64,000 nucleotides of DNA from Terriglobia bacterium (GTDB lineage: Bacteria > Acidobacteriota > Terriglobia > UBA7540), in NCBI GenBank assembly GCA_035712365.1, contig DASTAW010000040.1, positions 1 through 64,000 of the forward strand, written 5' to 3'. The notes below the pieces were generated by a model. That model made no database searches. It saw only the letters and a program-made list of their open reading frames with translations, and was not told the DNA's origin. Shown here piece after piece: positions 1 to 64,000 of this stretch (position 1 is the stretch's first letter; each line of letters begins with the position of its first letter). A program made the position numbers and the translations under genes.

Positions 1-51
1 CGAGGGCGGCAGCAGGTAAGCTTGATCGGGATTGTAATCAAAAAATTTCAT
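1..51 (-). CDS. IS1182-like transposase, N-terminal 17 codons only
   Basis: Seen: an ATG on the minus strand at 51-49 is preceded by a GAGGAG ribosome binding site about 8 bases upstream. It opens a frame reading MKFFDYNPDQAYLLPPS that runs off the window start. Known: transposases of the IS1182/IS5-like group typically begin with a short stretch ending in YNPDQ-x-LLPPS, which this matches closely. Inference: the window edge cuts an insertion sequence whose 5' end points into this window. Seventeen residues are too few to decide whether the gene is intact, and the terminal inverted repeat cannot be placed. Nothing else is recognised between 52 and 190. Confidence 0.6.
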   Translation of the reverse strand, partial: MKFFDYNPDQAYLLPPS

Positions 52-191
52 CTGCGGATCTCCTCTCACCCGCATTATAACCAGGTGTCAAGATGGAGTT
101 GCCACACAGACTCTGTTAGCTCCGACCTTTGCCAGGCCTTCCCAGCCAGGGAGCTTCGATCCCCTGAAACAATCATCGCGCGCGATTTTAC

Positions 192-220
192 TTGACAACT
201 CTGGCCTAGTGTAGTAGTCT
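192..220 (+). promoter_or_regulatory. Sigma70-like promoter upstream of A-rich element copy 1
   Basis: TTGACA (192-197), a 17-base spacer, then TAGTCT (215-220). The spacer contains CTGGCCTAGTGT. The same hexamers, spacer length and spacer core recur in inverse orientation at 58997-59025, beside the second element copy. Conservation of the spacer as well as the hexamers is more than an ordinary promoter needs. It reads into the repeat at 293-579. Confidence 0.5.
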
Positions 221-292
221 TGCCGTTGGGCGCTAGGACCGGTGCGCCAGGCAAAATGACAACCGTTAGACAGTACGATCCATCCGGGGGCG

Positions 293-579
293 AAAAGGCT
301 AGTTTCCTGGCTTTTTGGGGAAAATGGGACAGAAAAAGGTGTTATTTTGAAAAACAAACCGGAGAAGCTTCTGAAAACAAAAAATCTGAACCCAAAAACA
401 AACCGGGACGAACCGGAAAACAAAGCGGAGAAGTTATTGAAAATACGTTCCTGTGGAAAAAACGAACCGGAACGAACCGGAAAACGAAGCTACCGATGTC
501 GCTGAAAACACACGACAGCAGAAAATGCCGCCCAGGCTACATGCTCGGGCTAAATTCAGGAGCAAAAGGGCTAGTTTCC
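293..579 (+). repeat. A-rich three-unit repeat element, copy 1
   Basis: Three imperfect tandem units, each with AAAACAAACCGG or AAAACGAACCGG near its start and a GAAAACA-like end, follow a conserved lead-in (CTGGCTTTTTGGGG, then AAAATGGGAC). The block is bracketed by a direct repeat, AAAAGGCTAGTTTCC at 293-307 and AAAAGGGCTAGTTTCC at 564-579. The same three units in the same order occur inverted at 58593-58866. The downstream flank meets the pgm stop codon at 582-584. Frames are open because the strand is poor in T. Comparing the two copies codon by codon in the open frame, I count 3 silent and 9 replacement differences, which argues against a conserved peptide. Identity as a mobile or RNA element is inference. 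Confidence 0.65.
452..460 (-). promoter_or_regulatory. DnaA-box-like nonamer in element copy 1
   Basis: TTTTCCACA on the minus strand fits the DnaA-box consensus TTWTNCACA exactly. It lies between units 2 and 3 of the element and is kept in copy 2 (58704-58712). There is no dnaA or dnaN gene nearby, so this is not offered as oriC. DnaA binding is untested. Confidence 0.3.
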
Positions 580-581
580 GC

Positions 582-2246
582 CTACCCTGAGGCGCTTTTC
601 GCTCCTGCCTCGGCAAACACTCGGGAGATAATCTGCCGGGCCTCTTCCTGGATTTTGTGCAGATGGTCTTCGCCGATAAAACTTTCGGCGTAGACTTTGT
701 AAACGTCTTCCGTGCCGGAGGGCCGGGCGGCGAACCAGCCGTTTGCGGTTACCACTTTCAGTCCGCCGATGGGCTGGCCATTGCCGGGAGCGGTGGTGAG
801 CATCGCTTCAATCTTTTCCCCGGCCAGCGACGAAGTTTTCACCTGCTCGGGCGTGAGTCCTTTCAGGACCGCCTTCTGCTCAGCGGTGGCGGGAACATCG
901 ATGCGCTGGTAGGCGGGCGAGCCGAATTCGGCTGTCAGTTCAGCATAAAGTTCGCCGGGATCGCGGCCCGTCACCGCGGTCATCTCGGCCGCCAGCAGGC
1001 CCATGATGATGCCATCTTTGTCGGTGGTCCAGACGATGCCATCGCGCCGCAGGAATGACGCTCCGGCGCTCTCCTCGCCGCCAAATCCCAGCGAACCGTC
1101 CAGCAGCCCCTCGACGAACCATTTGAAGCCGACCGGGACCTCGACCAGCTTGCGGCCCAATTTGGCCGCCACGCGATCGATCATGCCGCTGCTCACCAGC
1201 GTCTTGCCCACGCTGGCCCGGGGCTGCCATTCCGGGCGGTTCTGGAACAGATAGGAAATCGCCGCCGCCAGGTAATGGTTGGGGTTCATCAAGCCCGCGC
1301 TGCGCGTAACGATGCCGTGGCGGTCGTGGTCCGTGTCGCAGGCAAAAGCCACGTCAAAACGGTCTTTCAGCGAGATCAGTGCCGCCATCGCGTAGGGCGA
1401 CGAACAGTCCATGCGAATCTGGCCGTCCCAGTCGAGCGTCATAAAACGGAAGGTGGGATCAACCAGTTTATTAACCACAGTAAGAGGCATGTTGTACCGA
1501 TCGCTGATGCGGTCCCAATAGGCCACACCTGCTCCGCCCAGGGGATCGACGCCGATGTCGAGTTCCGCGCCGCGAATGGCCTCGAGGTCAACCACAGCAT
1601 TCAAGTCGTCAATGTAGGCCGTTGCATAGTCATGTCTGTGGATGCTTCGAGACTTCAGAGCTCGTGCCAATGGAATTCTGCGGACCTCGCCAAGCCCGCC
1701 AGCCAGCAAAGCATTTGCCCGAGCGGCAATCCAGCTTGTGATGGTGGTATCGGCCGGGCCGCCGTCCGGAGGGTTGTATTTGAAGCCGCCGTCTTCGGGA
1801 GGATTGTGCGAAGGCGTAATCACGATCCCGTCGGCGCGCTCCGTCTTCGGCTGGGCATTATAGGTGAGGATGGCGCGCGAGAGCACCGGCGTGGGCGTAT
1901 AGCCATCGTCGCGGTCGATCATCACGTCAATCTCATTGGCCGCCAGGACTTCGAGGGCCGTGGCGTAAGCAGGCTCCGAGAGCGCGTGGGTATCTTTGGC
2001 CAGGAAGAGCGGTCCGCTGATTTTCTGCTCGCGGCGGTAGCCGCAGATGGCCTGGCTGATGGCCAGGATGTGCGCCTCATTGAAGGAGTTGGAAAGGGAC
2101 GTGCCGCGGTGCCCGGAAGTTCCAAAGGCCACCCTCTCTGCCGGTACGGATGGGTCAGGCCGCCCGGCATAATAGGCCGTGATCAGCCGCGGAACATTCA
2201 CCAGCATGGAAGGTTCGGCCGGCTTGCCAGCCAGGGGATGCGCCAT
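582..2246 (-). CDS. pgm: Phosphoglucomutase, alpha-D-glucose specific
   Basis: Cytosolic enzyme that interconverts glucose 1-phosphate and glucose 6-phosphate (EC 5.4.2.2), linking glycogen, trehalose or UDP-glucose synthesis to glycolysis. At 554 residues it is full length for the bacterial Pgm type. The phosphoserine loop [11 protein letters not shown] puts the active Ser at residue 146. The metal loop is DTDHDRHG, the sugar-binding loop GGEESAGAS, and the C-terminal phosphate-binding loop [10 protein letters not shown]. An N-terminal TSGHRGTS is also typical. It stands alone on the minus strand, divergent from the hem operon. Its stop codon directly abuts the A-rich element. Confidence 0.95.
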
Positions 2247-2381
2247 GGTTTTTCCTCCGTCAGATTGTCAAATGACCAACCGGCGAGAAGACGCCTCGAG
2301 CGCGCAACAATTTCCTGAGCGGATTCGCGAAAGAAACATTGTATCACCCTGGGAAGCGCGGATTCGGCGGGCGGCGCTGTG

Positions 2382-2403
2382 GCACGGCCACTCTTGGCCG
2401 TGC
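2382..2403. repeat. Perfect 9-bp-stem palindrome
   Basis: Arms GCACGGCCA (2382-2390) and TGGCCGTGC (2395-2403) enclose a CTCT loop and are followed by TTTT. It lies between the divergent pgm and ccsA genes, where no transcript needs to end, so a dispersed palindrome is more likely than a terminator. Confidence 0.5.
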
Positions 2404-2490
2404 TTTTGGCCGAGGCTGGGCGATCGTGCAGGGCTCAAACTGAGTCACCCCTTCGGTACCGGCGGCGCCGTCCAGGCACGCGGCTGCGGG

Positions 2491-2499
2491 TGCTATAAT
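2491..2499 (+). promoter_or_regulatory. Extended -10 promoter of the hem operon
   Basis: TGCTATAAT is an extended -10 (TGn before a consensus TATAAT). No good -35 hexamer is visible. A start near 2506 would leave a leader of about 24 bases before the ATG at 2530, with GAGGAG at 2521-2526 as its ribosome binding site. Confidence 0.6.
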
Positions 2500-2529
2500 A
2501 ATGAGATTTAGAGCCTTTCAGAGGAGCCT

Positions 2530-3360
2530 ATGTATTCCGTCTTATTGTGGCTGGCGCTGGTCCTCTATTTCGTGGGGATTGTGCTGACGGCGCCTTCCGT
2601 CATACGGCGCCGGCCGTCGCTGCCCTCCGCGGCGTTGGCAGCTCTTGGCGCGGGCCTGGCGCTGCACGCCTCGTCGCTCATTGCCAGAGCGATTGACCTG
2701 CATCGCCTTCCGGTCATTGACGTGCAGAGCGCCCTTTCGTTCTTCGCCTTTCTGGTGACGCTCGCTTTTTTTCTGGCCTATTTGCGTTATCGAATCAACG
2801 TCCTGGGTATTTTCATGCTGCCGCTGGTTTTTGTTTTGACCCTGTTCTCGGCGCTCCGGCCAGGGCCGACGTTCCAGTCCACGGCCTTCCGCAGCGGCTG
2901 GTTAATGGTCCACATCAGTTGCATCATGCTGGGCTACGTGGGTTTTTTTCTTACCTTCATCGCGGCTGTCATGTTCCTCGTCCAGGAAAGCCAGTTGAAA
3001 TCCAAAAACCCCCGGCAAACCTATTACTGGCTGCCGTCGCTCGAAGTATGCGACCAGCTCTACTTTCGGTCGCTCAAGTTCGGACTTCCCTTCCTGACGA
3101 TTGGAATCCTGACAGGGTTCGTCTGGGCGGCGCGGACGTGGCACGGCGCCTGGGAACTTGATCCCAAGATACTGGCGGCGCTGATCACCTGGCTCATCTA
3201 TCTATTTCTGTTTTCCGTGCGATTGAGCGGTACCTGGCCCGGACGGGCCTCCGCCTATGTGGCCATTCTGGGCTTCGCGGCCATCATGGTGACGTTTGTG
3301 GGCATCAGCTTTGTGAGCGGCTGGCACGGCTACCTGCCGCGCCTGGGCGGCGCCCCGTAA
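2530..3360 (+). CDS. ccsA: CcsA/HemX-type cytochrome c assembly membrane protein
   Basis: 276-residue polytopic inner-membrane protein with about eight hydrophobic segments. Known: the CcsA/HemX family handles haem in system II cytochrome c maturation or, as HemX, modulates glutamyl-tRNA reductase level. The segment WHGAWELDPK is the reduced form of the tryptophan-rich WGxxWxWD loop, and HISCIMLGY carries a candidate haem-ligand His. It is first in a plus-strand hem operon, 69 bp before hemA, matching the hemX-hemA association in other phyla. The start is set by GAGGAG just upstream. A regulatory HemX role and a true cytochrome assembly role cannot be told apart here; no ResB/Ccs1 partner is present. 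Confidence 0.8.
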   Translation: MYSVLLWLALVLYFVGIVLTAPSVIRRRPSLPSAALAALGAGLALHASSLIARAIDLHRLPVIDVQSALSFFAFLVTLAFFLAYLRYRINVLGIFMLPLVFVLTLFSALRPGPTFQSTAFRSGWLMVHISCIMLGYVGFFLTFIAAVMFLVQESQLKSKNPRQTYYWLPSLEVCDQLYFRSLKFGLPFLTIGILTGFVWAARTWHGAWELDPKILAALITWLIYLFLFSVRLSGTWPGRASAYVAILGFAAIMVTFVGISFVSGWHGYLPRLGGAP

Positions 3361-3429
3361 TGCGATGCAGATCACCTACTGCCGGGGCGTTGACGGGAAG
3401 ATGATGTGGATGGGTGAAGTGAAGGGAAA

Positions 3430-4695
3430 ATGAATCTCGCTCTTGTGGGAATCAACCATCGGACGGCGCCCGTGGAAATCCGCGAACGGATGAGCATTCC
3501 GGAATCGCGGCTTCAGGAAGCCGTCGCCGATCTCGTGCGGCGGGAAGGCATTGAAGAGGGCCTGATTCTCTCTACCTGCAATCGAGTGGAAGTGGCTGCC
3601 AATGCCCGGGATGGCGTTGCGCCGATACCCATCATTCGCAATTTCCTCGCCGACCACCATCAATGCAACCTGGCGCTCTACGAAAACCACTTCTATCAGC
3701 ATCGCCAGCAGGGGGCCGTCGAACACCTTTTTCGCGTGGCATCAAGCCTGGATTCGATGATCGTGGGCGAGCCGCAAATCCTTGGGCAGTTGAAGCAGGC
3801 CTACACCTCGGCGCGCCAGGCGGGAGCATTGAACGGCGCTCTGAATGAGATCAGCCTGCAGGCCCTGGCCGTGGCGCGCAAAGTGCGGCGAAACACCGCC
3901 ATCGGCGAATCGGCCGTTTCTGTCTCCTACGCGGCCGTTGAACTGGCGCGGAAGATCTTCGGCGACCTGACAGGCAAAACCATCCTGGTGCTCGGCGCAG
4001 GCAAAATGAGTGAAATTGCCGCCAGGAACCTTATTCGGAGCGGCGCGGGCGCCATTCTGGTGGCCAATCGCACCTATGAGCGGGCGGTTGAACTGGCAGA
4101 AGCATTTCACGGCACCGCAATCCGCATCGAGCAGATGCTGGACCACGTTGAAAAAGCCGATATCGTCATCTGCTCGACCGCCGCCCCGCACTACGTCATC
4201 CACCGTCACCACGCCGAACGCTGGCTTGCGGCGCGGAAGAACCGGCCGATGTTTTTTGTGGACATTTCGGTGCCGCGCAACGTCGATCCGGCGGTTAACG
4301 AACTTGACAACGCGTTCGTGTACGATATTGACGATCTCGGCCAGGTGGTCGAGTCCAACAAGAAGCAGCGGGAACGGGAAGCCATCTGGGCGGAGGAAAT
4401 CATTCAGCAGGAAGTGCAGAAAGCCATGCGGCGCCTCGCCTCGCGGGAAGTTGTCCCTACGATCGTGGCGCTGGAGCAGAGGCTTGAAGCCATTCGCGAA
4501 AATGAAGTGGAGCGCTACCGCGGCCGGCTGGGTGACCTGACGCCCCAGCAGCGCGAGGCCATCGATGCGCTGACGCACGGCATCCTGAACAAGATCCTGC
4601 ATGGCCCGATTACTGAACTCAAGAGCGGCGTCGGCCGCCCGGAACAGAGTTCGCTGGTATCACTAGTCCGCAAGATGTTCGGCGTTTCTGAATGA
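3430..4695 (+). CDS. hemA: Glutamyl-tRNA reductase
   Basis: Catalyses NADPH-dependent reduction of glutamyl-tRNA(Glu) to glutamate-1-semialdehyde, the first committed step of the C5 tetrapyrrole pathway (EC 1.2.1.70). 421 residues, standard length. NHRTAPVEIRE lies at the N-terminus, and LSTCNRVE places the catalytic Cys at residue 50. GEPQILGQLKQAY follows, then the NADPH-binding LGAGKMSE. The C-terminal helical dimerisation domain is complete. Second gene of the hem operon. hemL, which would act next, is not in the window. Confidence 0.96.
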   Translation: MNLALVGINHRTAPVEIRERMSIPESRLQEAVADLVRREGIEEGLILSTCNRVEVAANARDGVAPIPIIRNFLADHHQCNLALYENHFYQHRQQGAVEHLFRVASSLDSMIVGEPQILGQLKQAYTSARQAGALNGALNEISLQALAVARKVRRNTAIGESAVSVSYAAVELARKIFGDLTGKTILVLGAGKMSEIAARNLIRSGAGAILVANRTYERAVELAEAFHGTAIRIEQMLDHVEKADIVICSTAAPHYVIHRHHAERWLAARKNRPMFFVDISVPRNVDPAVNELDNAFVYDIDDLGQVVESNKKQREREAIWAEEIIQQEVQKAMRRLASREVVPTIVALEQRLEAIRENEVERYRGRLGDLTPQQREAIDALTHGILNKILHGPITELKSGVGRPEQSSLVSLVRKMFGVSE

Positions 4696-4797
4696 CGCAC
4701 TGCGCCGCTGGGCGTCATCAGCATCAGGTCGCAGCTTTTCAACTTTGAATGATCGTTCTGCAATCCCGCGGTACATCTTAAGTTGATTGACGATTTC

Positions 4798-5718
4798 ATG
4801 AAGATTATCATCGGTTCGCGCGGAAGCTCACTCGCTCTGTGGCAGGCAAACTGGGTGAAGGAGCGCCTGGAGTCCGACGGCCACGAGGTCAAAATCGAAA
4901 TCATCAAGACCAGTGGTGACAAGCTGCCGAATGCGGTGCTTGCCGCCTCGGGGACCAAAGGGCTGTTCATCAAGGAAATTGAAGAGGCGCTCGTGGCCGG
5001 GCAGGTGGACCTTGCCGTCCACAGCATGAAAGACCTTCCGACGGACCTGCCCCAAGGCCTTGGCGTGGCAGCGGTCCCGGAACGCGAGGACCCGCGCGAC
5101 GCCCTGGTCTCCAAAGGCGGCTTGCTTTTCGAGGACCTTCCAGCCGGCGCGCGCATTGCCACCAGCAGCCTGCGACGGCAGTCCCAACTGCTGGCCTTGC
5201 GTCCTGACCTTGACGTTGTCCCGATGCGAGGCAATGTGGACACACGGTTGCAAAAACTGGAGCGAGGCGACTGCGAAGCCCTGGTGCTGGCCGCCGCCGG
5301 CTTAAAGCGCCTGGGGTTTGCTTCGCGCATCACAAGCTGCTTCCGGGAAGATGAAATTTGCCCGGCCGTCGGACAGGGAGCGCTCGCCATCGAAATCCGG
5401 ACGCAGAACGCGGCGGTGAAAGAGGCGGTTGCGGAGCTCGACCATCCAGCCACTCACCAGGCCGTCCGCGCGGAACGGGTCATGCTCAAGGCGCTGGGAG
5501 GCGGATGCTTGCTTCCCATCGCCGCGTATGCAAAACACCTGTCAGGCAAATTACACCTGACCGGCGTGGTGGCAGACCCTGCCGGCAGGCAGGTGGTCCG
5601 GGCAACGGCCACGGGTGGGCCGGACAATCCGGAAGAACTGGGCGAGCATGTGGCAAAGGATCTCATTGGAAAGGGTGCGCGCGAACTGCTAAGCCATCCA
5701 GGGCCGGACCCAAAATAG
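4798..5718 (+). CDS. hemC: Porphobilinogen deaminase (hydroxymethylbilane synthase)
   Basis: Polymerises four porphobilinogens into hydroxymethylbilane (EC 2.5.1.61). The N-terminal IGSRGSSLALWQ, HSMKDLPT and RGNVDTRL motifs are present, and the Cys in LGGGCLLPIAAYA should carry the dipyrromethane cofactor. The ATG at 4798 gives the usual MKIIIGSRGS start. A TTG at 4783 in frame would add five residues, and neither start has a strong ribosome binding site. It lies 102 bp after hemA in the operon. Confidence 0.95.
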   Translation: MKIIIGSRGSSLALWQANWVKERLESDGHEVKIEIIKTSGDKLPNAVLAASGTKGLFIKEIEEALVAGQVDLAVHSMKDLPTDLPQGLGVAAVPEREDPRDALVSKGGLLFEDLPAGARIATSSLRRQSQLLALRPDLDVVPMRGNVDTRLQKLERGDCEALVLAAAGLKRLGFASRITSCFREDEICPAVGQGALAIEIRTQNAAVKEAVAELDHPATHQAVRAERVMLKALGGGCLLPIAAYAKHLSGKLHLTGVVADPAGRQVVRATATGGPDNPEELGEHVAKDLIGKGARELLSHPGPDPK

Positions 5719-5773
5719 AGTGTGACCGGGGCCGCGCCAATAACGCGAGCACGTCTGTGCCTGATGAGTTGAT

Positions 5774-7336
5774 ATGGGCGGAAAGGTATATCTTGTCGGC
5801 GCCGGGCCGGGCGACACCGGTCTGCTGACGCTCAAGGGCAAGGCGGCCCTTGAACGCGCTGATGTCATTATCTACGACTTTCTCGCCAACGAGGACCTGC
5901 TGCGATACGCGCCGCCGGAGTGCGAGAAGATCTGCGTGGGCAAACGGCCGGGCCACAAGAGTTCCTCGCAGGAGGCCATCAACGAGTTGCTGGTGAACAG
6001 GGCGGCGCAAGGAAAAGTTGTCGTCCGGCTGAAAGGCGGAGATCCGTTCATTTTCGGACGCGGCGGCGAAGAGGCGCAGGCCCTGGCGAAGGCGGGCATC
6101 CGTTTTGAAATTGTGCCGGGCATTACGTCGGGCTATGCAGTTCCGGCTTATGCGGGGATCCCCTTGACCCACCGCGACCTGTCATCGAGCGTCACTTTCG
6201 TGACCGGCCATGAAGATCCGTCCAAGCCGTCCAACAGTGTCGAATGGGCAAAACTCGCAGCCGGAGCGGACACTCTCGTCCTTTTCATGGGAGTCCGGAA
6301 TCTGCCCGAAATCAGCGCGGCCCTGATCAAAGGAGGAAAGGACCCGGGCACTCCCGCCGCGGTTATTTTCTGGGGAACGCGCGCCACGCAACAAACCGTT
6401 ACCGGCAGTCTGGCTGATATCGCCGCGAGGGTTGGCGGCATCGAAGCGCCGGCCATCATCGTGGTGGGAAATGTTGCCGCGCTGCGCGAGGAATTGAATT
6501 GGTTTGAGCGCCTGCCGCTTTTCGGAAGGCGTATTGTGACCACGCGGGCGCAAGGACAATCCGAGGCCCTCCGAAGGGCGCTCGAAAACCTGGGAGCTGA
6601 AGCCGTCGAGGTCCCGGCCATCGAGGTCCGCGATCCGCAATCCTGGCAGCCGCTCGACGAAGCCATTGGCCGTCTGGAAGAATTCGACTATCTCCTCTTC
6701 ACTTCAGCCAACGGCGTCAGGAAATTTCTCGGCCGCCTCATCGCATGTGGCCGTGATCTGCGCGACTTGAAAGGACTGGTGATCGGCGCAATCGGGCCCG
6801 GCACCTCGGCTGAACTTGCGGCCACAGGAATCCGAGCTGATTTTCTGCCGGAGGAATACAGGGCAGAAGGGCTGATCGAGCGCCTGAGTCGAGACGAGAT
6901 TCGCGGGAAGCGGTTCCTGATTCCGCGGGCAAAAGTGGCGCGCGACATTCTGCCACGCTCGCTCGAGGGGCGCGGCGCCCGCGTGGAGGTTGTTGAAGCC
7001 TATGAAACGGTGCGGCCTGATTTCCCAGCGGGTGAACTTGAGCGTCTCCTCACTCCTGTGCCGGATGCGATTACTTTTACGAGCTCGTCCACGGTGATTA
7101 ACTTTGTGGGTCTCATCGAGAACGCCGGCCTTCGCACAATCCTGGAACGCACGGCCATCGCGTCCATAGGCCCCATCACTTCGGAGACCGTGCGCCAGCA
7201 CGGCCTGGAGGTTTCGATGGAAGCTGCGGACTCGACGATCGACGGCCTCATCGAGGCGTTGCAAATCTATTTCCGCCAAGCTTCGAAAGAAGCTCCAGCC
7301 CATGCCTCAGAAGGGGACCGGCGAGACAAGTATTGA
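5774..7336 (+). CDS. cobA-hemD: Uroporphyrinogen-III C-methyltransferase / uroporphyrinogen-III synthase fusion
   Basis: 520-residue two-domain enzyme. Residues about 1-250 form a SUMT (CobA/CysG-C) methyltransferase: YLVGAGPGDTGLLT at the start, RLKGGDPFIFGRGGEE, then GIPLTHRDLSSSVTFVTGHE. Residues about 265-505 form uroporphyrinogen-III synthase (HemD), starting at FGRRIVTTRAQGQSEALR. The protein would cyclise hydroxymethylbilane to uroporphyrinogen III and methylate it to precorrin-2, the branch toward sirohaem or cobalamin. This fusion is known in other phyla. It ends the operon, 55 bp after hemC. No precorrin-2 dehydrogenase gene is nearby. Confidence 0.94.
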   Translation: MGGKVYLVGAGPGDTGLLTLKGKAALERADVIIYDFLANEDLLRYAPPECEKICVGKRPGHKSSSQEAINELLVNRAAQGKVVVRLKGGDPFIFGRGGEEAQALAKAGIRFEIVPGITSGYAVPAYAGIPLTHRDLSSSVTFVTGHEDPSKPSNSVEWAKLAAGADTLVLFMGVRNLPEISAALIKGGKDPGTPAAVIFWGTRATQQTVTGSLADIAARVGGIEAPAIIVVGNVAALREELNWFERLPLFGRRIVTTRAQGQSEALRRALENLGAEAVEVPAIEVRDPQSWQPLDEAIGRLEEFDYLLFTSANGVRKFLGRLIACGRDLRDLKGLVIGAIGPGTSAELAATGIRADFLPEEYRAEGLIERLSRDEIRGKRFLIPRAKVARDILPRSLEGRGARVEVVEAYETVRPDFPAGELERLLTPVPDAITFTSSSTVINFVGLIENAGLRTILERTAIASIGPITSETVRQHGLEVSMEAADSTIDGLIEALQIYFRQASKEAPAHASEGDRRDKY

Positions 7337-7358
7337 CCCGAAGTGCAGGCGGGATCCT

Positions 7359-8132
7359 TCAGAGGTTCAACAGTTCCCGAAGCTTCCGCGTTTGCGCGCG
7401 GCTGACCGGAATTTCCGTTTCCTGGCGGTCTTGCATCTTCAGTTGATATGAACTTTTGAACCAGGGAACGACTTCTTTAATCCGGTTTACGTTGACAAGG
7501 TAGGAGCGATGGACCCGCCAGAACGTGTTGGGGTCCAGATTATTTTGCAGTTCTTCCACAGTGCGGAAATTCGACTGGCCGTCCAGGTCTTTGGTCACAA
7601 TTCTGATCACGCCGTCATCGATGGTTGCATAAATGATGTCGGAAGCGTCCACAAGCACCATGCGGTTTCCGCTCTTGACAACAAGCTTGCTGGACTGCGC
7701 GCCAGGACGCTCTTCGATCATCTGCACCAGGCGGTCAAGCTTCTGGGATGCAGCTTCAGACGCCTCCACCATTCCTCTCACCCGCTGCAAGGCCTTGTCA
7801 AGCCGGTGTCGCTCGATGGGTTTCAGGAGATAGTCAACGGCGTTGACCTCGAATGCCCGCACGGCATAGTGGTCATAGGCGGTGACAAAAACAAAGTAAG
7901 GCAGATGCGCATTCCGGTCGAGCAGCTTCTTGATGACGCCAAAGCCGTCCAGGCCGGGCATCTGGACGTCCAGAAATACAAGGTCAGGACCCAGTTCGCG
8001 GACCAGGCCCACCGCTTCCACGCCATTGTTGCCCTGCCCCACAATTTCAACCTCCGGAACATTCCTGAGCAGGTAAGCCAGTTCGTCCCTTGCGGGCTGC
8101 TCATCATCTACGATGAGCGCGGAAATTTTCAT
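7359..8132 (-). CDS. LytTR-family response regulator
   Basis: Two-component response regulator: an N-terminal receiver (acidic pair at residues 9-10, phospho-acceptor Asp about 55 in FLDVQMPGLDG, conserved Lys in YLLKPIER) followed by a C-terminal LytTR DNA-binding domain (about residues 155-255, ending FWRVHRSYLVNVNRIKEV and a PVSRAQTRKLR tail). The ATG at 8132 gives the expected MKISALIVDDE start. A longer in-frame extension to 8246 is not family-like. No LytS-type histidine kinase is adjacent, so it is an orphan here. It is convergent with the hem operon and divergent from the gene at 8380. Its target is unknown. Confidence 0.92.
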   Translation of the reverse strand: MKISALIVDDEQPARDELAYLLRNVPEVEIVGQGNNGVEAVGLVRELGPDLVFLDVQMPGLDGFGVIKKLLDRNAHLPYFVFVTAYDHYAVRAFEVNAVDYLLKPIERHRLDKALQRVRGMVEASEAASQKLDRLVQMIEERPGAQSSKLVVKSGNRMVLVDASDIIYATIDDGVIRIVTKDLDGQSNFRTVEELQNNLDPNTFWRVHRSYLVNVNRIKEVVPWFKSSYQLKMQDRQETEIPVSRAQTRKLRELLNL

Positions 8133-8379
8133 CGCGGACCTTCCCGTTGGTTTCTGAATCCAGACCCGATGGGTCCATGCGAGAGACAGTATACCAGCCT
8201 GCCGGAAACTCAGTGCTCCCGGCACTCTTCCCAGCCGGGTCTTCACCCCTCGCCGCCCAGGACAGGAATTCCCTTCCCTGGCCTCTCAATTATGTTAACA
8301 TGTGCCCGAAACAGGCCCTCTCGGCTCCAGGCGGAGCCGGCCAACAACGCACGTCTTCCTGTCTTAGAAAGGAGCGGCT

Positions 8380-8811
8380 ATGAAACGCCGGATCCTACCA
8401 CTTATCCTTACGGGACTTCTTTTGTTCGGGCTGCCGGTCCTCCATTCGCTCCACGCACAAATCTGTAGCGACGACGAAGGGATGGTCCAAAGCTATGTCC
8501 AAAGCATTGGCGATCTGGTCGGAACGGTAAAAAAAGAAAGCCTTTCAGATTTCACAAAGGATTACCACCAGCAGAGCTGCCTCTCCCGGCTCACGCTCGC
8601 ACTGGGAATTGTTAACAGCCTGATGGATTGCCTGGACAAGGCAGCCAAGGACCCCGCAGCCACTCAGCCACAGGTTGCCGCGGCCAAAGGCAAGATCGAG
8701 AAGTATTCCAAGCTCAAAAATGCGATGGAACAGGCCCGCGACACTCTGAAGGCTGCCAAGGACACGAAGGGCGCAAAGTCTGTCATCGAGAAGTTTGCGA
8801 TCTCCGCCTGA
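8380..8811 (+). CDS. Small exported protein of unknown function
   Basis: 143 residues with a clear Sec signal peptide (MKRRILPLILTGLLLFGLP onward, cleavage likely after HAQ near residue 27). The mature part is helical, has three Cys residues (28, about 67 and 87) and a Lys/Ala-rich C-terminal helix. A GAAAGGAG ribosome binding site precedes the ATG. I do not recognise the family. It could be a periplasmic protein; nothing in the neighbours (LytTR regulator, NUDIX hydrolase) assigns a job. Confidence 0.75.
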   Translation: MKRRILPLILTGLLLFGLPVLHSLHAQICSDDEGMVQSYVQSIGDLVGTVKKESLSDFTKDYHQQSCLSRLTLALGIVNSLMDCLDKAAKDPAATQPQVAAAKGKIEKYSKLKNAMEQARDTLKAAKDTKGAKSVIEKFAISA

Positions 8812-8865
8812 CCAGCACGGCTGCGTCCCCCTCGAGCGATTGTCGCTGGGAGATAACTGCGTCGG

Positions 8866-9447
8866 ATGATGGAGGATACTGTTCTCGGTATGAAATCCGG
8901 TGTTCGAGTTCTGAGCAGCAAGCGCCTTTACAATGGACGGATCGTTCGGCTTAAGCTCGACCGCGTCGTCGAACCCGGCGGGGTCGAAGTGACCCGCGAA
9001 ATCGTGGAGCATCACGGTTCGGTCGTCATCATTCCAAGGCTTACGAACGGGAACATTGTCATGGTCCGGCAATTTCGCTACGCGACGCAGAGACATCTGT
9101 GGGAGCTGGTCGCTGGGTCCATGGATCCCGGCGAGAGCGTCACCCGCGCGGCGAGGCGTGAACTGCAGGAAGAAACGGGGTACCGCGCCGGTTCCCTGAA
9201 GCGGCTCTTCTCGTTTTATCCAAGCCCGGGATTTTTGACCGAACAGATGCACCTTGTGGAAGCCCGGGATTTAACGCTCGTCGAAGCCAGCCCGGAAGAC
9301 GACGAGCGGATCGAGGTGGCCGAATTTTCGAAAATCCAGCTTGATAAGCTTCTGCGCGAGAACAGGATCGCCGATGGTAAAACGCTTGTGGGGCTGCTCT
9401 GGGACCGCTGGAGGGGGCGTGTCGCAAAGGCTAACCGCAATCGCTAG
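8866..9447 (+). CDS. NUDIX hydrolase, ADP-ribose pyrophosphatase type
   Basis: 193 residues. The Nudix box is complete: GSMDPGESVTRAARRELQEE, then TGY, a GX5EX7REXXEEXG match. The flanking architecture (YNGRIVRLKLDRV, then IVMVRQFRYATQRHLWELVAGSMDPGE) is that of ADP-ribose/nucleoside-diphosphate-sugar pyrophosphatases (NudF/YffH type), which hydrolyse ADP-ribose to AMP and ribose 5-phosphate. Internal Met residues make the exact start uncertain (MMEDTVLGM). It follows the exported protein by 54 bp. Confidence 0.9.
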   Translation: MMEDTVLGMKSGVRVLSSKRLYNGRIVRLKLDRVVEPGGVEVTREIVEHHGSVVIIPRLTNGNIVMVRQFRYATQRHLWELVAGSMDPGESVTRAARRELQEETGYRAGSLKRLFSFYPSPGFLTEQMHLVEARDLTLVEASPEDDERIEVAEFSKIQLDKLLRENRIADGKTLVGLLWDRWRGRVAKANRNR

Positions 9448-9484
9448 TACTCTTTGTGACCTCTACTTAAAAGTCAATATTCTC

Positions 9485-9512
9485 TTGACAAGCCGATTCC
9501 TAACTATATACT
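9485..9512 (+). promoter_or_regulatory. Promoter of the cold-shock gene, with a long leader
   Basis: TTGACA (9485-9490), 16-base spacer, TATACT (9507-9512): a near-consensus sigma70 promoter. Transcription from about 9519 leaves an untranslated leader of roughly 140 bases before the GTG at 9660. Long leaders of this kind act as RNA thermosensors in enterobacterial cspA; that this one does is inference. Confidence 0.65.
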
Positions 9513-9659
9513 TTAGCGCCAGGGAGTTTGTGCGGTGGTCGCATCGGGATATTATTGTTGAGACTGGGCTGGGAGCCAAGGGCGGTTCCTGGCCTTTTGT
9601 TTTTTTACCCTCCCGGAATATCGCGGCCACTAACGCTCGACGATTAAGGAGGGACGGCA

Positions 9660-9869
9660 GTGGCACGACTTCAAGGCAAGGTTAAGTGGTTTAATAACAG
9701 CAAAGGCTACGGATTTATTGGTCAGGAAGAGGGGGCCGACGTATTTGTCCATTATTCGGCGATCGAGGGCGACGGGTACAAGGCCCTTCAGGAAGGGGAT
9801 TCTGTCGAATTTGAGATTGTTCAGGGCCAGAAAGGACCACAGGCAGACAAGGTGACCAAAGTGGGATAG
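9660..9869 (+). CDS. cspA: Cold-shock domain protein (CspA family)
   Basis: 69-residue single OB-fold RNA/DNA-binding protein. RNP1 is KGYGFI and RNP2 is VFVHYSAI, preceded by [13 protein letters not shown]. Standard CspA length. The start is GTG, with GGAGGG 7 bases upstream (TAAGGAGGGACGGCA before it), giving [11 protein letters not shown]. Family role: nucleic acid chaperone that melts mRNA structure, often induced by cold but also constitutive in many phyla. Monocistronic between its own promoter and a 277-bp gap. Confidence 0.95.
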
Positions 9870-10146
9870 AATAGACGGGCCTTTCCCTTGGGTCGGGAAT
9901 ATCATTTGCAGAGTTGTTCTTGTGGGGCTCGCTGGGCCGCACGTGTTTTTACACTGTCTTTACAAGTTCTTGAAAACGAATTCGGAAAACTGCCTTACAA
10001 TTTGAGGTCATGCGGGAAGGTTAAGGTTCCCAAGCGAATCTATTGATGACAGGAAAGAGTCATTGGGCAGCGATTTGAGACGGGCGAAGAATAAAGTTCT
10101 TGGGCCCAAAGCACGCACAACTCTACACGCATTAGGAGGAAAATCA

Positions 10147-10851
10147 ATGCGACGAGTAGTTGCCGTTTTAGGGGTGCTCGTGCTGACGGCGTCTTTGTGC
10201 TCCGCAGCAGGTAGAAAAGTATTGGCCCACCGCGTGGTGGCATTAAACCGCGCAGATGTCACCGCAGGAAGTACGTCCGCGTTGACGATTCCGGCGGAGA
10301 CACTGGTGAAAGCGCGGCTTATCTCAGGAATGCACACGCTGGTCAGCCATGTTAATGACCCGGTCTCGGCTGAAATGACGGAGCCGGTGTACATCAACGG
10401 CGAGGTGGCCCTGCCCAAGGGAACATTGTTCGACGGGCACATCACTTCAATCCATCGGCCGAGTTGGATGAGGCACAATGGCGAAATCGCCTTTCGCTTT
10501 GACCATGTGACGCTGCCTGACGGCCACATGGTCGCTGTTACGGCGATCATCACCCACCTCGACAGCCGCAAGGACCTGATGGGAACTCTCGACGCAGAAG
10601 GGCACGTTCGCGGGCACAGGCGAGCTTCCTGGAGGAACTTCCTCACCGGCGCAGTCGGTGTCGGCGGACTTACGGCGGCCAAGCTGGCATTCGCGGGCTC
10701 GACCGCCCTGACCGTGGCCGCCCCTGCCAGCGCTGCGGCATTTTTGAGCTACGAATTTTTAATCAGGCGGGGAAGTAACGTGAATGTGCCTCCCATGACG
10801 GGTTGCAGCATTCGGCTCCTTAGTTCGTTAACAGTTCCGGGTCTGGTGTAA
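10147..10851 (+). CDS. Exported protein with a VirB10-like LPKGT segment, unknown function
   Basis: The ATG at 10147 has a strong TTAGGAGG site 6 bases upstream and begins a signal peptide (MRRVVAVLGVLVLTASLCSA). An open frame extends back to 10063 but lacks a ribosome site. The mature part (about 215 residues) has IPAETLVKARLISGMHT, then YINGEVALPKGTLFDGHIT, a pattern faintly like the beta-barrel of VirB10/TrbI proteins. The C-terminal third is Ala/Gly-rich and hydrophobic (LTGAVGVGGLTAAKLAFAG). No type IV secretion genes are nearby, so I do not assign that role. Confidence 0.7.
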   Translation: MRRVVAVLGVLVLTASLCSAAGRKVLAHRVVALNRADVTAGSTSALTIPAETLVKARLISGMHTLVSHVNDPVSAEMTEPVYINGEVALPKGTLFDGHITSIHRPSWMRHNGEIAFRFDHVTLPDGHMVAVTAIITHLDSRKDLMGTLDAEGHVRGHRRASWRNFLTGAVGVGGLTAAKLAFAGSTALTVAAPASAAAFLSYEFLIRRGSNVNVPPMTGCSIRLLSSLTVPGLV

Positions 10852-10882
10852 GAAGACCTCAAAACTTCTTTTCGCGACGCCT

Positions 10883-11836
10883 TCATTGGGAAAGGGGCGG
10901 CGACCCGGCTCCCCCGATGTCTCCATAATTCGCCACGATATTGATGCCGATCTGGCTGCCCGTCTGCGATAGCTCCATCTTTTGGAAAGGATTCGACTTG
11001 CTGGGGTACTGATTCTGCCAGGCAATCTGCTGGGCCAGTTTCAATCCTTCCAGCACCTGCCTCAGACTTCCTGCGTAGTCCTCTGACTTGCAGAACATTG
11101 CCAGGTCCAATTGGATGTTGCTGCCGGTCTGGACCTTGTATCCCAGAGCATCGACACCCTGGAATACCTTGGCCCAGTCCATGTCAACCGCACTCTGCCT
11201 GGGCATCCAGCCTTTAAACCAGGAGGCCACAGCGGATTCGACAGCGACCCCCCAGATGGGAGCGTCGGTCTGCTCCTGCTTCACCGCTCGGGCGAAGCTG
11301 TCGTTCGACCCAATCGAATCACCCCCTACGTTGAGAGATTGCATAATCTGGCTGAGAGTAGCGAGGGTCCCAAAGGCGCCTTCGGTGGGGCTGATGACGA
11401 CAACGCATTGGGTCTCCAGCCCCGCGCCAAGGCAATAGCCGGTCTTGCCTCCGATCTGCTGCGGAGGAAGGCTTCTTTCAGTCGCCCGCGCGTCGAGCAC
11501 TGAGGAACGGAAAGTTCCTCCCACAAACCCATAAAGATTCAGGTCTGAACCAGCGCCGTTCCAGCCTAAAACGAGTTGATCGACGTCGCTTTCCTTCACG
11601 CCGAGTTCAGCCATGGAATCCTCGAGTTCCTTGAGACGCGGGCCCAGGTAATGTTCACGCAAACTCGCGTAATTGGGAAGCTTACGCAGCGTCGCGGGGC
11701 TTGAGAATTCCAGCCGGATGGTGTCGGTGGGAAAACTGCTGAGCGCCTTTGCAACCAGGTCCTGCCCGGATAAGGGCGCAGCAGCAAACACCAGGGCTAT
11801 CGATGCCAAAAAAATTGGAATTTTCGCTAATTTCAT
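10883..11836 (-). CDS. Exported protein of unknown function
   Basis: 317 residues with a Sec signal peptide (MKLAKIPIFLASIALVFAAA, cleavage likely near SGQ at 25). I do not recognise the family. The mature part alternates short hydrophobic strands and amphipathic helices, with GGKTGYCLGAG and a Cys in LETQCVVVIS; there are no transmembrane segments. It follows the methyltransferase-like gene by 11 bp, so it is probably co-transcribed with it and with the bactofilin gene upstream. A periplasmic or surface location is likely. Confidence 0.75.
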   Translation of the reverse strand: MKLAKIPIFLASIALVFAAAPLSGQDLVAKALSSFPTDTIRLEFSSPATLRKLPNYASLREHYLGPRLKELEDSMAELGVKESDVDQLVLGWNGAGSDLNLYGFVGGTFRSSVLDARATERSLPPQQIGGKTGYCLGAGLETQCVVVISPTEGAFGTLATLSQIMQSLNVGGDSIGSNDSFARAVKQEQTDAPIWGVAVESAVASWFKGWMPRQSAVDMDWAKVFQGVDALGYKVQTGSNIQLDLAMFCKSEDYAGSLRQVLEGLKLAQQIAWQNQYPSKSNPFQKMELSQTGSQIGINIVANYGDIGGAGSPPLSQ

Positions 11837-11847
11837 TCAAACCTCAA

Positions 11848-12468
11848 TTACGATTTCAGGACTACAACTTCCCGGCGGTGTGAACGGGTGAGAAATGTCT
11901 TCAGTCCGCTGCCGCCGGCCAGTTTTTCAATTTCACGGTTGGACAGCGGCGGATAGGGAAACGCACCGGCGCCCTCGCCTTTCTCCCCGAGCGTAGTGAG
12001 GGTCTCAAACCACCATCTCCCGTCTTTGCCCTGGGCGAGGTTGGGTTCGCGGAGGAAGCAGAAGAAAATTCCTCCCGGCGCAACGAGCGAGAGAAAAAAC
12101 CGGACCACTTGAGGCAAATTGTCTCGCGGAACAACATCCAGCAGGTGCCAGCAGCAGATTAACTGGAGAGACTCTGGAGGAATTGCAGGTAATCGTTGGA
12201 GAAGTTCGTCAGTACAGAATACTGCTTGCTTGTCTTCCTGCCGCCAGAAGGCACGATCACCGCGCTGTAAAGGGGCGATCAGGTCCGCCACGTAAACTTT
12301 GGCTTGCCGCTCAATCAGGATGTTGATGGTAGCAGACGAGACGATGCCGCAGTCGAGCACATGAGGGTTTTCAACATCCTGCAGGTAGTTCCAGATCCAC
12401 CGAAGGGCCTGGCTGGAAACGACCGAACCCTGACCTGAGGGAGGCTTTTTCTGGGAAGCCTCCTGCAT
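11848..12468 (-). CDS. Methyltransferase-like protein (class I SAM fold, degenerate motif I)
   Basis: 206 residues from an ATG at 12468, which has GGAG 6 bases upstream. An in-frame extension to 12723 would overlap the bactofilin gene and is rejected. HVLDCGIVSSATINILIERQ sits where motif I (usually GxGxG) would be, followed by VYVADL (acidic end of strand 2), then LICCWHLLDVV, and VAPGGIFFCFLRE, a typical strand-5/6 region. The glycine loop is weak, so SAM binding is uncertain and the substrate unknown. It is placed between bactofilin and an exported protein in one minus-strand run. Confidence 0.65.
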   Translation of the reverse strand: MQEASQKKPPSGQGSVVSSQALRWIWNYLQDVENPHVLDCGIVSSATINILIERQAKVYVADLIAPLQRGDRAFWRQEDKQAVFCTDELLQRLPAIPPESLQLICCWHLLDVVPRDNLPQVVRFFLSLVAPGGIFFCFLREPNLAQGKDGRWWFETLTTLGEKGEGAGAFPYPPLSNREIEKLAGGSGLKTFLTRSHRREVVVLKS

Positions 12469-12616
12469 TTTTACTCCAAACATCGGCGAACTCTTATGCA
12501 GCCCGCAATCAAATTTCGGTTTGCCGGCCAGACGGACGGCTGGCGGCGGCGCGGACTGGCCCGTCTGGCGCGCGGCCTGCACGCCGCGTGTGAAATTGAA
12601 GCAGCGCTCGTCCCGG

Positions 12617-13135
12617 CTAGCTCCCAGCCTTGGATGCGGCAGACACCGGGACAGGCTTGCGGTCCTCCGGCTTTGCGTCACGGAGAATATCAATGCTGCC
12701 CTTGAAGTAAGCTCCTTCTTCAATTGAGACGCTGGCCGACCTCAGGTCTCCGGTAACATTGCCAGTCCGCCGCACTTCAACCTTTTCACGCGCGCTCACG
12801 TTTCCATTCACGACCCCGTAAATGACCACCTGCCGGGCCAGGATCTCGGCCTTCACTTTGCCGTTGGCTCCTACCGTCAGGCAATGATCCTGCAGATTGA
12901 CAGTCCCTTCGAACTGTCCGTCAACCACAAGGTCTTCGTTTGCAGACAGTTCTCCTTTCACGACGATTGATCGGCCAATTGAGGCCTGTACCGGACTCTG
13001 GGAACTTCCGCTCGAATCTCTTCGAATACTTTCAGGCATAGAGGTTTCCACCTTCGGAGAATTAGAGTTTGCGGGAACGGTCGGCTGTGTCAATGGGACA
13101 TCGGGTTGCGACTTTTTGTCCTTCTCCCACCACAT
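12617..13135 (-). CDS. bacA: Bactofilin (polymer-forming cytoskeletal protein)
   Basis: 172 residues from an ATG at 13135 with AGGAG 7 bases upstream; it begins MWWEKDKK. A Ser/Pro-rich tail (residues about 5-50) precedes a right-handed beta-helix bactofilin domain (about 50-150): IGRSIVVKGELSANEDLVVD, GQFEGTVNL, VGANGKVKAEILARQVVIYG, VNGNVSAREKVEVRRTG, then a basic tail. Known role: nucleotide-independent filaments that place cell-wall enzymes or polar complexes. Here no peptidoglycan hydrolase is adjacent, but a methyltransferase-like and an exported protein follow in the same direction. Confidence 0.9.
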   Translation of the reverse strand: MWWEKDKKSQPDVPLTQPTVPANSNSPKVETSMPESIRRDSSGSSQSPVQASIGRSIVVKGELSANEDLVVDGQFEGTVNLQDHCLTVGANGKVKAEILARQVVIYGVVNGNVSAREKVEVRRTGNVTGDLRSASVSIEEGAYFKGSIDILRDAKPEDRKPVPVSAASKAGS

Positions 13136-13340
13136 AAATGTGCTCCTGCCATCGTGATTGTGGCGAAAAAACCGCCTGCCACCCCCCGACCGCACTGAAT
13201 ATTAACTCGAAAGCCAATAAGATTGCAATGGTCTTCGTCGCCGGCTCGCCGGTCCGCCTGTCCCGCCGGGCAGTGGCGTGCAGGGTTCTACATTGTTGTC
13301 AACCACTTGGGTCCCGTGCCGGTAATAAATCAAAGCGGTT

Positions 13341-14456
13341 TCAGACCTTCTCTTCAGGGCGGAAGCGCGAGGAGGCAAGAAGCTTCGTTGTTTCAGCGGC
13401 AATCAGGTTGCCCATGCGGGAGGTTGAGATCGGGCGCTTGCGGCCCGGCAGGTCTGGCGTCCGCGCGCCGCTCCTCAGGACCTTTTCTATGGCCGCCTCG
13501 ATGGCCGCGGCGGGGCGTTCCATTCGGAAGGAGTAGCGCAACATGAGCGCTACGGATGCAATCGCTGCAACGGGGTTGGCGCGCTTTTTCCCGGCGATAT
13601 CGGGCGCAGACCCGTGTACCGGTTCATACAGGCCACATCGCTCTCCCAGGCTGGCCGACGGCAGTAAGCCAATCGAGCCCGTCAGCATCGCAGCCTCGTC
13701 ACTCAAAAGGTCGCCGAAAATATTGTTGGTAAGGATGACGTCAAAGCTGGTTGGTTTGGCGATCAACTGCATGGCGCAGTTGTCAACGTAGAGGTGATTG
13801 AGTTCGACGTCGGGATAGGACTGACCCACCCGCATGACCACGTCCCGCCATAGCCGCGAACTCTCCAGAACGTTGGCCTTGTCAACCGAAGTCACTTTGC
13901 GCCGCCGCAGGCGCGCAAGCTGGAAGGCCCGGTGGGCCACTCTCTCAACCTCGTGCTCACGATAAATTTCCGTATTTACGCCCATCCGCTCGCCATTTTT
14001 GGAAAAAATGCCGCGCGGATTGCCAAAATAAATTCCGCCCATCAATTCGCGAACGATGACCAGATCAGTGCCGCGCACGACGGCAGGCTTGAGAGCCGAG
14101 ACGCCCACCAGGGCATCAATAACCCGCGCCGGCCGCAGGTTCGCAAAAACACGGAGTCTTTGCCGCAACTGCAAAAGTCCGGCCTCAGGGCGGCTGTCCG
14201 GGCGCCGGGAATCCCATCGAGGCCCGCCCACCGCGCCCAGAAGAACGGCTTGGGCATTGTTGCATATCGATATGGTTTCCGGCGGAAGTGGAACAGCGGT
14301 AGCGTCAATTGCGCAGCCGCCAATCAATCCGGTCTGAAAACGGAACTTGGGCCCGATCACACCCTCGACCGCCCGTAGGACTTTGAGGGCCTCTTCGGTT
14401 ACCTCCGGTCCGATTCCATCGCCTGGCAAGACGGCTATTTTGAATATGGCATGCAT
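13341..14456 (-). CDS. leuB: 3-isopropylmalate dehydrogenase
   Basis: Third enzyme of leucine synthesis (EC 1.1.1.85): NAD-dependent oxidative decarboxylation of 3-isopropylmalate. 371 residues. N-terminal AVLPGDGIGPEVTEEALKVL; substrate loop ELMGGIYFGNPRGI; catalytic-site TSVDKANVLESSRLWRDVV; metal-binding LLSDEAAML; NAD-binding EPVHGSAPDIAGKKRANPVA. It stands alone; leuA is about 45 kb away and leuCD are absent. A candidate promoter lies very close upstream. Confidence 0.95.
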   Translation of the reverse strand: MHAIFKIAVLPGDGIGPEVTEEALKVLRAVEGVIGPKFRFQTGLIGGCAIDATAVPLPPETISICNNAQAVLLGAVGGPRWDSRRPDSRPEAGLLQLRQRLRVFANLRPARVIDALVGVSALKPAVVRGTDLVIVRELMGGIYFGNPRGIFSKNGERMGVNTEIYREHEVERVAHRAFQLARLRRRKVTSVDKANVLESSRLWRDVVMRVGQSYPDVELNHLYVDNCAMQLIAKPTSFDVILTNNIFGDLLSDEAAMLTGSIGLLPSASLGERCGLYEPVHGSAPDIAGKKRANPVAAIASVALMLRYSFRMERPAAAIEAAIEKVLRSGARTPDLPGRKRPISTSRMGNLIAAETTKLLASSRFRPEEKV

Positions 14457-14468
14457 TTGATAACGGGC

Positions 14469-14498
14469 ATCTTACACGAACAAGCATTAAAAGAACAA
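14469..14498 (-). promoter_or_regulatory. Candidate leuB promoter
   Basis: On the minus strand, TTGTTC (14498-14493), an 18-base spacer and TAAGAT (14474-14469). The predicted start lies only about 6 bases before the leuB ATG, which has no ribosome binding site, so a near-leaderless message is possible. Confidence 0.3.
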
Positions 14499-14650
14499 GG
14501 CATAATTAGATTTCAGGCTATAAAAAGCTGCTGAAGTGTCCGAGACAAGATTGAATTGGTTAAAGTAAATCATTTCTTTTCAGCGACTAAGGATGTCCCA
14601 CGGTCAATCGACCCAGTAAACGTCGTTGCTCTTCGGGACTCAAAACGTAA

Positions 14651-15031
14651 CTAAATGTACAACTGACAACCTTCAGGATTACTGAGGCTGTTGTCGTCAT
14701 CATCGGAAGAATCGCGAACCTCGAAAGCGGAGGTCATCGCTACGCGTTCGGCCTCCGCCGGGTCATCCACAGCTCCAAACGCCATGGGCCAGAGAAAATC
14801 GGGAACGTCCTTCAGCCGGGGTGCCAGCCCGCGTTCCAAATCTGCGGCTAAAAGCAGAGGCAGCTTGGAGTCGGCCTGCAATTGGTTGGTAACCATGGCG
14901 GCCTCCAAAGGAGAAGTGCGCATCAGACCCTGCCGGTAGATGTGCGCCGCCATCACCAGCGTGGCCGACCGCATCGCCGGAGTCCAACGCCACCCGCGGT
15001 CGGTACGGGCGGCGGAACGGGACCGTTCCAT
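14651..15031 (-). pseudogene. Glycoside hydrolase family 3 (NagZ-like) remnant
   Basis: Within a 126-codon minus-strand frame, about 68 residues (14917-14714) read like the core of a GH3 beta-N-acetylhexosaminidase: TSPLEAAMVTNQLQADSKLP, LLLAADLERG, then PMAFGAVDDPAEAERVA. The known family has LLxAADFERG and MAFGATGD at these places, then continues for hundreds of residues with the catalytic region. Here it stops at EVRDSSDDDD and the upstream barrel start is missing. The rest of 14457-15185 shows no other gene. This is a decayed fragment. Confidence 0.65.
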
Positions 15032-15185
15032 GTCGCGAGCTCGCCCAGGGACTGCACATCCGGCTCTGTGGTGATAGAATCGGCGGACGGACTTTGCTCA
15101 AAGCGGTCAGCATAACCGCTCCTGCTGAGCAGGACTCCTGATCGATCAGGATGAATCGGAGGAGCAAAGAGCGACGGAGGTGAAG

Positions 15186-16157
15186 ATGAAAGGCCAAAGG
15201 AAGTTGTGTCTGGTTCTGCTGGTGGCGGCATCGCTGGTTGGCTGGGGCTGTTCCAACAACTCGACGGAAGCCCCGGCTTCAGGCGCCCAATCAATCAAGC
15301 CGTTCCTGGGGCGTTGGGATTTAACCGTAACCACGCCGAAACAGCAGCGTCCATCCTGGATCGAGATATCCGAGGAACAAGGCCAGCCCAAGGGTCTGAT
15401 GGTGGGATTCTGGGCCCACGCGACTCCCACGGGCGAGATCCGGCTTGACGGTGACAAGATCGAGTTCACGGCGCCCCAGGGTATAGGTTACAGCAACGGC
15501 ACTGAGCTCGAGGGGCAGCTCTCGGGCGGGCAGCTTTCGGGCACGGCGACGGACCCGAACGGGACCGCCTGGCAGTGGACCGGGCGCAGAGCGCCCACCC
15601 TCAAACGCGAAGGTGCTCCCGAATGGGGAAAACCTATCCGATTATTCAACGGCAAGAATTTCGATGGCTGGAGATTCAGCAATCCCAAGGGCACGCCTGA
15701 TTGGAAAATCGAACACGGTACGCTCATCAAGGACAAGAACAGTTCTGAAATCATCTCGACTTCCAAGTTCGAGGATTTCAAATTGCACGTCGAGTTTAAC
15801 CCCGGGCCCAATTCCAACAGCGGCGTGTATCTGCGAGGCCGCTACGAGGTGCAGATCGCAGCGGATTCGGGAGAGCTTCCGCCCAACCGCAGCATGGGCG
15901 CGGTTTACGGATTCCTGGCGCCGGAACCGGCTGTGCCGCCCAATCCGGGAAAATGGCAAACCTATGACATCACCCTCGTGGGACGAACGCTGACCGTGGT
16001 CCACGATGGCCAGACCATAATTGACCACCGCGAGATTCCGGGCATTACCGGCGGCGCGCTCGACAGCGATGAAGGGTCGCCAGGGCCGATCTATTTCCAG
16101 GGCGGCGAACAAGGGCAGGTGGCATTTCGCAATGTCGTGATTACCCCCGCGAAGTAG
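15186..16157 (+). CDS. DUF1080 (3-keto-disaccharide hydrolase-type) lipoprotein
   Basis: Begins MKGQRKLCLVLLVAASLV with lipobox LVGWGC, so it is a likely lipoprotein (323 residues from ATG 15186, which has GGAGG 5 bases upstream; a GTG at 15180 would add two residues). Residues about 35-135 form a small beta domain. About 150-323 is the DUF1080/concanavalin-like fold: LFNGKNFDGW, then DWKIEHGTL, FKLHVEFNPGPNSNSGVYLRG, YEVQI, and a final GPIYFQGGEQGQVAFRNVVI. Known members hydrolyse 3-keto-glycosides or bind glycans. It precedes a sulfatase gene in the same direction, suggesting polysaccharide turnover. Confidence 0.88.
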   Translation: MKGQRKLCLVLLVAASLVGWGCSNNSTEAPASGAQSIKPFLGRWDLTVTTPKQQRPSWIEISEEQGQPKGLMVGFWAHATPTGEIRLDGDKIEFTAPQGIGYSNGTELEGQLSGGQLSGTATDPNGTAWQWTGRRAPTLKREGAPEWGKPIRLFNGKNFDGWRFSNPKGTPDWKIEHGTLIKDKNSSEIISTSKFEDFKLHVEFNPGPNSNSGVYLRGRYEVQIAADSGELPPNRSMGAVYGFLAPEPAVPPNPGKWQTYDITLVGRTLTVVHDGQTIIDHREIPGITGGALDSDEGSPGPIYFQGGEQGQVAFRNVVITPAK

Positions 16158-16283
16158 CTGATGGAGGTGTCGCGGAGCCGTTGCCCGGAGAAGCAAGTGT
16201 GGATGGTCCGGACTCCGCATAATTCCCGGCTCCGAGCGCTCTGTGTCTCATCGCGTGGCGCGTACTTAAAGGAAGGTCCATCG

Positions 16284-17732
16284 ATGGAGAAAGAGAACAA
16301 GCCAAATGTCAATCGGCACGGTGTTTCGGGCCGGAGGGGTTTTCTCAAGGCCTCGGTCGCCGGCGCCATGGGAGCGGCCCTTGGCCCAAACGCGGCACGC
16401 TCAAGCTCCCTGCCCGCGACGGCGCGACATCCCAACATCATTTACATCCATTCGCACGATACCGGACGCTTCACCAGCCCTTATGGCCACGCGGTCCCCA
16501 CGCCCAACCTCCAGCGCCTGGCAGAAGAAGGCATTCTTTTCCGGCAGGCGTTTAATGCGGCCCCCACCTGCTCGCCCAGCCGAGCCAGCCTGCTGACGGG
16601 CGAGTGCCCGCACAGCAACGGCATGCTGGGCCTGGCGCACCGCGGTTTCGCAATGACGCCCGAAGGCCGTCAGCATCACATCGTCCACTCTTTGAGGAGC
16701 CAGGCCGGATACTATTCCGCATTGATCGGCCTACAGCACATCGCCCGAGATCCCCGCACAATTGGCTACGACCACGTCGAGGTCGTTCCCGGCAACCGCG
16801 TTGCGCAAGTCACCCCGCGTGCGGTTCGGTTCCTCGAAAGCCAACCCCGGCAGCCCTTTTGGCTGACCGTCGGCTTCTTTGAGACTCACCGTCCCTATCA
16901 CAAGGCCGCGCCCGCCGACGACAGCCGCTATCTTCAGCCGCCCGCGCCCGTTCCGGACGTTCCGGCCAGCCGCGAGGACATGGCCGACTTCCACGCCACC
17001 GTCCGCACGCTCGACTGGGGCGTGGGAGAAGTGCTGGCTGCGCTAGAGAGTGCGGGTCTTGCGGAAAACACGCTGGTGATTTCAACCACCGACCACGGAA
17101 TCGCCTGGCCCATGATGAAATGTAATCTCTACGATGCCGGAATGGGCGTGCATCTGGTGATGCGAGGTCCGGGAGGGTTTACCGGCGGCAAAGTATGCGA
17201 CGCCCTCGTCTCGCAACTGGACATCTATCCCACGCTCTGCGAGCTGCTCGAGATCAAGCCGCCCGACTGGCTTCAGGGGCGTTCCTTTATGCCCGTGCTT
17301 CGCGGCGAGAAAGAGGAAATCAATGAAGCCGTTTTTTCTGAGGTGAACTATCACGCCAGCTACGAACCCAAGCGCGCCGTCCGTACCCAGCGATGGAAAT
17401 ACATTCGCCATTACGATGGCCGCACCCATCCCGTGCTGCCCAATTGCGATGACGGCCTGACCAAAAGTTATTGGCTGAAAAACGGATGGGCCAAACAGGA
17501 AGTAGCCCCGGAAGCTTTATACGACCTCGTCTTCGATCCCAACGAGCGGAGCAATCTGGCGAACGATCCCGCCCACCGCTCCACGCTTGACGAGATGCGC
17601 CAGCGGATGGATACGTGGATGCAGGCAACCAACGATCCCCTGCTGCGCGGCCCCGTCCCGGCTCCCCACGGAGCGCGATACAACGATCCCGATGAAGTTT
17701 CCCCCGGCGACCCTGCAACCACTGCGCCGTGA
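16284..17732 (+). CDS. Tat-exported sulfatase
   Basis: 482 residues from ATG 16284 (AAGGAAGG upstream; the open frame back to 16161 is not needed). A twin-arginine signal, SGRRGFLKASVAGAMGAALG, opens the protein. The sulfatase signature CSPSRASLLTG puts the Cys to be converted to formylglycine at residue 96 and its Arg at 100. Later come SQLDIYPTLCELL and the C-terminal RTQRWKYIRHYDG. The Asp/His pair at the first metal site reads HSHDTGRF rather than the usual DD. It removes sulfate esters from an unknown glycan or aryl substrate; the DUF1080 gene next door supports a glycan. No maturase gene is seen here. Confidence 0.93.
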   Translation: MEKENKPNVNRHGVSGRRGFLKASVAGAMGAALGPNAARSSSLPATARHPNIIYIHSHDTGRFTSPYGHAVPTPNLQRLAEEGILFRQAFNAAPTCSPSRASLLTGECPHSNGMLGLAHRGFAMTPEGRQHHIVHSLRSQAGYYSALIGLQHIARDPRTIGYDHVEVVPGNRVAQVTPRAVRFLESQPRQPFWLTVGFFETHRPYHKAAPADDSRYLQPPAPVPDVPASREDMADFHATVRTLDWGVGEVLAALESAGLAENTLVISTTDHGIAWPMMKCNLYDAGMGVHLVMRGPGGFTGGKVCDALVSQLDIYPTLCELLEIKPPDWLQGRSFMPVLRGEKEEINEAVFSEVNYHASYEPKRAVRTQRWKYIRHYDGRTHPVLPNCDDGLTKSYWLKNGWAKQEVAPEALYDLVFDPNERSNLANDPAHRSTLDEMRQRMDTWMQATNDPLLRGPVPAPHGARYNDPDEVSPGDPATTAP

Positions 17733-17793
17733 TAGGGAGCCACCGCCAAGCTTCGTTCCAGCTTTTGCCCCGAATGCTCAAAGCGCGCGCCAC

Positions 17794-18831
17794 TCAGGGC
17801 AGCAATACCAGCTTGCCGATCACGCCTCCTTTTCCGAGCAACTCATGTGCCTGCCTTGCCTCGGCAAGAGGAAATCGTTGCGCGATGATCGGCTTGACCT
17901 TCTGGTGCTGAAGCAGGTCAAGTAGAGTTGTCAGATCATGTCGAAACAGTTCGGGTTTCAACCGCTTGAGCGTCTGGATACTGTAAGGGACCACCCGTTT
18001 TCCGCCCGGAAGAAGCCAGCCGCCGGCAATGTACAAGCCGAACTTCGCGGTCCCACGAAAACGCTGACGGCGACCAGGATGGCCTGACGTCAAACCCTCC
18101 CCTCGTATCGAGGTAATCAGGCCATAGCCCACCACCCTCCCGCCAGGGCGGAGTGCCTTACGGGATTGCCACAGATGAGGGCCGCCGATGGGATCAAACA
18201 CGGCGTCCACTCCGTCGTTCGTGAGGCGGCGAATCTCTTTCACGAAGTCCTGATGCTGGTAATCAATCGGAATGCCGCCCAGTTCGGAAACGGCTGCGGC
18301 TCCCCGCGATGAACAGGTACCATACATCTCGAGGCCGAGCAGGGCTCCAAGCTGCAAAAGCGCCGTGCCCACCCCGCCAGCCGCGCCGTGGATGAGCGCT
18401 CGCTGGCCCGGCTTCACGCCGGCGGAACGATGCAGCATCTGGTATGCCGTGATGTAGTTCAGGATGAGGCTGACAGCCTCGGCGGCATCCAATCCGGCTG
18501 GCACGGGAACCAGTTCACGTTCCGCCAGGCAGACGAACTCCGCGTAAGCGCCGTGGATTGGCATTGCGGCAACTGTCTGGCCCGGTTCGATTCCGCGTAC
18601 ACCGGCACCGAGGCGATCCACCACCCCAACCAGGTCCCATCCCGGTGTAAAAGGCACTGGAGGCGTTTCGGGATGAACGCCTTCTCGCGCCATGACATCG
18701 GGCAGAGAGACGCCAGCGGCCAGCACTCTCACGCGCACTTCACCGGCCTTCGGCTCGGGCCGCTCTTCTTCAATCACCTGAAGTGTCTCGGGTCCGCCGT
18801 AGCGGGTGACGATGATGCGAGTGTGCCTCAT
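17794..18831 (-). CDS. Medium-chain dehydrogenase/reductase, quinone oxidoreductase-like
   Basis: 345 residues from ATG 18831 (GGGAG 7 bases upstream), starting MRHTRIIVTRYGGPETLQV. GroES-like domain, then Rossmann nucleotide loop ALIHGAAGGVGTALLQLGAL; no structural or catalytic zinc Cys cluster is visible, as in zeta-crystallin/quinone reductases (NADPH-dependent). VFDPIGGPHLWQSRKALRPG and GRVVGYG are typical. The C-terminal AEARQAHELLGKGGVIGKLVL completes the domain. Substrate unknown. Convergent with the sulfatase gene. Confidence 0.9.
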   Translation of the reverse strand: MRHTRIIVTRYGGPETLQVIEEERPEPKAGEVRVRVLAAGVSLPDVMAREGVHPETPPVPFTPGWDLVGVVDRLGAGVRGIEPGQTVAAMPIHGAYAEFVCLAERELVPVPAGLDAAEAVSLILNYITAYQMLHRSAGVKPGQRALIHGAAGGVGTALLQLGALLGLEMYGTCSSRGAAAVSELGGIPIDYQHQDFVKEIRRLTNDGVDAVFDPIGGPHLWQSRKALRPGGRVVGYGLITSIRGEGLTSGHPGRRQRFRGTAKFGLYIAGGWLLPGGKRVVPYSIQTLKRLKPELFRHDLTTLLDLLQHQKVKPIIAQRFPLAEARQAHELLGKGGVIGKLVLLP

Positions 18832-19227
18832 TGAATTCTCCCACTCTCCGGCGCTCCAGCTTGCGCGACATAAGTGGTGTTTGCCAGAATCCAGACCACT
18901 CGCAACCACTGAAAACCGGCGCGCAAAGCTTGATTAACCTGATTTAAAAAGGCTGATTCTCGCTCTTACTCAACTGATTGCTCCATTTCGAACGCTAAAT
19001 TGACGCTCAAACCGGCATGAGTATAGGCGTTTAGTGGCAGTATACGGCGAGGTCCGCAATTTTTGAAGTGGGTATACAGGTCAAGCCCCAGACCGCATCA
19101 AGGTTGAGCAGCGTCCTCCGGTGTTGACACCATACCTGCCATTGGGCAACTCTAGTGCGTCGGGCCGACTCACGAACCCGAACGGGCAGCCCCAGCAGCA
19201 AGGCCACGGGAACAAACATCAGGGCGA
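18832..19227. other. 396-bp divergent intergenic region
   Basis: It lies between the MDR gene (minus) and folP (plus), so it should hold both promoters. I see no RNA gene, hairpin or repeat in it and cannot place a promoter with confidence. Confidence 0.4.
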
Positions 19228-20175
19228 ATGAAGATGCGACCGCATTTCGAAATCAGCGTGATGGGCCGCAGGGTTCAACTGGGCGCGCGGACGCTCATCA
19301 TGGGCGTGCTGAACGTTACACCGGACTCTTTCTCCGACGGCGGCCTCTATCTTGACCCTGCTTCGGCCATTCGTCGCGGAGTGGAGATGGCGCGCCAGGG
19401 CGCCGACTGGATTGACGTGGGCGGCGAATCAACGCGCCCAGGCTCGCGCCCGGTTTCCGCTGAAGAGGAATGCGCGCGCGTGCTTCCAGTGATCAGGGGT
19501 ATTCGCCGAAAGCTGCCCGCAGTGCCGATTTCGATTGATACCACCAAGGCGCTGGTGGCCGAGCAGGCCGTCGAAGCAGGCGCCGCGGTCCTGAACGACA
19601 TCAGCGGCATGCGCTTTGATCCGCGCATTGCGGAGGTGGCCCGCGCAACCGGAGCGCCGCTGGTCCTGATGCACATTCGCGGACGGCCCTTTGAGATGCA
19701 GCAGAGGCCGTTTGCAAAGTCCATCTGGCGCTCGCTTGAAGAGGGCCTGGCGCGCTCGATTGAACGCGCGCTGGCGAAAGGGGTTCGACGCCGGCAACTG
19801 ATTCTCGACCCCGGCCTGGGCTTCGGAAAAACACGGGCGCAGAACTTTGAAATCATGGCCCATCTTGATCGCCTGCAGCGCTTCAAACTGCCCATCCTGG
19901 TGGGAAGTTCGCGAAAGTCGTTCATTCGGGCCATCGTCAACGGCGAAGGGCTTGTGCCGCATCGCGCTGCAAAAATCCGCAGGGTGCGGGCTCCAGGCCT
20001 CGCCGCCGACGAAGTGGCCTCTTCCCTGCCCTTTGGGGATGCGGCGGCGGTGGCCGTCGCCATTCTTAACGGTGCGCACATTGTGCGTGTGCACGATGTG
20101 GGCGAGATCGTTCCAGCAGTCCGCATCGCGGACGCGGTGGCCGAGGCGGGCGGCCGTGGTATTCGAGGGAGTTGA
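19228..20175 (+). CDS. folP: Dihydropteroate synthase
   Basis: Joins 6-hydroxymethyl-dihydropterin pyrophosphate to p-aminobenzoate in folate synthesis (EC 2.5.1.15), the target of sulfonamides. 315 residues. MGVLNVTPDSFSDGG is the pABA-loop signature; DWIDVGGESTRPGS, VPISIDTTKALV, LNDISGM, ILDPGLGFGKTRAQN and LVGSSRKSFI follow in order; HDVGE comes near the end. There is an insertion (about residues 232-255) rich in Arg between SSRKSF and the last strand. Monocistronic. Confidence 0.95.
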   Translation: MKMRPHFEISVMGRRVQLGARTLIMGVLNVTPDSFSDGGLYLDPASAIRRGVEMARQGADWIDVGGESTRPGSRPVSAEEECARVLPVIRGIRRKLPAVPISIDTTKALVAEQAVEAGAAVLNDISGMRFDPRIAEVARATGAPLVLMHIRGRPFEMQQRPFAKSIWRSLEEGLARSIERALAKGVRRRQLILDPGLGFGKTRAQNFEIMAHLDRLQRFKLPILVGSSRKSFIRAIVNGEGLVPHRAAKIRRVRAPGLAADEVASSLPFGDAAAVAVAILNGAHIVRVHDVGEIVPAVRIADAVAEAGGRGIRGS

Positions 20176-20257
20176 TAACTGCTGCCAAGGAGTGCGTGCT
20201 GGCCGCTGTTGGGCCGGCGCGTGACGGGCGTGCGATATGCAGTCGAAAAAAAAGTTG

Positions 20258-21721
20258 TCAGTGTCCGGGCGATGGAGGCGGTTCTATGCCGAAGGGTTCG
20301 CGCAGGCCCGTTTCAACGGCGCGCATCGCTTCCGGATACTGCCCGGCGGTAAGAGATGCAGCGCGGTACTGGGCAAGGGCCTGGTTGCGGCTGCCGCTGA
20401 TATCGTCCAGACGCCCAAGGTAAATGTGGCACCAGGTCACAATGCGAAGGTCGGAGGCAGCGGCGAGGGTATCTTCAAAGTATTTCCGGGCCAGGTCCGG
20501 CTTGCGAGTGTTGCTCGCCACCACGGCCATGCCAAACAGGGCGCGCTCGCTCTTCGCGTCCTTGCTGAGCACCTGTTCGAAGGCCGCTTTTGCGCCCTCG
20601 TAGTTGCCGGAATAAATGTTGTTGTCGCCTTCATCCAGCAGCCGCTCGGTCTCTGTACGTGCGGCAGCCGCGGCGGTCTGTTTGGGAGCTTCCGTAAACT
20701 TCACTTTGCCCAGCCGGATCCCTTCCTCGGCAGGATTGATGCCCTTGACCATCTGCGGATAGTAGTTGCTCATCGAGGCGTCCTGCTTTTCAAACTGCTG
20801 CAGGGCGTCATAAAAATAAGGCACGAGGATAAGCCCCGAGGCGGTCAATTGTTCAATCTGCTTGTTTGCATCCGGCGCAGGCATTTTGTCCATCCGCAAC
20901 TCGACGGCCCGAATGAGGCATTCGGTCACCAGCAGCGCAAAGTCCGACTTGAAATCACTTCCCAGCGCCGGCGCTTTCCTTGCCACCGCTTCGAGCGCCG
21001 AGGCGTGCTGAATTTCGGGACCGTACTTCACCGCCAGCGGATCAAGGAGGAAGTGAAGATATTGATGGCGGATATCGTGGATCCTGAGCCTTTCGGACGG
21101 CGTGATCACCAGGTAATAGTTCGAGCCATAGATGCGGGCCTGCACCTGGTTTGGCGCTCCAAGAATGTCCAGATAGATGATGTAGGTCCGGCCGAGGTAA
21201 GATCCCGAGGGAAAACGGAGATAGGCGTCGGTCAGCTCGATCCTCCGGCGGACCGGCGAGCTGTAGCGTTCGACGGCAGAATCAAAATCGATCTTGGCCC
21301 GGGCCCACAGATTAGCCAGTTCCGCCTGCTTGTAAAACTGCTTGAGCAACGGAACCAGATCCGCTACGTTTTTGGCGTCCGGCGGAAGATCAGCCGCAGC
21401 TACAGTCAGTTTGAAATCCGGAGGAGGTCCCAGCAGGAGGGCAAGGGAAATATATTGCCCCAGGTTTCTTCCCGGATCGCCGACAACCTTGTGGGCTTCA
21501 TAAAACGTGCGGATGTCCGCGATGACGGGAACCTGTTTCCCGGCAAGGTATGCCCGCACGGAATTGCCTGCCGCGTTTCCCGTGCCCACACCGTAACCTG
21601 CGGCGTTGAGCGCTGCAAGCGTGCAGAAAAGCTGTTCGCTCGATTCAATAAGGACATTTCCCTGCTGGGCCCGGGAAGATACTGGCAAGAGCAGCAAAAG
21701 GATTGCCAGAGGGGCTACCAT
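20258..21721 (-). CDS. Exported TPR protein with a degenerate HQxxH zincin-like motif
   Basis: 487 residues from ATG 21721, which gives a good signal peptide (MVAPLAILLLLLPVSSRAQ). A TTG start at 21811 would bury it. The N-terminal two thirds include HDIRHQYLHFLLDP (HQYLH at residues 219-223), then ALLVTECLIRAVE with Glu 267. This resembles a gluzincin HExxH plus third ligand, but with Gln for the catalytic Glu. The C-terminal part has about three TPR-type helical repeats (ERLLDEGDNNIYSGNYEGAK, AFEQVL; later ARKYFEDTL and QALAQYRAAS). It closes an operon led by an ECF sigma factor and an anti-sigma-like gene, 95 bp after the latter. Confidence 0.75.
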   Translation of the reverse strand: MVAPLAILLLLLPVSSRAQQGNVLIESSEQLFCTLAALNAAGYGVGTGNAAGNSVRAYLAGKQVPVIADIRTFYEAHKVVGDPGRNLGQYISLALLLGPPPDFKLTVAAADLPPDAKNVADLVPLLKQFYKQAELANLWARAKIDFDSAVERYSSPVRRRIELTDAYLRFPSGSYLGRTYIIYLDILGAPNQVQARIYGSNYYLVITPSERLRIHDIRHQYLHFLLDPLAVKYGPEIQHASALEAVARKAPALGSDFKSDFALLVTECLIRAVELRMDKMPAPDANKQIEQLTASGLILVPYFYDALQQFEKQDASMSNYYPQMVKGINPAEEGIRLGKVKFTEAPKQTAAAAARTETERLLDEGDNNIYSGNYEGAKAAFEQVLSKDAKSERALFGMAVVASNTRKPDLARKYFEDTLAAASDLRIVTWCHIYLGRLDDISGSRNQALAQYRAASLTAGQYPEAMRAVETGLREPFGIEPPPSPGH

Positions 21722-21816
21722 TCGGATGGCACGGGTAGAATGCTTTCCCTGCCTTTGTACTTTTGGCGTGCCCAGAATATCTGGCAGGGGACTCGAGCAT
21801 CTCAGATGCAAGCGCC

Positions 21817-22464
21817 CTAACCTCGCACCGTGATAGTTCGAAAGGAGAGGACCACCTGGCCACTGGTAGGCTGGCCGAAGGAGGTGGCAGGTTGGAAAAG
21901 GCTGTAATACATCATCTGGTCAAGCCGCTGAATCACTCCGGGGGTCTGCTGGCCGGAGATGATTTTGTAATTTGTAACCCGGCCCTGGGCGTTGACATAC
22001 GTCACCAGGACCAGCGGCTGCGCCCCCGCGTCCAGGTCGACTGGCGGCAGCACCTGAACGCGAGGCGGCGTTACAAAGGGGATGTCAGGCACGCTGCTTG
22101 CCTGGGGCGCTTCCGAGCCGAGCATCAGAGCGATGCAAATCAGGGCCAGCACGGATCCCGCCACCGAAGGGAATAAAACGGGCCGAAAAATATTCTCAAG
22201 GTGCACTCGAACGCGCTGGAAAACGTTGCGGTGCAATTCCTGTGACACCTTTACTCGCAGGCGCAGGGCCAGATCGGGCGAAACCTGCTGACGGGACAAG
22301 CATTGCAACTCCGTCTGGAGGGCCTCGTACCGCTCCAGTTCCGATGTGCAGGGAACACAGTGCGAAAGATGGTAGCGGATCGAGTGGATGGCTTCCGCCG
22401 CGCACACCCCGTCAATGTACTCTGAAAAATGGTCGCGAATTTCCGAGCAAGTTTCGAAGATCAT
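21817..22464 (-). CDS. Zinc-finger anti-sigma-like membrane protein with TonB-like C-terminus
   Basis: 215 residues. The N-terminal zf-HC2 domain has HLSHCVPC (HxxxCxxC) in the first 40 residues. One transmembrane helix at about residues 95-120 (VAGSVLALICIALMLG). The outer part has VLPPVDLDAGAQPLVLVTYV and GRVTNYKIISG, similar to a TonB C-terminal beta domain. Its start overlaps the sigma gene stop by 4 bp, a standard sigma/anti-sigma coupling. Inferred role: it holds the ECF sigma factor at the membrane. Confidence 0.85.
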   Translation of the reverse strand: MIFETCSEIRDHFSEYIDGVCAAEAIHSIRYHLSHCVPCTSELERYEALQTELQCLSRQQVSPDLALRLRVKVSQELHRNVFQRVRVHLENIFRPVLFPSVAGSVLALICIALMLGSEAPQASSVPDIPFVTPPRVQVLPPVDLDAGAQPLVLVTYVNAQGRVTNYKIISGQQTPGVIQRLDQMMYYSLFQPATSFGQPTSGQVVLSFRTITVRG

Positions 22465-23096
22465 ATGGACCTGCTCAATCGGGCGGCAAGTCTGCGCTTC
22501 AGTGTCTCCCGCCCCCGTCGTAAACGGGACTTGACGGTCCCTTCGGCAACCCCAAGTACCTCCGCAATTTCATCGTAGCTGAGCCCTTCAATTTCTCGCA
22601 GCACCACAACCGCACGGTAAGGTTCGGCGAGGTCCGCCAGAGCGCGTTTGACCTCTGCCTGGCACTCTGCCTTTTCGTATACGCTGTAGGGCGTCTCGCG
22701 CCCACCCCTGTATATCGGCGACTTCACGCTCAGATGTAAGGTGTCGTCGTCCATGGAGAAAGGCTCGTGGAGCAGGCGCCGGCGCCAGCTACGGCGATGG
22801 TTCGACGCCTCGTGCACGGCAATGCGGTAAATCCAGGTTTTCAGGCTGCTTCTGCCGTTGAACTGCCGGATGCCCCGGAGAATTTTAAGGAGAACGTTCT
22901 GGAGAACATCGGCGGCTTCACCCTGCTCAGCCACCATGTGGGATATCAAGTTAAACAAAGGGTTCTGATAAATAGCCAGGAGGTAGGCAAACGCCTCCTC
23001 AGAACCCGCCTTCAACTCCGCGACGAGCGCGGCTTCGTCACTGATAACGGGAGCCGTCTGGTCGATTGCTACGCCAATGGAGCGTATCGTATCCAC
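22461..23096 (-). CDS. rpoE: ECF-family RNA polymerase sigma factor
   Basis: 211 residues. Region 2: EEAFAYLLAIYQNPLFNLI, VLQNVLLKILRGIRQFNGRS, LKTWIYRIA. Region 4: LADLAEPYRAVVVLREIEGL, SYDEIAEVLGVAEGTVKSRL, RRGRETLKRRL. The start is GTG at 23096 with no ribosome site. A possible promoter on the minus strand (TTGCTC at 23134-23129, 17 bases, TATCTT at 23111-23106) would begin transcription only a few bases upstream, so the message may be leaderless. First gene of the sigma, anti-sigma, TPR operon. Target genes unknown. Confidence 0.93.
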   Translation of the reverse strand: MDTIRSIGVAIDQTAPVISDEAALVAELKAGSEEAFAYLLAIYQNPLFNLISHMVAEQGEAADVLQNVLLKILRGIRQFNGRSSLKTWIYRIAVHEASNHRRSWRRRLLHEPFSMDDDTLHLSVKSPIYRGGRETPYSVYEKAECQAEVKRALADLAEPYRAVVVLREIEGLSYDEIAEVLGVAEGTVKSRLRRGRETLKRRLAARLSRSI

Positions 23097-23274
23097 TACA
23101 ACCCCAAGATAGCAGTTTCAAACCGCCAGAGCAAGGCGAACCCGAATTTCTTTCAAGCGGCGTTCCCCTTCGCGGGCAATGACCAGAATCGGGGGGCAAA
23201 GCGGCAGCGTGGGGTCAGGACTCCCGGACCTGCACAAAAGAGATTCCGTAACCAGGCCGGGCTTGCGGGCGCCG

Positions 23275-23529
23275 TCACTCTACGGCGATTTCGAGTTCGC
23301 GCCTCAGCGAAGAAGGGTCAAATGGGGAACAGTTAAAGATGCGCCCCTCCATTTCAAAAGTAGGTACCTGCCGCCTGCCGCCGTTGACGCTCATGATGAA
23401 CTTGGCGGCATCGGGAACTTCCTCGATATTAATCTCTTCGAATTCCAGGCCGTGCCGCTTGAGAAACTGCTTGGCACGCCAGCAGTCAGGACACCATCGG
23501 GTTGTGTACATCCGGATTTTTCGAGCCAT
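23275..23529 (-). CDS. Glutaredoxin-like protein
   Basis: 84-residue thioredoxin-fold protein: MYTTRWCPDCWRAKQFL carries a CPDC redox motif (residues 13-16), GLEFEEINIEE follows, then the cis-Pro segment RRQVPTFEM (usually VPTV/VPxF). Length fits a monothiol/dithiol glutaredoxin or NrdH-like carrier. Likely reduces protein disulfides. It sits alone between the sigma operon and atpC on the same strand; 133 bp separate it from atpC. Confidence 0.9.
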   Translation of the reverse strand: MARKIRMYTTRWCPDCWRAKQFLKRHGLEFEEINIEEVPDAAKFIMSVNGGRRQVPTFEMEGRIFNCSPFDPSSLRRELEIAVE

Positions 23530-23662
23530 ATTCTTTCAGCCGAAGGAAGCGCGGCAACGCCGGCCACGCCGCTGATTCAGACTCTCTCGATCCGCCTCGC
23601 AGGCTGAAGCAAAGTGGCTGCCAGCTTAGCGGCATGAATCGAAAGGGAAAGGTGGCAAGAGA

Positions 23663-24088
23663 TCAGCCCCGTGCGTGGTGGGCGGTCTCGAGGCGGGAGA
23701 TGGCCCGGCGCAGATCGTCGCGGGCCCTCTCGATTTCAGGGTCGGACCCGGTATGCGACTTCAGATACTCTTCGACGCTCTGCCGCTTGGATTCAGCCCG
23801 CCGAACATCAATATCCTCTGCGCGCTCCGCCAGCTCTGCCAGAACGATCACGCGCTCCGGCAGGACCTCGGCAAAGCCCCAGTGAACGGCCACGTAGTAT
23901 TTTTTTCCGTTCTGCTGGTACTCGAGCGTCCCATTCCGAAGTTCCGTCAGGAGCGGAGCGTGGCCCGGAAGGACCCCGAGATAACCCTCTTTTCCCGGAA
24001 TCGAAACTGCTTCCACTTCGGCATCCGCAATCTGGCGGTCCGGAGTGACAATCTGCAACTGGATGTGCATCGGAAGGAAATCTGCCAT
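23663..24088 (-). CDS. atpC: ATP synthase epsilon subunit
   Basis: 141 residues. N-terminal beta sandwich: IQLQIVTPDRQIADAEVEAV, SIPGKEGYLGVLPGHAPLLT; then C-terminal helices DIDVRRAESKRQSVEEYLKS and a second helix that carries the regulatory arm. Part of the F1 central stalk; couples rotation and inhibits hydrolysis. Last gene of the atp cluster, 45 bp after atpD. Confidence 0.95.
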   Translation of the reverse strand: MADFLPMHIQLQIVTPDRQIADAEVEAVSIPGKEGYLGVLPGHAPLLTELRNGTLEYQQNGKKYYVAVHWGFAEVLPERVIVLAELAERAEDIDVRRAESKRQSVEEYLKSHTGSDPEIERARDDLRRAISRLETAHHARG

Positions 24089-24133
24089 AACAGGTAGCCG
24101 CGGAGAACCCGGCCTCAGGAGCGAGGTTCGCTC

Positions 24134-25612
<1,479 letters not shown>

Positions 25613-25645
25613 TCAATTCACCGTTCGACAGGTTGCGCCCGTGTC

Positions 25646-26506
25646 TTAATACTCCAACGCCTGCGCCCCGCTCACGACCTCAATGATCTCCTTGGTAATA
25701 CCGGCCTGGCGCAAGCGGTTCAGTTTCAGCCGGAGCGATTCGATCAGATCGTCCGCATTGTTGGTGGCGGCATCCATCGCCGTCATTCGCGCCGCATTCT
25801 CGGCCGCCTGGGATTCCAGCAAGGCCCTGAACACCTGGACCTCAACATAGCGCGGCAGGAGCGCATTCAAGATTTCGGCCGGCGGCTGCTCATAGATGTA
25901 GTCCGCGTAATATTCACCCTGAGTCGCAACGAGCGGTTCGATGGGAAGAAAGCGTTCAACCTTTACGTTCTGGACCATGGTGGATTTGAATTCGTTGTAG
26001 ACAAGGTCAACCGCGTCAACCTGCTCGCTGGTGTAAAGCTCGATGATCTTGTCCGCAAGCTCTTTGGCGTGAGAGAACTCGAGCTGCCGGAAAATGTTGA
26101 CATACTCCGCCACGATAGTGACCGGCCGTTTGCGGAAATGGTCACGACCCTTGCGCCCAACGGCCACCAGCGACACCTTATCCGGCCCGAGTTCGTGGGC
26201 GTGAATCTGGGAGGCGCGAATGACGTTGGCGTTAAAGGCGCCGCACAATCCGCGGTCAGCCGTTACAACAACCAGGAGGACCTTCCGCTCAGGTCTGCGC
26301 GCCAGCAGAGGGTGCCGCCGTTCGTCCAGCCGGGCGGCCACGCTTTCCAGCATTGCCGTCATCTGCCGGGCGTATGGGCGTGCGTTAAAGATGCGCTCTT
26401 GCGACCGGCGCAGCCTCGATGCCGCCACAACCTTCATGGCCCGCGTAATCTGCTTTGTGTTTCGAACCGAGCCGATGCGGCGGCGGATGTCTCGTAGGGT
26501 TGCCAA
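25646..26506 (-). CDS. atpG: ATP synthase gamma subunit
   Basis: 286 residues; the rotor shaft of F1. N-terminal coiled coil MATLRDIRRRIGSVRNTKQI and TRAMKVVAASRLRR; ITADRGLCGAFN-type segment reads VVTADRGLCGAFNANVI; C-terminal NADDLIESLRLKLNRLRQA and ITKEIIEVVSGAQAL. Lies 18 bp after atpA. Confidence 0.97.
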   Translation of the reverse strand: MATLRDIRRRIGSVRNTKQITRAMKVVAASRLRRSQERIFNARPYARQMTAMLESVAARLDERRHPLLARRPERKVLLVVVTADRGLCGAFNANVIRASQIHAHELGPDKVSLVAVGRKGRDHFRKRPVTIVAEYVNIFRQLEFSHAKELADKIIELYTSEQVDAVDLVYNEFKSTMVQNVKVERFLPIEPLVATQGEYYADYIYEQPPAEILNALLPRYVEVQVFRALLESQAAENAARMTAMDAATNNADDLIESLRLKLNRLRQAGITKEIIEVVSGAQALEY

Positions 26507-26524
26507 TTGCCTTTTGCCTCACAA

Positions 26525-28057
26525 TTACACTTTTGCGGCTTGGAGCTCTGCCTTGAACTTCTGCTTGTACTCGTCCAGCATGCCCTTGATTTCCGCACGC
26601 AGGGAATCGTCGATCTGTTTCTTTTCGAGAATCTTCCTTCCAATTTGCGGGGCGGAAGAATCCATGAACTGGTAGAGTCCGGCTTCAAAGGCCCGGCATT
26701 CTTCCACTTCCAGGTCATCAAGAAAACCCAGCGTGCCGGCAAGTACAATGAGGATCTGCTTCTCGACCGCTAAAGGCTGGTACTGATCCTGTTTGAGGAC
26801 CTCGGTCAGACGCTGGCCGCGGCGGAGTTGCGCCTGGGACGCCCGATCGAGATCACTGGCGAACTGCGCAAAAGCCGCCAAAGCCCGGTATTGCGCGAGG
26901 TCAAGCCTCAACGTTCCGGCCACCTGCTTCATGGCCTTGATCTGCGCATTGCCGCCCACGCGGGAGACCGATAGTCCCACGTTGATGGCGGGACGAATGC
27001 CGCTGTTGAACAGGTCCGTTTCAAGATAGATCTGGCCGTCCGTGATCGAGATGACGTTGGTCGGAATGTAAGCCGAAATGTCGCCCGCCTGCGTTTCAAT
27101 AATCGGCAAGGCGGTGAGAGAGCCGCCACCCAGCTTCTGGTTCAATTTGGCGGCCCGCTCGAGAAGCCGCGAATGGAGGTAAAAAACGTCGCCGGGATAG
27201 GCCTCGCGGCCTGGAGGACGGCGCAGCAACAGCGAAATTTCACGATAGGCCACGGCGTGCTTGGAAAGGTCGTCGTAGATCAGCAGCGCGTGACGGCCTC
27301 GGTCGCGGAAATATTCGCCGATGGCGCAGCCGGAGTACGGGGCAAGGTATTGCATGGGCGCCGGGTCGGTGGAACTTGCCTCAACCACAATCGAGTATTT
27401 CATGGCGTCGTACTGCTCAAGGGTCTTCATCACCTGGGCAATCGTCGAGCGTTTCTGCCCGATCGCAACGTAGATGCAGATAACGTCCCCGCCGCGCTGA
27501 TTGAGTATCGTATCGATCGCAACAGCCGTCTTGCCGGTCTGCCGGTCGCCGATGATCAATTCGCGCTGCCCGCGGCCGATGGGGATCATCGTATCGATGC
27601 CCTTTAAACCCGTCTGCAGAGGCTCCCGGACTGGCTGGCGGTCAACCACGCCCGGCGCGAGTGTCTCCAGAGGATTGAATTCCGTCGTGGCAACTGGGCC
27701 TTTGCCGTCGGTGGGCTGCCCGAGAGCGTTGACAACGCGGCCTATGAGCGCCTCGCCCACGGGCACCGACATGATGCGCTTGGTCCGCTTCACAACATCG
27801 CCTTCTTCGATTTTGGTGTAATCCCCCAGCAACACTGCGCTAACCTGATCTTCTTCCAGGTTCAGGGCAAGGCCCGAAACGCCGTGAGGAAGTTCAAGCA
27901 GTTCGGTGGCCATGACGTTTTCAAGCCCGTGGATGCGCGCCACGCCGTCGCCTACGGACATCACGGTGCCCACTTCACTAACGCTCACCGTGCGGTCAAA
28001 ATTTTCGATCTGTTCGCGGATAATGTCTGTAATTTCGTTTGGTCTAATTTTTGCCAT
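26525..28057 (-). CDS. atpA: ATP synthase alpha subunit
   Basis: 510 residues; regulatory, non-catalytic nucleotide site of F1. Starts [20 protein letters not shown]. Walker [36 protein letters not shown]; the [20 protein letters not shown] signature. C-terminal helical domain complete. 25 bp after atpH. Confidence 0.98.
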
Positions 28058-28082
28058 GTTTTTATGCTTTTGCTTGCCTGAA

Positions 28083-28622
28083 TTAAGCGGACATCAACTG
28101 CTCGCCAAGACGCTCGAGGTAACCCTGGACGGAACCGTCATAAATCTTGCTGCCGACGCGGGCCTGAATGCCGCCCAGCAGTTTCTCCTCGCGCCGGAAC
28201 TTCATTTCCACGCTCTTGCCGGTCAACTCGGCAAATTTCTCCCGAAGCGCCTCCTTCTCCTCAGGCGTCAGGTCCTGGGCATACAAAACCTGCACCTCTA
28301 CAATTCCGAGCCGGTCATTCGCAACCTTCCGGAAAGCCTTCAAAACCTCTTCCAGCAGTGGCATCCGGTAGTTGACCAGCAGGACCCGCAGGAAGTTTCC
28401 CGCCGTTACCGAAAGACCAAGCTTTTGGATCAGAGTATCCAGGACGCTTAGCTTCTGATCAACCGGAATCGTGGGGCTGGCCAGGGCCTCCCGCAGTTCC
28501 TCGCTCTCCCGCCAGACGCCGGCAAAATCCTCCAACTCGTTCTGCATCGCCCCAAAGTCGCCCCGCGGGCCCAGGGCGTCGGCTAACGCTCGCGCATACC
28601 GGCTGGCAACCGCCATGGACAT
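28083..28622 (-). CDS. atpH: ATP synthase delta subunit
   Basis: 179 residues, peripheral-stalk cap of F1 (OSCP type). [17 protein letters not shown] at the N-terminus, [20 protein letters not shown] in the middle and the C-terminal [20 protein letters not shown]. Located 63 bp after atpF, in the usual place before atpA. Confidence 0.95.
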
Positions 28623-28685
28623 GATTGTGTACCCTTCCGTTTCGGACCGCTCGGAGAAGCTCGCACCTTGAGGCCGCTCCGCCGC

Positions 28686-29288
28686 CTAATTACTTTTCGC
28701 CTTTGAGCCCAAATCAGTAAGGAAAAGATCGAGCAGTTTCTTGCGGCTTTCTTCATCCATTCGCTGCTGGATCTTGCCGCGCGCCTGTTCTAGCGCCTGC
28801 TTCACGGCGTAGTCTTTCAGTTCCAGTTTGGCCGAATTGGTTGCGGCAAGGATCCTGGTCCTGGCAAACTCTTCAATTCTGTGTGCCTCCTCGTCCGCGG
28901 CCTGCCGCATCCTTTCCTGCTCACCCGCAATCTCAGCCTCCGCCTGGTCCTTTAGCGCCCGTACTTCAACCTGCAGCCCAGCCAGTTTCTTCTCTGCTTC
29001 AGCAAGCCTGGCCTGCGATCGTTCAAGGGCCTGGCGGCCTTCTTCAAGGCTTCTGCGAATGGTATCTGAACGCTCGCCGAAAAACCTTCTGCCCCTTTTT
29101 CGGTACAGATAGACCAGAAAGCCGGCAAGCAGAACAAAGTTGATGGCTTCAAAGAGCAGTTCATGACTCGTCGCGCCCTCTTCCGCCTGTTCGGCTGGAG
29201 GAGCGGCGGCCAGCAAGGGCGCCCGAAAGATGTGGAATGCGCAAAGGAGAAGCACGGCAAGAAGGCTTCCACGCAATATGCGGATCAT
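28686..29288 (-). CDS. atpF: ATP synthase b subunit with an extra N-terminal hydrophobic leader
   Basis: 200 residues, longer than the usual 155-165. A hydrophobic signal-like stretch (residues about 5-28) precedes a second one (INFVLLAGFLVYLYRKRGRR, about 50-70) that anchors the peripheral stalk; the rest is a long charged coiled coil (ARLAEAEKKLAGLQVEVRAL and beyond). The extra leader could be a cleaved signal or a second membrane segment. Overlaps the upstream b' gene by 4 bp. Confidence 0.9.
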   Translation of the reverse strand: MIRILRGSLLAVLLLCAFHIFRAPLLAAAPPAEQAEEGATSHELLFEAINFVLLAGFLVYLYRKRGRRFFGERSDTIRRSLEEGRQALERSQARLAEAEKKLAGLQVEVRALKDQAEAEIAGEQERMRQAADEEAHRIEEFARTRILAATNSAKLELKDYAVKQALEQARGKIQQRMDEESRKKLLDLFLTDLGSKAKSN

Positions 29289-29761
29289 GCCTGGGCGCCT
29301 CCCGGCCCGCTCCGCGACAGCCGGGGAGCAAACAGCGCATCAGTCACCTCGGCGGCCAGCGAATCCACGGCAGTCTGCAACTCGACCTTGGCCAGCGCCG
29401 CCTCTTTTTCCAGGCTGGCTTGAGCGTCGTTCACCATTGAGTCCGCGCGAGCTCGCGCATCATGGATGCGGCTATCACTCTGCTTCAATGCGTCCCGGCG
29501 GACCCCTTCCCTGTGCTGATAAATCTTCTGGCGGGCCTCCAGAACCGCTTTCTCGTACTCAGCAAATCTTCCATCCGCTCTGTCAGCCTGCTCCCGGGCC
29601 TCGGCAAGGGCCCCGCTGGTAGCTTTCGAACGCGCATCCAACGTCCGGGAAAGGGGCTTAAAGAACAGGCGGTTGAGAAACGCCACGAGAAAAAGGATGA
29701 AGATTATCGTCGGAATCGACTGGACAAGAAGCTGTCCAAGCTGGCTCGCGATTTCACCCAT
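29285..29761 (-). CDS. atpF': ATP synthase b' subunit
   Basis: 158 residues. One N-terminal membrane helix (SIPTIIFILFLVAFLNRLFF), then a continuous coiled coil (EAREQADRADGRFAEYEKAV onward). First gene of the cluster. The typical atpB (a) and atpE (c) genes do not precede it. Two different b-type genes mean a heterodimeric b/b' stalk, as in cyanobacteria and some other phyla. No strong ribosome site precedes its ATG. Confidence 0.9.
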   Translation of the reverse strand: MGEIASQLGQLLVQSIPTIIFILFLVAFLNRLFFKPLSRTLDARSKATSGALAEAREQADRADGRFAEYEKAVLEARQKIYQHREGVRRDALKQSDSRIHDARARADSMVNDAQASLEKEAALAKVELQTAVDSLAAEVTDALFAPRLSRSGPGGAQA

Positions 29762-29813
29762 AAATGTCAGTCAGTGCTACGGATTGGAATATTTGTGAAC
29801 ACAAAAGACTAGA

Positions 29814-29843
29814 AATTTAGCATGCCGCTCTCGCGCGTGTCAA
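29814..29843 (-). promoter_or_regulatory. Promoter of the atp cluster
   Basis: On the minus strand, TTGACA (29843-29838), 18-base spacer, TAAATT (29819-29814). It lies about 50 bp upstream of the b' gene and supports b' as the true first gene of the transcript. Confidence 0.55.
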
Positions 29844-29868
29844 GAAAAGCAGACACCAAAATATCGGC

Positions 29869-31251
29869 TTATTCGTACCGGACAAAACCGGGATTTAACA
29901 CCCCTTGCGGATCAAATTTCTTCTTCATGTGCAGCACGTCAGTCCACTTGTCACCGTAGTGTGCCTTCCATTGAGCAGCATCGAAGGCGATCCACCCTGA
30001 AAGGTACCGCTTCCCACCCATCATGCTGGCCGCCTGGCTAGCCATGTTCAGGCGCGGAAGTACTTCCTCAACAAAGCGTGGAGGGACCGCAGGAAGAATG
30101 CCAAACCCCATCACGTACTCGCTCGACGGGTGCATGAACAGAGGAACTGATGAAGAATTCCCGCGGCCCGGCCACAGCAAGATGTGGCCGCCGGCAACCG
30201 CTTGCGGCGGCAGGTTCTGGAGGACCTGGCCAATATAAAGCGGGGTGGTCTGCCAGGTAAGAACGCATTCCATCCAGGGATGGGCATACTCCCAGAAACC
30301 GGCCCGCCTCCAGATGGCGAACAGGGCGTCGAGCCGCGCGTAAAAATCCACCAGGTTTCCCTCTTCGGTATGGACGTGCTTGTAAAACTTGAGGCCGGCC
30401 AGCTTTTCGTCGGTTGAATCGCTGGAACCGTCGCCAATCTCAATCGTGGCATGCAGCGGAAAGAACCACTCGGCGAAAGCCTGGCGCGTCCCTCCCACCT
30501 GCTTGAACCCCTGCGGACAGGGTGTACACCAGGATTCCAGGAAGTCGAACCTTTCGTCGGTCATCAAGCCTTCCAGGTCCTTCAACAGGACTGCCATGTC
30601 GTCATAAAGCAGGTAATATGAGCGGAAGCGTGGCAGGCTCGGACGGACCTTAAGGGTGGCGCTTGTCATGACGCCAAACTGGCCCATCCCCGCCCGAACG
30701 GCGTCGAAAAGGTCCTGGTTTTGCTGGGCGGAACAACGAACGATTTCTCCCTCTCCCGTAACCACTTCAAGCTCGAGGCAATTATCGGCCTGGGTTCCGT
30801 GCCGCCAGGATGCAACGCCCAAACCTCCGGTGGATAGCGTCCCGCCGATGGTCACGTCCAGATTGTTGGTCAGCACGGGAGGCGACAACTGCTGGGGAGC
30901 GAGATGATACACCAGGTCACGCCACTTTAGCCCTGTCTGGCAGTTGACGGTTCCCTTCTCGGGATTGACCTCCGCAATTTCGTTCAGCGAGGACATGTCC
31001 AATACGATTTGCTCGGAAAGCGATTGCCCGGTTTGCGAATGGCCGCCGCCGCGCGTGGAAACCGAAAGCCCATTGCTGGCCGCAAACTTAATGACGTTGG
31101 CAACATCCTGGCTTGAGGCCGGCCGGATCACCGCGGCTGGTTTCCGCACAATGATGCGCCCGAAATCGGTGGATACGGCTTCGCGCGACGCGTCATCGAG
31201 GAGCACCTGTCCGCTGACCTCGCGGGAAAGTTCGGCGGTCCAGTTCATCAC
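29869..31251 (-). CDS. FAD-linked oxidase, cytokinin-dehydrogenase/berberine-bridge type
   Basis: 460 residues. The FAD-binding domain of the VAO/PCMH fold: RPASSQDVANVIKFAASNGL, RGGGHSQTGQ (His likely bonded to the flavin), then VLTNNLDVTIGGTLSTGGLG and GEGEIVRCS. The C-terminal part (LPRLNMASQAASMMGGKRYL, then FDPQGVLNPGFVRYE) matches the cytokinin dehydrogenase-like arm. Oxidises an unknown alcohol, amine or sugar with O2 or a quinone. No signal peptide. Divergent from lpdA. Confidence 0.88.
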   Translation of the reverse strand: MMNWTAELSREVSGQVLLDDASREAVSTDFGRIIVRKPAAVIRPASSQDVANVIKFAASNGLSVSTRGGGHSQTGQSLSEQIVLDMSSLNEIAEVNPEKGTVNCQTGLKWRDLVYHLAPQQLSPPVLTNNLDVTIGGTLSTGGLGVASWRHGTQADNCLELEVVTGEGEIVRCSAQQNQDLFDAVRAGMGQFGVMTSATLKVRPSLPRFRSYYLLYDDMAVLLKDLEGLMTDERFDFLESWCTPCPQGFKQVGGTRQAFAEWFFPLHATIEIGDGSSDSTDEKLAGLKFYKHVHTEEGNLVDFYARLDALFAIWRRAGFWEYAHPWMECVLTWQTTPLYIGQVLQNLPPQAVAGGHILLWPGRGNSSSVPLFMHPSSEYVMGFGILPAVPPRFVEEVLPRLNMASQAASMMGGKRYLSGWIAFDAAQWKAHYGDKWTDVLHMKKKFDPQGVLNPGFVRYE

Positions 31252-31545
31252 TCAGCCTCCTGAAGTAATTTCAAAGATTTTTATGCCTTGACAGTACAGC
31301 CTGATTCTTGAACCTATCACAGTGTGCACAGAAGCCACAATCCCGCGGCGCCGGCCCCGAACAAGCCTGCATGCCCGGCCGATTCATTGCGGCAAATAAA
31401 TCCTCCTTAGACCATGCGCCGCGATCGTTTCGGCGTGGCCCGGACCCACGCCACGCTATGGTAAAGTAAATCTTGGACGGTAAAATCCTGTCATGATTTC
31501 CGATTTTCAAGTGGACAAGAGAGGGAGATGAAGCGGAGCGTAAAC

Positions 31546-31574
31546 TTGTCTGCCTGTCCAGCATCATGTAAGAT
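31546..31574 (+). promoter_or_regulatory. Candidate promoter of the lpdA operon
   Basis: TTGTCT (31546-31551), 17-base spacer, TAAGAT (31569-31574), about 60 bp before the TTG start of lpdA. It is the best match in the 383-bp divergent gap 31252-31634, which otherwise shows no gene. Confidence 0.4.
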
Positions 31575-31634
31575 TTTCCCTTGTAATTTTTGTGAAGTGG
31601 GACTGAAAGATAAAGACCTTGGGGAGGTGCGAAT

Positions 31635-33044
31635 TTGGCAGAAGCGCCGAATTACGATGTTGCAGTGATTGGAAGCGGACCGGGCGGATATGTGGCCGGC
31701 ATTCGGTCCGGTCAATTGGGCTTGAAAACGGTCCTGATCGAAAGAGACAATAAATTCGGCGGAACATGCCTGCACGTCGGGTGCATCCCCACCAAGGACC
31801 TGCTGCTTAACGCTGAGGTTTATGATTACTTCAAACACGCGCAGGAATTCGGCATTGAATGCAAGGAATTCTCTGTCGACTGGGCAGCCGTCCAGGCGCG
31901 CCAGAACAAGGTGGTCACGAAGCTGGCCAAGGGCGTGGAATTCCTGCTGAAGAAAAACAAGGTTGAAATGGTGCAGGGCTTCGCGCAATTATCAGGGCCG
32001 GGCCGCGTCACCGTAACGGATGCAAACAAGAAGGCCCGCGAGATCCGGGCGAAGAATATTATCCTGGCTACGGGTTCCGAGGCCAAAATGCTTCCCGGCC
32101 TTGAACCGGACGCCAAAACAATCCTGACCAACAAGGAAATTTTGAGCCTGAAGAAGCTCCCCAAGTCGATGGTCATCATCGGTTCGGGTGCGGTGGGAGT
32201 CGAATTTGGATCCATCTTCAAGCGGTTTGGAACCGACGTTACCATCATCGAGATGCTGCCGCGCATTGTTCCTCTCGAAGACGAAGAGGTCTCGGCAACC
32301 CTTGAGAAATCTTTCAAGAAACAGGGCATTGTGGTTCACACCCAGGCGAAGGTGGAGAAAGTTTCAAAAACAGCGCAAGGCGTTGCGATTGATTTTACCG
32401 ACGCCCAGGGCAAAGCCCAAAAGCTTGAGGCAGAGACGTGCCTGGTGGCCGTGGGCCGTTCGCCAAACACCCAGGGGATTGGCATCGAAAAGACGCGCAT
32501 CAGGCTGGAGCGCGGGTTCGTTAAGGTCGATCCCTACATGCGAACGGATGAGCCCGGGGTTTATGCGATTGGAGATATTGTCGCCGGAAGTCCCCTGTTG
32601 GCCCACGTGGGGTCGATGGAAGGAATTGTAGCTGTGACCCATGCCGCGGGAAAACCCGTCGAGCCCATCAACTATCATCAGATTCCGAATTGCACATATT
32701 GCGAGCCGGAAATCGCCAGCACGGGACTCACTGAACGCCAGGCCCGCGATGCCGGCTACAACGTAAAGGTGGGAAAGTTTCCCTTTGTGGGAAACAGCAA
32801 GGCCACTATTCTAGGCATGCTGGAAGGCTTTATCAAAATCGTCAGCGACGAGCGTTACGGCGAAATCCTGGGTGTGCATATGATCGGGCCTCGCGTCACC
32901 GAAATGATCGCCGAGGCTGTGGTCGTGATGCGCCTGGAAGGGACGGTCGAGGATCTGGAGCGCACCATCCATCCCCATCCGACGCTCACGGAAGCAGTTC
33001 CTGAAGCCGCCCATGCGGTGCACGGGATGGCAATCCACATTTAG
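31635..33044 (+). CDS. lpdA: Dihydrolipoyl dehydrogenase (E3)
   Basis: Reoxidises dihydrolipoamide on the E2 subunit with NAD (EC 1.8.1.4). 469 residues. FAD loop VIGSGPGGYVAG; redox disulfide GGTCLHVGCIPTKD (Cys 45 and 50); NAD loop IIGSGAVGVEFG; catalytic His-Glu pair in HPHPTLTE. TTG start at 31635, set by GGGGAGG 8 bases upstream. First of five genes for a 2-oxoacid dehydrogenase. Confidence 0.97.
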   Translation: MAEAPNYDVAVIGSGPGGYVAGIRSGQLGLKTVLIERDNKFGGTCLHVGCIPTKDLLLNAEVYDYFKHAQEFGIECKEFSVDWAAVQARQNKVVTKLAKGVEFLLKKNKVEMVQGFAQLSGPGRVTVTDANKKAREIRAKNIILATGSEAKMLPGLEPDAKTILTNKEILSLKKLPKSMVIIGSGAVGVEFGSIFKRFGTDVTIIEMLPRIVPLEDEEVSATLEKSFKKQGIVVHTQAKVEKVSKTAQGVAIDFTDAQGKAQKLEAETCLVAVGRSPNTQGIGIEKTRIRLERGFVKVDPYMRTDEPGVYAIGDIVAGSPLLAHVGSMEGIVAVTHAAGKPVEPINYHQIPNCTYCEPEIASTGLTERQARDAGYNVKVGKFPFVGNSKATILGMLEGFIKIVSDERYGEILGVHMIGPRVTEMIAEAVVVMRLEGTVEDLERTIHPHPTLTEAVPEAAHAVHGMAIHI

Positions 33045-33073
33045 TTGGGGACCGTCATCTCGCCGGAAGGCAC

Positions 33074-33811
33074 ATGCGCACCGTTGCTCAGCCGGCGAGG
33101 CGATGCTCAACGCGCAACATGCTCTGCCAGGTCGAATTACCGGGAGTCGTCGATTACGAGGACGGCCTACTCCTCCAGCAGCAGCGAGTTAGTGCACGAA
33201 AGGCGGGCGATATTGCCGACACGCTCCTTCTGCTGCAACATCCTCCCGTTTACACGCTGGGGCGTAACACCGACCGCAAAAACATTCTCTTTTCTACAGA
33301 GCGCTTGCGCCATCTGGGCGCCGGGATATTTGAAACCGACCGGGGAGGCGATGTCACTTTCCACGGACCTGGCCAGCTTGTCGGCTACCCCATCCTTGAC
33401 CTCACCCGCCACAGGCGGGACCTTGCCTGGTACATGCATTCGCTCGAAGAAGTCTTTATTCGCGTGGCCGGAGAATTTGGAATAAAGGCCAGACGGATTG
33501 ACGGCGCCCGTGGAGTTTGGATTGGGAATGAAAAGCTGGTCGCAATGGGTGTTCACGTGTCGCGCTGGGTTACGTCCCACGGTTTTGCTTTCAATGTCAA
33601 CACGGACCTGCGGTTTTTCGACTGGATTGTGCCCTGCGGCCTCGAAGGCAAGGGAGTGACCTCGCTCCAGAAACTCCTGGGCGGACCCGTTTCCATGGAT
33701 GTTGTGATTGAAAATGTCATCCGGCAATTTGGCGAGGTTTTCAGATTTGAGATCCGGAGGCCCGAGCAGACGTCCATAACCGCACGGCCAGCAAGTCCGG
33801 TTCATCCGTAA
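33074..33811 (+). CDS. lipB: Octanoyl-[acyl carrier protein] transferase
   Basis: Moves octanoate from ACP to lipoyl domains (EC 2.3.1.181), the first step of lipoate attachment. 245 residues. RGGDVTFHGPGQLVGYPI signature; catalytic Lys 154 in GNEKLVAMGV and Cys 188 in IVPCGLEGKGVTSL. ATG 33074 has GGAAGG just upstream; the later ATG at 33119 has none. It lies between E3 and E1 of the complex it serves. lipA is not in the window. Confidence 0.95.
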   Translation: MRTVAQPARRCSTRNMLCQVELPGVVDYEDGLLLQQQRVSARKAGDIADTLLLLQHPPVYTLGRNTDRKNILFSTERLRHLGAGIFETDRGGDVTFHGPGQLVGYPILDLTRHRRDLAWYMHSLEEVFIRVAGEFGIKARRIDGARGVWIGNEKLVAMGVHVSRWVTSHGFAFNVNTDLRFFDWIVPCGLEGKGVTSLQKLLGGPVSMDVVIENVIRQFGEVFRFEIRRPEQTSITARPASPVHP

Positions 33812-33843
33812 GGCCAATCTATTGTTAGTCCCATTGGCGCGAT

Positions 33844-34881
33844 ATGGCCCAAGCCCCATCCACCAAGAGCCACACAAAGGCCCCCGTCCCTGGCGCGCAA
33901 ACGCTGGAGCGAATGCTCTACTATTTGAAGCTCACTCGCGAGGCCGAGGCGCGAATTGAACAGGTGCTTTACCGCCAGGGGAAAATTGTCGGTGGCGTCT
34001 ACGTCGGCCGGGGCCAGGAAGCGATTGGCGTCGGCTCGGCCATCCAGCTCTTCGACGGCGACGTTGTGTTGCCCAGCCACCGGGATTTCTCTTCGTTTCT
34101 CATCCGTGGTTTTTCACTCCGGGAAATTTTCTGCAACTGGATGGCGCGAAGCAACGGCCCTTGCCACGGACGGGACAATACTCTCCACATCGGTGACATG
34201 AGCCGAGGAGTTATTCCCATCATCTCGCACCTCGGTGATACTTGCCCGGTGGCTTGCGGTGTGGGCATGGTTTTGAAGTGGCGCAAAAGGGGGAATGTGG
34301 CGCTCGTCCACTTCGGCGAAGGAACCAGCAGCCGGGGCGATGTCCACGAGGCCATGAATATGGCCGCCGTCATGAAGCTTCCCATCATCTTCATCTGCAA
34401 CAACAATTCCTATGCGTATTCGACTCCGACCGAAAAACAGTATGCCGTTAAGGACCTTGCCGTGCGCGGAGCAGCTTACGGCATGCCGGGCGTCAAAGTG
34501 GACGGCAACGATGTGCTGGCGGTTTATTCCACGGTCGAGAAAGCCCTCCGGCGAGCTCGCTCGGGGGACGGCCCCAGCTTTATTGAATGCAAGACGTTCA
34601 GGATGACGGGCCATTCCGCCCATGACGCAGCGGAATACGTGCCCCGGGAGCTGTTCGCAAAATGGAAGAAAAAGGACCCCATTCTGCGACTGGAAAAACT
34701 TCTGTTGGCAAAAAAAGTCCTGAACAAAAAACAGGTCGACGATGTGGATGCAGACGTAAAAAAGCAGGTCGATGATGCTGTCGCCTTCGCTGAAGCCAGT
34801 CCCTTCCCGGAAGGCGCAGACACACTGGAAGGCGTCTACTGCGATGACGGTTGCTGGTGGAAAAACACGCCTGTTGAATAA
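33844..34881 (+). CDS. pdhA: 2-oxoacid dehydrogenase E1 component, alpha subunit
   Basis: 345 residues, thiamine-diphosphate enzyme that decarboxylates a 2-oxoacid. GRDNTLHIGD in the substrate region; the ThDP/metal loop is GEGTSSRGDVHEAMNMAAVM, then LPIIFICNNN. The GEG (not GDG) start and the GRxxxxH stretch recall branched-chain and acetoin E1 alpha subunits as much as pyruvate ones, so the substrate is not fixed. Co-operonic with E1 beta (12 bp gap). Confidence 0.93.
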   Translation: MAQAPSTKSHTKAPVPGAQTLERMLYYLKLTREAEARIEQVLYRQGKIVGGVYVGRGQEAIGVGSAIQLFDGDVVLPSHRDFSSFLIRGFSLREIFCNWMARSNGPCHGRDNTLHIGDMSRGVIPIISHLGDTCPVACGVGMVLKWRKRGNVALVHFGEGTSSRGDVHEAMNMAAVMKLPIIFICNNNSYAYSTPTEKQYAVKDLAVRGAAYGMPGVKVDGNDVLAVYSTVEKALRRARSGDGPSFIECKTFRMTGHSAHDAAEYVPRELFAKWKKKDPILRLEKLLLAKKVLNKKQVDDVDADVKKQVDDAVAFAEASPFPEGADTLEGVYCDDGCWWKNTPVE

Positions 34882-34893
34882 ATACACAAATCC

Positions 34894-35868
34894 ATGGCGC
34901 AGTTGACTTATCTTGAAGCAATTCGACAGGGCATCTGGGAAGAGATGGAGCGCGATCCCTCAGTATTCCTGCTGGGTGAGGATATTGGGGTCTACGGCGG
35001 GGCGTTCAAGGTGACGGCTGGAATGCTGGAACAGTTCGGCGAGGACCGCGTCGTCGACACGCCCATCTCTGAATCGGCCATCGTAGGCGCTGCCATTGGC
35101 GCGGCCCTGATGGGGATGCGTCCTGTGGCGGAGATGCAGTTTATGGATTTCATCTCCTGCGGGTTTGACCAGATTGTGAACATGGCGGCCAAGATCCACT
35201 ACCGGTGGGGAGCGGCCGTGCCGATGGTGATTCGAGGACCTGCGGGTGCCGGCGTACACGGTGGCCCATTCCACTCTCAGTCAAATGAAATGTGGTTCGT
35301 ACACGTACCGGGACTGAAAGTAGTGGCTCCCTCCACAGCATACGACGCCAAAGGTCTGATCAAGGCATCCATCCGCGACAATAATCCTGTCATCTTTTAC
35401 GAACACAAGTATCTTTACCGGCGGACCAAGGAGGATGTGCCCGCGCAGGATTTCGTGGTGCCCCTGGGTAAGGCGGCCGTTCGCAGAGAAGGCAGCGACA
35501 TTGCGCTCATCACTTACGGAGCCATGGTATGGACGGCGCTGGAGGCGGCGGAATCGCTTGCCAAGGAAGGTATCTCGCTTGAGGTCGTTGACCTCCGAAC
35601 GCTGTTGCCGTACGATGAGCAGTGCGTGCTGTCCAGTGTGCGCAAATGCAGCAAGGTGATTTTGCTGCATGAAGACACGCGGATTGGCGGTCTCGCAGGA
35701 GAGCTTGCAGCGGTGATCGCTGAGAAGGCCTTCGAGGATCTGGATGGCCCGATCGTGCGGGTTACAGCGCCGGATACGCCAGTTCCGTTTTCGCCGCCGC
35801 TCGAAGAGTTTTTCCTGCCCAACGTCCAGAAGATCGCAGATGCAGCGCGGCAGCTTGCAGCCTATTAA
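34894..35868 (+). CDS. pdhB: 2-oxoacid dehydrogenase E1 component, beta subunit
   Basis: 324 residues, partner of the alpha subunit. Typical MAQLTYLEAIRQGIWEEMER start, VFLLGEDIGVYGGAFKVTAG, DTPISESAIVGAAIGAAL, GAGVHGGPFHSQSNE, and the C-terminal LPNVQKIADAARQLAAY. Binds ThDP with alpha and supplies the lipoyl-transfer His. The E2 gene starts 46 bp further on. Confidence 0.95.
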   Translation: MAQLTYLEAIRQGIWEEMERDPSVFLLGEDIGVYGGAFKVTAGMLEQFGEDRVVDTPISESAIVGAAIGAALMGMRPVAEMQFMDFISCGFDQIVNMAAKIHYRWGAAVPMVIRGPAGAGVHGGPFHSQSNEMWFVHVPGLKVVAPSTAYDAKGLIKASIRDNNPVIFYEHKYLYRRTKEDVPAQDFVVPLGKAAVRREGSDIALITYGAMVWTALEAAESLAKEGISLEVVDLRTLLPYDEQCVLSSVRKCSKVILLHEDTRIGGLAGELAAVIAEKAFEDLDGPIVRVTAPDTPVPFSPPLEEFFLPNVQKIADAARQLAAY

Positions 35869-35914
35869 AGCGATCGAGCAGCTGCGTAAACGTAATTTTG
35901 CCGCGGGGACCGTG

Positions 35915-37204
35915 ATGCCGACCAATGTTGTGATGCCCCAGATGGGGGAGAGCGTCGCCGAAGGAACGATCATTAAATGGCTGAAGAAGCCAGGTGATCA
36001 TGTCGAGCGCGACGAGCCTCTGTTTGAAATCACCACGGACAAGGTAGACGCTGAAATCCCCTCGCCCGCCGCAGGAATACTCGCCAGGATCCTGGCTTCA
36101 GAAAACGAAACGGTAGCGGTCAACACCGTCGTTGCCATTATCGATGGGCAAGGCGCGGCGGAATCTGGAAAGGCTGTGCCGGAAATTTCGGAAGGGCCGG
36201 CCAAGCCCTCGTCAGAGGCCCGCTCCGCTCCGGCGCCGGCGAGAGTTTCCCCGGCCGCCGCGGTAGCCCAGCCCGCCTCGGTCCGGACAGCGGAAAAGCT
36301 CCGCTCCTCCCCTCTTGTCCGACGGATTGCGCGCGAGCATAACGTGGATCTCTCGTTAGTAAAAGGAACTGGACTGGGACGCAGAATCAGCAAAAAAGAC
36401 ATCATCAAATTCCTTGAGGGGCGCACGCCCGCTGCTGCCGGAATGCGGACTGCCGTGCCGGCGGCGCCGCAGAAGCCAGCCGCCCCGTCCGAACCGGCTA
36501 TCTCATTCAACGGCCCAACCTGGGTGGCAGCCATGACTCCCCAGCGCCGCCTGATTGCCGAACACATGGTCGCCAGCAAGAAGATTTCTGCGCATGTAAC
36601 GACGGTGTTTGAGGTGGACATGACGCGGGTCGCGCACACCCGTGAGCGGATGGCTGACGAATTTGAGCGGACCCAGGGACTGAAGCTGACTTACACTCCG
36701 TTTATTGCTCGCGCCGCCGTCCTGGCCATCAAGCAGTTCCCGATTTTTAACTCGTCGGTCGAGAACACAAACATCATTTACAAGCAGGCCATCAACCTGG
36801 GAATAGCCGTGGCGCTGGAAACCGGGCTCGTTGTCCCGGTCATCAAAAATGCTGGAGACAAGGACTTCGCGGGAATGGCCCGCGCCGTTCATGATCTTGC
36901 CAGCCGCGCCCGCTCAAAGCACCTGAACGTGGATGAGGTGCAGGAAGGCACCTTCACCATCACGAATCCCGGCGTTTTCGGCAGCCTATTCGGAACGCCG
37001 ATCATCAACCAGCCACAGGTTGCCATTCTGGGCGTCGGAGTGATCGAGAAGCGGCCGGTCATCCGCGATGATGCGATTGCAATCCGCTCGATGGCGTATT
37101 TGATGCTGACGTTCGACCACAGAACCATCGATGGAGCCGTCGCAGACCAGTTTATGGCGCATCTGAAGAATTGCCTCGAAACCTGGCAGGAACCTCTCCT
37201 GTAG
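35915..37204 (+). CDS. pdhC: 2-oxoacid dehydrogenase E2 (dihydrolipoamide acyltransferase)
   Basis: 429 residues from ATG 35915; the frame is open back into pdhB but family alignment starts at MPTNVVMPQMGESVAEGT. One lipoyl domain with Lys 43 in EITTDKVDAEIPSP; Ala/Pro linker; peripheral-subunit binding domain SPLVRRIAREHNVDLSLVKG; catalytic acyltransferase domain to the end with TFDHRTIDGAVADQF (His and Asp of catalysis). Forms the core of the complex; lipoylated by the LipB route encoded upstream. Confidence 0.95.
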   Translation: MPTNVVMPQMGESVAEGTIIKWLKKPGDHVERDEPLFEITTDKVDAEIPSPAAGILARILASENETVAVNTVVAIIDGQGAAESGKAVPEISEGPAKPSSEARSAPAPARVSPAAAVAQPASVRTAEKLRSSPLVRRIAREHNVDLSLVKGTGLGRRISKKDIIKFLEGRTPAAAGMRTAVPAAPQKPAAPSEPAISFNGPTWVAAMTPQRRLIAEHMVASKKISAHVTTVFEVDMTRVAHTRERMADEFERTQGLKLTYTPFIARAAVLAIKQFPIFNSSVENTNIIYKQAINLGIAVALETGLVVPVIKNAGDKDFAGMARAVHDLASRARSKHLNVDEVQEGTFTITNPGVFGSLFGTPIINQPQVAILGVGVIEKRPVIRDDAIAIRSMAYLMLTFDHRTIDGAVADQFMAHLKNCLETWQEPLL

Positions 37205-37238
37205 CATCCCGAAACCCGGCAAAATCCTGCGTTCAAGC

Positions 37239-38213
37239 TTATTGGGATTCCGGATTCGCCAGGCGGGCAACAAGACTGTTCAAATCGTCCCGGCAGTCCG
37301 TACCGTCAAACCCCTGCTGCGCCATTCCGGGTAAGAAGCGGCTGAGATTCTGCGAGAAGAAGGCCTTGGCACGGTCGGGCTGGCGCAACTCGGCATACTG
37401 CGCAGTAATGGTTTGAAGCAGACCCAGCGCGGGCTCTTTTTCGCGGGACCATTTAGTGAGGTTGTCCTTGAGAATAGCCTGCAAGAAATCCTCGAATTTC
37501 ACGGTGTCGTCCACGTACTGACCACCCGAAAAGGAATAGACGGAGATCACATCAGCGGCGTCCTCGGCCGGTCCACATGCCGTCACTTGAGGCCGGTGCA
37601 CCACCAGCTCCCGGGCAGGGCCTGGCCCAATCCTGCGAATCTCCAGACCTTCAAACGGCCACCCTTTCAAACCGTCAATGTGGCCGATAATCTTAAGCGC
37701 GTCCTTGTCAACCTGCACAACATTGACGGTGGTACAGCAGCGGTTGCCCCCGGAATAAAGGCCGATCACCAGATCGGGTTTGCGATCACCCGTGAGGTCG
37801 CGAAGATACACCGGCCGAGGCCGGCTGTTTGCAACCGGCAGACCCTGCCGCCCGGCAAAATCATACAGTGCCGTCCACGGTTCCCGTGCGCCTTCGAGAG
37901 TGTCCACTTGATAGGCAACCTGGTTAGCGGCGTTGTAGACCACCAGTCGCCCTGGCGCAAATCCCAGTGACACTGAGTTCGATCGATAAAGGGCGGCGCG
38001 GTATTGCCGATCGAGGGGAAACGCGCTGATGCGCTGAAAGCCGGGAATGTCGGGGTACTCACCGTGCATTCCGGCCTTGCCTAGAACGTACCACTCGGCG
38101 GAGGTTGCCGCGTCCTCCAGGCTGGACGGTCTCCAATCACGCTGGAGACCTAGAACGACAAGGAACGCCAGGGCCGCGAGCATCGTCGAAATGATGAACT
38201 CACCCTTGCGCAT
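37239..38213 (-). CDS. Membrane-anchored VCBS-like repeat protein, unknown function
   Basis: 324 residues. One N-terminal hydrophobic segment (STMLAALAFLVVLGLQ) may be a signal anchor. The middle has VYLRDLTGDRKPDLVIGLYS, a calcium-type FG-GAP/VCBS motif (DxTGDxxPD), and GGNRCCTTVNVVQV, an unusual vicinal Cys pair. Convergent with the E2 gene. Function not assigned. Confidence 0.7.
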   Translation of the reverse strand: MRKGEFIISTMLAALAFLVVLGLQRDWRPSSLEDAATSAEWYVLGKAGMHGEYPDIPGFQRISAFPLDRQYRAALYRSNSVSLGFAPGRLVVYNAANQVAYQVDTLEGAREPWTALYDFAGRQGLPVANSRPRPVYLRDLTGDRKPDLVIGLYSGGNRCCTTVNVVQVDKDALKIIGHIDGLKGWPFEGLEIRRIGPGPARELVVHRPQVTACGPAEDAADVISVYSFSGGQYVDDTVKFEDFLQAILKDNLTKWSREKEPALGLLQTITAQYAELRQPDRAKAFFSQNLSRFLPGMAQQGFDGTDCRDDLNSLVARLANPESQ

Positions 38214-38318
38214 GGTGGTGGAGGAATCTCCGGAAGGTTTCTGGCTCGATAGGAAGCCTCATGCCAAATTATTTAACCATGAGCCGCAAAGATTGTCATG
38301 GAAGGGCTGGAAGTGCAA

Positions 38319-38561
38319 TCAATGGCCTGCCCGGCGGAATGAATCGAGGACCCACTCATCCGCGTTTTCGTTGTGGCGCAGAATGTAAGTATTCCCATCG
38401 TCGGCAAGAACCTTAAAGCAGCGGTATCCTACCCCGTGCCATTGATCGAGGACTTCCACCACCTCAAGGCTCGGTGCGCCGCTTTCGCGGAAACGGAAAC
38501 GGAGCGGCCGTTCGTCAGCCTTGTAACCGGCGTAACATTCAACGCAGAGCGACATGGGCAT
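38319..38561 (-). CDS. Small CxxC protein in the HipA-like/DUF3037 operon
   Basis: 80 residues. MPMSLCVECYAGYKADERPL has one CxxC pair; the rest reads VEVLDQWHGVGYRCFKVLAD then DGNTYILRHNENADEWVLDS, a compact beta fold. I do not know a name for the family. Starts 15 bp after the DUF3037 gene, so likely translated from the same message. Confidence 0.7.
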   Translation of the reverse strand: MPMSLCVECYAGYKADERPLRFRFRESGAPSLEVVEVLDQWHGVGYRCFKVLADDGNTYILRHNENADEWVLDSFRRAGH

Positions 38562-38576
38562 CGTCAGCCCGCGGCC

Positions 38577-39398
38577 CTAAAGAGCCAACTCGGCACGGAT
38601 TGACTGGGCGTACAAGTCGGCATACTCAAGCGGCTGGATGGAAATGCCGGCCTCCGTGAGAATGCTCTGTGAAACAGCAGCCGCTTCATCCTCTTTTCCT
38701 GCCATACGCTCGACCACTGCGGTCAGCTCGGCCGGTTCGCTGCGGCGGACGTGGTCCATGGTGTAAACCAGCACCTTGGCAAGCTCGACGTCCCTCTGGA
38801 GTGACACCGCGTGAACAAACTTCATGTGGCCATTCGGCTTCCGTTCTGCTTCAACCGGACGATACCCAAAATCAAAAGTGAAAGGATCATTAGGTTGGGT
38901 CCAGCGCGCGGCCCCAATATTCCTCTCCATCTCAGGCCGGCCCCACAACCCTGCATGTACAAACGCGAGCCGCAGCCGCTGTTTGATTCGCACTCGCGTA
39001 TCGACCGGAAGGGGGCCTGCAAGCCGGGCGCCAACATAGCGGTTGAAAAGGCCCTGAATTTCAGTCGCCGGGTCATGGAGCAAACAAGCCCTTGCAGGAG
39101 CGATCTGGACCATATTCGAAAAAGATCGTTCCATCCAGCGGAGGTAGGAGTCCAACTCGTCGCTATGCTCGTCGATCTGCTGCTCAAAATCCTGCTGCAG
39201 TTCCCGCAGGAACTCCATGTCAGCCTGAGGATGGAAGCGTTTCACGCGGCGGAAATCGTCCGTGAACAGACAACCCAGATAATTCTCCTGGGGACTGAAC
39301 AGGAACAAGCCGATATTCAGGAACTCGCCGCGCACAATGTCGGGCACATATTGCACCACGTAGAGCGAACACTCTTTGGGTTTTACAGCATCAGACAT
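38577..39398 (-). CDS. DUF3037 domain protein
   Basis: 273 residues. The N-terminal region CSLYVVQYVPDIVRGEFLNI, GLFLFSPQENYLG, DDFRRVKRFHPQADMEFL is the DUF3037 pattern; function unknown. Lies 34 bp after the HipA-like kinase gene and shares its direction. To my knowledge DUF3037 genes often lie next to HipA-like kinase genes in other bacteria. No signal peptide or membrane segment. Confidence 0.85.
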   Translation of the reverse strand: MSDAVKPKECSLYVVQYVPDIVRGEFLNIGLFLFSPQENYLGCLFTDDFRRVKRFHPQADMEFLRELQQDFEQQIDEHSDELDSYLRWMERSFSNMVQIAPARACLLHDPATEIQGLFNRYVGARLAGPLPVDTRVRIKQRLRLAFVHAGLWGRPEMERNIGAARWTQPNDPFTFDFGYRPVEAERKPNGHMKFVHAVSLQRDVELAKVLVYTMDHVRRSEPAELTAVVERMAGKEDEAAAVSQSILTEAGISIQPLEYADLYAQSIRAELAL

Positions 39399-39432
39399 GC
39401 CAACACCCGGGCCACAGGGCCCCGACTATGGT

Positions 39433-40344
39433 CTATTCCCAATTTGGGAAAGGCTTCAAAGAGCATTGCTTCGCATCAACGATCAACTGCCGCACTCGGC
39501 GGCGACGCTCGTAGAGCAGGTCCTTAAGACGTGAAATCCGGTCCGGCTCGTCACCGCACCACTCACGAGGGACCCCGTGAAGGCACTCGTCGAGTTCCGC
39601 CGTCCCGATGTTTTCAATCCGAGACAAGTACGGCTCAAACGACTGGAATCCCCGGACACTCTCGTACACCAAACGCCTCGGATAAAGGCTCCGGATGGGG
39701 CTGTCCGGGAAGTTCCATTCGCCGTCGTTAAAGCAGAATCCCTGATCGATGAGCGTGGCGGAATAACGGCTTCCCTGCTCGTCCACGGCCCGATAGAAGA
39801 TCACCTGGCGACCGTCGCAGTTGCACGTCCACTTGTCCAGCACGTACGCGCCCAGAAAAACAGATGCCAGGCTCGAAACCCGGCGCAGCAGCCGGTCAGG
39901 AAGAAAATCCACCACCAGTGTTTGGCTGGGAGCGCCTGGGAACCTGGAGCCAAAGTGCACTCCCGCGACGCACGGCTCTTCGCGGCCCGCCGTCTGGAAC
40001 CTCAGCAGTGGAGTTCCGGAAATGAGATTCTGCGAAACCTGGACGAACGCCGTGCCAGGGACCGGCAAACCTATGAGGGCAGCCAGTCGGCCGGCTAACA
40101 TCTCGTTGGCGAGAATCCTGATGTGCTGGGGATTGTTCCTGAACTTAACAACGTAGGTCTGGCCGTCATCGCAACCCATCAGGAACGGCTGCGAACCACC
40201 CCGCATCCGGCGGATGCATTCCACTGCCACGACGTTCCGGGCCTCAAAGGATTCATTGAGTCCGGATTGCAGGGACTGAGGCGAGGTAAGCGCAACTCCC
40301 TCGGAGTTGATTCCAGTACCGAAATTGCCGGGACCGTCAGGCAT
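39433..40344 (-). CDS. HipA-like protein kinase domain protein
   Basis: 303 residues. A kinase-like core: RRMRGGSQPFLMGCDDGQTY, VVKFRNN (ATP-site Lys), ANEMLAGRLAALIGLPVP (helix-C-type Glu), VLDKWTCNCDGRQVIFYRAV (catalytic loop with Asn/Asp), TLIDQGFCFNDGEW (DxG-like metal loop). This is the stand-alone HipA-like kinase type, not the two-domain HipA toxin. The first 35 residues are not family-like, so the true start may be further in. No hipB gene is adjacent. Heads the operon with DUF3037 and the CxxC gene. Confidence 0.8.
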   Translation of the reverse strand: MPDGPGNFGTGINSEGVALTSPQSLQSGLNESFEARNVVAVECIRRMRGGSQPFLMGCDDGQTYVVKFRNNPQHIRILANEMLAGRLAALIGLPVPGTAFVQVSQNLISGTPLLRFQTAGREEPCVAGVHFGSRFPGAPSQTLVVDFLPDRLLRRVSSLASVFLGAYVLDKWTCNCDGRQVIFYRAVDEQGSRYSATLIDQGFCFNDGEWNFPDSPIRSLYPRRLVYESVRGFQSFEPYLSRIENIGTAELDECLHGVPREWCGDEPDRISRLKDLLYERRRRVRQLIVDAKQCSLKPFPNWE

Positions 40345-40549
40345 CCCTGGAAAGTGTCAAGCCCCCTTCTGTAGATTCACGGCACGTTTGGGAAGGCATT
40401 TTCACTTCCCGGATTCGTCCTCCCAGCACAATCCGCCGATACACGCATCGGGCAGGAAATTCGCCCCTCAAGTGCAGCGGCAAGCCAGCCCGACATACTC
40501 CCTGCCACCCGTTGCAGCCGTTTCAAACGTTGATCCAGCGCCAATACAA

Positions 40550-41020
40550 TCAACCCCGGCGCTTCGCCTTTTTCCTGCCGGCCTGTTTTTTGGCCCCCTT
40601 GGATTTCGAAGGCCGTTTGGGCTGCGCAGATCTCTTGGTTTTTGAGACCTTCTTAGGCTTGCTGGATTTCCTGGGCTTCGCCCTCTTCTTGGGTTTTGCT
40701 TTTGGTTTTGCCTTTGGCTTTGCTTTTGGTTTTGCCTTCGGTTTTGGCGTTGGCGTCGGCTTTCTCTCCCTCACCCTGGGACGGGCAGGCTCCGGCGCCT
40801 TGGCGGGAGCAGGCGCGGCGGGGGCCGGAGCCGGTGGAGCTTCCACCCCCGCGGAACCAACCTCTACATCCTCGGATTCGTAGGTTATTTCCTCGTCGAG
40901 GTCGTCGAGGTCGCTCCCTGCACCCTCTTCCTCCGATTCTTTTTCGTAGTCCGAAGAGACTTCATCTCCGTACTCTTCCAACTCTTCGCCGGGCTCATTT
41001 GCTTCGTCGTCGAACCGCAT
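40550..41020 (-). CDS. Acidic-head, Lys/Pro-tail protein (histone H1-like tail)
   Basis: 156 residues from ATG 41020 with AGAGGAGG 6 bases upstream, which supports a real gene. Residues 1-55 are strongly acidic; about 56-80 are Ala/Pro; about 85-156 are a Lys/Pro/Ala tail with KPKA repeats and further Lys-Ser-Lys runs, like eukaryotic histone H1 or AlgP. No folded domain is seen. DNA or polyanion binding by the tail is inference. The tail is encoded by a short direct repeat. Confidence 0.75.
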   Translation of the reverse strand: MRFDDEANEPGEELEEYGDEVSSDYEKESEEEGAGSDLDDLDEEITYESEDVEVGSAGVEAPPAPAPAAPAPAKAPEPARPRVRERKPTPTPKPKAKPKAKPKAKPKAKPKKRAKPRKSSKPKKVSKTKRSAQPKRPSKSKGAKKQAGRKKAKRRG

Positions 41021-41167
41021 GAAATCCTCCTCTTAGCGTCATCTCCCGTCAGAAACCACACCCAACCTGATGCGCGCAATGCACCGTAAACAAAAGTTCT
41101 CTTGGCCAAGATGTATACCACCGGACAAACGCTGTCAAGAGGGATCATCGTAATGACCGCGCCGAGA

Positions 41168-43213
41168 TCACTCCGAAGCCCCGTAGAGGGCTAAAATCTG
41201 CCCGGGCGCGATGAGGGAGCTATCCAGGTGGTTCCATTCACGGATTTGCGCGACCGTCACATTGAAATGATCTGCTATGACGCCAAGAGTATCACCTTTA
41301 CGGATTCGATAATGAAGAACAGAGGCACGGCTGTCCTGATTGTCGCCGACAGGCCGGTTTGAGGCGGCGTTCTTACTGCGGCCCCCACGGCCAACTTTGA
41401 GGGTTTGTCCCTCGACAAGGGTGGATCCTCGTAAGTTGTTCCAGCGGCGAAGGTTTTCGATGCTTACATGAAAGCGCCGGGCGATATCTCCGAGGGTGTC
41501 GCCCCTCCGAATCCGGTAGGTTTCAACGCCCTCGCGCACCTCCGCTCGGTATTCGCCCGAGGTCTCCGGGGCGGGTCCGCCATGGGCAAATACATGCAAG
41601 GTCCTACCGGCAATGATTCGCGAGCCACGCAGGTGGTTCCAGGTGCGGAGGCTTGCAACGGTGACATGAAAGCGGCGGGCAATGCCGCCAAGCGTATCGC
41701 CCTGCCGTATGCGATAGCGGTAATAGCGGCCACGGCGGTAAGCAGGCTCGCGTCCCGGAGGCAGAGGCAGGATGAGGTAGGCGCCAACTTCCGGACCATC
41801 TCCGCCATCAAGATGGTTGGCTCGCGCGAGTTCGGCCCTGGTGATGCGATATTTGCTCGCTATTGCCTCCAGCGTGTCCGCCTGCTCCACCTTCACAGCT
41901 CTCCACGCCACCCGCTTTTCGGGCGGCACGTCGGCTATTCGTTTGTCATACAACTCTTTGGTTCCGTGCGGTAGATTAATCACAAACGGGCTCTCGTCGA
42001 GGGGGGTTGCCCAGGTCAGAAGGCTCGGGTTAAGGCGTTCCAACTCTTTGGAAGGCTGATCGATCAGTTCAGCCACAAGCCGAAGGTCAGTGGGAACACT
42101 CACGGTCACCTGGTCAGGATCCATGGGCGGATCGGGCTGGACCTCAAACCCGTAAGCACGAGGGTCCTTGGCGATGAGGGCGGTTGCGATAAAGATCGGC
42201 ACGTAATTCTGAGTCTCCAGGGGCAGGGCGTGCAGTTCCCGCAGTTTCCAGAAGTTGGCATACCCGGTTCGCTCGATGGCCTTCTGGATGGCGCCGGGCC
42301 CCGCGTCATAAGCCGCCATGGCCAGATACCAGTCACCGAACTCCTGATAAAGGTCCCGCAGGTGACGGGCCGCTGCGTCGGTCGATTTCAGGGGATCTTC
42401 GCGCTGGTCCTGGTACTGATTCATTTTGAGCCCATAATCCCGCGCCCGTGCCGCCATGAATTGCCACATCCCCGTGGCGCCCGCGCTGGAGACGGCGAGC
42501 GGGCTGAAACCGCTTTCCCCGGCGGCCATGTAGATCAGGTCCTGAGGCAGCCCGTATTTTCGAAGGGTCCTGCTGATCATCGGCTGATACATCCCCACTC
42601 TGGATAGGATTTTTTCGATGTAGCCCTGCCCTCCGTTCTGGAAGTAGGTGAGGAAACCGGCCACGTAATCGTTTGTGACCAGCGGAAGGTCTGATCGCAC
42701 TGAAATCAGTTCACGTTCAGCACGCTGCCGGACGTTCGGATCGACCGGGAAAGTAAGCCCGGCAAAGGACTCGATCGGCGGAGGTTCATAATCATGCTGG
42801 CCCAGGGCCTCGCCGTTTGCCGAAGCTGAGGCCTCAAGCCCATAGGTCGTTTCTACCAGCTTGTCGAACTCAGACTTAAGCTGGCTGCTGTTCTGGAGGT
42901 CCATTCCGGACTCGAGCAACCGGCTCAATGCCTTGTCAAAGTCCTGCCTGGCCTCTTCGAGGTTCCCAGCGTGATATTCCTTCATGCCCTCGCTGTAGAT
43001 TTCTTCCACTTCGGAAATCAGGACAGTTTGCGGATCGGGAGGCTTGGTCTTGACAATTGTCGCGACAGGAGCTTGAGGGCGGACGGGAAGAATTGCCGGG
43101 GGTGGGGCGACCGACGTTGGCGGCGAAACCGCACCCTGCTTCCTGCCGGAACTGCACGAGCCCAGAGCAATTACGACAGACAGGATGAGCAACAGGAGTT
43201 TACCGTTCTTCAA
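41168..43213 (-). CDS. mltD: LysM-domain lytic transglycosylase lipoprotein
   Basis: 681 residues. Lipoprotein signal with lipobox LGSC (Cys 20). A helical region follows, then the soluble-lytic-transglycosylase (SLT) domain with catalytic Glu 233 in [20 protein letters not shown] and [18 protein letters not shown]. The last 250 residues hold four LysM modules (first at [20 protein letters not shown]; three more at [20 protein letters not shown] and [10 protein letters not shown]). Cleaves peptidoglycan between MurNAc and GlcNAc. Four LysM copies is more than E. coli MltD has. The long upstream gap 43214-43499 is divergent to the ABC gene. Confidence 0.95.
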
Positions 43214-43499
43214 ACGTTACCTGCCTTTGGCCCCTCTCATTCTGGCTTCCCTCCTGCAGTGAAACATCACAGGCAGATTTTACGTAGGCTCTCCTGCAAG
43301 GTCAACCTGAAACCGCATACGGCGGACCGCATCAGCCAGATGCGCGGCCACCGATGGTCCCGAAAATTCAGGGTTGACCCGTCCCCGTGGGGTTCGTCCA
43401 GGGGCTGGCAGGCCACAGCGGGGTTCAGCTATAATCAGAATTTCTCCGGGCGAAACGACGCCCGCTGCCTGACTTCGGCCCCCATAAGCATAGGCAACC

Positions 43500-45245
43500 A
43501 TGCGAAACCCTCTGCGACCCCTTTTGCCGTATCTGGCCAAGTACAAGAAGGGTTATATTATCGGCTTTACTGCCCTCATCCTTACCCAGGTTGTCGGCGT
43601 CATGGTTCCCCTGGTCATCAAAGACGTCTTTGACGCTCTGACCACCGGAGTTACCTCGCGAAAGCTTGCTTTCTTCGCCATTTTGCTCCTGATCATCGCC
43701 CTGGCGAAGGCGATTTTCCAGTTCTGGATGCGCTGGATTCTGATCGGCATTTCACGCGATGTTGAATATGACCTCCGCAATGACTTGTTCCAGCATCTGA
43801 TGCATCAGGACACCCGCTATTACAACGAACACCGCACCGGCGACCTGATGGCCAAGCTGACCAATGATTTGAACGCCGTCCGAAACATCGTTGGCCCTGG
43901 CATCATGTACCTGGCCAACACGGTGGTGACGGGGATTGCCACGATCGCTCTGATGGCGCATCTGGACCTGCACCTGACGCTCCTGGCGCTTGCGCCCCTA
44001 CCGCTGGCCTCGATTGCAGTCAAATTCTTCGGGCAGAGAATCCATGAGCGGTTCGAAAAAATTCAGGACCTGTATTCGGAGCTCACGGAAAGGGTGCGGG
44101 AAAATCTCTCCGGGGTCCGGCTGGTCCGCGCTTTCGGTCAGGAACAGCCCGAAATGCGGCAGTTTGACGAAATGAACCAGCTATACGTGGAACGCAACAA
44201 GGGTCTGATCTGGATCTCGAGCTTCCTGTGGCCCGCCCTGGCTTTGCTGTTCGCAGCTTCCTTTCTGCTGATCATCGTTGTCGGCGGAGAGCATGTTTTA
44301 TCGGGCAAGATAACCATCGGCACTTTCGCCGCGTTTAATGTCTACCTGATGTACCTGATCTGGCCCATCATTGCGCTGGGATGGGTGACGAACATCATCC
44401 AGCGGGGGCTTGCCTCCTTGGGCAGGCTGTGGACCATCTTCGCCGCCCAGCCGGCCATTGATGATCGTCTGGTTTCTCCAAATCCTGTCACGGCGCTTAA
44501 AGGTGATATCGAATTCCGGAACCTGACTTTCGCCTACAATGGATTCCCAATCCTCAGGAACGTCAATCTGCGCATCCCGGCGGGCCGGACCGTCGCAATT
44601 GTGGGAGCGACAGGCTCGGGCAAGACCACGCTGGCTGCCCTGGTTCCCCGCTTGTTTGACGCTCCTGAAGGCTCGGTGCTGGTCGATGGAATCCCGGTTC
44701 GCGAACTGCCCCTCAGCACTTTGAGATCGCACATCGGCTTCGTTCCGCAGGAAACCTTCCTGTTCAGCGATTCCATCCGGGAGAACATCCGGTTTGGAGC
44801 TCACGGTTCTTCTGACGATGATGTGAAACGCGCAGCCGAGGTCTCCAACATCCTGCCGGATATTCTCGGTTTCCCCGAGGGCTTTGATTCCATGGTAGGA
44901 GAACGCGGCCTCACGCTCTCGGGAGGCCAGAAGCAGCGGGTGGCCATCTCCCGGGCCATCATCCGCGATCCGCGCATTCTGATTCTGGATGACGCGCTCT
45001 CGAGCGTCGACACCTACACTGAGGAAAAAATATTGCGCCACCTGACCGAGGTGATGGCGGGAAGGACCACCATTCTGATATCGCACCGCGTTTCCACCAT
45101 TCGCAACGCGGACGAAATTGTGGTGCTGCACGATGGCACGATCGTGGAGCGCGGCGCCCACGAAGAGTTGTTAGCGATGAACGGCCATTACACAGAGCTT
45201 TACAACAAGCAGTTGATTGAAGATGCGCTGGAGCTGGAAACCTAG
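43500..45245 (+). CDS. ABC exporter half-transporter, degenerate catalytic site
   Basis: 581 residues. Six-helix type IV (ABCB/MsbA) membrane domain, then ATPase: Walker A GATGSGKTT; ABC signature LSGGQKQRVAISRAI; Walker B ILILDDALSSVD, in which Asp replaces the catalytic Glu. The next gene, 12 bp on, encodes the opposite arrangement, so the pair is predicted to form a heterodimer. Substrate unknown; lpxB follows the pair. Confidence 0.93.
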   Translation: MRNPLRPLLPYLAKYKKGYIIGFTALILTQVVGVMVPLVIKDVFDALTTGVTSRKLAFFAILLLIIALAKAIFQFWMRWILIGISRDVEYDLRNDLFQHLMHQDTRYYNEHRTGDLMAKLTNDLNAVRNIVGPGIMYLANTVVTGIATIALMAHLDLHLTLLALAPLPLASIAVKFFGQRIHERFEKIQDLYSELTERVRENLSGVRLVRAFGQEQPEMRQFDEMNQLYVERNKGLIWISSFLWPALALLFAASFLLIIVVGGEHVLSGKITIGTFAAFNVYLMYLIWPIIALGWVTNIIQRGLASLGRLWTIFAAQPAIDDRLVSPNPVTALKGDIEFRNLTFAYNGFPILRNVNLRIPAGRTVAIVGATGSGKTTLAALVPRLFDAPEGSVLVDGIPVRELPLSTLRSHIGFVPQETFLFSDSIRENIRFGAHGSSDDDVKRAAEVSNILPDILGFPEGFDSMVGERGLTLSGGQKQRVAISRAIIRDPRILILDDALSSVDTYTEEKILRHLTEVMAGRTTILISHRVSTIRNADEIVVLHDGTIVERGAHEELLAMNGHYTELYNKQLIEDALELET

Positions 45246-45257
45246 AACGGCAACCCG

Positions 45258-47135
45258 ATGGCAGACAACTTTCACGAAGAGGAAGTGCTCGGAAAAGCGT
45301 ACGACGCGCGCCTGATGCGGCGCCTGCTCACCTACTTGCGTCCTTACCAGCGGGTGGTGTTTTTTGCGCTGGTCGCTATTTTCCTTTTTGGTCTGCTGCA
45401 GGCGGTGCCTCCATACCTGATGAAGGTGGAGATCGACCGCTACCTTGATCCCACCAGGCAGCAGCCGGTCCTGCCCTTCCTCGCGCGCCTTCTGAGTGCC
45501 GATCCCCGCACGGGCATCCTTCAGATCGCCTTTGTGATTTTTGTGCCCACCGTTCTGCTGACTTTCGTTCTGCAGTTCGCGCAGACTTTTGCCATGAACC
45601 TGGTCGGCCAGAAGGTCATGTACGATCTGCGCAAGCAGTTGTTTGAGCATCTGCAGCGGCTGCAGATGAGCTACTTTGACCGCAACCCGGTGGGCAGGCT
45701 TGTTACGCGCGTCACCACGGACATCGATGTCCTGAATGATTTGTTCGCCTCCGGGGTCGTGGCGGTTTTCGGCGATCTCTTCACCCTGGCGAGCATCATG
45801 GTGGTGATGCTGAAGCTTGATTGGAAACTGTCGCTGCTGACGTTTGCCGTCCTGCCGCTGATTATCGTGGTGACGGCGCTGTTCCGGAAAGCGGTGCGTG
45901 ACTCATACCGCCGCATTCGCCTGGCCATCGCCCGCATCAACGCTTACCTGCAGGAACACATCACGGGAATGTCTGTTCTGCAATTATTCAACCGTGAGGA
46001 CAAGAGCTTCGATGAATTCGAGAAGATAAACACCGCTCACATGGAAGCTTACAAAGACTCGATACTGGCCTACGGACTCTTCTACCCTACCGTCGAGTTC
46101 CTGGGTGTGCTGGCCATCGTCATCATTCTGTATAAAGGCGGGATCATGGTTCTTGGCGGAGCGCTGACTGTAGGGACCGCAATCGCCTTCATCCAGTATT
46201 CGCAGCGGTTCTTCCGGCCCATTCAGGACCTGAGCGACAAGTACAACATCCTGCAGGCTGCCATGGCCAGTTCCGAGCGCGTCTTCAAGCTGTTGGATAC
46301 ACCGGTCAGCATTTCTGGTTCCGCGCGCCCGGCCAAACTCGAATCGCCCCGGGGCCGCATTGAATTCCGCAATGTCGGGTTTGCTTATCGGGACAATCAT
46401 CGCGTGCTGGAGAACGTTTCTTTTACCATCGAGCCGGGAGAAACCGTCGCCGTGGTGGGCCACACCGGGGCCGGAAAGACCACTCTCACCAACCTGCTGC
46501 TGCGCTTCTACGATGTCCAGGAGGGCGCTATTTTGTTCGATGGCGTTGACATACGCGAGATGGGTCTCCGCGAGCTACGGAGCAACTTCGCCATCGTGTT
46601 GCAGGACTCGTTTCTCTTCTCCGGCACCATTGCCAGCAACATCCGGATGGGGACTGAAGGGATATCGGACCAGCAGGTCCGCGAGGCGGCCCGGCGCGTC
46701 AACATGCTGGACTTTATTGAAAGCCTGCCCGGCGGATTTGATGAGCCGGTCAGGGAGCGTGGAGCCACGCTCTCGTCCGGGCAGAAACAACTGCTCTCAT
46801 TCGCGCGGGCGCTCGCGCATGACCCCAGGATCCTGATTCTTGACGAGGCGACCTCGAGCGTGGACCCGGAGACTGAATATCTTATCCGCGAGGGCCTCCA
46901 GAGGCTGCTCGAAAATCGAACTTCACTCGTCGTTGCTCACCGCCTTTCCACCATCCAGAACGCCTCGAAGATCATCGTGATGCACAAAGGACGCGTGCGC
47001 GAGGTGGGGACGCATCAGGAATTGCTGCGCTTGCAGGGAATCTATTTCAAACTTTATCAGCTTCAATACAAGGACCAGGAGCTCCTGGCCTCCGCCGGCC
47101 CGGCCAGAGGACCATGCCCAGAGATTGCTTCCTGA
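45258..47135 (+). CDS. ABC exporter half-transporter, canonical catalytic site
   Basis: 625 residues. Six-helix membrane domain (residues about 25-325) with an extra loop near 65-90 and ATPase domain: Walker A GHTGAGKTT; signature LSSGQKQLLSFARAL (second Gly replaced by Ser); Walker B ILILDEATSSVD with the catalytic Glu; His switch VAHRLSTI. Paired with the preceding gene. Overlaps lpxB by 22 bp. Confidence 0.94.
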   Translation: MADNFHEEEVLGKAYDARLMRRLLTYLRPYQRVVFFALVAIFLFGLLQAVPPYLMKVEIDRYLDPTRQQPVLPFLARLLSADPRTGILQIAFVIFVPTVLLTFVLQFAQTFAMNLVGQKVMYDLRKQLFEHLQRLQMSYFDRNPVGRLVTRVTTDIDVLNDLFASGVVAVFGDLFTLASIMVVMLKLDWKLSLLTFAVLPLIIVVTALFRKAVRDSYRRIRLAIARINAYLQEHITGMSVLQLFNREDKSFDEFEKINTAHMEAYKDSILAYGLFYPTVEFLGVLAIVIILYKGGIMVLGGALTVGTAIAFIQYSQRFFRPIQDLSDKYNILQAAMASSERVFKLLDTPVSISGSARPAKLESPRGRIEFRNVGFAYRDNHRVLENVSFTIEPGETVAVVGHTGAGKTTLTNLLLRFYDVQEGAILFDGVDIREMGLRELRSNFAIVLQDSFLFSGTIASNIRMGTEGISDQQVREAARRVNMLDFIESLPGGFDEPVRERGATLSSGQKQLLSFARALAHDPRILILDEATSSVDPETEYLIREGLQRLLENRTSLVVAHRLSTIQNASKIIVMHKGRVREVGTHQELLRLQGIYFKLYQLQYKDQELLASAGPARGPCPEIAS

Positions 47136-48283
47136 TCGTTGCCGGAGAACGCTCCGGCGACATGTATGGCGCAGCCCTCGCCCAGGCGCTTAAAGCCAGA
47201 ATCGCCGATGCCGCGGTTTTCGGCTGCGGCGGCGAGGCCATGCGCGCCGCCGGGGTGGAGACCATCGCCGATATCCATCAGGTGGCGCTGATTGGAATCT
47301 CTGAGGTCGTATCGGGGCTTCCGAAAGCCTATCGTGCCATGCAGGACCTTGTGGCTGAAGCCGCGCGGAGAGGGCCCGCAGCCGCAATCCTGATTGATTC
47401 CCCCTCGCTGAACCTGAGTCTGGCGAAACGGCTGAAGAAACATAACATTCCCGTCATCTACTTTGTCAGCCCCCAGATATGGGCCTGGAAAAAATGGAGA
47501 ATCAGAAAGATCAAGGCGAATGTGGACAGGATGCTTTGCCTGTTCGATTTCGAAACGGAGATCTACGAGAAGGCCGGAGTACCCGTGGAATGCGTCGGAC
47601 ATCCCCTGTTGGATATGGCCGCTGTCAGCCAGTCGCGTGCGGAGTTTTTCAGCCGCGCTAAGCTCGACCCGAATGTACCAACCGTCGCCCTGCTGCCCGG
47701 AAGCCGCAGGACGGAGGTAAGGTTCAACCTGCCGGCAATCCTGGAGGCGGCGGACAGATTGGCGCAGTCACGGCCCATTCAGTTTGTCGTGGCTTCCGCA
47801 CCGACAATCGATCCCGCATGGATGGAATCTCTAATCGCCCGCGGCTACAAGGGCGCGGCGCCCCTGCGGGCGCTCGCCAATGCTACCCACGAGGCCCTGC
47901 AATATTCCGCTGCCGCCGTAGTCGCCAGTGGAACAGCAACCATCGAGGCGGCCCTGCGGGAGTGTCCCATGGTTGTGGTCTACCGCGTCTCCGCATTCAC
48001 AGCGATGTGCGCCAGGATCATGATTGATGTTCCCTTCTACAGCATGGTTAATCTCCTGGCTGGCCATGCCGTGGTCCCGGAATTGATCCAGAGCGGCTTC
48101 ACCGCCGCCCGCCTCACGGAGGAGATGGAGCGGTTGCTCGGCGATGCCGGGGCCCGAAACAGGATGGTGGCGGAGCTTCGAAAAGTGAGGGAGCGCCTGG
48201 GCAAGGGAGGCGCAATGGACCGGGCTGCCGACGCCGTTGTCCGCCACCTTGAGGGGGCCAAGGCATCCCTCGGTGCCGAATAA
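47114..48283 (+). CDS. lpxB: Lipid-A-disaccharide synthase
   Basis: Condenses UDP-2,3-diacylglucosamine with lipid X to lipid A disaccharide (EC 2.4.1.182) at the inner face of the inner membrane. 389 residues. IVAGERSGDMYGAALAQAL; VYFVSPQIWAWKKWRIRKIK; VALLPGSRRTEV; ASGTATIEAALRECPMVVVY. Its start overlaps the ABC gene, implying coupling and a Gram-negative outer membrane. No other lpx gene is in the window. Confidence 0.95.
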   Translation: MPRDCFLIVAGERSGDMYGAALAQALKARIADAAVFGCGGEAMRAAGVETIADIHQVALIGISEVVSGLPKAYRAMQDLVAEAARRGPAAAILIDSPSLNLSLAKRLKKHNIPVIYFVSPQIWAWKKWRIRKIKANVDRMLCLFDFETEIYEKAGVPVECVGHPLLDMAAVSQSRAEFFSRAKLDPNVPTVALLPGSRRTEVRFNLPAILEAADRLAQSRPIQFVVASAPTIDPAWMESLIARGYKGAAPLRALANATHEALQYSAAAVVASGTATIEAALRECPMVVVYRVSAFTAMCARIMIDVPFYSMVNLLAGHAVVPELIQSGFTAARLTEEMERLLGDAGARNRMVAELRKVRERLGKGGAMDRAADAVVRHLEGAKASLGAE

Positions 48284-48419
48284 AGCATCCCTGTGATAGG
48301 GCCTATCGAGCCGGGGGCAGTCACATCTCAGATTTTTTTGGGCAACAGCACCACCGCCCTGCCGGGGGATTGTATGATCAAGTATGTGGCCCTTTTTTCA
48401 CGAAAGGCTTGAATCCTGT

Positions 48420-50447
48420 ATGAAGCATGCCTCATTGTTCCGTAGAGCAGGGAGCGCCGTGGCGCCATGCGCCGGCATCACCTGCTGCGCCAGGGCGGCC
48501 GGCCTGCTGGCGCTGCTCTTTCTTGGCGGGCTCTCAGGCGCTCGGGCTGCTGACCCTGCCCAATTCGTGGTGAAGAAATACGATATCAAGGTCCAGCTCT
48601 ATCCAACCACCCACATCTTAGACGCCTCCACCCGAATTGATTTCGTGCCGCAGAACAGCATCAGTCAGCTCGGCTTTGAGCTGAACAGCGCGTTGCGTGT
48701 CCAGAAGGTTGTGGATGCAGCGGGGACGGGCGTTCAGTTCCAGCAGGAGGGCTTGGGCCTTAAAGTCACGCTTCCCGCCCCTGTCACCGCTGGGCAGCCG
48801 TCCTCTATCACAGTGAGTTACAAGGGCGGGCTCGGAACTGCGGAAGGAAGCCCTGTCGAGGGTCTGAAGCTCTCCTACGTGGGACCGGAAGGCTCCTATC
48901 TGCTCTATCCAGGGCGATGGTTCCCGGTGGTCAGGCCCGGACTGGATCGATTCACTGCCGCCCTGCACGTCACCGTGCCAACCGGTGAGACCGTCGTTGC
49001 CTCGGGAACTCCTTCGCCTGCCGTGAACGAGGCCGGCAACACCACGTACTCCTTCGAGTTTGATCAGGCCTCCTTTCCCGGCACCTTTTACGCGGGCGAC
49101 TATTCGGTCCAGCACGAAAGCGCCTTTGGGGCCAACATTTACCTCTTCCTGAAGCCCGGCCATGAGAATTTTGCGGCGGATTACGGAGCGACCGCTGCAA
49201 AGATCATGAGCTTTTTCTCCGGCAAGTTCGGGTCCTTGCCGAATGGCAATCTGGCAGTGGTTGAGATTGCGGACGACACAGTGGGCGGATATTCCTCGCC
49301 CGGCATTGTTGCTCTGGCGTCGCGCGGATTCTCCTCGCCCGTGAACGAACAACTGCTGGCGCATGAAATCTCGCGGCAATGGTGGAGTTGCTACGTCAGC
49401 CCGGCGACACCCGATGATTCGTTCCTCGACGATGGCCTTTCGCTTTACTCCTCGGCTATGTACATCGAGCAGTCGCAGGGCGAGACGGCATTCGAAAACC
49501 TGATGCACACAACCGCCATCGGCGCCCTTACCCATGAAGAGTCGGCGCCCATCAGCCAGGCAGGGTCACTCCAGCCCTTTACACCCCAGTATCAATCGAT
49601 CGTCGGCCAAAAGGGCGCCATGGTTTTCCACATGCTTCGCTGGGTGGTGGGCGACGACGCATTTACGAAGGGCCTGCAGCAAGTGGTCCAGCAATATGCG
49701 TGGAAATCCATCAGCACTCAGGAATTTCAAAAAGCCATCGAGCAGGCCAGCAATGACAAACTGACCTACTTCTTTGCCCAGTGGGTCAGTTCCACGGGCG
49801 TGCCGCAATTCAAGGATTCATGGGCCATCTATCGCGTCGGAGGCCACTATCAGGTGGTCGGCAAGATTCAGCAGGACCTCGACATTTTCCGGATGCCGGT
49901 GGAGGTGCGCGTAAGCTCTGAGGGCCGCAGGCCGGTCAGTGACCGCATCCAGATGGTGGGGACCACCTCCGACTTTACCGTCAACACCGTTACCCGGCCA
50001 ACCCAGGTGGAGATCGATCCGGGCAGCCACATCCTCAAAATGACCGACACGATCCGTACCGAAGTGGAAATTGCCCGCGGAGACCAGCTCGTCGCCGAAC
50101 AAGCCTACCTGGAAGCCGTAAAACAGTATCAGCAGGTCGTCGAGCAGAACAAGAACAATTCACTGGCCCACTTTCGCCTGGGTCAGATCTATTTCCGGCT
50201 TCACAACTACAACGCCGCCGCCGAGGAAATGCGGGGCGCCCTGGATGGGAACCTCCAACCCAAATGGGTCGAGGTTTGGGCCCATCTGACTCTGGGCAAG
50301 ATTTTCGACGCCACCGGCCAGAGGGACCGTGCCCTGAATGAATATCAGCGCGCCTTGCAGACCAGGGACGATACGCAGGGCGCAATCGAACAGGCCAAGC
50401 AGTATATCCAGAAACCTTACTCCGACGAAAACCGCGCCGTCAGCTAA
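48420..50447 (+). CDS. M1-peptidase-like exported protein with TPR tail, degenerate zinc site
   Basis: 676 residues from ATG 48420 (an ATG at 48384 is in frame but gives a poor signal). Signal peptide through SGARA. M1-type N-terminal beta domain (KKYDIKVQLYPTTHILDAST), then the catalytic-like domain. The zinc motif reads HEISRQWW at residues 315-322, not HExxHxW: the second His is Arg 319. The third ligand position (residue 338) is Asp in SFLDDGLSLY rather than Glu of NEG. C-terminal TPR-like helices (about 550-660). Likely a non-catalytic relative of M1 aminopeptidases. Confidence 0.85.
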   Translation: MKHASLFRRAGSAVAPCAGITCCARAAGLLALLFLGGLSGARAADPAQFVVKKYDIKVQLYPTTHILDASTRIDFVPQNSISQLGFELNSALRVQKVVDAAGTGVQFQQEGLGLKVTLPAPVTAGQPSSITVSYKGGLGTAEGSPVEGLKLSYVGPEGSYLLYPGRWFPVVRPGLDRFTAALHVTVPTGETVVASGTPSPAVNEAGNTTYSFEFDQASFPGTFYAGDYSVQHESAFGANIYLFLKPGHENFAADYGATAAKIMSFFSGKFGSLPNGNLAVVEIADDTVGGYSSPGIVALASRGFSSPVNEQLLAHEISRQWWSCYVSPATPDDSFLDDGLSLYSSAMYIEQSQGETAFENLMHTTAIGALTHEESAPISQAGSLQPFTPQYQSIVGQKGAMVFHMLRWVVGDDAFTKGLQQVVQQYAWKSISTQEFQKAIEQASNDKLTYFFAQWVSSTGVPQFKDSWAIYRVGGHYQVVGKIQQDLDIFRMPVEVRVSSEGRRPVSDRIQMVGTTSDFTVNTVTRPTQVEIDPGSHILKMTDTIRTEVEIARGDQLVAEQAYLEAVKQYQQVVEQNKNNSLAHFRLGQIYFRLHNYNAAAEEMRGALDGNLQPKWVEVWAHLTLGKIFDATGQRDRALNEYQRALQTRDDTQGAIEQAKQYIQKPYSDENRAVS

Positions 50448-50553
50448 AATCGCCATCAGCTAACTGGCGCCCGCGTTATTCGAGGACCGATGTCTCTGAT
50501 CGGCGCGAGAAATCTGCTTCGTCTTCCTTGTGATGAAAAGCCCACCGGAGGGC

Positions 50554-50579
50554 GTAGCGCAGGCCCTTGCGGCCTGCGG
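50554..50579. repeat. REP-like palindrome, copy A
   Basis: 26 bases identical to 53696-53721. Arms GCAGGC and GCCTGC enclose a 7-base loop. It lies in the 230-bp gap before the TonB receptor gene; a second copy lies just after that gene. The rest of the gap (50448-50677) holds only other palindrome-like GC-rich sequence. Confidence 0.65.
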
Positions 50580-50677
50580 TCCCTGTGTGATCCGCGGAAA
50601 AACCCGCGCCTGCGGCATTTCGAACGGGCGATGAGGACGTCGCCGCTACAGACCGTCTCGACGGCGCTAGGGTCCCT

Positions 50678-53620
50678 GTGAAACGGACACCACATACTAC
50701 CGATGCAAGAACAAGCAGAACCATCCGGTGGATCGCTTTCTCCCTGATCCTGCTTTCAGTTCCTTTCTCCACGCGAGCCCAGATTTCCATAGCTGGCGGA
50801 AACCTGAATGGATCCGTGGTGGACACTGCCGGCGATCCTGTTCCCGGCGCAAGCGTTGAAATTCGCAATGCAGCCACCGGCCAAGTCCGGTCCGTTACAA
50901 CGGACGCGCGCGGCGACTTCCGAGCCAGCGAACTGGCGGTCGGGGTTTACAACGTGGAAGTCCGGAAGGCTGGTTTCGCTCCCTACCTCCATACTGGAGT
51001 CGGGCTAACCGTCGGGCAGTCCGTGCGCCTCCAAATTCGATTAGCTCCGGCTCGGCTGGTCCAGAAGGTGACGGTGAGTTCGGAGCCCTCCGCTCTCAAT
51101 CCTGAAGCTACCTCCATGACCACCACCGTGGGCCGGGAAAGAATCGAAGAGCTCCCGGTGCAAACGCGAAACGCCCTCGATTTCGTGCTGCTCGCCGCTG
51201 GAGTCTCGGCGTCCAACCCCTCGAACACTCCGGCTTCGAAGGCCGCGCCGCTCCTGGGCAGCGGCTTCAGTTTTTCCGGGCTGAGGCCCACCAGCAATAG
51301 CCTCTCGATCGATGGCGTCGAAAACAACGACGAGTTCAGCGGCGGCAGCCGAACAGAACTATCGCCAGAGATTGTTCAGGAATTCCAGGTGGTGAATAAC
51401 GGGCTTTCGGCGGAATATGGCGGGGCATCCGGCGGCTCGATTGATGTCATCACCCGCACGGGAGCCAATGCCACTCACGGCGACGCGTTTATCTTTTACC
51501 AGAACGGCGCACTCAATGCGCGGCAGCCGCTCGAATCAGAAAGCAACCGCTCGTCTCTCACGCGCTACCGCGCGGGATTTTCGCGCGGCGGGGCAATTCA
51601 AAGGAACCGCACGTTCTATTATGCGGCGTTTGAGCAGGAACACCTGCGCGCCGGCGAAAGCTCCGATATCAGCCCGGACGTCGCCTCCTCAGTCAGCTCG
51701 CTTCTGGCCAGTGGCGCCTTTCCCGGCCTTGCCACGCGCCATCTCACCGAAGGATTCTTCCCCGTTGCCTTTTCTGAAACCGAGGCGTCCGCCAAACTCG
51801 ACCGTCAACTGAGCAGCCGCGAGTCGCTGGCGCTGCGCTACGCCTTCACGAACAACAAAAATGCCAGTGACGCATTCAATACCGGCGGCCTTGAGGACGC
51901 CAGCTCCGCCGGCAGCGCCTTTACGCGCGACCACAGCCTGACCGGTTCGCTCGCAACCGTGCTGAGTCCGGCAGCGGTGAACACGCTGCGGTTTCAGTTT
52001 GCACGGCGCAACGTGGCGCTGCGGACCAACGACCAGTCCGGGCCAGGAATTACGATCAATGGCCTTGCCGATTTTGGCCGCCCTTACGCCGGCAACAGCC
52101 GACGTCGCGAGGACCATTACGACGCAAGCGATGTGCTGGCCCTCGCCCGCGGAACGCATTTCTTGAAACTGGGCGGCGACGCAATGCACGTCCATCTGAA
52201 TGCCAGCCAGCCGGACGGCTTTGGAGGTCTCTACATTTTTCCGAATCTCAGCACTTTTCTGAATGGCCAGCCGGACACCTTCCGGCAGGCCTTTGGGAAT
52301 CCCGGCGCCGCTTTCGGGACGACAAGTTACGGCGCCTTCTTTCAGGACCATTGGTCGCTCGCTCACCGGGTCACGCTCGATCTCGGCTTGCGCTACGATT
52401 TTGACCGCCTGCCACGCGGCTTCAATCAGGACAGTAACAACGTCAGCCCACGCGTTGGCCTCGCCTACAGTCCGTCCAGCCGATGGGTTTTCCGCGCGGG
52501 ATATGGAATCTTCTTCGACCGCTATCTTTTGGACAATCTCAATCGAGCTATTGAGAAGAACGGCGTTCAGGCTTTCGAGCAAGTCGTGAACGGCCCCGCG
52601 GCGGCGCAGATATTCCGTGGCACGGGCGGAGGACCGCTCGCAGCGCCACTCGATGGCGTCGCGCCCAGCATCTTCAGCGCTGATCCGAAACTTGCCACGC
52701 CGTACAGCCAGCAGGCAAGCCTGGGAGCAGAATATCTGATCTCCAGAAACTTCACCTTAAAAGCTGACGGGCTTTATGTGCGCGGACTTAAGCTGGCCCG
52801 CACCTTGAATACAAATCTCCCGCCGCCCGTCGCGCTCACTTCTCAGAACGCGGCGGCGCTGGGCGTCCTTAGTCCATCGCCGCAGCAAATTGGCCGCGAA
52901 GTCTTCGGACCCAGCCGGATTGATCCCGCATTGAACGATGTTTATCAGCTTCAGGACTCGGCCAGTTCGACCTACAAGGGTTTTTCACTTTCAGTCGAGC
53001 GGCGCCTCGAGGATTTTACGCTCGGTGCCAGCTACACAATTTCAAAGGTAATTGACAATGCGTCCAGCTTTGCCGAGCAGCCCCAAAATCCTTACGACCT
53101 TCGCGGCGAACGGGCGCGCTCGCTCGACGACCAGCGGCAGCGCTTTGTATTGAGCGGACTCTTTGACTTGCCTTTCGGCAACAATGAGGAGGGCGCGCCC
53201 ACTCCGAACGCTCCGGGCGCAAAATCACCATTCTGGGGCAGCGTGCTGAGCAATATCGAGGTTGCGCCGATTTTGACGCTCGGTAGCGGCCAGCCCGCCA
53301 ATCCGCTGACCGGACTCGACTCAAACGGTAATGATGCTATTCCGCTTTCGTCGCGCCCGCTCGGGATCGGCCGGAATGCGCTTCACCTGCCCGGGTTCGA
53401 TAATCTGGATTTGCGTTTGCTGAAGGCGATTTACTTCCGGCGTCCGGCTGGAAGCCATCTCGATCTGGTGGTGGAATCCTTCAACTCCCTCAACCACACC
53501 AATGTTATCGGGATTAATCCGTTTTATGGCCCGGACCTGAGTCCAATGGACGGCTTCGCCACTCCGATTGAGGCCGCGACAGCAAGGAGGGTAGAGTTTT
53601 CCGTCGATTTTGAGTACTGA
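50678..53620 (+). CDS. TonB-dependent receptor with carboxypeptidase-regulatory-like domain
   Basis: 980 residues, GTG start. Signal peptide (WIAFSLILLSVPFSTRAQ). Residues about 40-120 form a carboxypeptidase-regulatory beta domain (LNGSVVDTAGDPVPGASVEI, TTDARGDFRASELAVGVYNV); then a plug (LPVQTRNALDFVLLAAGVSA, SIDGVENNDEFSGGSRTELS, YGGASGGSIDVITRTGAN); then a barrel ending in VEFSVDFEY with a terminal aromatic. Outer-membrane uptake or surface protein of unknown substrate. Flanked by identical 26-bp palindromes. Confidence 0.93.
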   Translation: MKRTPHTTDARTSRTIRWIAFSLILLSVPFSTRAQISIAGGNLNGSVVDTAGDPVPGASVEIRNAATGQVRSVTTDARGDFRASELAVGVYNVEVRKAGFAPYLHTGVGLTVGQSVRLQIRLAPARLVQKVTVSSEPSALNPEATSMTTTVGRERIEELPVQTRNALDFVLLAAGVSASNPSNTPASKAAPLLGSGFSFSGLRPTSNSLSIDGVENNDEFSGGSRTELSPEIVQEFQVVNNGLSAEYGGASGGSIDVITRTGANATHGDAFIFYQNGALNARQPLESESNRSSLTRYRAGFSRGGAIQRNRTFYYAAFEQEHLRAGESSDISPDVASSVSSLLASGAFPGLATRHLTEGFFPVAFSETEASAKLDRQLSSRESLALRYAFTNNKNASDAFNTGGLEDASSAGSAFTRDHSLTGSLATVLSPAAVNTLRFQFARRNVALRTNDQSGPGITINGLADFGRPYAGNSRRREDHYDASDVLALARGTHFLKLGGDAMHVHLNASQPDGFGGLYIFPNLSTFLNGQPDTFRQAFGNPGAAFGTTSYGAFFQDHWSLAHRVTLDLGLRYDFDRLPRGFNQDSNNVSPRVGLAYSPSSRWVFRAGYGIFFDRYLLDNLNRAIEKNGVQAFEQVVNGPAAAQIFRGTGGGPLAAPLDGVAPSIFSADPKLATPYSQQASLGAEYLISRNFTLKADGLYVRGLKLARTLNTNLPPPVALTSQNAAALGVLSPSPQQIGREVFGPSRIDPALNDVYQLQDSASSTYKGFSLSVERRLEDFTLGASYTISKVIDNASSFAEQPQNPYDLRGERARSLDDQRQRFVLSGLFDLPFGNNEEGAPTPNAPGAKSPFWGSVLSNIEVAPILTLGSGQPANPLTGLDSNGNDAIPLSSRPLGIGRNALHLPGFDNLDLRLLKAIYFRRPAGSHLDLVVESFNSLNHTNVIGINPFYGPDLSPMDGFATPIEAATARRVEFSVDFEY

Positions 53621-53641
53621 CGCACCCCCATAATGCCAAAG

Positions 53642-53662
53642 CCCTCTCATCGCGGGAGAGGG
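53642..53662. repeat. Dispersed GC-rich hairpin
   Basis: CCCTCTC (53642-53648) and GAGAGGG (53656-53662) with a 7-base loop, followed by GTGGGCGCG and CCGGGTGAGGGC. It follows the receptor stop at 53620 by 21 bp. It resembles a widespread intergenic hairpin and has no T-run, so I do not call it a terminator. Confidence 0.45.
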
Positions 53663-53695
53663 TGGGCGCGCCAGCGACCGGGTGAGGGCGCTTTC

Positions 53696-53721
53696 GTAGC
53701 GCAGGCCCTTGCGGCCTGCGG
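53696..53721. repeat. REP-like palindrome, copy B
   Basis: 26 bases identical to 50554-50579, in the same orientation, just downstream of the receptor gene. Confidence 0.65.
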
Positions 53722-53745
53722 CCCTTACCCGGTCCCCCCAAAAGT

Positions 53746-53771
53746 CGAGGACCTTGCAATCAAGGTCCTCG
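53746..53771. repeat. Perfect 11-bp-stem palindrome
   Basis: CGAGGACCTTG, CAAT loop, CAAGGTCCTCG. It lies between convergent genes (receptor plus, TRIC protein minus). No T-run follows on either side; it could still stop transcription, but that is inference. Confidence 0.5.
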
Positions 53772-53828
53772 CACCTCTATCTTGGGTTTGCTGCCTGTAC
53801 ACGATCAGCCTTCGCTCTTCACCCCGAT

Positions 53829-54467
53829 TCATTCTGGCGGGCGGGCTCTGGGAAGCTGCCAGCCATGTCGCATGGCGAGAATTCGGAGTCCAAAGCAGAG
53901 GACTGCGCCGGCTATTGCCGCTCCGGAAGTAGGAAGATGCAGCGTTCTTCCCAGTACCACCACAGCCGCTCCAATGAGGGCCGCGACCGCATAGAGTTCG
54001 GTTCGCAACACGGTTGGAATTTCCCTCACCAGGATGTCGCGCAACATGCCGCCGCCGATTCCTGTCAGCATGCCGAGCAGCGTCGCCGCAACGGGCCCGG
54101 CGCCAAACACCAGCGCCTTTCCCGCACCGGACACGGCAAACAGCGCCAGTCCGGCGGCGTCGAACACCAACACAGGGCTGCTCAACCGGTTGATGATTCG
54201 ATACCAGTAGAACGTAATCAGTCCGGCAAGAATCGAGACAGCAACGTATCGCCAGTCGCGCACGGCCGCCGGCGGGACCGCTCCAATCAGTACATCGCGC
54301 GTGATCCCTCCCGCGTTGCCCGCCGCATACGATAAAACGAGGACCCCGAATAGATCGAGCCTGTGCTTGACCCCCATGGTTGCGCCGCTGAGCGCGAAGA
54401 CGAAGGTGCCGGCAAGATCGAAGGCAACCAGCAGCGTGTTAAGCAGGATGTGTCCGTTGGGAATCAT
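53829..54467 (-). CDS. TRIC-type cation channel family protein (YicG/UPF0126)
   Basis: 212 residues with seven hydrophobic segments in two repeated halves. Each half carries the GGxxRD glycine motif: SYAAGNAGGITRDVLIGAVP and MLTGIGGGMLRDILVREIP. Bacterial members form trimeric potassium/cation channels in the inner membrane. Starts 6 bp after the M20 gene stop, so probably co-transcribed. Confidence 0.92.
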   Translation of the reverse strand: MIPNGHILLNTLLVAFDLAGTFVFALSGATMGVKHRLDLFGVLVLSYAAGNAGGITRDVLIGAVPPAAVRDWRYVAVSILAGLITFYWYRIINRLSSPVLVFDAAGLALFAVSGAGKALVFGAGPVAATLLGMLTGIGGGMLRDILVREIPTVLRTELYAVAALIGAAVVVLGRTLHLPTSGAAIAGAVLCFGLRILAMRHGWQLPRARPPE

Positions 54468-54473
54468 GCGGCC

Positions 54474-55742
54474 TCATGCCGACAGCCAGGCTTGGGCCGC
54501 GACCACCAGCGCTTCGACGCCTGACTCCAAAGTGGGATGGATCACCGGTGCGAAGCGCGGGTTGTGATTGGTCGGGACCTCGCCGATCCGGCCGTCCTTC
54601 TCGGCTTTCGCGTACACCTCGGGATCGATGCCGCCGACGAACCAGAACACGGACGGAGCACCCCATTCCGATCCGAACGTTCCGAAGTCCTCGCTCGCGG
54701 TCGTCGGGCTGGTCTCCTGCACACGGTCAGATGGAAAATACAGACGAAACGCATCGCTCACCCGCCGGGTCGCCTCCGGGTCATTCTGCACGAGTGAATA
54801 TCGGTCAAGGGCCGTGATCTCCGGTTTCTTCGGAGCGCCCGAGGCGGCGGCTTCGGCATTGACGATCCGCTCGATCGCAGCGAGCACGCGTTGACGGACG
54901 CTTTCATCAAAAGTGCGCACGTTCAACTTGATGATCGCCTCCTCGGGGATCACGTTTTCCTTGGTGCCAGCCTGCAGCACACCGATGGTAACGACGGCTG
55001 CCTGGTTCGCCGCCACCTCGCGGGAAACGATGGTCTGCAGCCGCATCACCGTTGCCGCGGCCATCACCACCGGATCGATACTGGCCTCCGGCATCGAGCC
55101 GTGGGCCCCACGCCCGAATAGCCGAATCTGGAGACTGTCAGCGGCGGACGTTATCACTCCGCGACGGCCCGCCACAACACCGGCAGGCAAGCTCATCACA
55201 TGCTGGCCGAGCACGACGTCGGGCTTGGGAAAGCGCCGGAAGAGACCCTCATCGATCATGGCCTGTGCGCCCGCCGCCGTCTCTTCGGCTGGTTGAAAGA
55301 CGGGCATCAGCGTCCCTCTCCATGCGCCGCGAAACTTTGCCAGCAGAGTGGCCGCGCCGATCAGCCAGGCCACGTGCATGTCGTGGCCGCAAGCGTGCAT
55401 CACGGGCACGGTCTTCCCACTGCTGTCCGGGGCCGTTACCTTGCAGGCGTAGGGCAGGCCGGTGCCTTCCTGGACCGGAAGCGCGTCCATGTCCGCACGC
55501 AGCATGACTCCCGGCCCTTCGCCGTTGCGCAGCAGCCCCACAACGCCAGTCTTTCCCACCCCGGTGGTCACTTCATAACCGGCAGCACGAAGACGGTCTG
55601 CCGCGATTCCCGCCGTCCGTGTCTCTTGCATCGACAGCTCGGGATGAGCATGGATGTCTTTGTAAACAGATTCCAAATCAGGAAGCAACTCGCCGAGGCT
55701 CCCGAGCACGGCTGCGGAACTCTTCAAAACTGCCTCGTTCAT
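54474..55742 (-). CDS. M20 family amidohydrolase
   Basis: 422 residues. M20D zinc hydrolase: YKDIHAHPELSMQE, VMLRADMDALPVQEG (metal Asp), VMHACGHDMHVAWLIGAATL, LMPVFQPAEETAAGAQAMID, GQHVMSLPAG; dimerisation lid; C-terminal TTASEDFGTFGSEWGAPSVF. Members cleave N-acyl amino acids, hippurate or indole conjugates. No signal peptide. First of two genes with the TRIC protein. Confidence 0.93.
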   Translation of the reverse strand: MNEAVLKSSAAVLGSLGELLPDLESVYKDIHAHPELSMQETRTAGIAADRLRAAGYEVTTGVGKTGVVGLLRNGEGPGVMLRADMDALPVQEGTGLPYACKVTAPDSSGKTVPVMHACGHDMHVAWLIGAATLLAKFRGAWRGTLMPVFQPAEETAAGAQAMIDEGLFRRFPKPDVVLGQHVMSLPAGVVAGRRGVITSAADSLQIRLFGRGAHGSMPEASIDPVVMAAATVMRLQTIVSREVAANQAAVVTIGVLQAGTKENVIPEEAIIKLNVRTFDESVRQRVLAAIERIVNAEAAASGAPKKPEITALDRYSLVQNDPEATRRVSDAFRLYFPSDRVQETSPTTASEDFGTFGSEWGAPSVFWFVGGIDPEVYAKAEKDGRIGEVPTNHNPRFAPVIHPTLESGVEALVVAAQAWLSA

Positions 55743-56300
55743 TCGTCCAGGTCTCTTCGCGGTATTCGGCTTATACCCTTTGGTCCGCTTGTGGTTGGCG
55801 TCGATCCAAGGTTATATCATGGCCGGCCGCATCGATTCAATTGGGATGGTTCAAATGTCCGACACCTGAATACCACTCAGGCCATTTTCGAGGGTTGATG
55901 TTTTGCTCGGCCGGAGGAATTTGCTTTGTCTTCATCAGGCTGCCGGGTGACGCGATTGACTTGTAGCGCCGATCTTCAGGTCGGTACATTGCCGGGCTGA
56001 AGGCCGCCGCTACAGCCAGCGGCATCTGCTGGGCCTTTGGGAGACGGTGCGGACGTCAACGCCAGCGCACCACCGATGTTGCGATCTGCAGCTCTTGCCC
56101 TGATCCGCGGAACGCACATCTCGCTCTCCTGGAGGCCTTAACTTTCGCCTGACTGCCAGTGTTGGTCGTGATAACATTCGCTGAAGGCCCCAAAGAGTGC
56201 GGCGGGAGGTAGAGATAGCCGATTCTGAAGGGCCAGCCTGCGGAAAAAACTCTTAAAGCACTTGCGGCGCTGACCAGACCACCAACGGCACGGAGCGAGT
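55743..56300. other. Intergenic region between M20 and TonB receptor genes
   Basis: 558 bp of divergent gap. Apart from the palindrome at 55962-56014 I see no gene. No cobalamin riboswitch box, tRNA or clear promoter was found. Confidence 0.4.
55962..56014. repeat. Imperfect 23-bp inverted repeat
   Basis: The left arm starts TGTAGCGCCGATCTTCAGG (55962) and the right arm ends GAAGGCCGCCGCTACA (56014), around a 7-base loop TACATTG. The TGTAGCG/CGCTACA ends, with CTTCAG near the centre of each arm, look like a dispersed palindromic element. The gap at 50540-50660 contains a related CGCCGCTACAGA. Confidence 0.55.
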
Positions 56301-56314
56301 AAGAGGAGTGATCC

Positions 56315-58363
56315 ATTCGATCCAAAACCAGTTGGCCTCGACGCTGTGCTGGTGTCCTGCCGTGTCTATTTCTGACATCGTGGGCCGTTGCCCATTCCAC
56401 TGAAGAGGCGCAACGGCAGGTCCCTCTCAAGCAGATGACGATCGAGCAACTCGCGGAGGTGGAGGTCACCACCGTGGCGAAGCAGCCGGAAGAAGTGTGG
56501 CGTACGCCTGCGGCCGTCTACGTGATTACCCAGCAGGACATCGAGCGTTCTGGAGCGACCACCATTCCGGAAGCTTTGCGGCTCGCTCCGGGCGTCGAGG
56601 TTGCCCGCATCAACAGCAATCGCTGGGCCATCGGAATTCGAGGTTTTGGAGGCAGGTTTTCGCGGGACGTACTCGTCATGATTGACGGCCGGAGCGTCTA
56701 TTCCACCCTGCTGGCTGGGACCTACTGGGAGGCGCAGAACCTGCCGTTGCAAGACGTTGATCGGATTGAAGTGGTCCGCGGACCAGGAGGAACCATCTGG
56801 GGTCCCAATGCGGTGAACGGAGTGATCAACATCATCACCAAATCCAGCCAGGACACCCACGGAGACCTGGTCAGTACAGGCGGGGGAAACGTGGACCAGG
56901 GGTCCTTTGCGGCCCGCCACGGAGGGACTCACGGAAGCAACTTTGACTACCGCGTGTATGGAATGGGGTTCGTCCGCGGTCCGGAATTCCATGTGAACGG
57001 AGACAACTACGACCGCTGGCGTGATATTCAGGGCGGTTTTCGGGCCGATTTCACAAGGGGCAACCTCGACCGCTTTGTGGTGCAAGGCGACTTGTACGCG
57101 GAAGGGGTCGGCGAAGACGTGACGGCGGTCACCTATTCCCCACCCTACTCGCAGATCATTGACGGGACCGCGCCGCTGTCCGGCGGGAACATCACGGCCC
57201 GCTGGCGCCGGACCCAGGGTGCGGAGCGGGATATCCAACTGGCGGCTTATTACGATCGGACAAAGCGCAACGAGCCCAATTTCGCCGAATCGCGCAACAC
57301 GTTCGATCTCGATTTTCTACACCGCTTTCCTTTGCCGGCCCACGAACAACTCTCCTGGGGTTTCGGAGTTCGCTTCAGCAAGGCCACCAACCCGACCATC
57401 GTTTCGGGCTTGTACTTCCTGCCGATGACTCGGACGGACGAGTTGTACAGCGGGTTCTTGCAGGATGAGATTGGACTGGTCCCAAACCGGCTGTCGCTGA
57501 CGCTGGGGACCAAGCTGCTGAAAACCAATTACACCGGCCTGCAACTGCAGCCCACTGTTCGCCTGTTGTGGACTCCCTCGACCGGCCAGTCTGTGTGGGC
57601 CGCTTTTACGCATGCGGTACGAACGCCGTCTGCTGCTGAGCGGGCATTTTATCTTTCCGGGTTTGTCGGCTTCGGTCCCGGTGGCATCCCTTTCTTTGCG
57701 CGTTTCAACGCCAACCCCGACTTCGGCTCGGAACAACTGAATGGTTACGAACTCGGTTACCGGCGGGTGCTCGGGTCGCGCTTCTATTTTGATCTGACCG
57801 GGTTTTACAATCACTACCACGACCTGTTCAGCGAGGACATTATCGGCGCGCCGTTTCTCGAGACGACGCCGGCGCCGGCGCATTTTCTGCTTCCTGCCGA
57901 ATTTGGCAATGGCCTGCTGGGCACAACCAAAGGGGTGGAGTTTGCGCCGGAGTGGAACCCGGCTTCATTCTGGCGATTGCGGGCATCCTACTCGTATCTG
58001 CAGATGAATTTGAAGAAGGGCCCGAATTCCCTGGACATAGGAACTGCGCCTTTCGTGGAAGGTTCGAGCCCGCGCCACCAGGTTAGCGTCCAGTCCGGCT
58101 TCAATCTCACGAAAGCTCTCAACCTCGACCTGGCCTATCGCTACGTCAGCGCGCTGCAGGCGCTGGTGGTCAAGCCGTATTCAACTGGAGATGTCCGGCT
58201 CGGCTGGAAATTGCGACCCAGCCTCGAGGTATCTGTCGTCGGCAGAAACCTTTTCCAGCCTGATCACTTCGAGTTTGCCAGCGATCCCGGCCCGATCGTC
58301 GGAATCCGGCGAAGCGTCTACGGCCAGATTACCTGGCGGCGCGAAGAAACGGGCGCCCCCTGA
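56315..58363 (+). CDS. TonB-dependent receptor, likely ATT start codon
   Basis: The family-like plug starts at MTIEQLAEVEVTTVAKQPEE; ATG 56435 codes that Met but would leave no signal. Upstream, in frame and without stop, 40 codons encode a signal peptide (RSKTSWPRRCAGVLPCLFL, ending AVAHS before TEEA). The only start-like codon is ATT at 56315, with AAGAGGAG 6 bases upstream. Plug: VYVITQQDIERSGATTIPEA, IDGRSVYSTLLAGTYWEA, RIEVVRGPGGTIWGPNAVNG, VINIITK; then a barrel of about 500 residues. Similar to siderophore/vitamin receptors; ligand unknown. Ends GQITWRREETGAP, without a terminal aromatic. Confidence 0.9.
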   Translation: MRSKTSWPRRCAGVLPCLFLTSWAVAHSTEEAQRQVPLKQMTIEQLAEVEVTTVAKQPEEVWRTPAAVYVITQQDIERSGATTIPEALRLAPGVEVARINSNRWAIGIRGFGGRFSRDVLVMIDGRSVYSTLLAGTYWEAQNLPLQDVDRIEVVRGPGGTIWGPNAVNGVINIITKSSQDTHGDLVSTGGGNVDQGSFAARHGGTHGSNFDYRVYGMGFVRGPEFHVNGDNYDRWRDIQGGFRADFTRGNLDRFVVQGDLYAEGVGEDVTAVTYSPPYSQIIDGTAPLSGGNITARWRRTQGAERDIQLAAYYDRTKRNEPNFAESRNTFDLDFLHRFPLPAHEQLSWGFGVRFSKATNPTIVSGLYFLPMTRTDELYSGFLQDEIGLVPNRLSLTLGTKLLKTNYTGLQLQPTVRLLWTPSTGQSVWAAFTHAVRTPSAAERAFYLSGFVGFGPGGIPFFARFNANPDFGSEQLNGYELGYRRVLGSRFYFDLTGFYNHYHDLFSEDIIGAPFLETTPAPAHFLLPAEFGNGLLGTTKGVEFAPEWNPASFWRLRASYSYLQMNLKKGPNSLDIGTAPFVEGSSPRHQVSVQSGFNLTKALNLDLAYRYVSALQALVVKPYSTGDVRLGWKLRPSLEVSVVGRNLFQPDHFEFASDPGPIVGIRRSVYGQITWRREETGAP

Positions 58364-58391
58364 TGAAAGAGCCACCGGGGGGCAGAAGATT

Positions 58392-58592
58392 TTAGCCCGT
58401 GGCGCAGGCCATGTGACTTCGGGTAGCCTTGTAAGTTACCGTCGATCCGCCGTCCACCGACATCATCAGCCCCTCGGCGTCCCACTCGCAGGTGCGCGTT
58501 CCGTCCCTCGTCATGTTGCCCGACGGATCGCAACTGGCATTCAGGCTGCCTAACTTCGAGACCCGGTTGGCCGAGGCATCCGGCTGAAAGAA
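58392..58592 (-). pseudogene. RHS/YD-repeat fragment
   Basis: A minus-strand frame reads QPDASANRVSKLGSLNASCD, PSGNMTRDGTRTCEWDAEGL and SVDGGSTVTY, then a stop. The pattern xDxxGNMTRDGTxTYxWDAEGR is the YD repeat of RHS proteins, normally repeated over a thousand residues. Only about 55 codons remain, cut upstream by the A-rich element (copy 2). Several YD positions are altered (Cys for Tyr). Confidence 0.65.
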
Positions 58593-58866
58593 CCAGTTAA
58601 CTAGCCATTCCAGATGCCTGCGCCGCCGCTTGTGTGAGATTTCCGCCTTCACGTGTTTTCAACAAGATGGCCCGGTTCGTTTTCGGTTCGTTTCCGGTTT
58701 GTTTTTTCCACAGGTACGTGTTTTCAACAACTTCTCCGCTTTGTTTTCCGGTTTGTTCCGGTTTGTTTTTGGGGCCCGATCCTTTGTTTTCAACAACCTC
58801 TCCGGTTTGTTTTTGCAAAATAACATTTTTTTGTCCCATTTTTCCCCAAAAGCCAGTAACCTAGCC
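58593..58866 (-). repeat. A-rich three-unit repeat element, copy 2
   Basis: Minus-strand equivalent of 293-579. Three units ending in TTGTTGAAAACA, each beginning AAAACAAACCGG, after the conserved CTGGCTTTTGGGG and AAAAATGGGAC. Bracketed by direct repeats CCAGTTAACTAGCC (58593-58606) and CCAGTAACCTAGCC (58853-58866), 12 of 14 matching. The left boundary abuts the RHS remnant. Confidence 0.65.
58704..58712 (+). promoter_or_regulatory. DnaA-box-like nonamer in element copy 2
   Basis: TTTTCCACA, an exact fit to TTWTNCACA at the same place in the element as 452-460. DnaA binding is untested. Confidence 0.3.
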
Positions 58867-58996
58867 CATCCCCGGGATGTTGCACGAAGCGCAGACGGCG
58901 GGAATTTCCGGCGCCTCTCCGCCCCAGACAGGTCCCGAAGAAGCGCCCAAAAGGGGCCGGAACAGCCGGCGGATTTCTCCGCAAGTCCACCCCTTA

Positions 58997-59025
58997 AGGC
59001 TATCACACTAGGCCAGCTTTGTCAA
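58997..59025 (-). promoter_or_regulatory. Sigma70-like promoter upstream of A-rich element copy 2
   Basis: On the minus strand TTGACA (59025-59020), 17-base spacer with CTGGCCTAGTGT, TAGCCT (59002-58997). Reads toward the element, 130 bp away, against about 75 bp in copy 1. Confidence 0.5.
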
Positions 59026-59177
59026 GCCCGTTTTTTCGACGAATGGCCCCGCGCCCCAGGGAACCGAAGCCGGGTGGCACGCAGCGGCGCGATTGCGGTC
59101 TGTTATGAATAGGGTCGGGCAGCAGGGCCTGGCCCGCCCGCTATATTGGGAAATGACAGATGGAGTATCTGCCGGCT

Positions 59178-60770
59178 TCAGTAACCACCGGGGAAGAGGC
59201 GGTCCACCAGCTCATTTTCATGGATTGAACGGCCCTCAGCGGCGGCTTGCTTCACAGCCCGCCGGATTTCATACACACCCTTGTTTGCAGCCTGTAGATA
59301 GGCACGCGCCGCAGCCTCAATCACATTGTAGCTGAGAGATTTGCCGGTGAACTCCTTTTCCTGGAAACGGGCGCGGATTGAAACCTCCGCCGTGCTGTCC
59401 GCCCCTGCGGTTACAGAATGTACGGAAAAATCCACCACTGTACCCGGTGTGCCCGTAATCCGATCGATGGCGCGGAAAGCAGCATCGCAGGGACCTTCAG
59501 CCGTAGCTGATTCGCGCAAGGATTGCCCGTCACGTTCCAGCTCGACGGTTGCCGTCGATCGCCCTTCGCTGCTGGACACGCTTTCCAGAAGCTTCAGCCT
59601 ATAAAGCTCAGGAATGCGTTCGAAGCTCTCGTTCACGATGCTGATCAAGTCTTCGTCGTAAACGTTCTTTTTGCGGTCTGCCAGCCGCGTGAACAGCTCA
59701 TAGGCGCGATCGATTTCCGGTTTGGTCAGGTCATAGCCCAACTCCAGGTAGCGGTTGGTCAGGGCATGGCGGCCGGAGTGCTTCCCAAGCACGATGTGGT
59801 TGGCGGGCATACCCACGGTTTCCGGCGAAATGATTTCGTAGGTCGTGGCATTTTTCAGGTAGCCGTCCTGATGAATGCCCGCCTCGTGGGCGAACGCGTT
59901 GCGCCCTACAACGGCTTTGTTCCTCTGCACCTGCATGCCTGTCAGGTGAATCAGCAACTGGCTTGCCGGGTAAAGCTCTTCGGTGCGGATGTCGGTGTGG
60001 ACAGGTTCAACATCGCGCCGCACATAGACCGCCATGACAACTTCTTCGAGGGCGGCGTTCCCTGCCCTCTCGCCTATACCATTGATGGTGCACTCCACCT
60101 GGCGGGCCCCGCCGCGAACTCCCGCCAGAGTGTTGGCAACGGCGAGTCCCAAATCATTGTGCGTGTGCGTGCTCAAAATCACATTCTCAATCCCGGGAAC
60201 GCTGGCCTTAACGTCGGCAAACATCTTTTCGTATTCAAGTTCTACGCAATACCCTACGGTATCGGGCAGGTTCAGCACCGTCGCGCCGGCTTCTACAGCC
60301 GCATGGCAGCACTCGATCAGATAGCTTCGATCGGTGCGGCCAGCATCTTCCGGAGAGAATTCCACGTCCTGACAGAGGGAGCTGGCATGGCCAACTGCCC
60401 ACGAAATCATTTTGAGAACTTCTTCCCGCGTCTTGCGCAGCTTGTACTTCAGATGGATGTCTGAGGTGGCCAGAAACGTATGGATCCGGGGCCTTGCAGC
60501 ATCCTTCAGCGCTGCCCAGGCACGATCGATATCCAACTGATTCGCGCGGGCAAGCGCGGCGATGGTGGGGCGGCGCAGCTCAGCGGCGATAGCCGAGACG
60601 GCATCAAAGTCGCCCTGCGAAGCAATCGGAAAACCAGCCTCAAGGATGTCCACTCCCAGGCGGTCAAGCTGGCGGGCCATTCGCAGCTTCTCTTCAAGGT
60701 TCATGCTGCAACCGGGCGATTGCTCGCCGTCGCGCAAGGTTGTGTCAAAAATAAACAACTTTTCAGTCAT
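59178..60770 (-). CDS. leuA: 2-isopropylmalate synthase
   Basis: First step of leucine synthesis (EC 2.3.3.13). 530 residues. IFDTTLRDGEQSPGCSMN; ILEAGFPIASQGDFDAV; metal-binding HTHNDLGLAVANTLAGV; GIGERAGNAALEEVVMA; then the LeuA regulatory C-terminal domain (GKHSGRHALTNRYLELGYDL onward). Leucine feedback is expected at that domain. Single gene; leuB is about 45 kb away. Confidence 0.96.
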   Translation of the reverse strand: MTEKLFIFDTTLRDGEQSPGCSMNLEEKLRMARQLDRLGVDILEAGFPIASQGDFDAVSAIAAELRRPTIAALARANQLDIDRAWAALKDAARPRIHTFLATSDIHLKYKLRKTREEVLKMISWAVGHASSLCQDVEFSPEDAGRTDRSYLIECCHAAVEAGATVLNLPDTVGYCVELEYEKMFADVKASVPGIENVILSTHTHNDLGLAVANTLAGVRGGARQVECTINGIGERAGNAALEEVVMAVYVRRDVEPVHTDIRTEELYPASQLLIHLTGMQVQRNKAVVGRNAFAHEAGIHQDGYLKNATTYEIISPETVGMPANHIVLGKHSGRHALTNRYLELGYDLTKPEIDRAYELFTRLADRKKNVYDEDLISIVNESFERIPELYRLKLLESVSSSEGRSTATVELERDGQSLRESATAEGPCDAAFRAIDRITGTPGTVVDFSVHSVTAGADSTAEVSIRARFQEKEFTGKSLSYNVIEAAARAYLQAANKGVYEIRRAVKQAAAEGRSIHENELVDRLFPGGY

Positions 60771-61070
60771 TCAGATTCCTCCGCCCGTGGACAGGGTGAG
60801 AATTGCAAGGACCCCAACGAGGCACCTGAGCCAGCCCGGCAATGGGATTATTTTCCAACCGGTCGGCAGGCAAAGTCAAATCAATCTTCGATCAAGCGGA
60901 TAAGCCCAACGAAGAAGCGGGCTGAAGTAAATTCCCCCCGCGCCCCCGGAAAATCCTGCCGGCGCCTGCCGCGACGCCCAAACAGCGGCGGCGCAGGAAA
61001 CACACAATTGCCTCGAACGGCACATAGCTGATAACATTGATAGTTTGGGTCCTGATGGCGGCGCCCTGGC
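60771..61070. other. leuA upstream region
   Basis: 300 bp. It holds the leuA promoter on the minus strand, which I cannot place. A 23-codon TTG frame ends in a TGA directly before the leuA ATG; it is only mildly Leu-rich and is not called a leader. No T-box sequence seen. Confidence 0.35.
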
Positions 61071-61220
61071 AGGTTGTTGAAAAATTCATGTGGCGGGTCA
61101 TTCCGAGGGCCGATGTTCATTTTCGGTCCGAGGAATCTGATTTGGTTTCAGGAAATTGAAAGAAGCAGATTCCTCGCTTCGCTCGGAATGACACCCTTTC
61201 GAAACGTTTTTCAACAGCCT
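61071..61220. mobile_element. 150-bp MITE-like palindromic element
   Basis: Terminal inverted repeats AGGTTGTTGAAAAATT (61071-61086) and its near-complement (61205-61220, CGTTTTTCAACAGCCT). Inside are further inverted pairs: GTCATTCCGAG (61097-61107) with CTCGGAATGAC (61182-61192), and GAGGAATCTG with CAGATTCCTC. No coding frame. Size and shape fit a miniature inverted-repeat element that depends on a transposase elsewhere. Confidence 0.65.
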
Positions 61221-61651
61221 CCTAAGTAATGCATGGCCGGGTCGAAGCAAAACAAAAAACACATGGGAATCTGCTATGTCGGCATGAGCTATTCTTGCAG
61301 TTTCTAAAACTCTGTTATCAAATCTCAATCATTTCCAATTTGATGGTCGACGCATCCGTTTCGTCATGGGCTTCATCTCATCATGTGCCAGAAGCGAGGT
61401 CAACACAGAGGTCGCCAGCCAGGAATATCATCCGCTTCGGGGAGGGGCGCCGGAGGGTTGACGTTCTGATGCGCCAGGTGGAGCGTGGCAGAGTTGTTCA
61501 GAAGGGACACGGTCCGACATCAGTCAATTTGGGCTGCGGAAAGTTTAGCCTGCAAGGCACAGCGGACGAGGCCCTTATCCGCTGGGATCGATTTGCCGAC
61601 GAGTATTTAACCCAGAAGCAAAGGAAAGGGAATTTCGGGCGAAAGTAACAG
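61221..61651. other. Region without a recognised gene
   Basis: 431 bp between the palindromic element and the last receptor gene. An open frame of 139 codons (61229-61648, plus) has no family-like features and no ribosome site, so it is not called. Confidence 0.4.
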
Positions 61652-64000
61652 ATGAGAGAATGTTTCCTGCAAATGCTGGTCCGGAAGGAACAGCCGACAC
61701 AAGATAAAAGGCCCCTGGCATCCCGTTTGCAGCTTCGTCTGCCTGCAGCCGGGAACGGATTGTCCTCCCGTCGCACCTTCCTGGCGATGGCACTCTTATT
61801 CACGCTCAGTCTGGGCCCTGCCTTTGCCACTGCTCAAATCGAGACCGGCACTGTTCGGGGCACGGTGAGCGCCATGAATCCGCAGGGGCAGCCGATCCCG
61901 CTCGGCGGGGTGGCCATCAAGCTGACCGCTAACGCTCCAGGTCTGCCGCCCCAAACGGCTTACTCCGATGGCAAGGGAGAGTTTGAGATCGACAACGTTC
62001 CCGCGGGCCCTTACGCGCTGGAGGCGAGTATTGGAGGATTCAAACCGTTCACGCGAAAAATCACCATCGCGGCAGGCCAAACCCTCAGCGAAGACATCCA
62101 AATGCAGCTCCAGGAACTCAAGCAGAACATCGAGGTGAGAGAATCCGCGCCCATCGTTTCGACCCAGGGGACCAGCCCCGCGGCCCAGACTTTACAAACG
62201 AAGCAGCTTCTCACCATTCCTGTGGTCCGGCAGGAATTCAAACAGGAATTGCCGGTCACCCCTGGAGTTCTTCAAGTGCAGAGCGGAAAGCTCTTCATCA
62301 AGGGCGTGCCGGAGAGCCAGAGCATGCTCCTTCTGGACTCTGCGCAGGCGGTTGACCCGGTTACGGGGACGTATTCCATTGATGTGCCGATCGACGCCAT
62401 CCAGAGCCTTGATGTCTTCAAAGCGCCTTTTGGCGCGCAGTATGGAGGGTTCGTCGGTGGCATGACCGACATCGGACTGAAGCCTCCGCCAAACCAATGG
62501 CGCCTCAGCATGCACGACCTGAATCCCAGCGTGCGGGGCAAGGAAGGCCATCTTGTCGGCTTTGCCAAGGCCACGCCTCGCATCGGTTTTGGCGGTCCCT
62601 TGTGGAAAGACAAGATTAATTTCGCTGAGTCATTTATGTATGAAATGCGAAAGCCGGACGTGCGCGGCCTCGCATGGCCCAACGACTCGCAAAAGATCCA
62701 GGGTTATAACTCGATTTCGCAATTTCAGTTTCTTTTGTCTCAGAGGCACTTTGCAAACCTTACCGTCAACCTCTTCCCCCGGCGTTTTCAATGGGCCGAT
62801 CTCAACGTCCTGGTCCCTCGTCCCGCGACGGCGGACACCGGCCAGAAAGGCTACTCCATCGACGGCAGCGACACCTACCAGTTCAACTCGGGAGACATTC
62901 TGCACACGATCTTCAAATTCACCCGCATGGAGACTTACGCGCACGGGCACGGTCCGGAGGATATGCTGCTCACTCCCCTGGGTATTGGCGGCAATTATTT
63001 CAATACCTGGGCCAGGAACAGCCATCAGGAGGAAGGGCTGGCCCTCCTCAACCTGGCCGCCAAACAGTGGGCAGGCAGCCATGAAATATTGTTCGGCTCC
63101 GACGTCATCCACCGCGACTTGACGGGCAGCACCCAATCACACCCGGTGCAGATTCTCCGGAACGACGGGTCCTCAGCAGAACGGATTGACTTCAGCGGGC
63201 TGGGAAATCTGAGCGCCAGTGACACCTCTGTCGCCACTTTCGCCCAGGACCATTGGATCTTCAACAATCGCCTGGCGGCGACTCTCGGGCTACGCTACTA
63301 TGGCGAGACCAACGGAAACCCGGTAAATTTCGCGCCGCGCCTGGGCGTGGTTTATGCCCTTGACCAATCGGCCAGAACCGTTTTCCAGGGTGGCGTCGGA
63401 ATGTTTTATGACCGCACGCCGCTGCTTTCCGCCGATTTCAGCGACAATCCCACGCGCATTGTCACGCCGCTCGACTTCGCGGGATCTCCCCTGAGTCCCT
63501 CCGTGGCCTTCCGTAATGAATGTGCCCGGATATCCTCCGGCAGTCCCGAAACTCTTCCCGACTGTTCGGACCTGGGGAGCACGCCGCGCAATCTGACCTG
63601 GCGGCTGCAACTGTCCCGGCGATTTACCAACAAGCTGACGGCGAAGGTCGGTACGCTCTACAGCCACACCAGCCGCCTGTTTGTCATCAACCCCGTCACG
63701 CAGCCGGATGGCGCTGGGACAATGCTGCTGTCGAATGGCGGAAGTTCCCGCTATCACGAGTACGAATTCACCGTGGACTACCGCGCCAGTGAAGACACCG
63801 AGCTCAGCATGTCTTATGTCCGCAGCCAAAGCCGCGGCGACCTGAACACCACGGACAACATCTTCGTGCCGTTTGAAGTCCCGGTCATTCGTCCCGACGT
63901 TTATGCCAACCAGCCATCTGATGTTCCCAACCGCCTGACAGGTTTTGGGATTTTCAAGCTTCCCTGGAAAATCACCTTGAGCCCTTCGGTCGATTTACAC
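61652..64000 (+). CDS. TonB-dependent receptor with carboxypeptidase-regulatory-like domain, 3' end cut
   Basis: 783 codons from ATG 61652, no stop before the window end. Signal peptide ends near PAFATAQ (the hydrophobic part starts at AMALLFTLSLG, so a later ATG, about 61795, is possible). Residues about 55-150: beta domain GTVRGTVSAMNPQGQPIPLG, SDGKGEFEIDNVPAGPYALE. Plug: LPVTPGVLQVQSGKLFIKGV, PIDAIQSLDVFKAPFGAQYG, GGFVGGMTDIGLKP; then a barrel (FGGPLWKDKINFAESFMYEM onward). Substrate unknown. Third receptor of the window. Confidence 0.9.
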   Translation, partial: MRECFLQMLVRKEQPTQDKRPLASRLQLRLPAAGNGLSSRRTFLAMALLFTLSLGPAFATAQIETGTVRGTVSAMNPQGQPIPLGGVAIKLTANAPGLPPQTAYSDGKGEFEIDNVPAGPYALEASIGGFKPFTRKITIAAGQTLSEDIQMQLQELKQNIEVRESAPIVSTQGTSPAAQTLQTKQLLTIPVVRQEFKQELPVTPGVLQVQSGKLFIKGVPESQSMLLLDSAQAVDPVTGTYSIDVPIDAIQSLDVFKAPFGAQYGGFVGGMTDIGLKPPPNQWRLSMHDLNPSVRGKEGHLVGFAKATPRIGFGGPLWKDKINFAESFMYEMRKPDVRGLAWPNDSQKIQGYNSISQFQFLLSQRHFANLTVNLFPRRFQWADLNVLVPRPATADTGQKGYSIDGSDTYQFNSGDILHTIFKFTRMETYAHGHGPEDMLLTPLGIGGNYFNTWARNSHQEEGLALLNLAAKQWAGSHEILFGSDVIHRDLTGSTQSHPVQILRNDGSSAERIDFSGLGNLSASDTSVATFAQDHWIFNNRLAATLGLRYYGETNGNPVNFAPRLGVVYALDQSARTVFQGGVGMFYDRTPLLSADFSDNPTRIVTPLDFAGSPLSPSVAFRNECARISSGSPETLPDCSDLGSTPRNLTWRLQLSRRFTNKLTAKVGTLYSHTSRLFVINPVTQPDGAGTMLLSNGGSSRYHEYEFTVDYRASEDTELSMSYVRSQSRGDLNTTDNIFVPFEVPVIRPDVYANQPSDVPNRLTGFGIFKLPWKITLSPSVDLH

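Follow-up and report, generated by a model that had tools for sequence, protein, structure and literature searches.

Promoter-carrying interspersed repeat elements in a Terriglobia bacterium and their linkage to a gene for an STGPRT-motif protein

The window, i.e., the whole stretch of 64,000 nucleotides analysed here, carries two inverted copies of an A-rich, three-unit element, which raises the question of what this element is, whether it has further copies and how these came to be dispersed. The initial annotation located the copies at 293–579 (plus strand) and 58593–58866 (minus strand), with a lead-in and three units in matching order, and this is borne out by a local alignment score of 334 (27–50 for 20 base-shuffled controls) and a core identity of 83–85%. 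The shared region exceeds the limits first given, both copies having a promoter block about 110–170 bp further upstream. Below, G000 designates the genome of the window, G001 and G002 its sister species, and G014 and G016 other genera of the same family; all genomes compared are drafts, and several element copies sit at contig ends.

Anatomy of the two window copies

The features of the two copies are the following:

192..220, plus: copy 1 promoter, TTGACA, 17-bp spacer with GGCCTAG, TAGTCT (TTGACA-N17-TAGTCT)
221..324, plus: copy 1 type-D leader, alignable only with L002, L004, L006, L009 and L003
298..303, plus: copy 1 5′ direct repeat GGCTAG (TTTCCTGGCTTTTT), kept in 10/10 type-D copies of three species
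325..350, plus: copy 1 core, TGGGACA followed by the A-run/T-run hairpin
351..510, plus: copy 1 array of three units, CRAACCGG sub-repeats between 14-mers
365-378, 432-445 and 497-510, plus: copy 1 14-mers, consensus AGTTRTTGAAAAYA
569..574, plus: copy 1 3′ direct repeat GGCTAG
58997..59025, minus: copy 2 promoter, TTGACA-N17-TAGCCT
58839..58996, minus: copy 2 type-D leader, with GGCTAG at 58866-58861
58654..58838, minus: copy 2 core, hairpin and three units
58798-58785, 58732-58719 and 58667-58654, minus: copy 2 14-mers
58601..58606, minus: copy 2 3′ direct repeat GGCTAG

Both copies belong to the type D subfamily, leaders across the family falling into types A to D and ranging from 35 to 250 bp. 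The order of the modules is the same in nearly every copy with upstream sequence: a sigma70-type promoter, a subfamily leader, an A/T hairpin and the units. In G000, the promoter that precedes nearly all such copies follows the pattern GATTTTGCTTGAC-N-GGCYAG-N-TGGTAGYCT, and this block recurs neither elsewhere in the window nor elsewhere in the 40 G000 loci. The core starts with TGGGACA and carries an A-run/T-run hairpin, after which come the units; these are directly repeated, about 65 bp long and based on AGTTRTTGAAAAYA, and they contain CRAACCGG sub-repeats. At the equivalent position, the G016 copies have a hairpin made of CAAAACATC..TTTTTTTG or ACCCCC..GGGGGT. The element had been described as not protein-like, which holds for solo arrays, where all three frames are broken at points differing from copy to copy and the length of the hairpin varies by one base, but the core has a sequence, TGGGACAAAAAAACACGTTTTTTGA, that matches the final codons of a gene where copies bear one.

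The direct repeat GGCTAGKTT said to bracket each array proved accurate in its first part, GGCTAG flanking both arrays, but its “KTT” part is not exact, since the fourth site (58606, minus strand) reads GGCTAGTTA. The accompanying proposal of target-site duplications is refuted. Indeed, each of the ten type-D copies (three species) has GGCTAGNNNNCTGGCTTTT upstream of the core, with a 3′ GGCTAG partner 230–255 bp downstream in eight of them; because the NNNN of GGCTAGNNNNCTGGCTTTT-type repeats is rarely identical between the two sides of one copy, the repeats are conserved parts of this subfamily of elements. When all subfamilies are considered, 46 of 86 copies have a motif of the GGCTAG/TAGCC type after the array, versus 84 of 2135 background windows (4%).

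Other sequences recur next to the elements. Just upstream of the promoter, a sequence end, CGGAACTTTCTACTTTGCTCATACCGGAACTTCTCACTTTGCAGCGACA, abuts the element at an identical position in L004, L011, L014, L016, L027, L030 and L039, and several contigs stop at CGGAACTTTCTACTTTGCTCATACCGGAACTTCTCACTTTGCAGCGACA, which is possibly the end of an insertion sequence. A second dispersed repeat, composed of a palindrome GGCTTCAGCCGCTGAAGC and a tandem TCCTGACTTCTGGCTCCTGA, is located 100–300 bp upstream of the promoter in many elements (L010, L012, L013, L020, L034, L038, L040 and others), while, at the tolerance used, the window contains neither part. Finally, G002 leaders such as L076 feature a tandem TGGGACAAA, the inverse of which (GTCCCA) is found upstream of the STGPRT gene introduced below.

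Distribution of the family and known repeat systems

A search for further copies recovered a family of 40 dispersed copies in G000, far more than chance would give (E 1e-14 or better; 76–87% identity or shorter pieces), along with more in related genomes: at least 39 copies in G002, at least 17 in G001, and diverged sets of their own in G014 and G016, with module order unchanged. The shortest segment common to all sets is the 14-mer AGTTRTTGAAAAYA. Exact occurrences amount to 10–48 per genome in most examined genomes of the family (none for the reversed control) and to 0–7 per genome in other families of the class. A phylum-wide search with a 24-mer pattern returned a single match, adjoining a DnaA-like gene. 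Among viral contigs, there were nine exact two-motif matches, most of them unlike the repeat family. Two predicted phage contigs (L331 at 14131 and L337 at 67) have AAGTTGTTGAAAACAAAGGGGTTA between repeats of TTGTTAGAGCCAGGT, an arrangement that perhaps corresponds to cassette or recombination sites.

The view that the element belongs to no known insertion sequence, gene or named RNA family still stands after these searches. Rfam yielded no match for the elements, with none in the window and nothing near the gathering threshold for four loci searched at E up to 1, so that membership of an Rfam family was rejected, and a literature search found no description of this repeat family. No reverse transcriptase, as would be expected of a retron, was noticed beside those copies whose neighbourhood was inspected.

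Comparison of occupied and empty sites, advised in the initial annotation, revealed both kinds. For about 20 copies in G000, one flank, mostly the downstream one, is conserved next to a G002 copy. Other copies are specific to a lineage: the aroE–mscS spacer is occupied in G000 (L011), but both G002 and G001 have a short spacer there that is devoid of the element, and the flank of window copy 2 on the leuA side likewise has no element in these two species.

Several described systems resemble these elements in part. As with REPIN/RAYT (PMC3116915, PMC8049555), there are dozens of intergenic, non-autonomous copies, vertical inheritance and one related gene per genome; however, the units, about 65 bp in length, are repeated directly, with no paired REP palindromes or REP hairpin pair in the alignments, each copy has a promoter, and the linked STGPRT protein matches neither a Y1/HUH transposase nor, convincingly, any fold. 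The BOX elements of Streptococcus pneumoniae (PMC3049150) are likewise modular, intergenic, variable in the number of central units and probably non-autonomous, but the likeness is one of analogous modularity, and BOX differs in that the elements studied here have their own conserved sigma70-type promoter, a linked protein gene and related units across a bacterial class. MITEs share with them internal-deletion derivatives of a longer gene-bearing unit, present in several copies (L086, L088), whereas the terminal inverted repeats, target-site duplications and transposase of MITEs and insertion sequences were not found. Multi-site sponge RNAs of the CsrB/RsmZ type also align a short motif in tandem in one putative transcript, but the present family has about 40 loci, a different motif and no known binding partner.

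The STGPRT gene and the duplication of gene-array units

In five genomes from at least three lineages, the array begins at, or within, the 3′ end of an ORF with the motif RRNAxKSTGPRTxxGKxxxxLNxLKxG (L035/L223 in G000, L092/L222 in G002, L104/L221 in G001, L224/L254 in G016 and L251 in FK_Sedi_B_Bin.4), and the linkage is looser in G151 and G003. In these gene-bearing copies, the core region (325..350 in copy 1) corresponds to the last codons and the stop of the STGPRT gene. The array-linked gene has a full-length match at one place each in G000 and G002, and is a single-copy subfamily in G000, while G001 has one intact copy and fragments.

The partner protein, whose STGPRT motif is basic, has no significant match in Pfam (Y1_Tnp included), NCBIfam, PHROGs, PADLOC or PDB. 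Its AlphaFold2 model is all-helical (mean pLDDT 79, pTM 0.44), and fold comparison returned nothing above background for helical bundles, a missing match being no proof of absence. The wider protein family, which features an N-terminal NRRNAxKSTGPRTxxGK and is mostly arrayless, occurs in Acidobacteriota, Planctomycetota, Zixiibacteriota, Chloroflexota and others (L251–L330), and a Pfam scan of ten of its members gave no significant match.

Gene-plus-array units duplicate. In G002, L086 and L088 are 95% identical over 662 bp and represent a gene-array unit with an internal deletion of the gene; as the deletion junction is identical at the two loci (HLTPRQ joined to AMEHDV) and the flanks are unrelated, it is the deleted form that was duplicated. 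Their boundaries revealed neither a transposase nor terminal inverted repeats or a target-site duplication. A second such pair, beginning at the promoter, is found in G001 (L067 and L105).

Hence the reading that we prefer, with a probability of about 0.5: non-autonomous, promoter-carrying interspersed elements comparable to REPIN or BOX, which would be related to the STGPRT gene-array unit but lack its gene, and whose units would be read in trans. Each element looks like a small transcription unit, composed of a sigma70-type promoter, a leader, an A/T hairpin and tandem units, and solo elements look like gene-less derivatives of the gene-array unit. Judging from sequence, the array would be transcribed into RNA from the promoter of the element itself. 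Copies would arise through rare duplication, in which a host or insertion-sequence enzyme may take part, and a trans-acting factor, the first candidate for which is the STGPRT protein, would recognise the units and hold all copies to one dialect. Against this reading are the lack of a transposase, of terminal inverted repeats and of target-site duplications, an STGPRT fold without convincing match, element sets in which the gene was not detected (G014, despite about 38 exact 14-mers, and G373, see below) and the many homologues devoid of an array.

Long-lived families of interspersed repeats are considered scarce in bacterial genomes, and the best known of them rely on a tyrosine transposase. 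The present elements would add a repeat family with its own promoter and a different partner gene, the product of which has no recognisable transposase fold.

Concerted change of a repeat base and alternative explanations

Arrays of orthologous G000–G002 pairs are no more similar (identity 0.769) than non-orthologous arrays across species (0.779), while paralogues within a genome reach 0.797–0.829. When G001 is compared to G000 and G002 together, only four of 213 columns differ in a majority base that reaches 80% or more on each side; each of these columns holds the base that follows CRAACC or AAGC, which changed from G to C in G001. Among the 14 G001 copies on which this near-fixed change is based, seven have only AACCC[AG], five have both forms and two only AACCGG, the latter being the sole form in 39 of 40 copies in G000 and 34 of 36 in G002. 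If entire copies had been replaced, many columns, and not just one sub-repeat position, would be fixed; such a change at orthologous loci fits better with co-evolution with one trans-acting reader. With one repeat base switched genome-wide in G001, co-evolution between the repeats and their reader can be tested directly. A more specific proposal, which we hold only tentatively and consider rather doubtful, is a two-part system where the orphan helical STGPRT protein would read promoter-driven arrays (as RNA or DNA), the recognised base would shift in nearly all copies in concert with the protein and copies would slowly multiply as gene-less derivatives.

A first alternative, which we consider unlikely, is that the copies are functional small RNA genes under selection, whose transcribed arrays would titrate an RNA-binding protein in the manner of CsrB. 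This would account for the conservation of the promoter at nearly every copy, for a G016 hairpin that is kept in position while its sequence is unrelated, for the coordinated motif change, and for arrays that can be aligned across species, which is not the case of the remaining intergenic DNA. However, orthologous copies are not individually conserved, copy number is variable, with sites gained or lost, and RNAalifold predicts a strong hairpin from 16 G016 copies but no base pair changed on both sides. Moreover, the units do not carry the CsrA core ANGGA: on inspection, their core is CCGGA/GCGGA, and a CsrA sponge was rejected by motif.

All G000 copies are intergenic with respect to called genes, the array of L035 overlapping the end of the STGPRT gene. 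As a second alternative, they might be cis-acting promoter or leader modules that drive or insulate the downstream gene. In agreement with this, the downstream gene is co-directional with the element in about 26 copies and opposed in nine, and downstream genes, albeit diverse, include many with housekeeping functions. Yet about a quarter of the copies, both window copies included, face the end of a convergent gene, and where flanks are conserved on both sides (L013/L071, L017/L122), a further conserved promoter, belonging to the downstream gene, lies past the element. We consider a cis role improbable.

It is slightly less probable still that the arrays are binding sites for a chromosome or nucleoid protein at the DNA level, the promoter being incidental. 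Enrichment of the 14-mer extends over the whole class, the control being zero, the 14-mer also lies beside tRNA-Ala and rnpB-like sequences, and the one-base change in nearly all G001 copies resembles a binding-site dialect, but the joint copying of promoter, leader and hairpin with the array would be left unexplained. An IHF site was rejected on inspection: the IHF consensus leaves four bases free and these are conserved in the units, so that the resemblance is only partial. Lastly, a CRISPR-like or guide-RNA array is barely conceivable, for although a motif is repeated at 25–60 nt separation and G016 spacers are partly variable, the repeats are imperfect, the intervening segments are common to loci and species, and the linked protein has no match to a known effector family.

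Related sequences were also observed in other families of the class. A genome of another family (G373, contig C1) has a related element in seven copies (L161, L178, L128, L190–L193), in which a promoter-like block precedes a 14-mer unit, in many cases with a terminator-like hairpin in between, the STGPRT gene being undetected. Elsewhere in the class, the 14-mer directly adjoins a tRNA-Ala gene and sequences resembling pieces of tRNA (L187 at 4958 in G193 C31; L175 at 502; L160 at 1500). On contig C4 of G193 (L185, at 2365 and 4045), it adjoins a stretch with the appearance of the antisense of the 3′ end of rnpB; this stretch and the adjoining 14-mer are present twice, about 1.7 kb apart, like the flanks of an integrated element.
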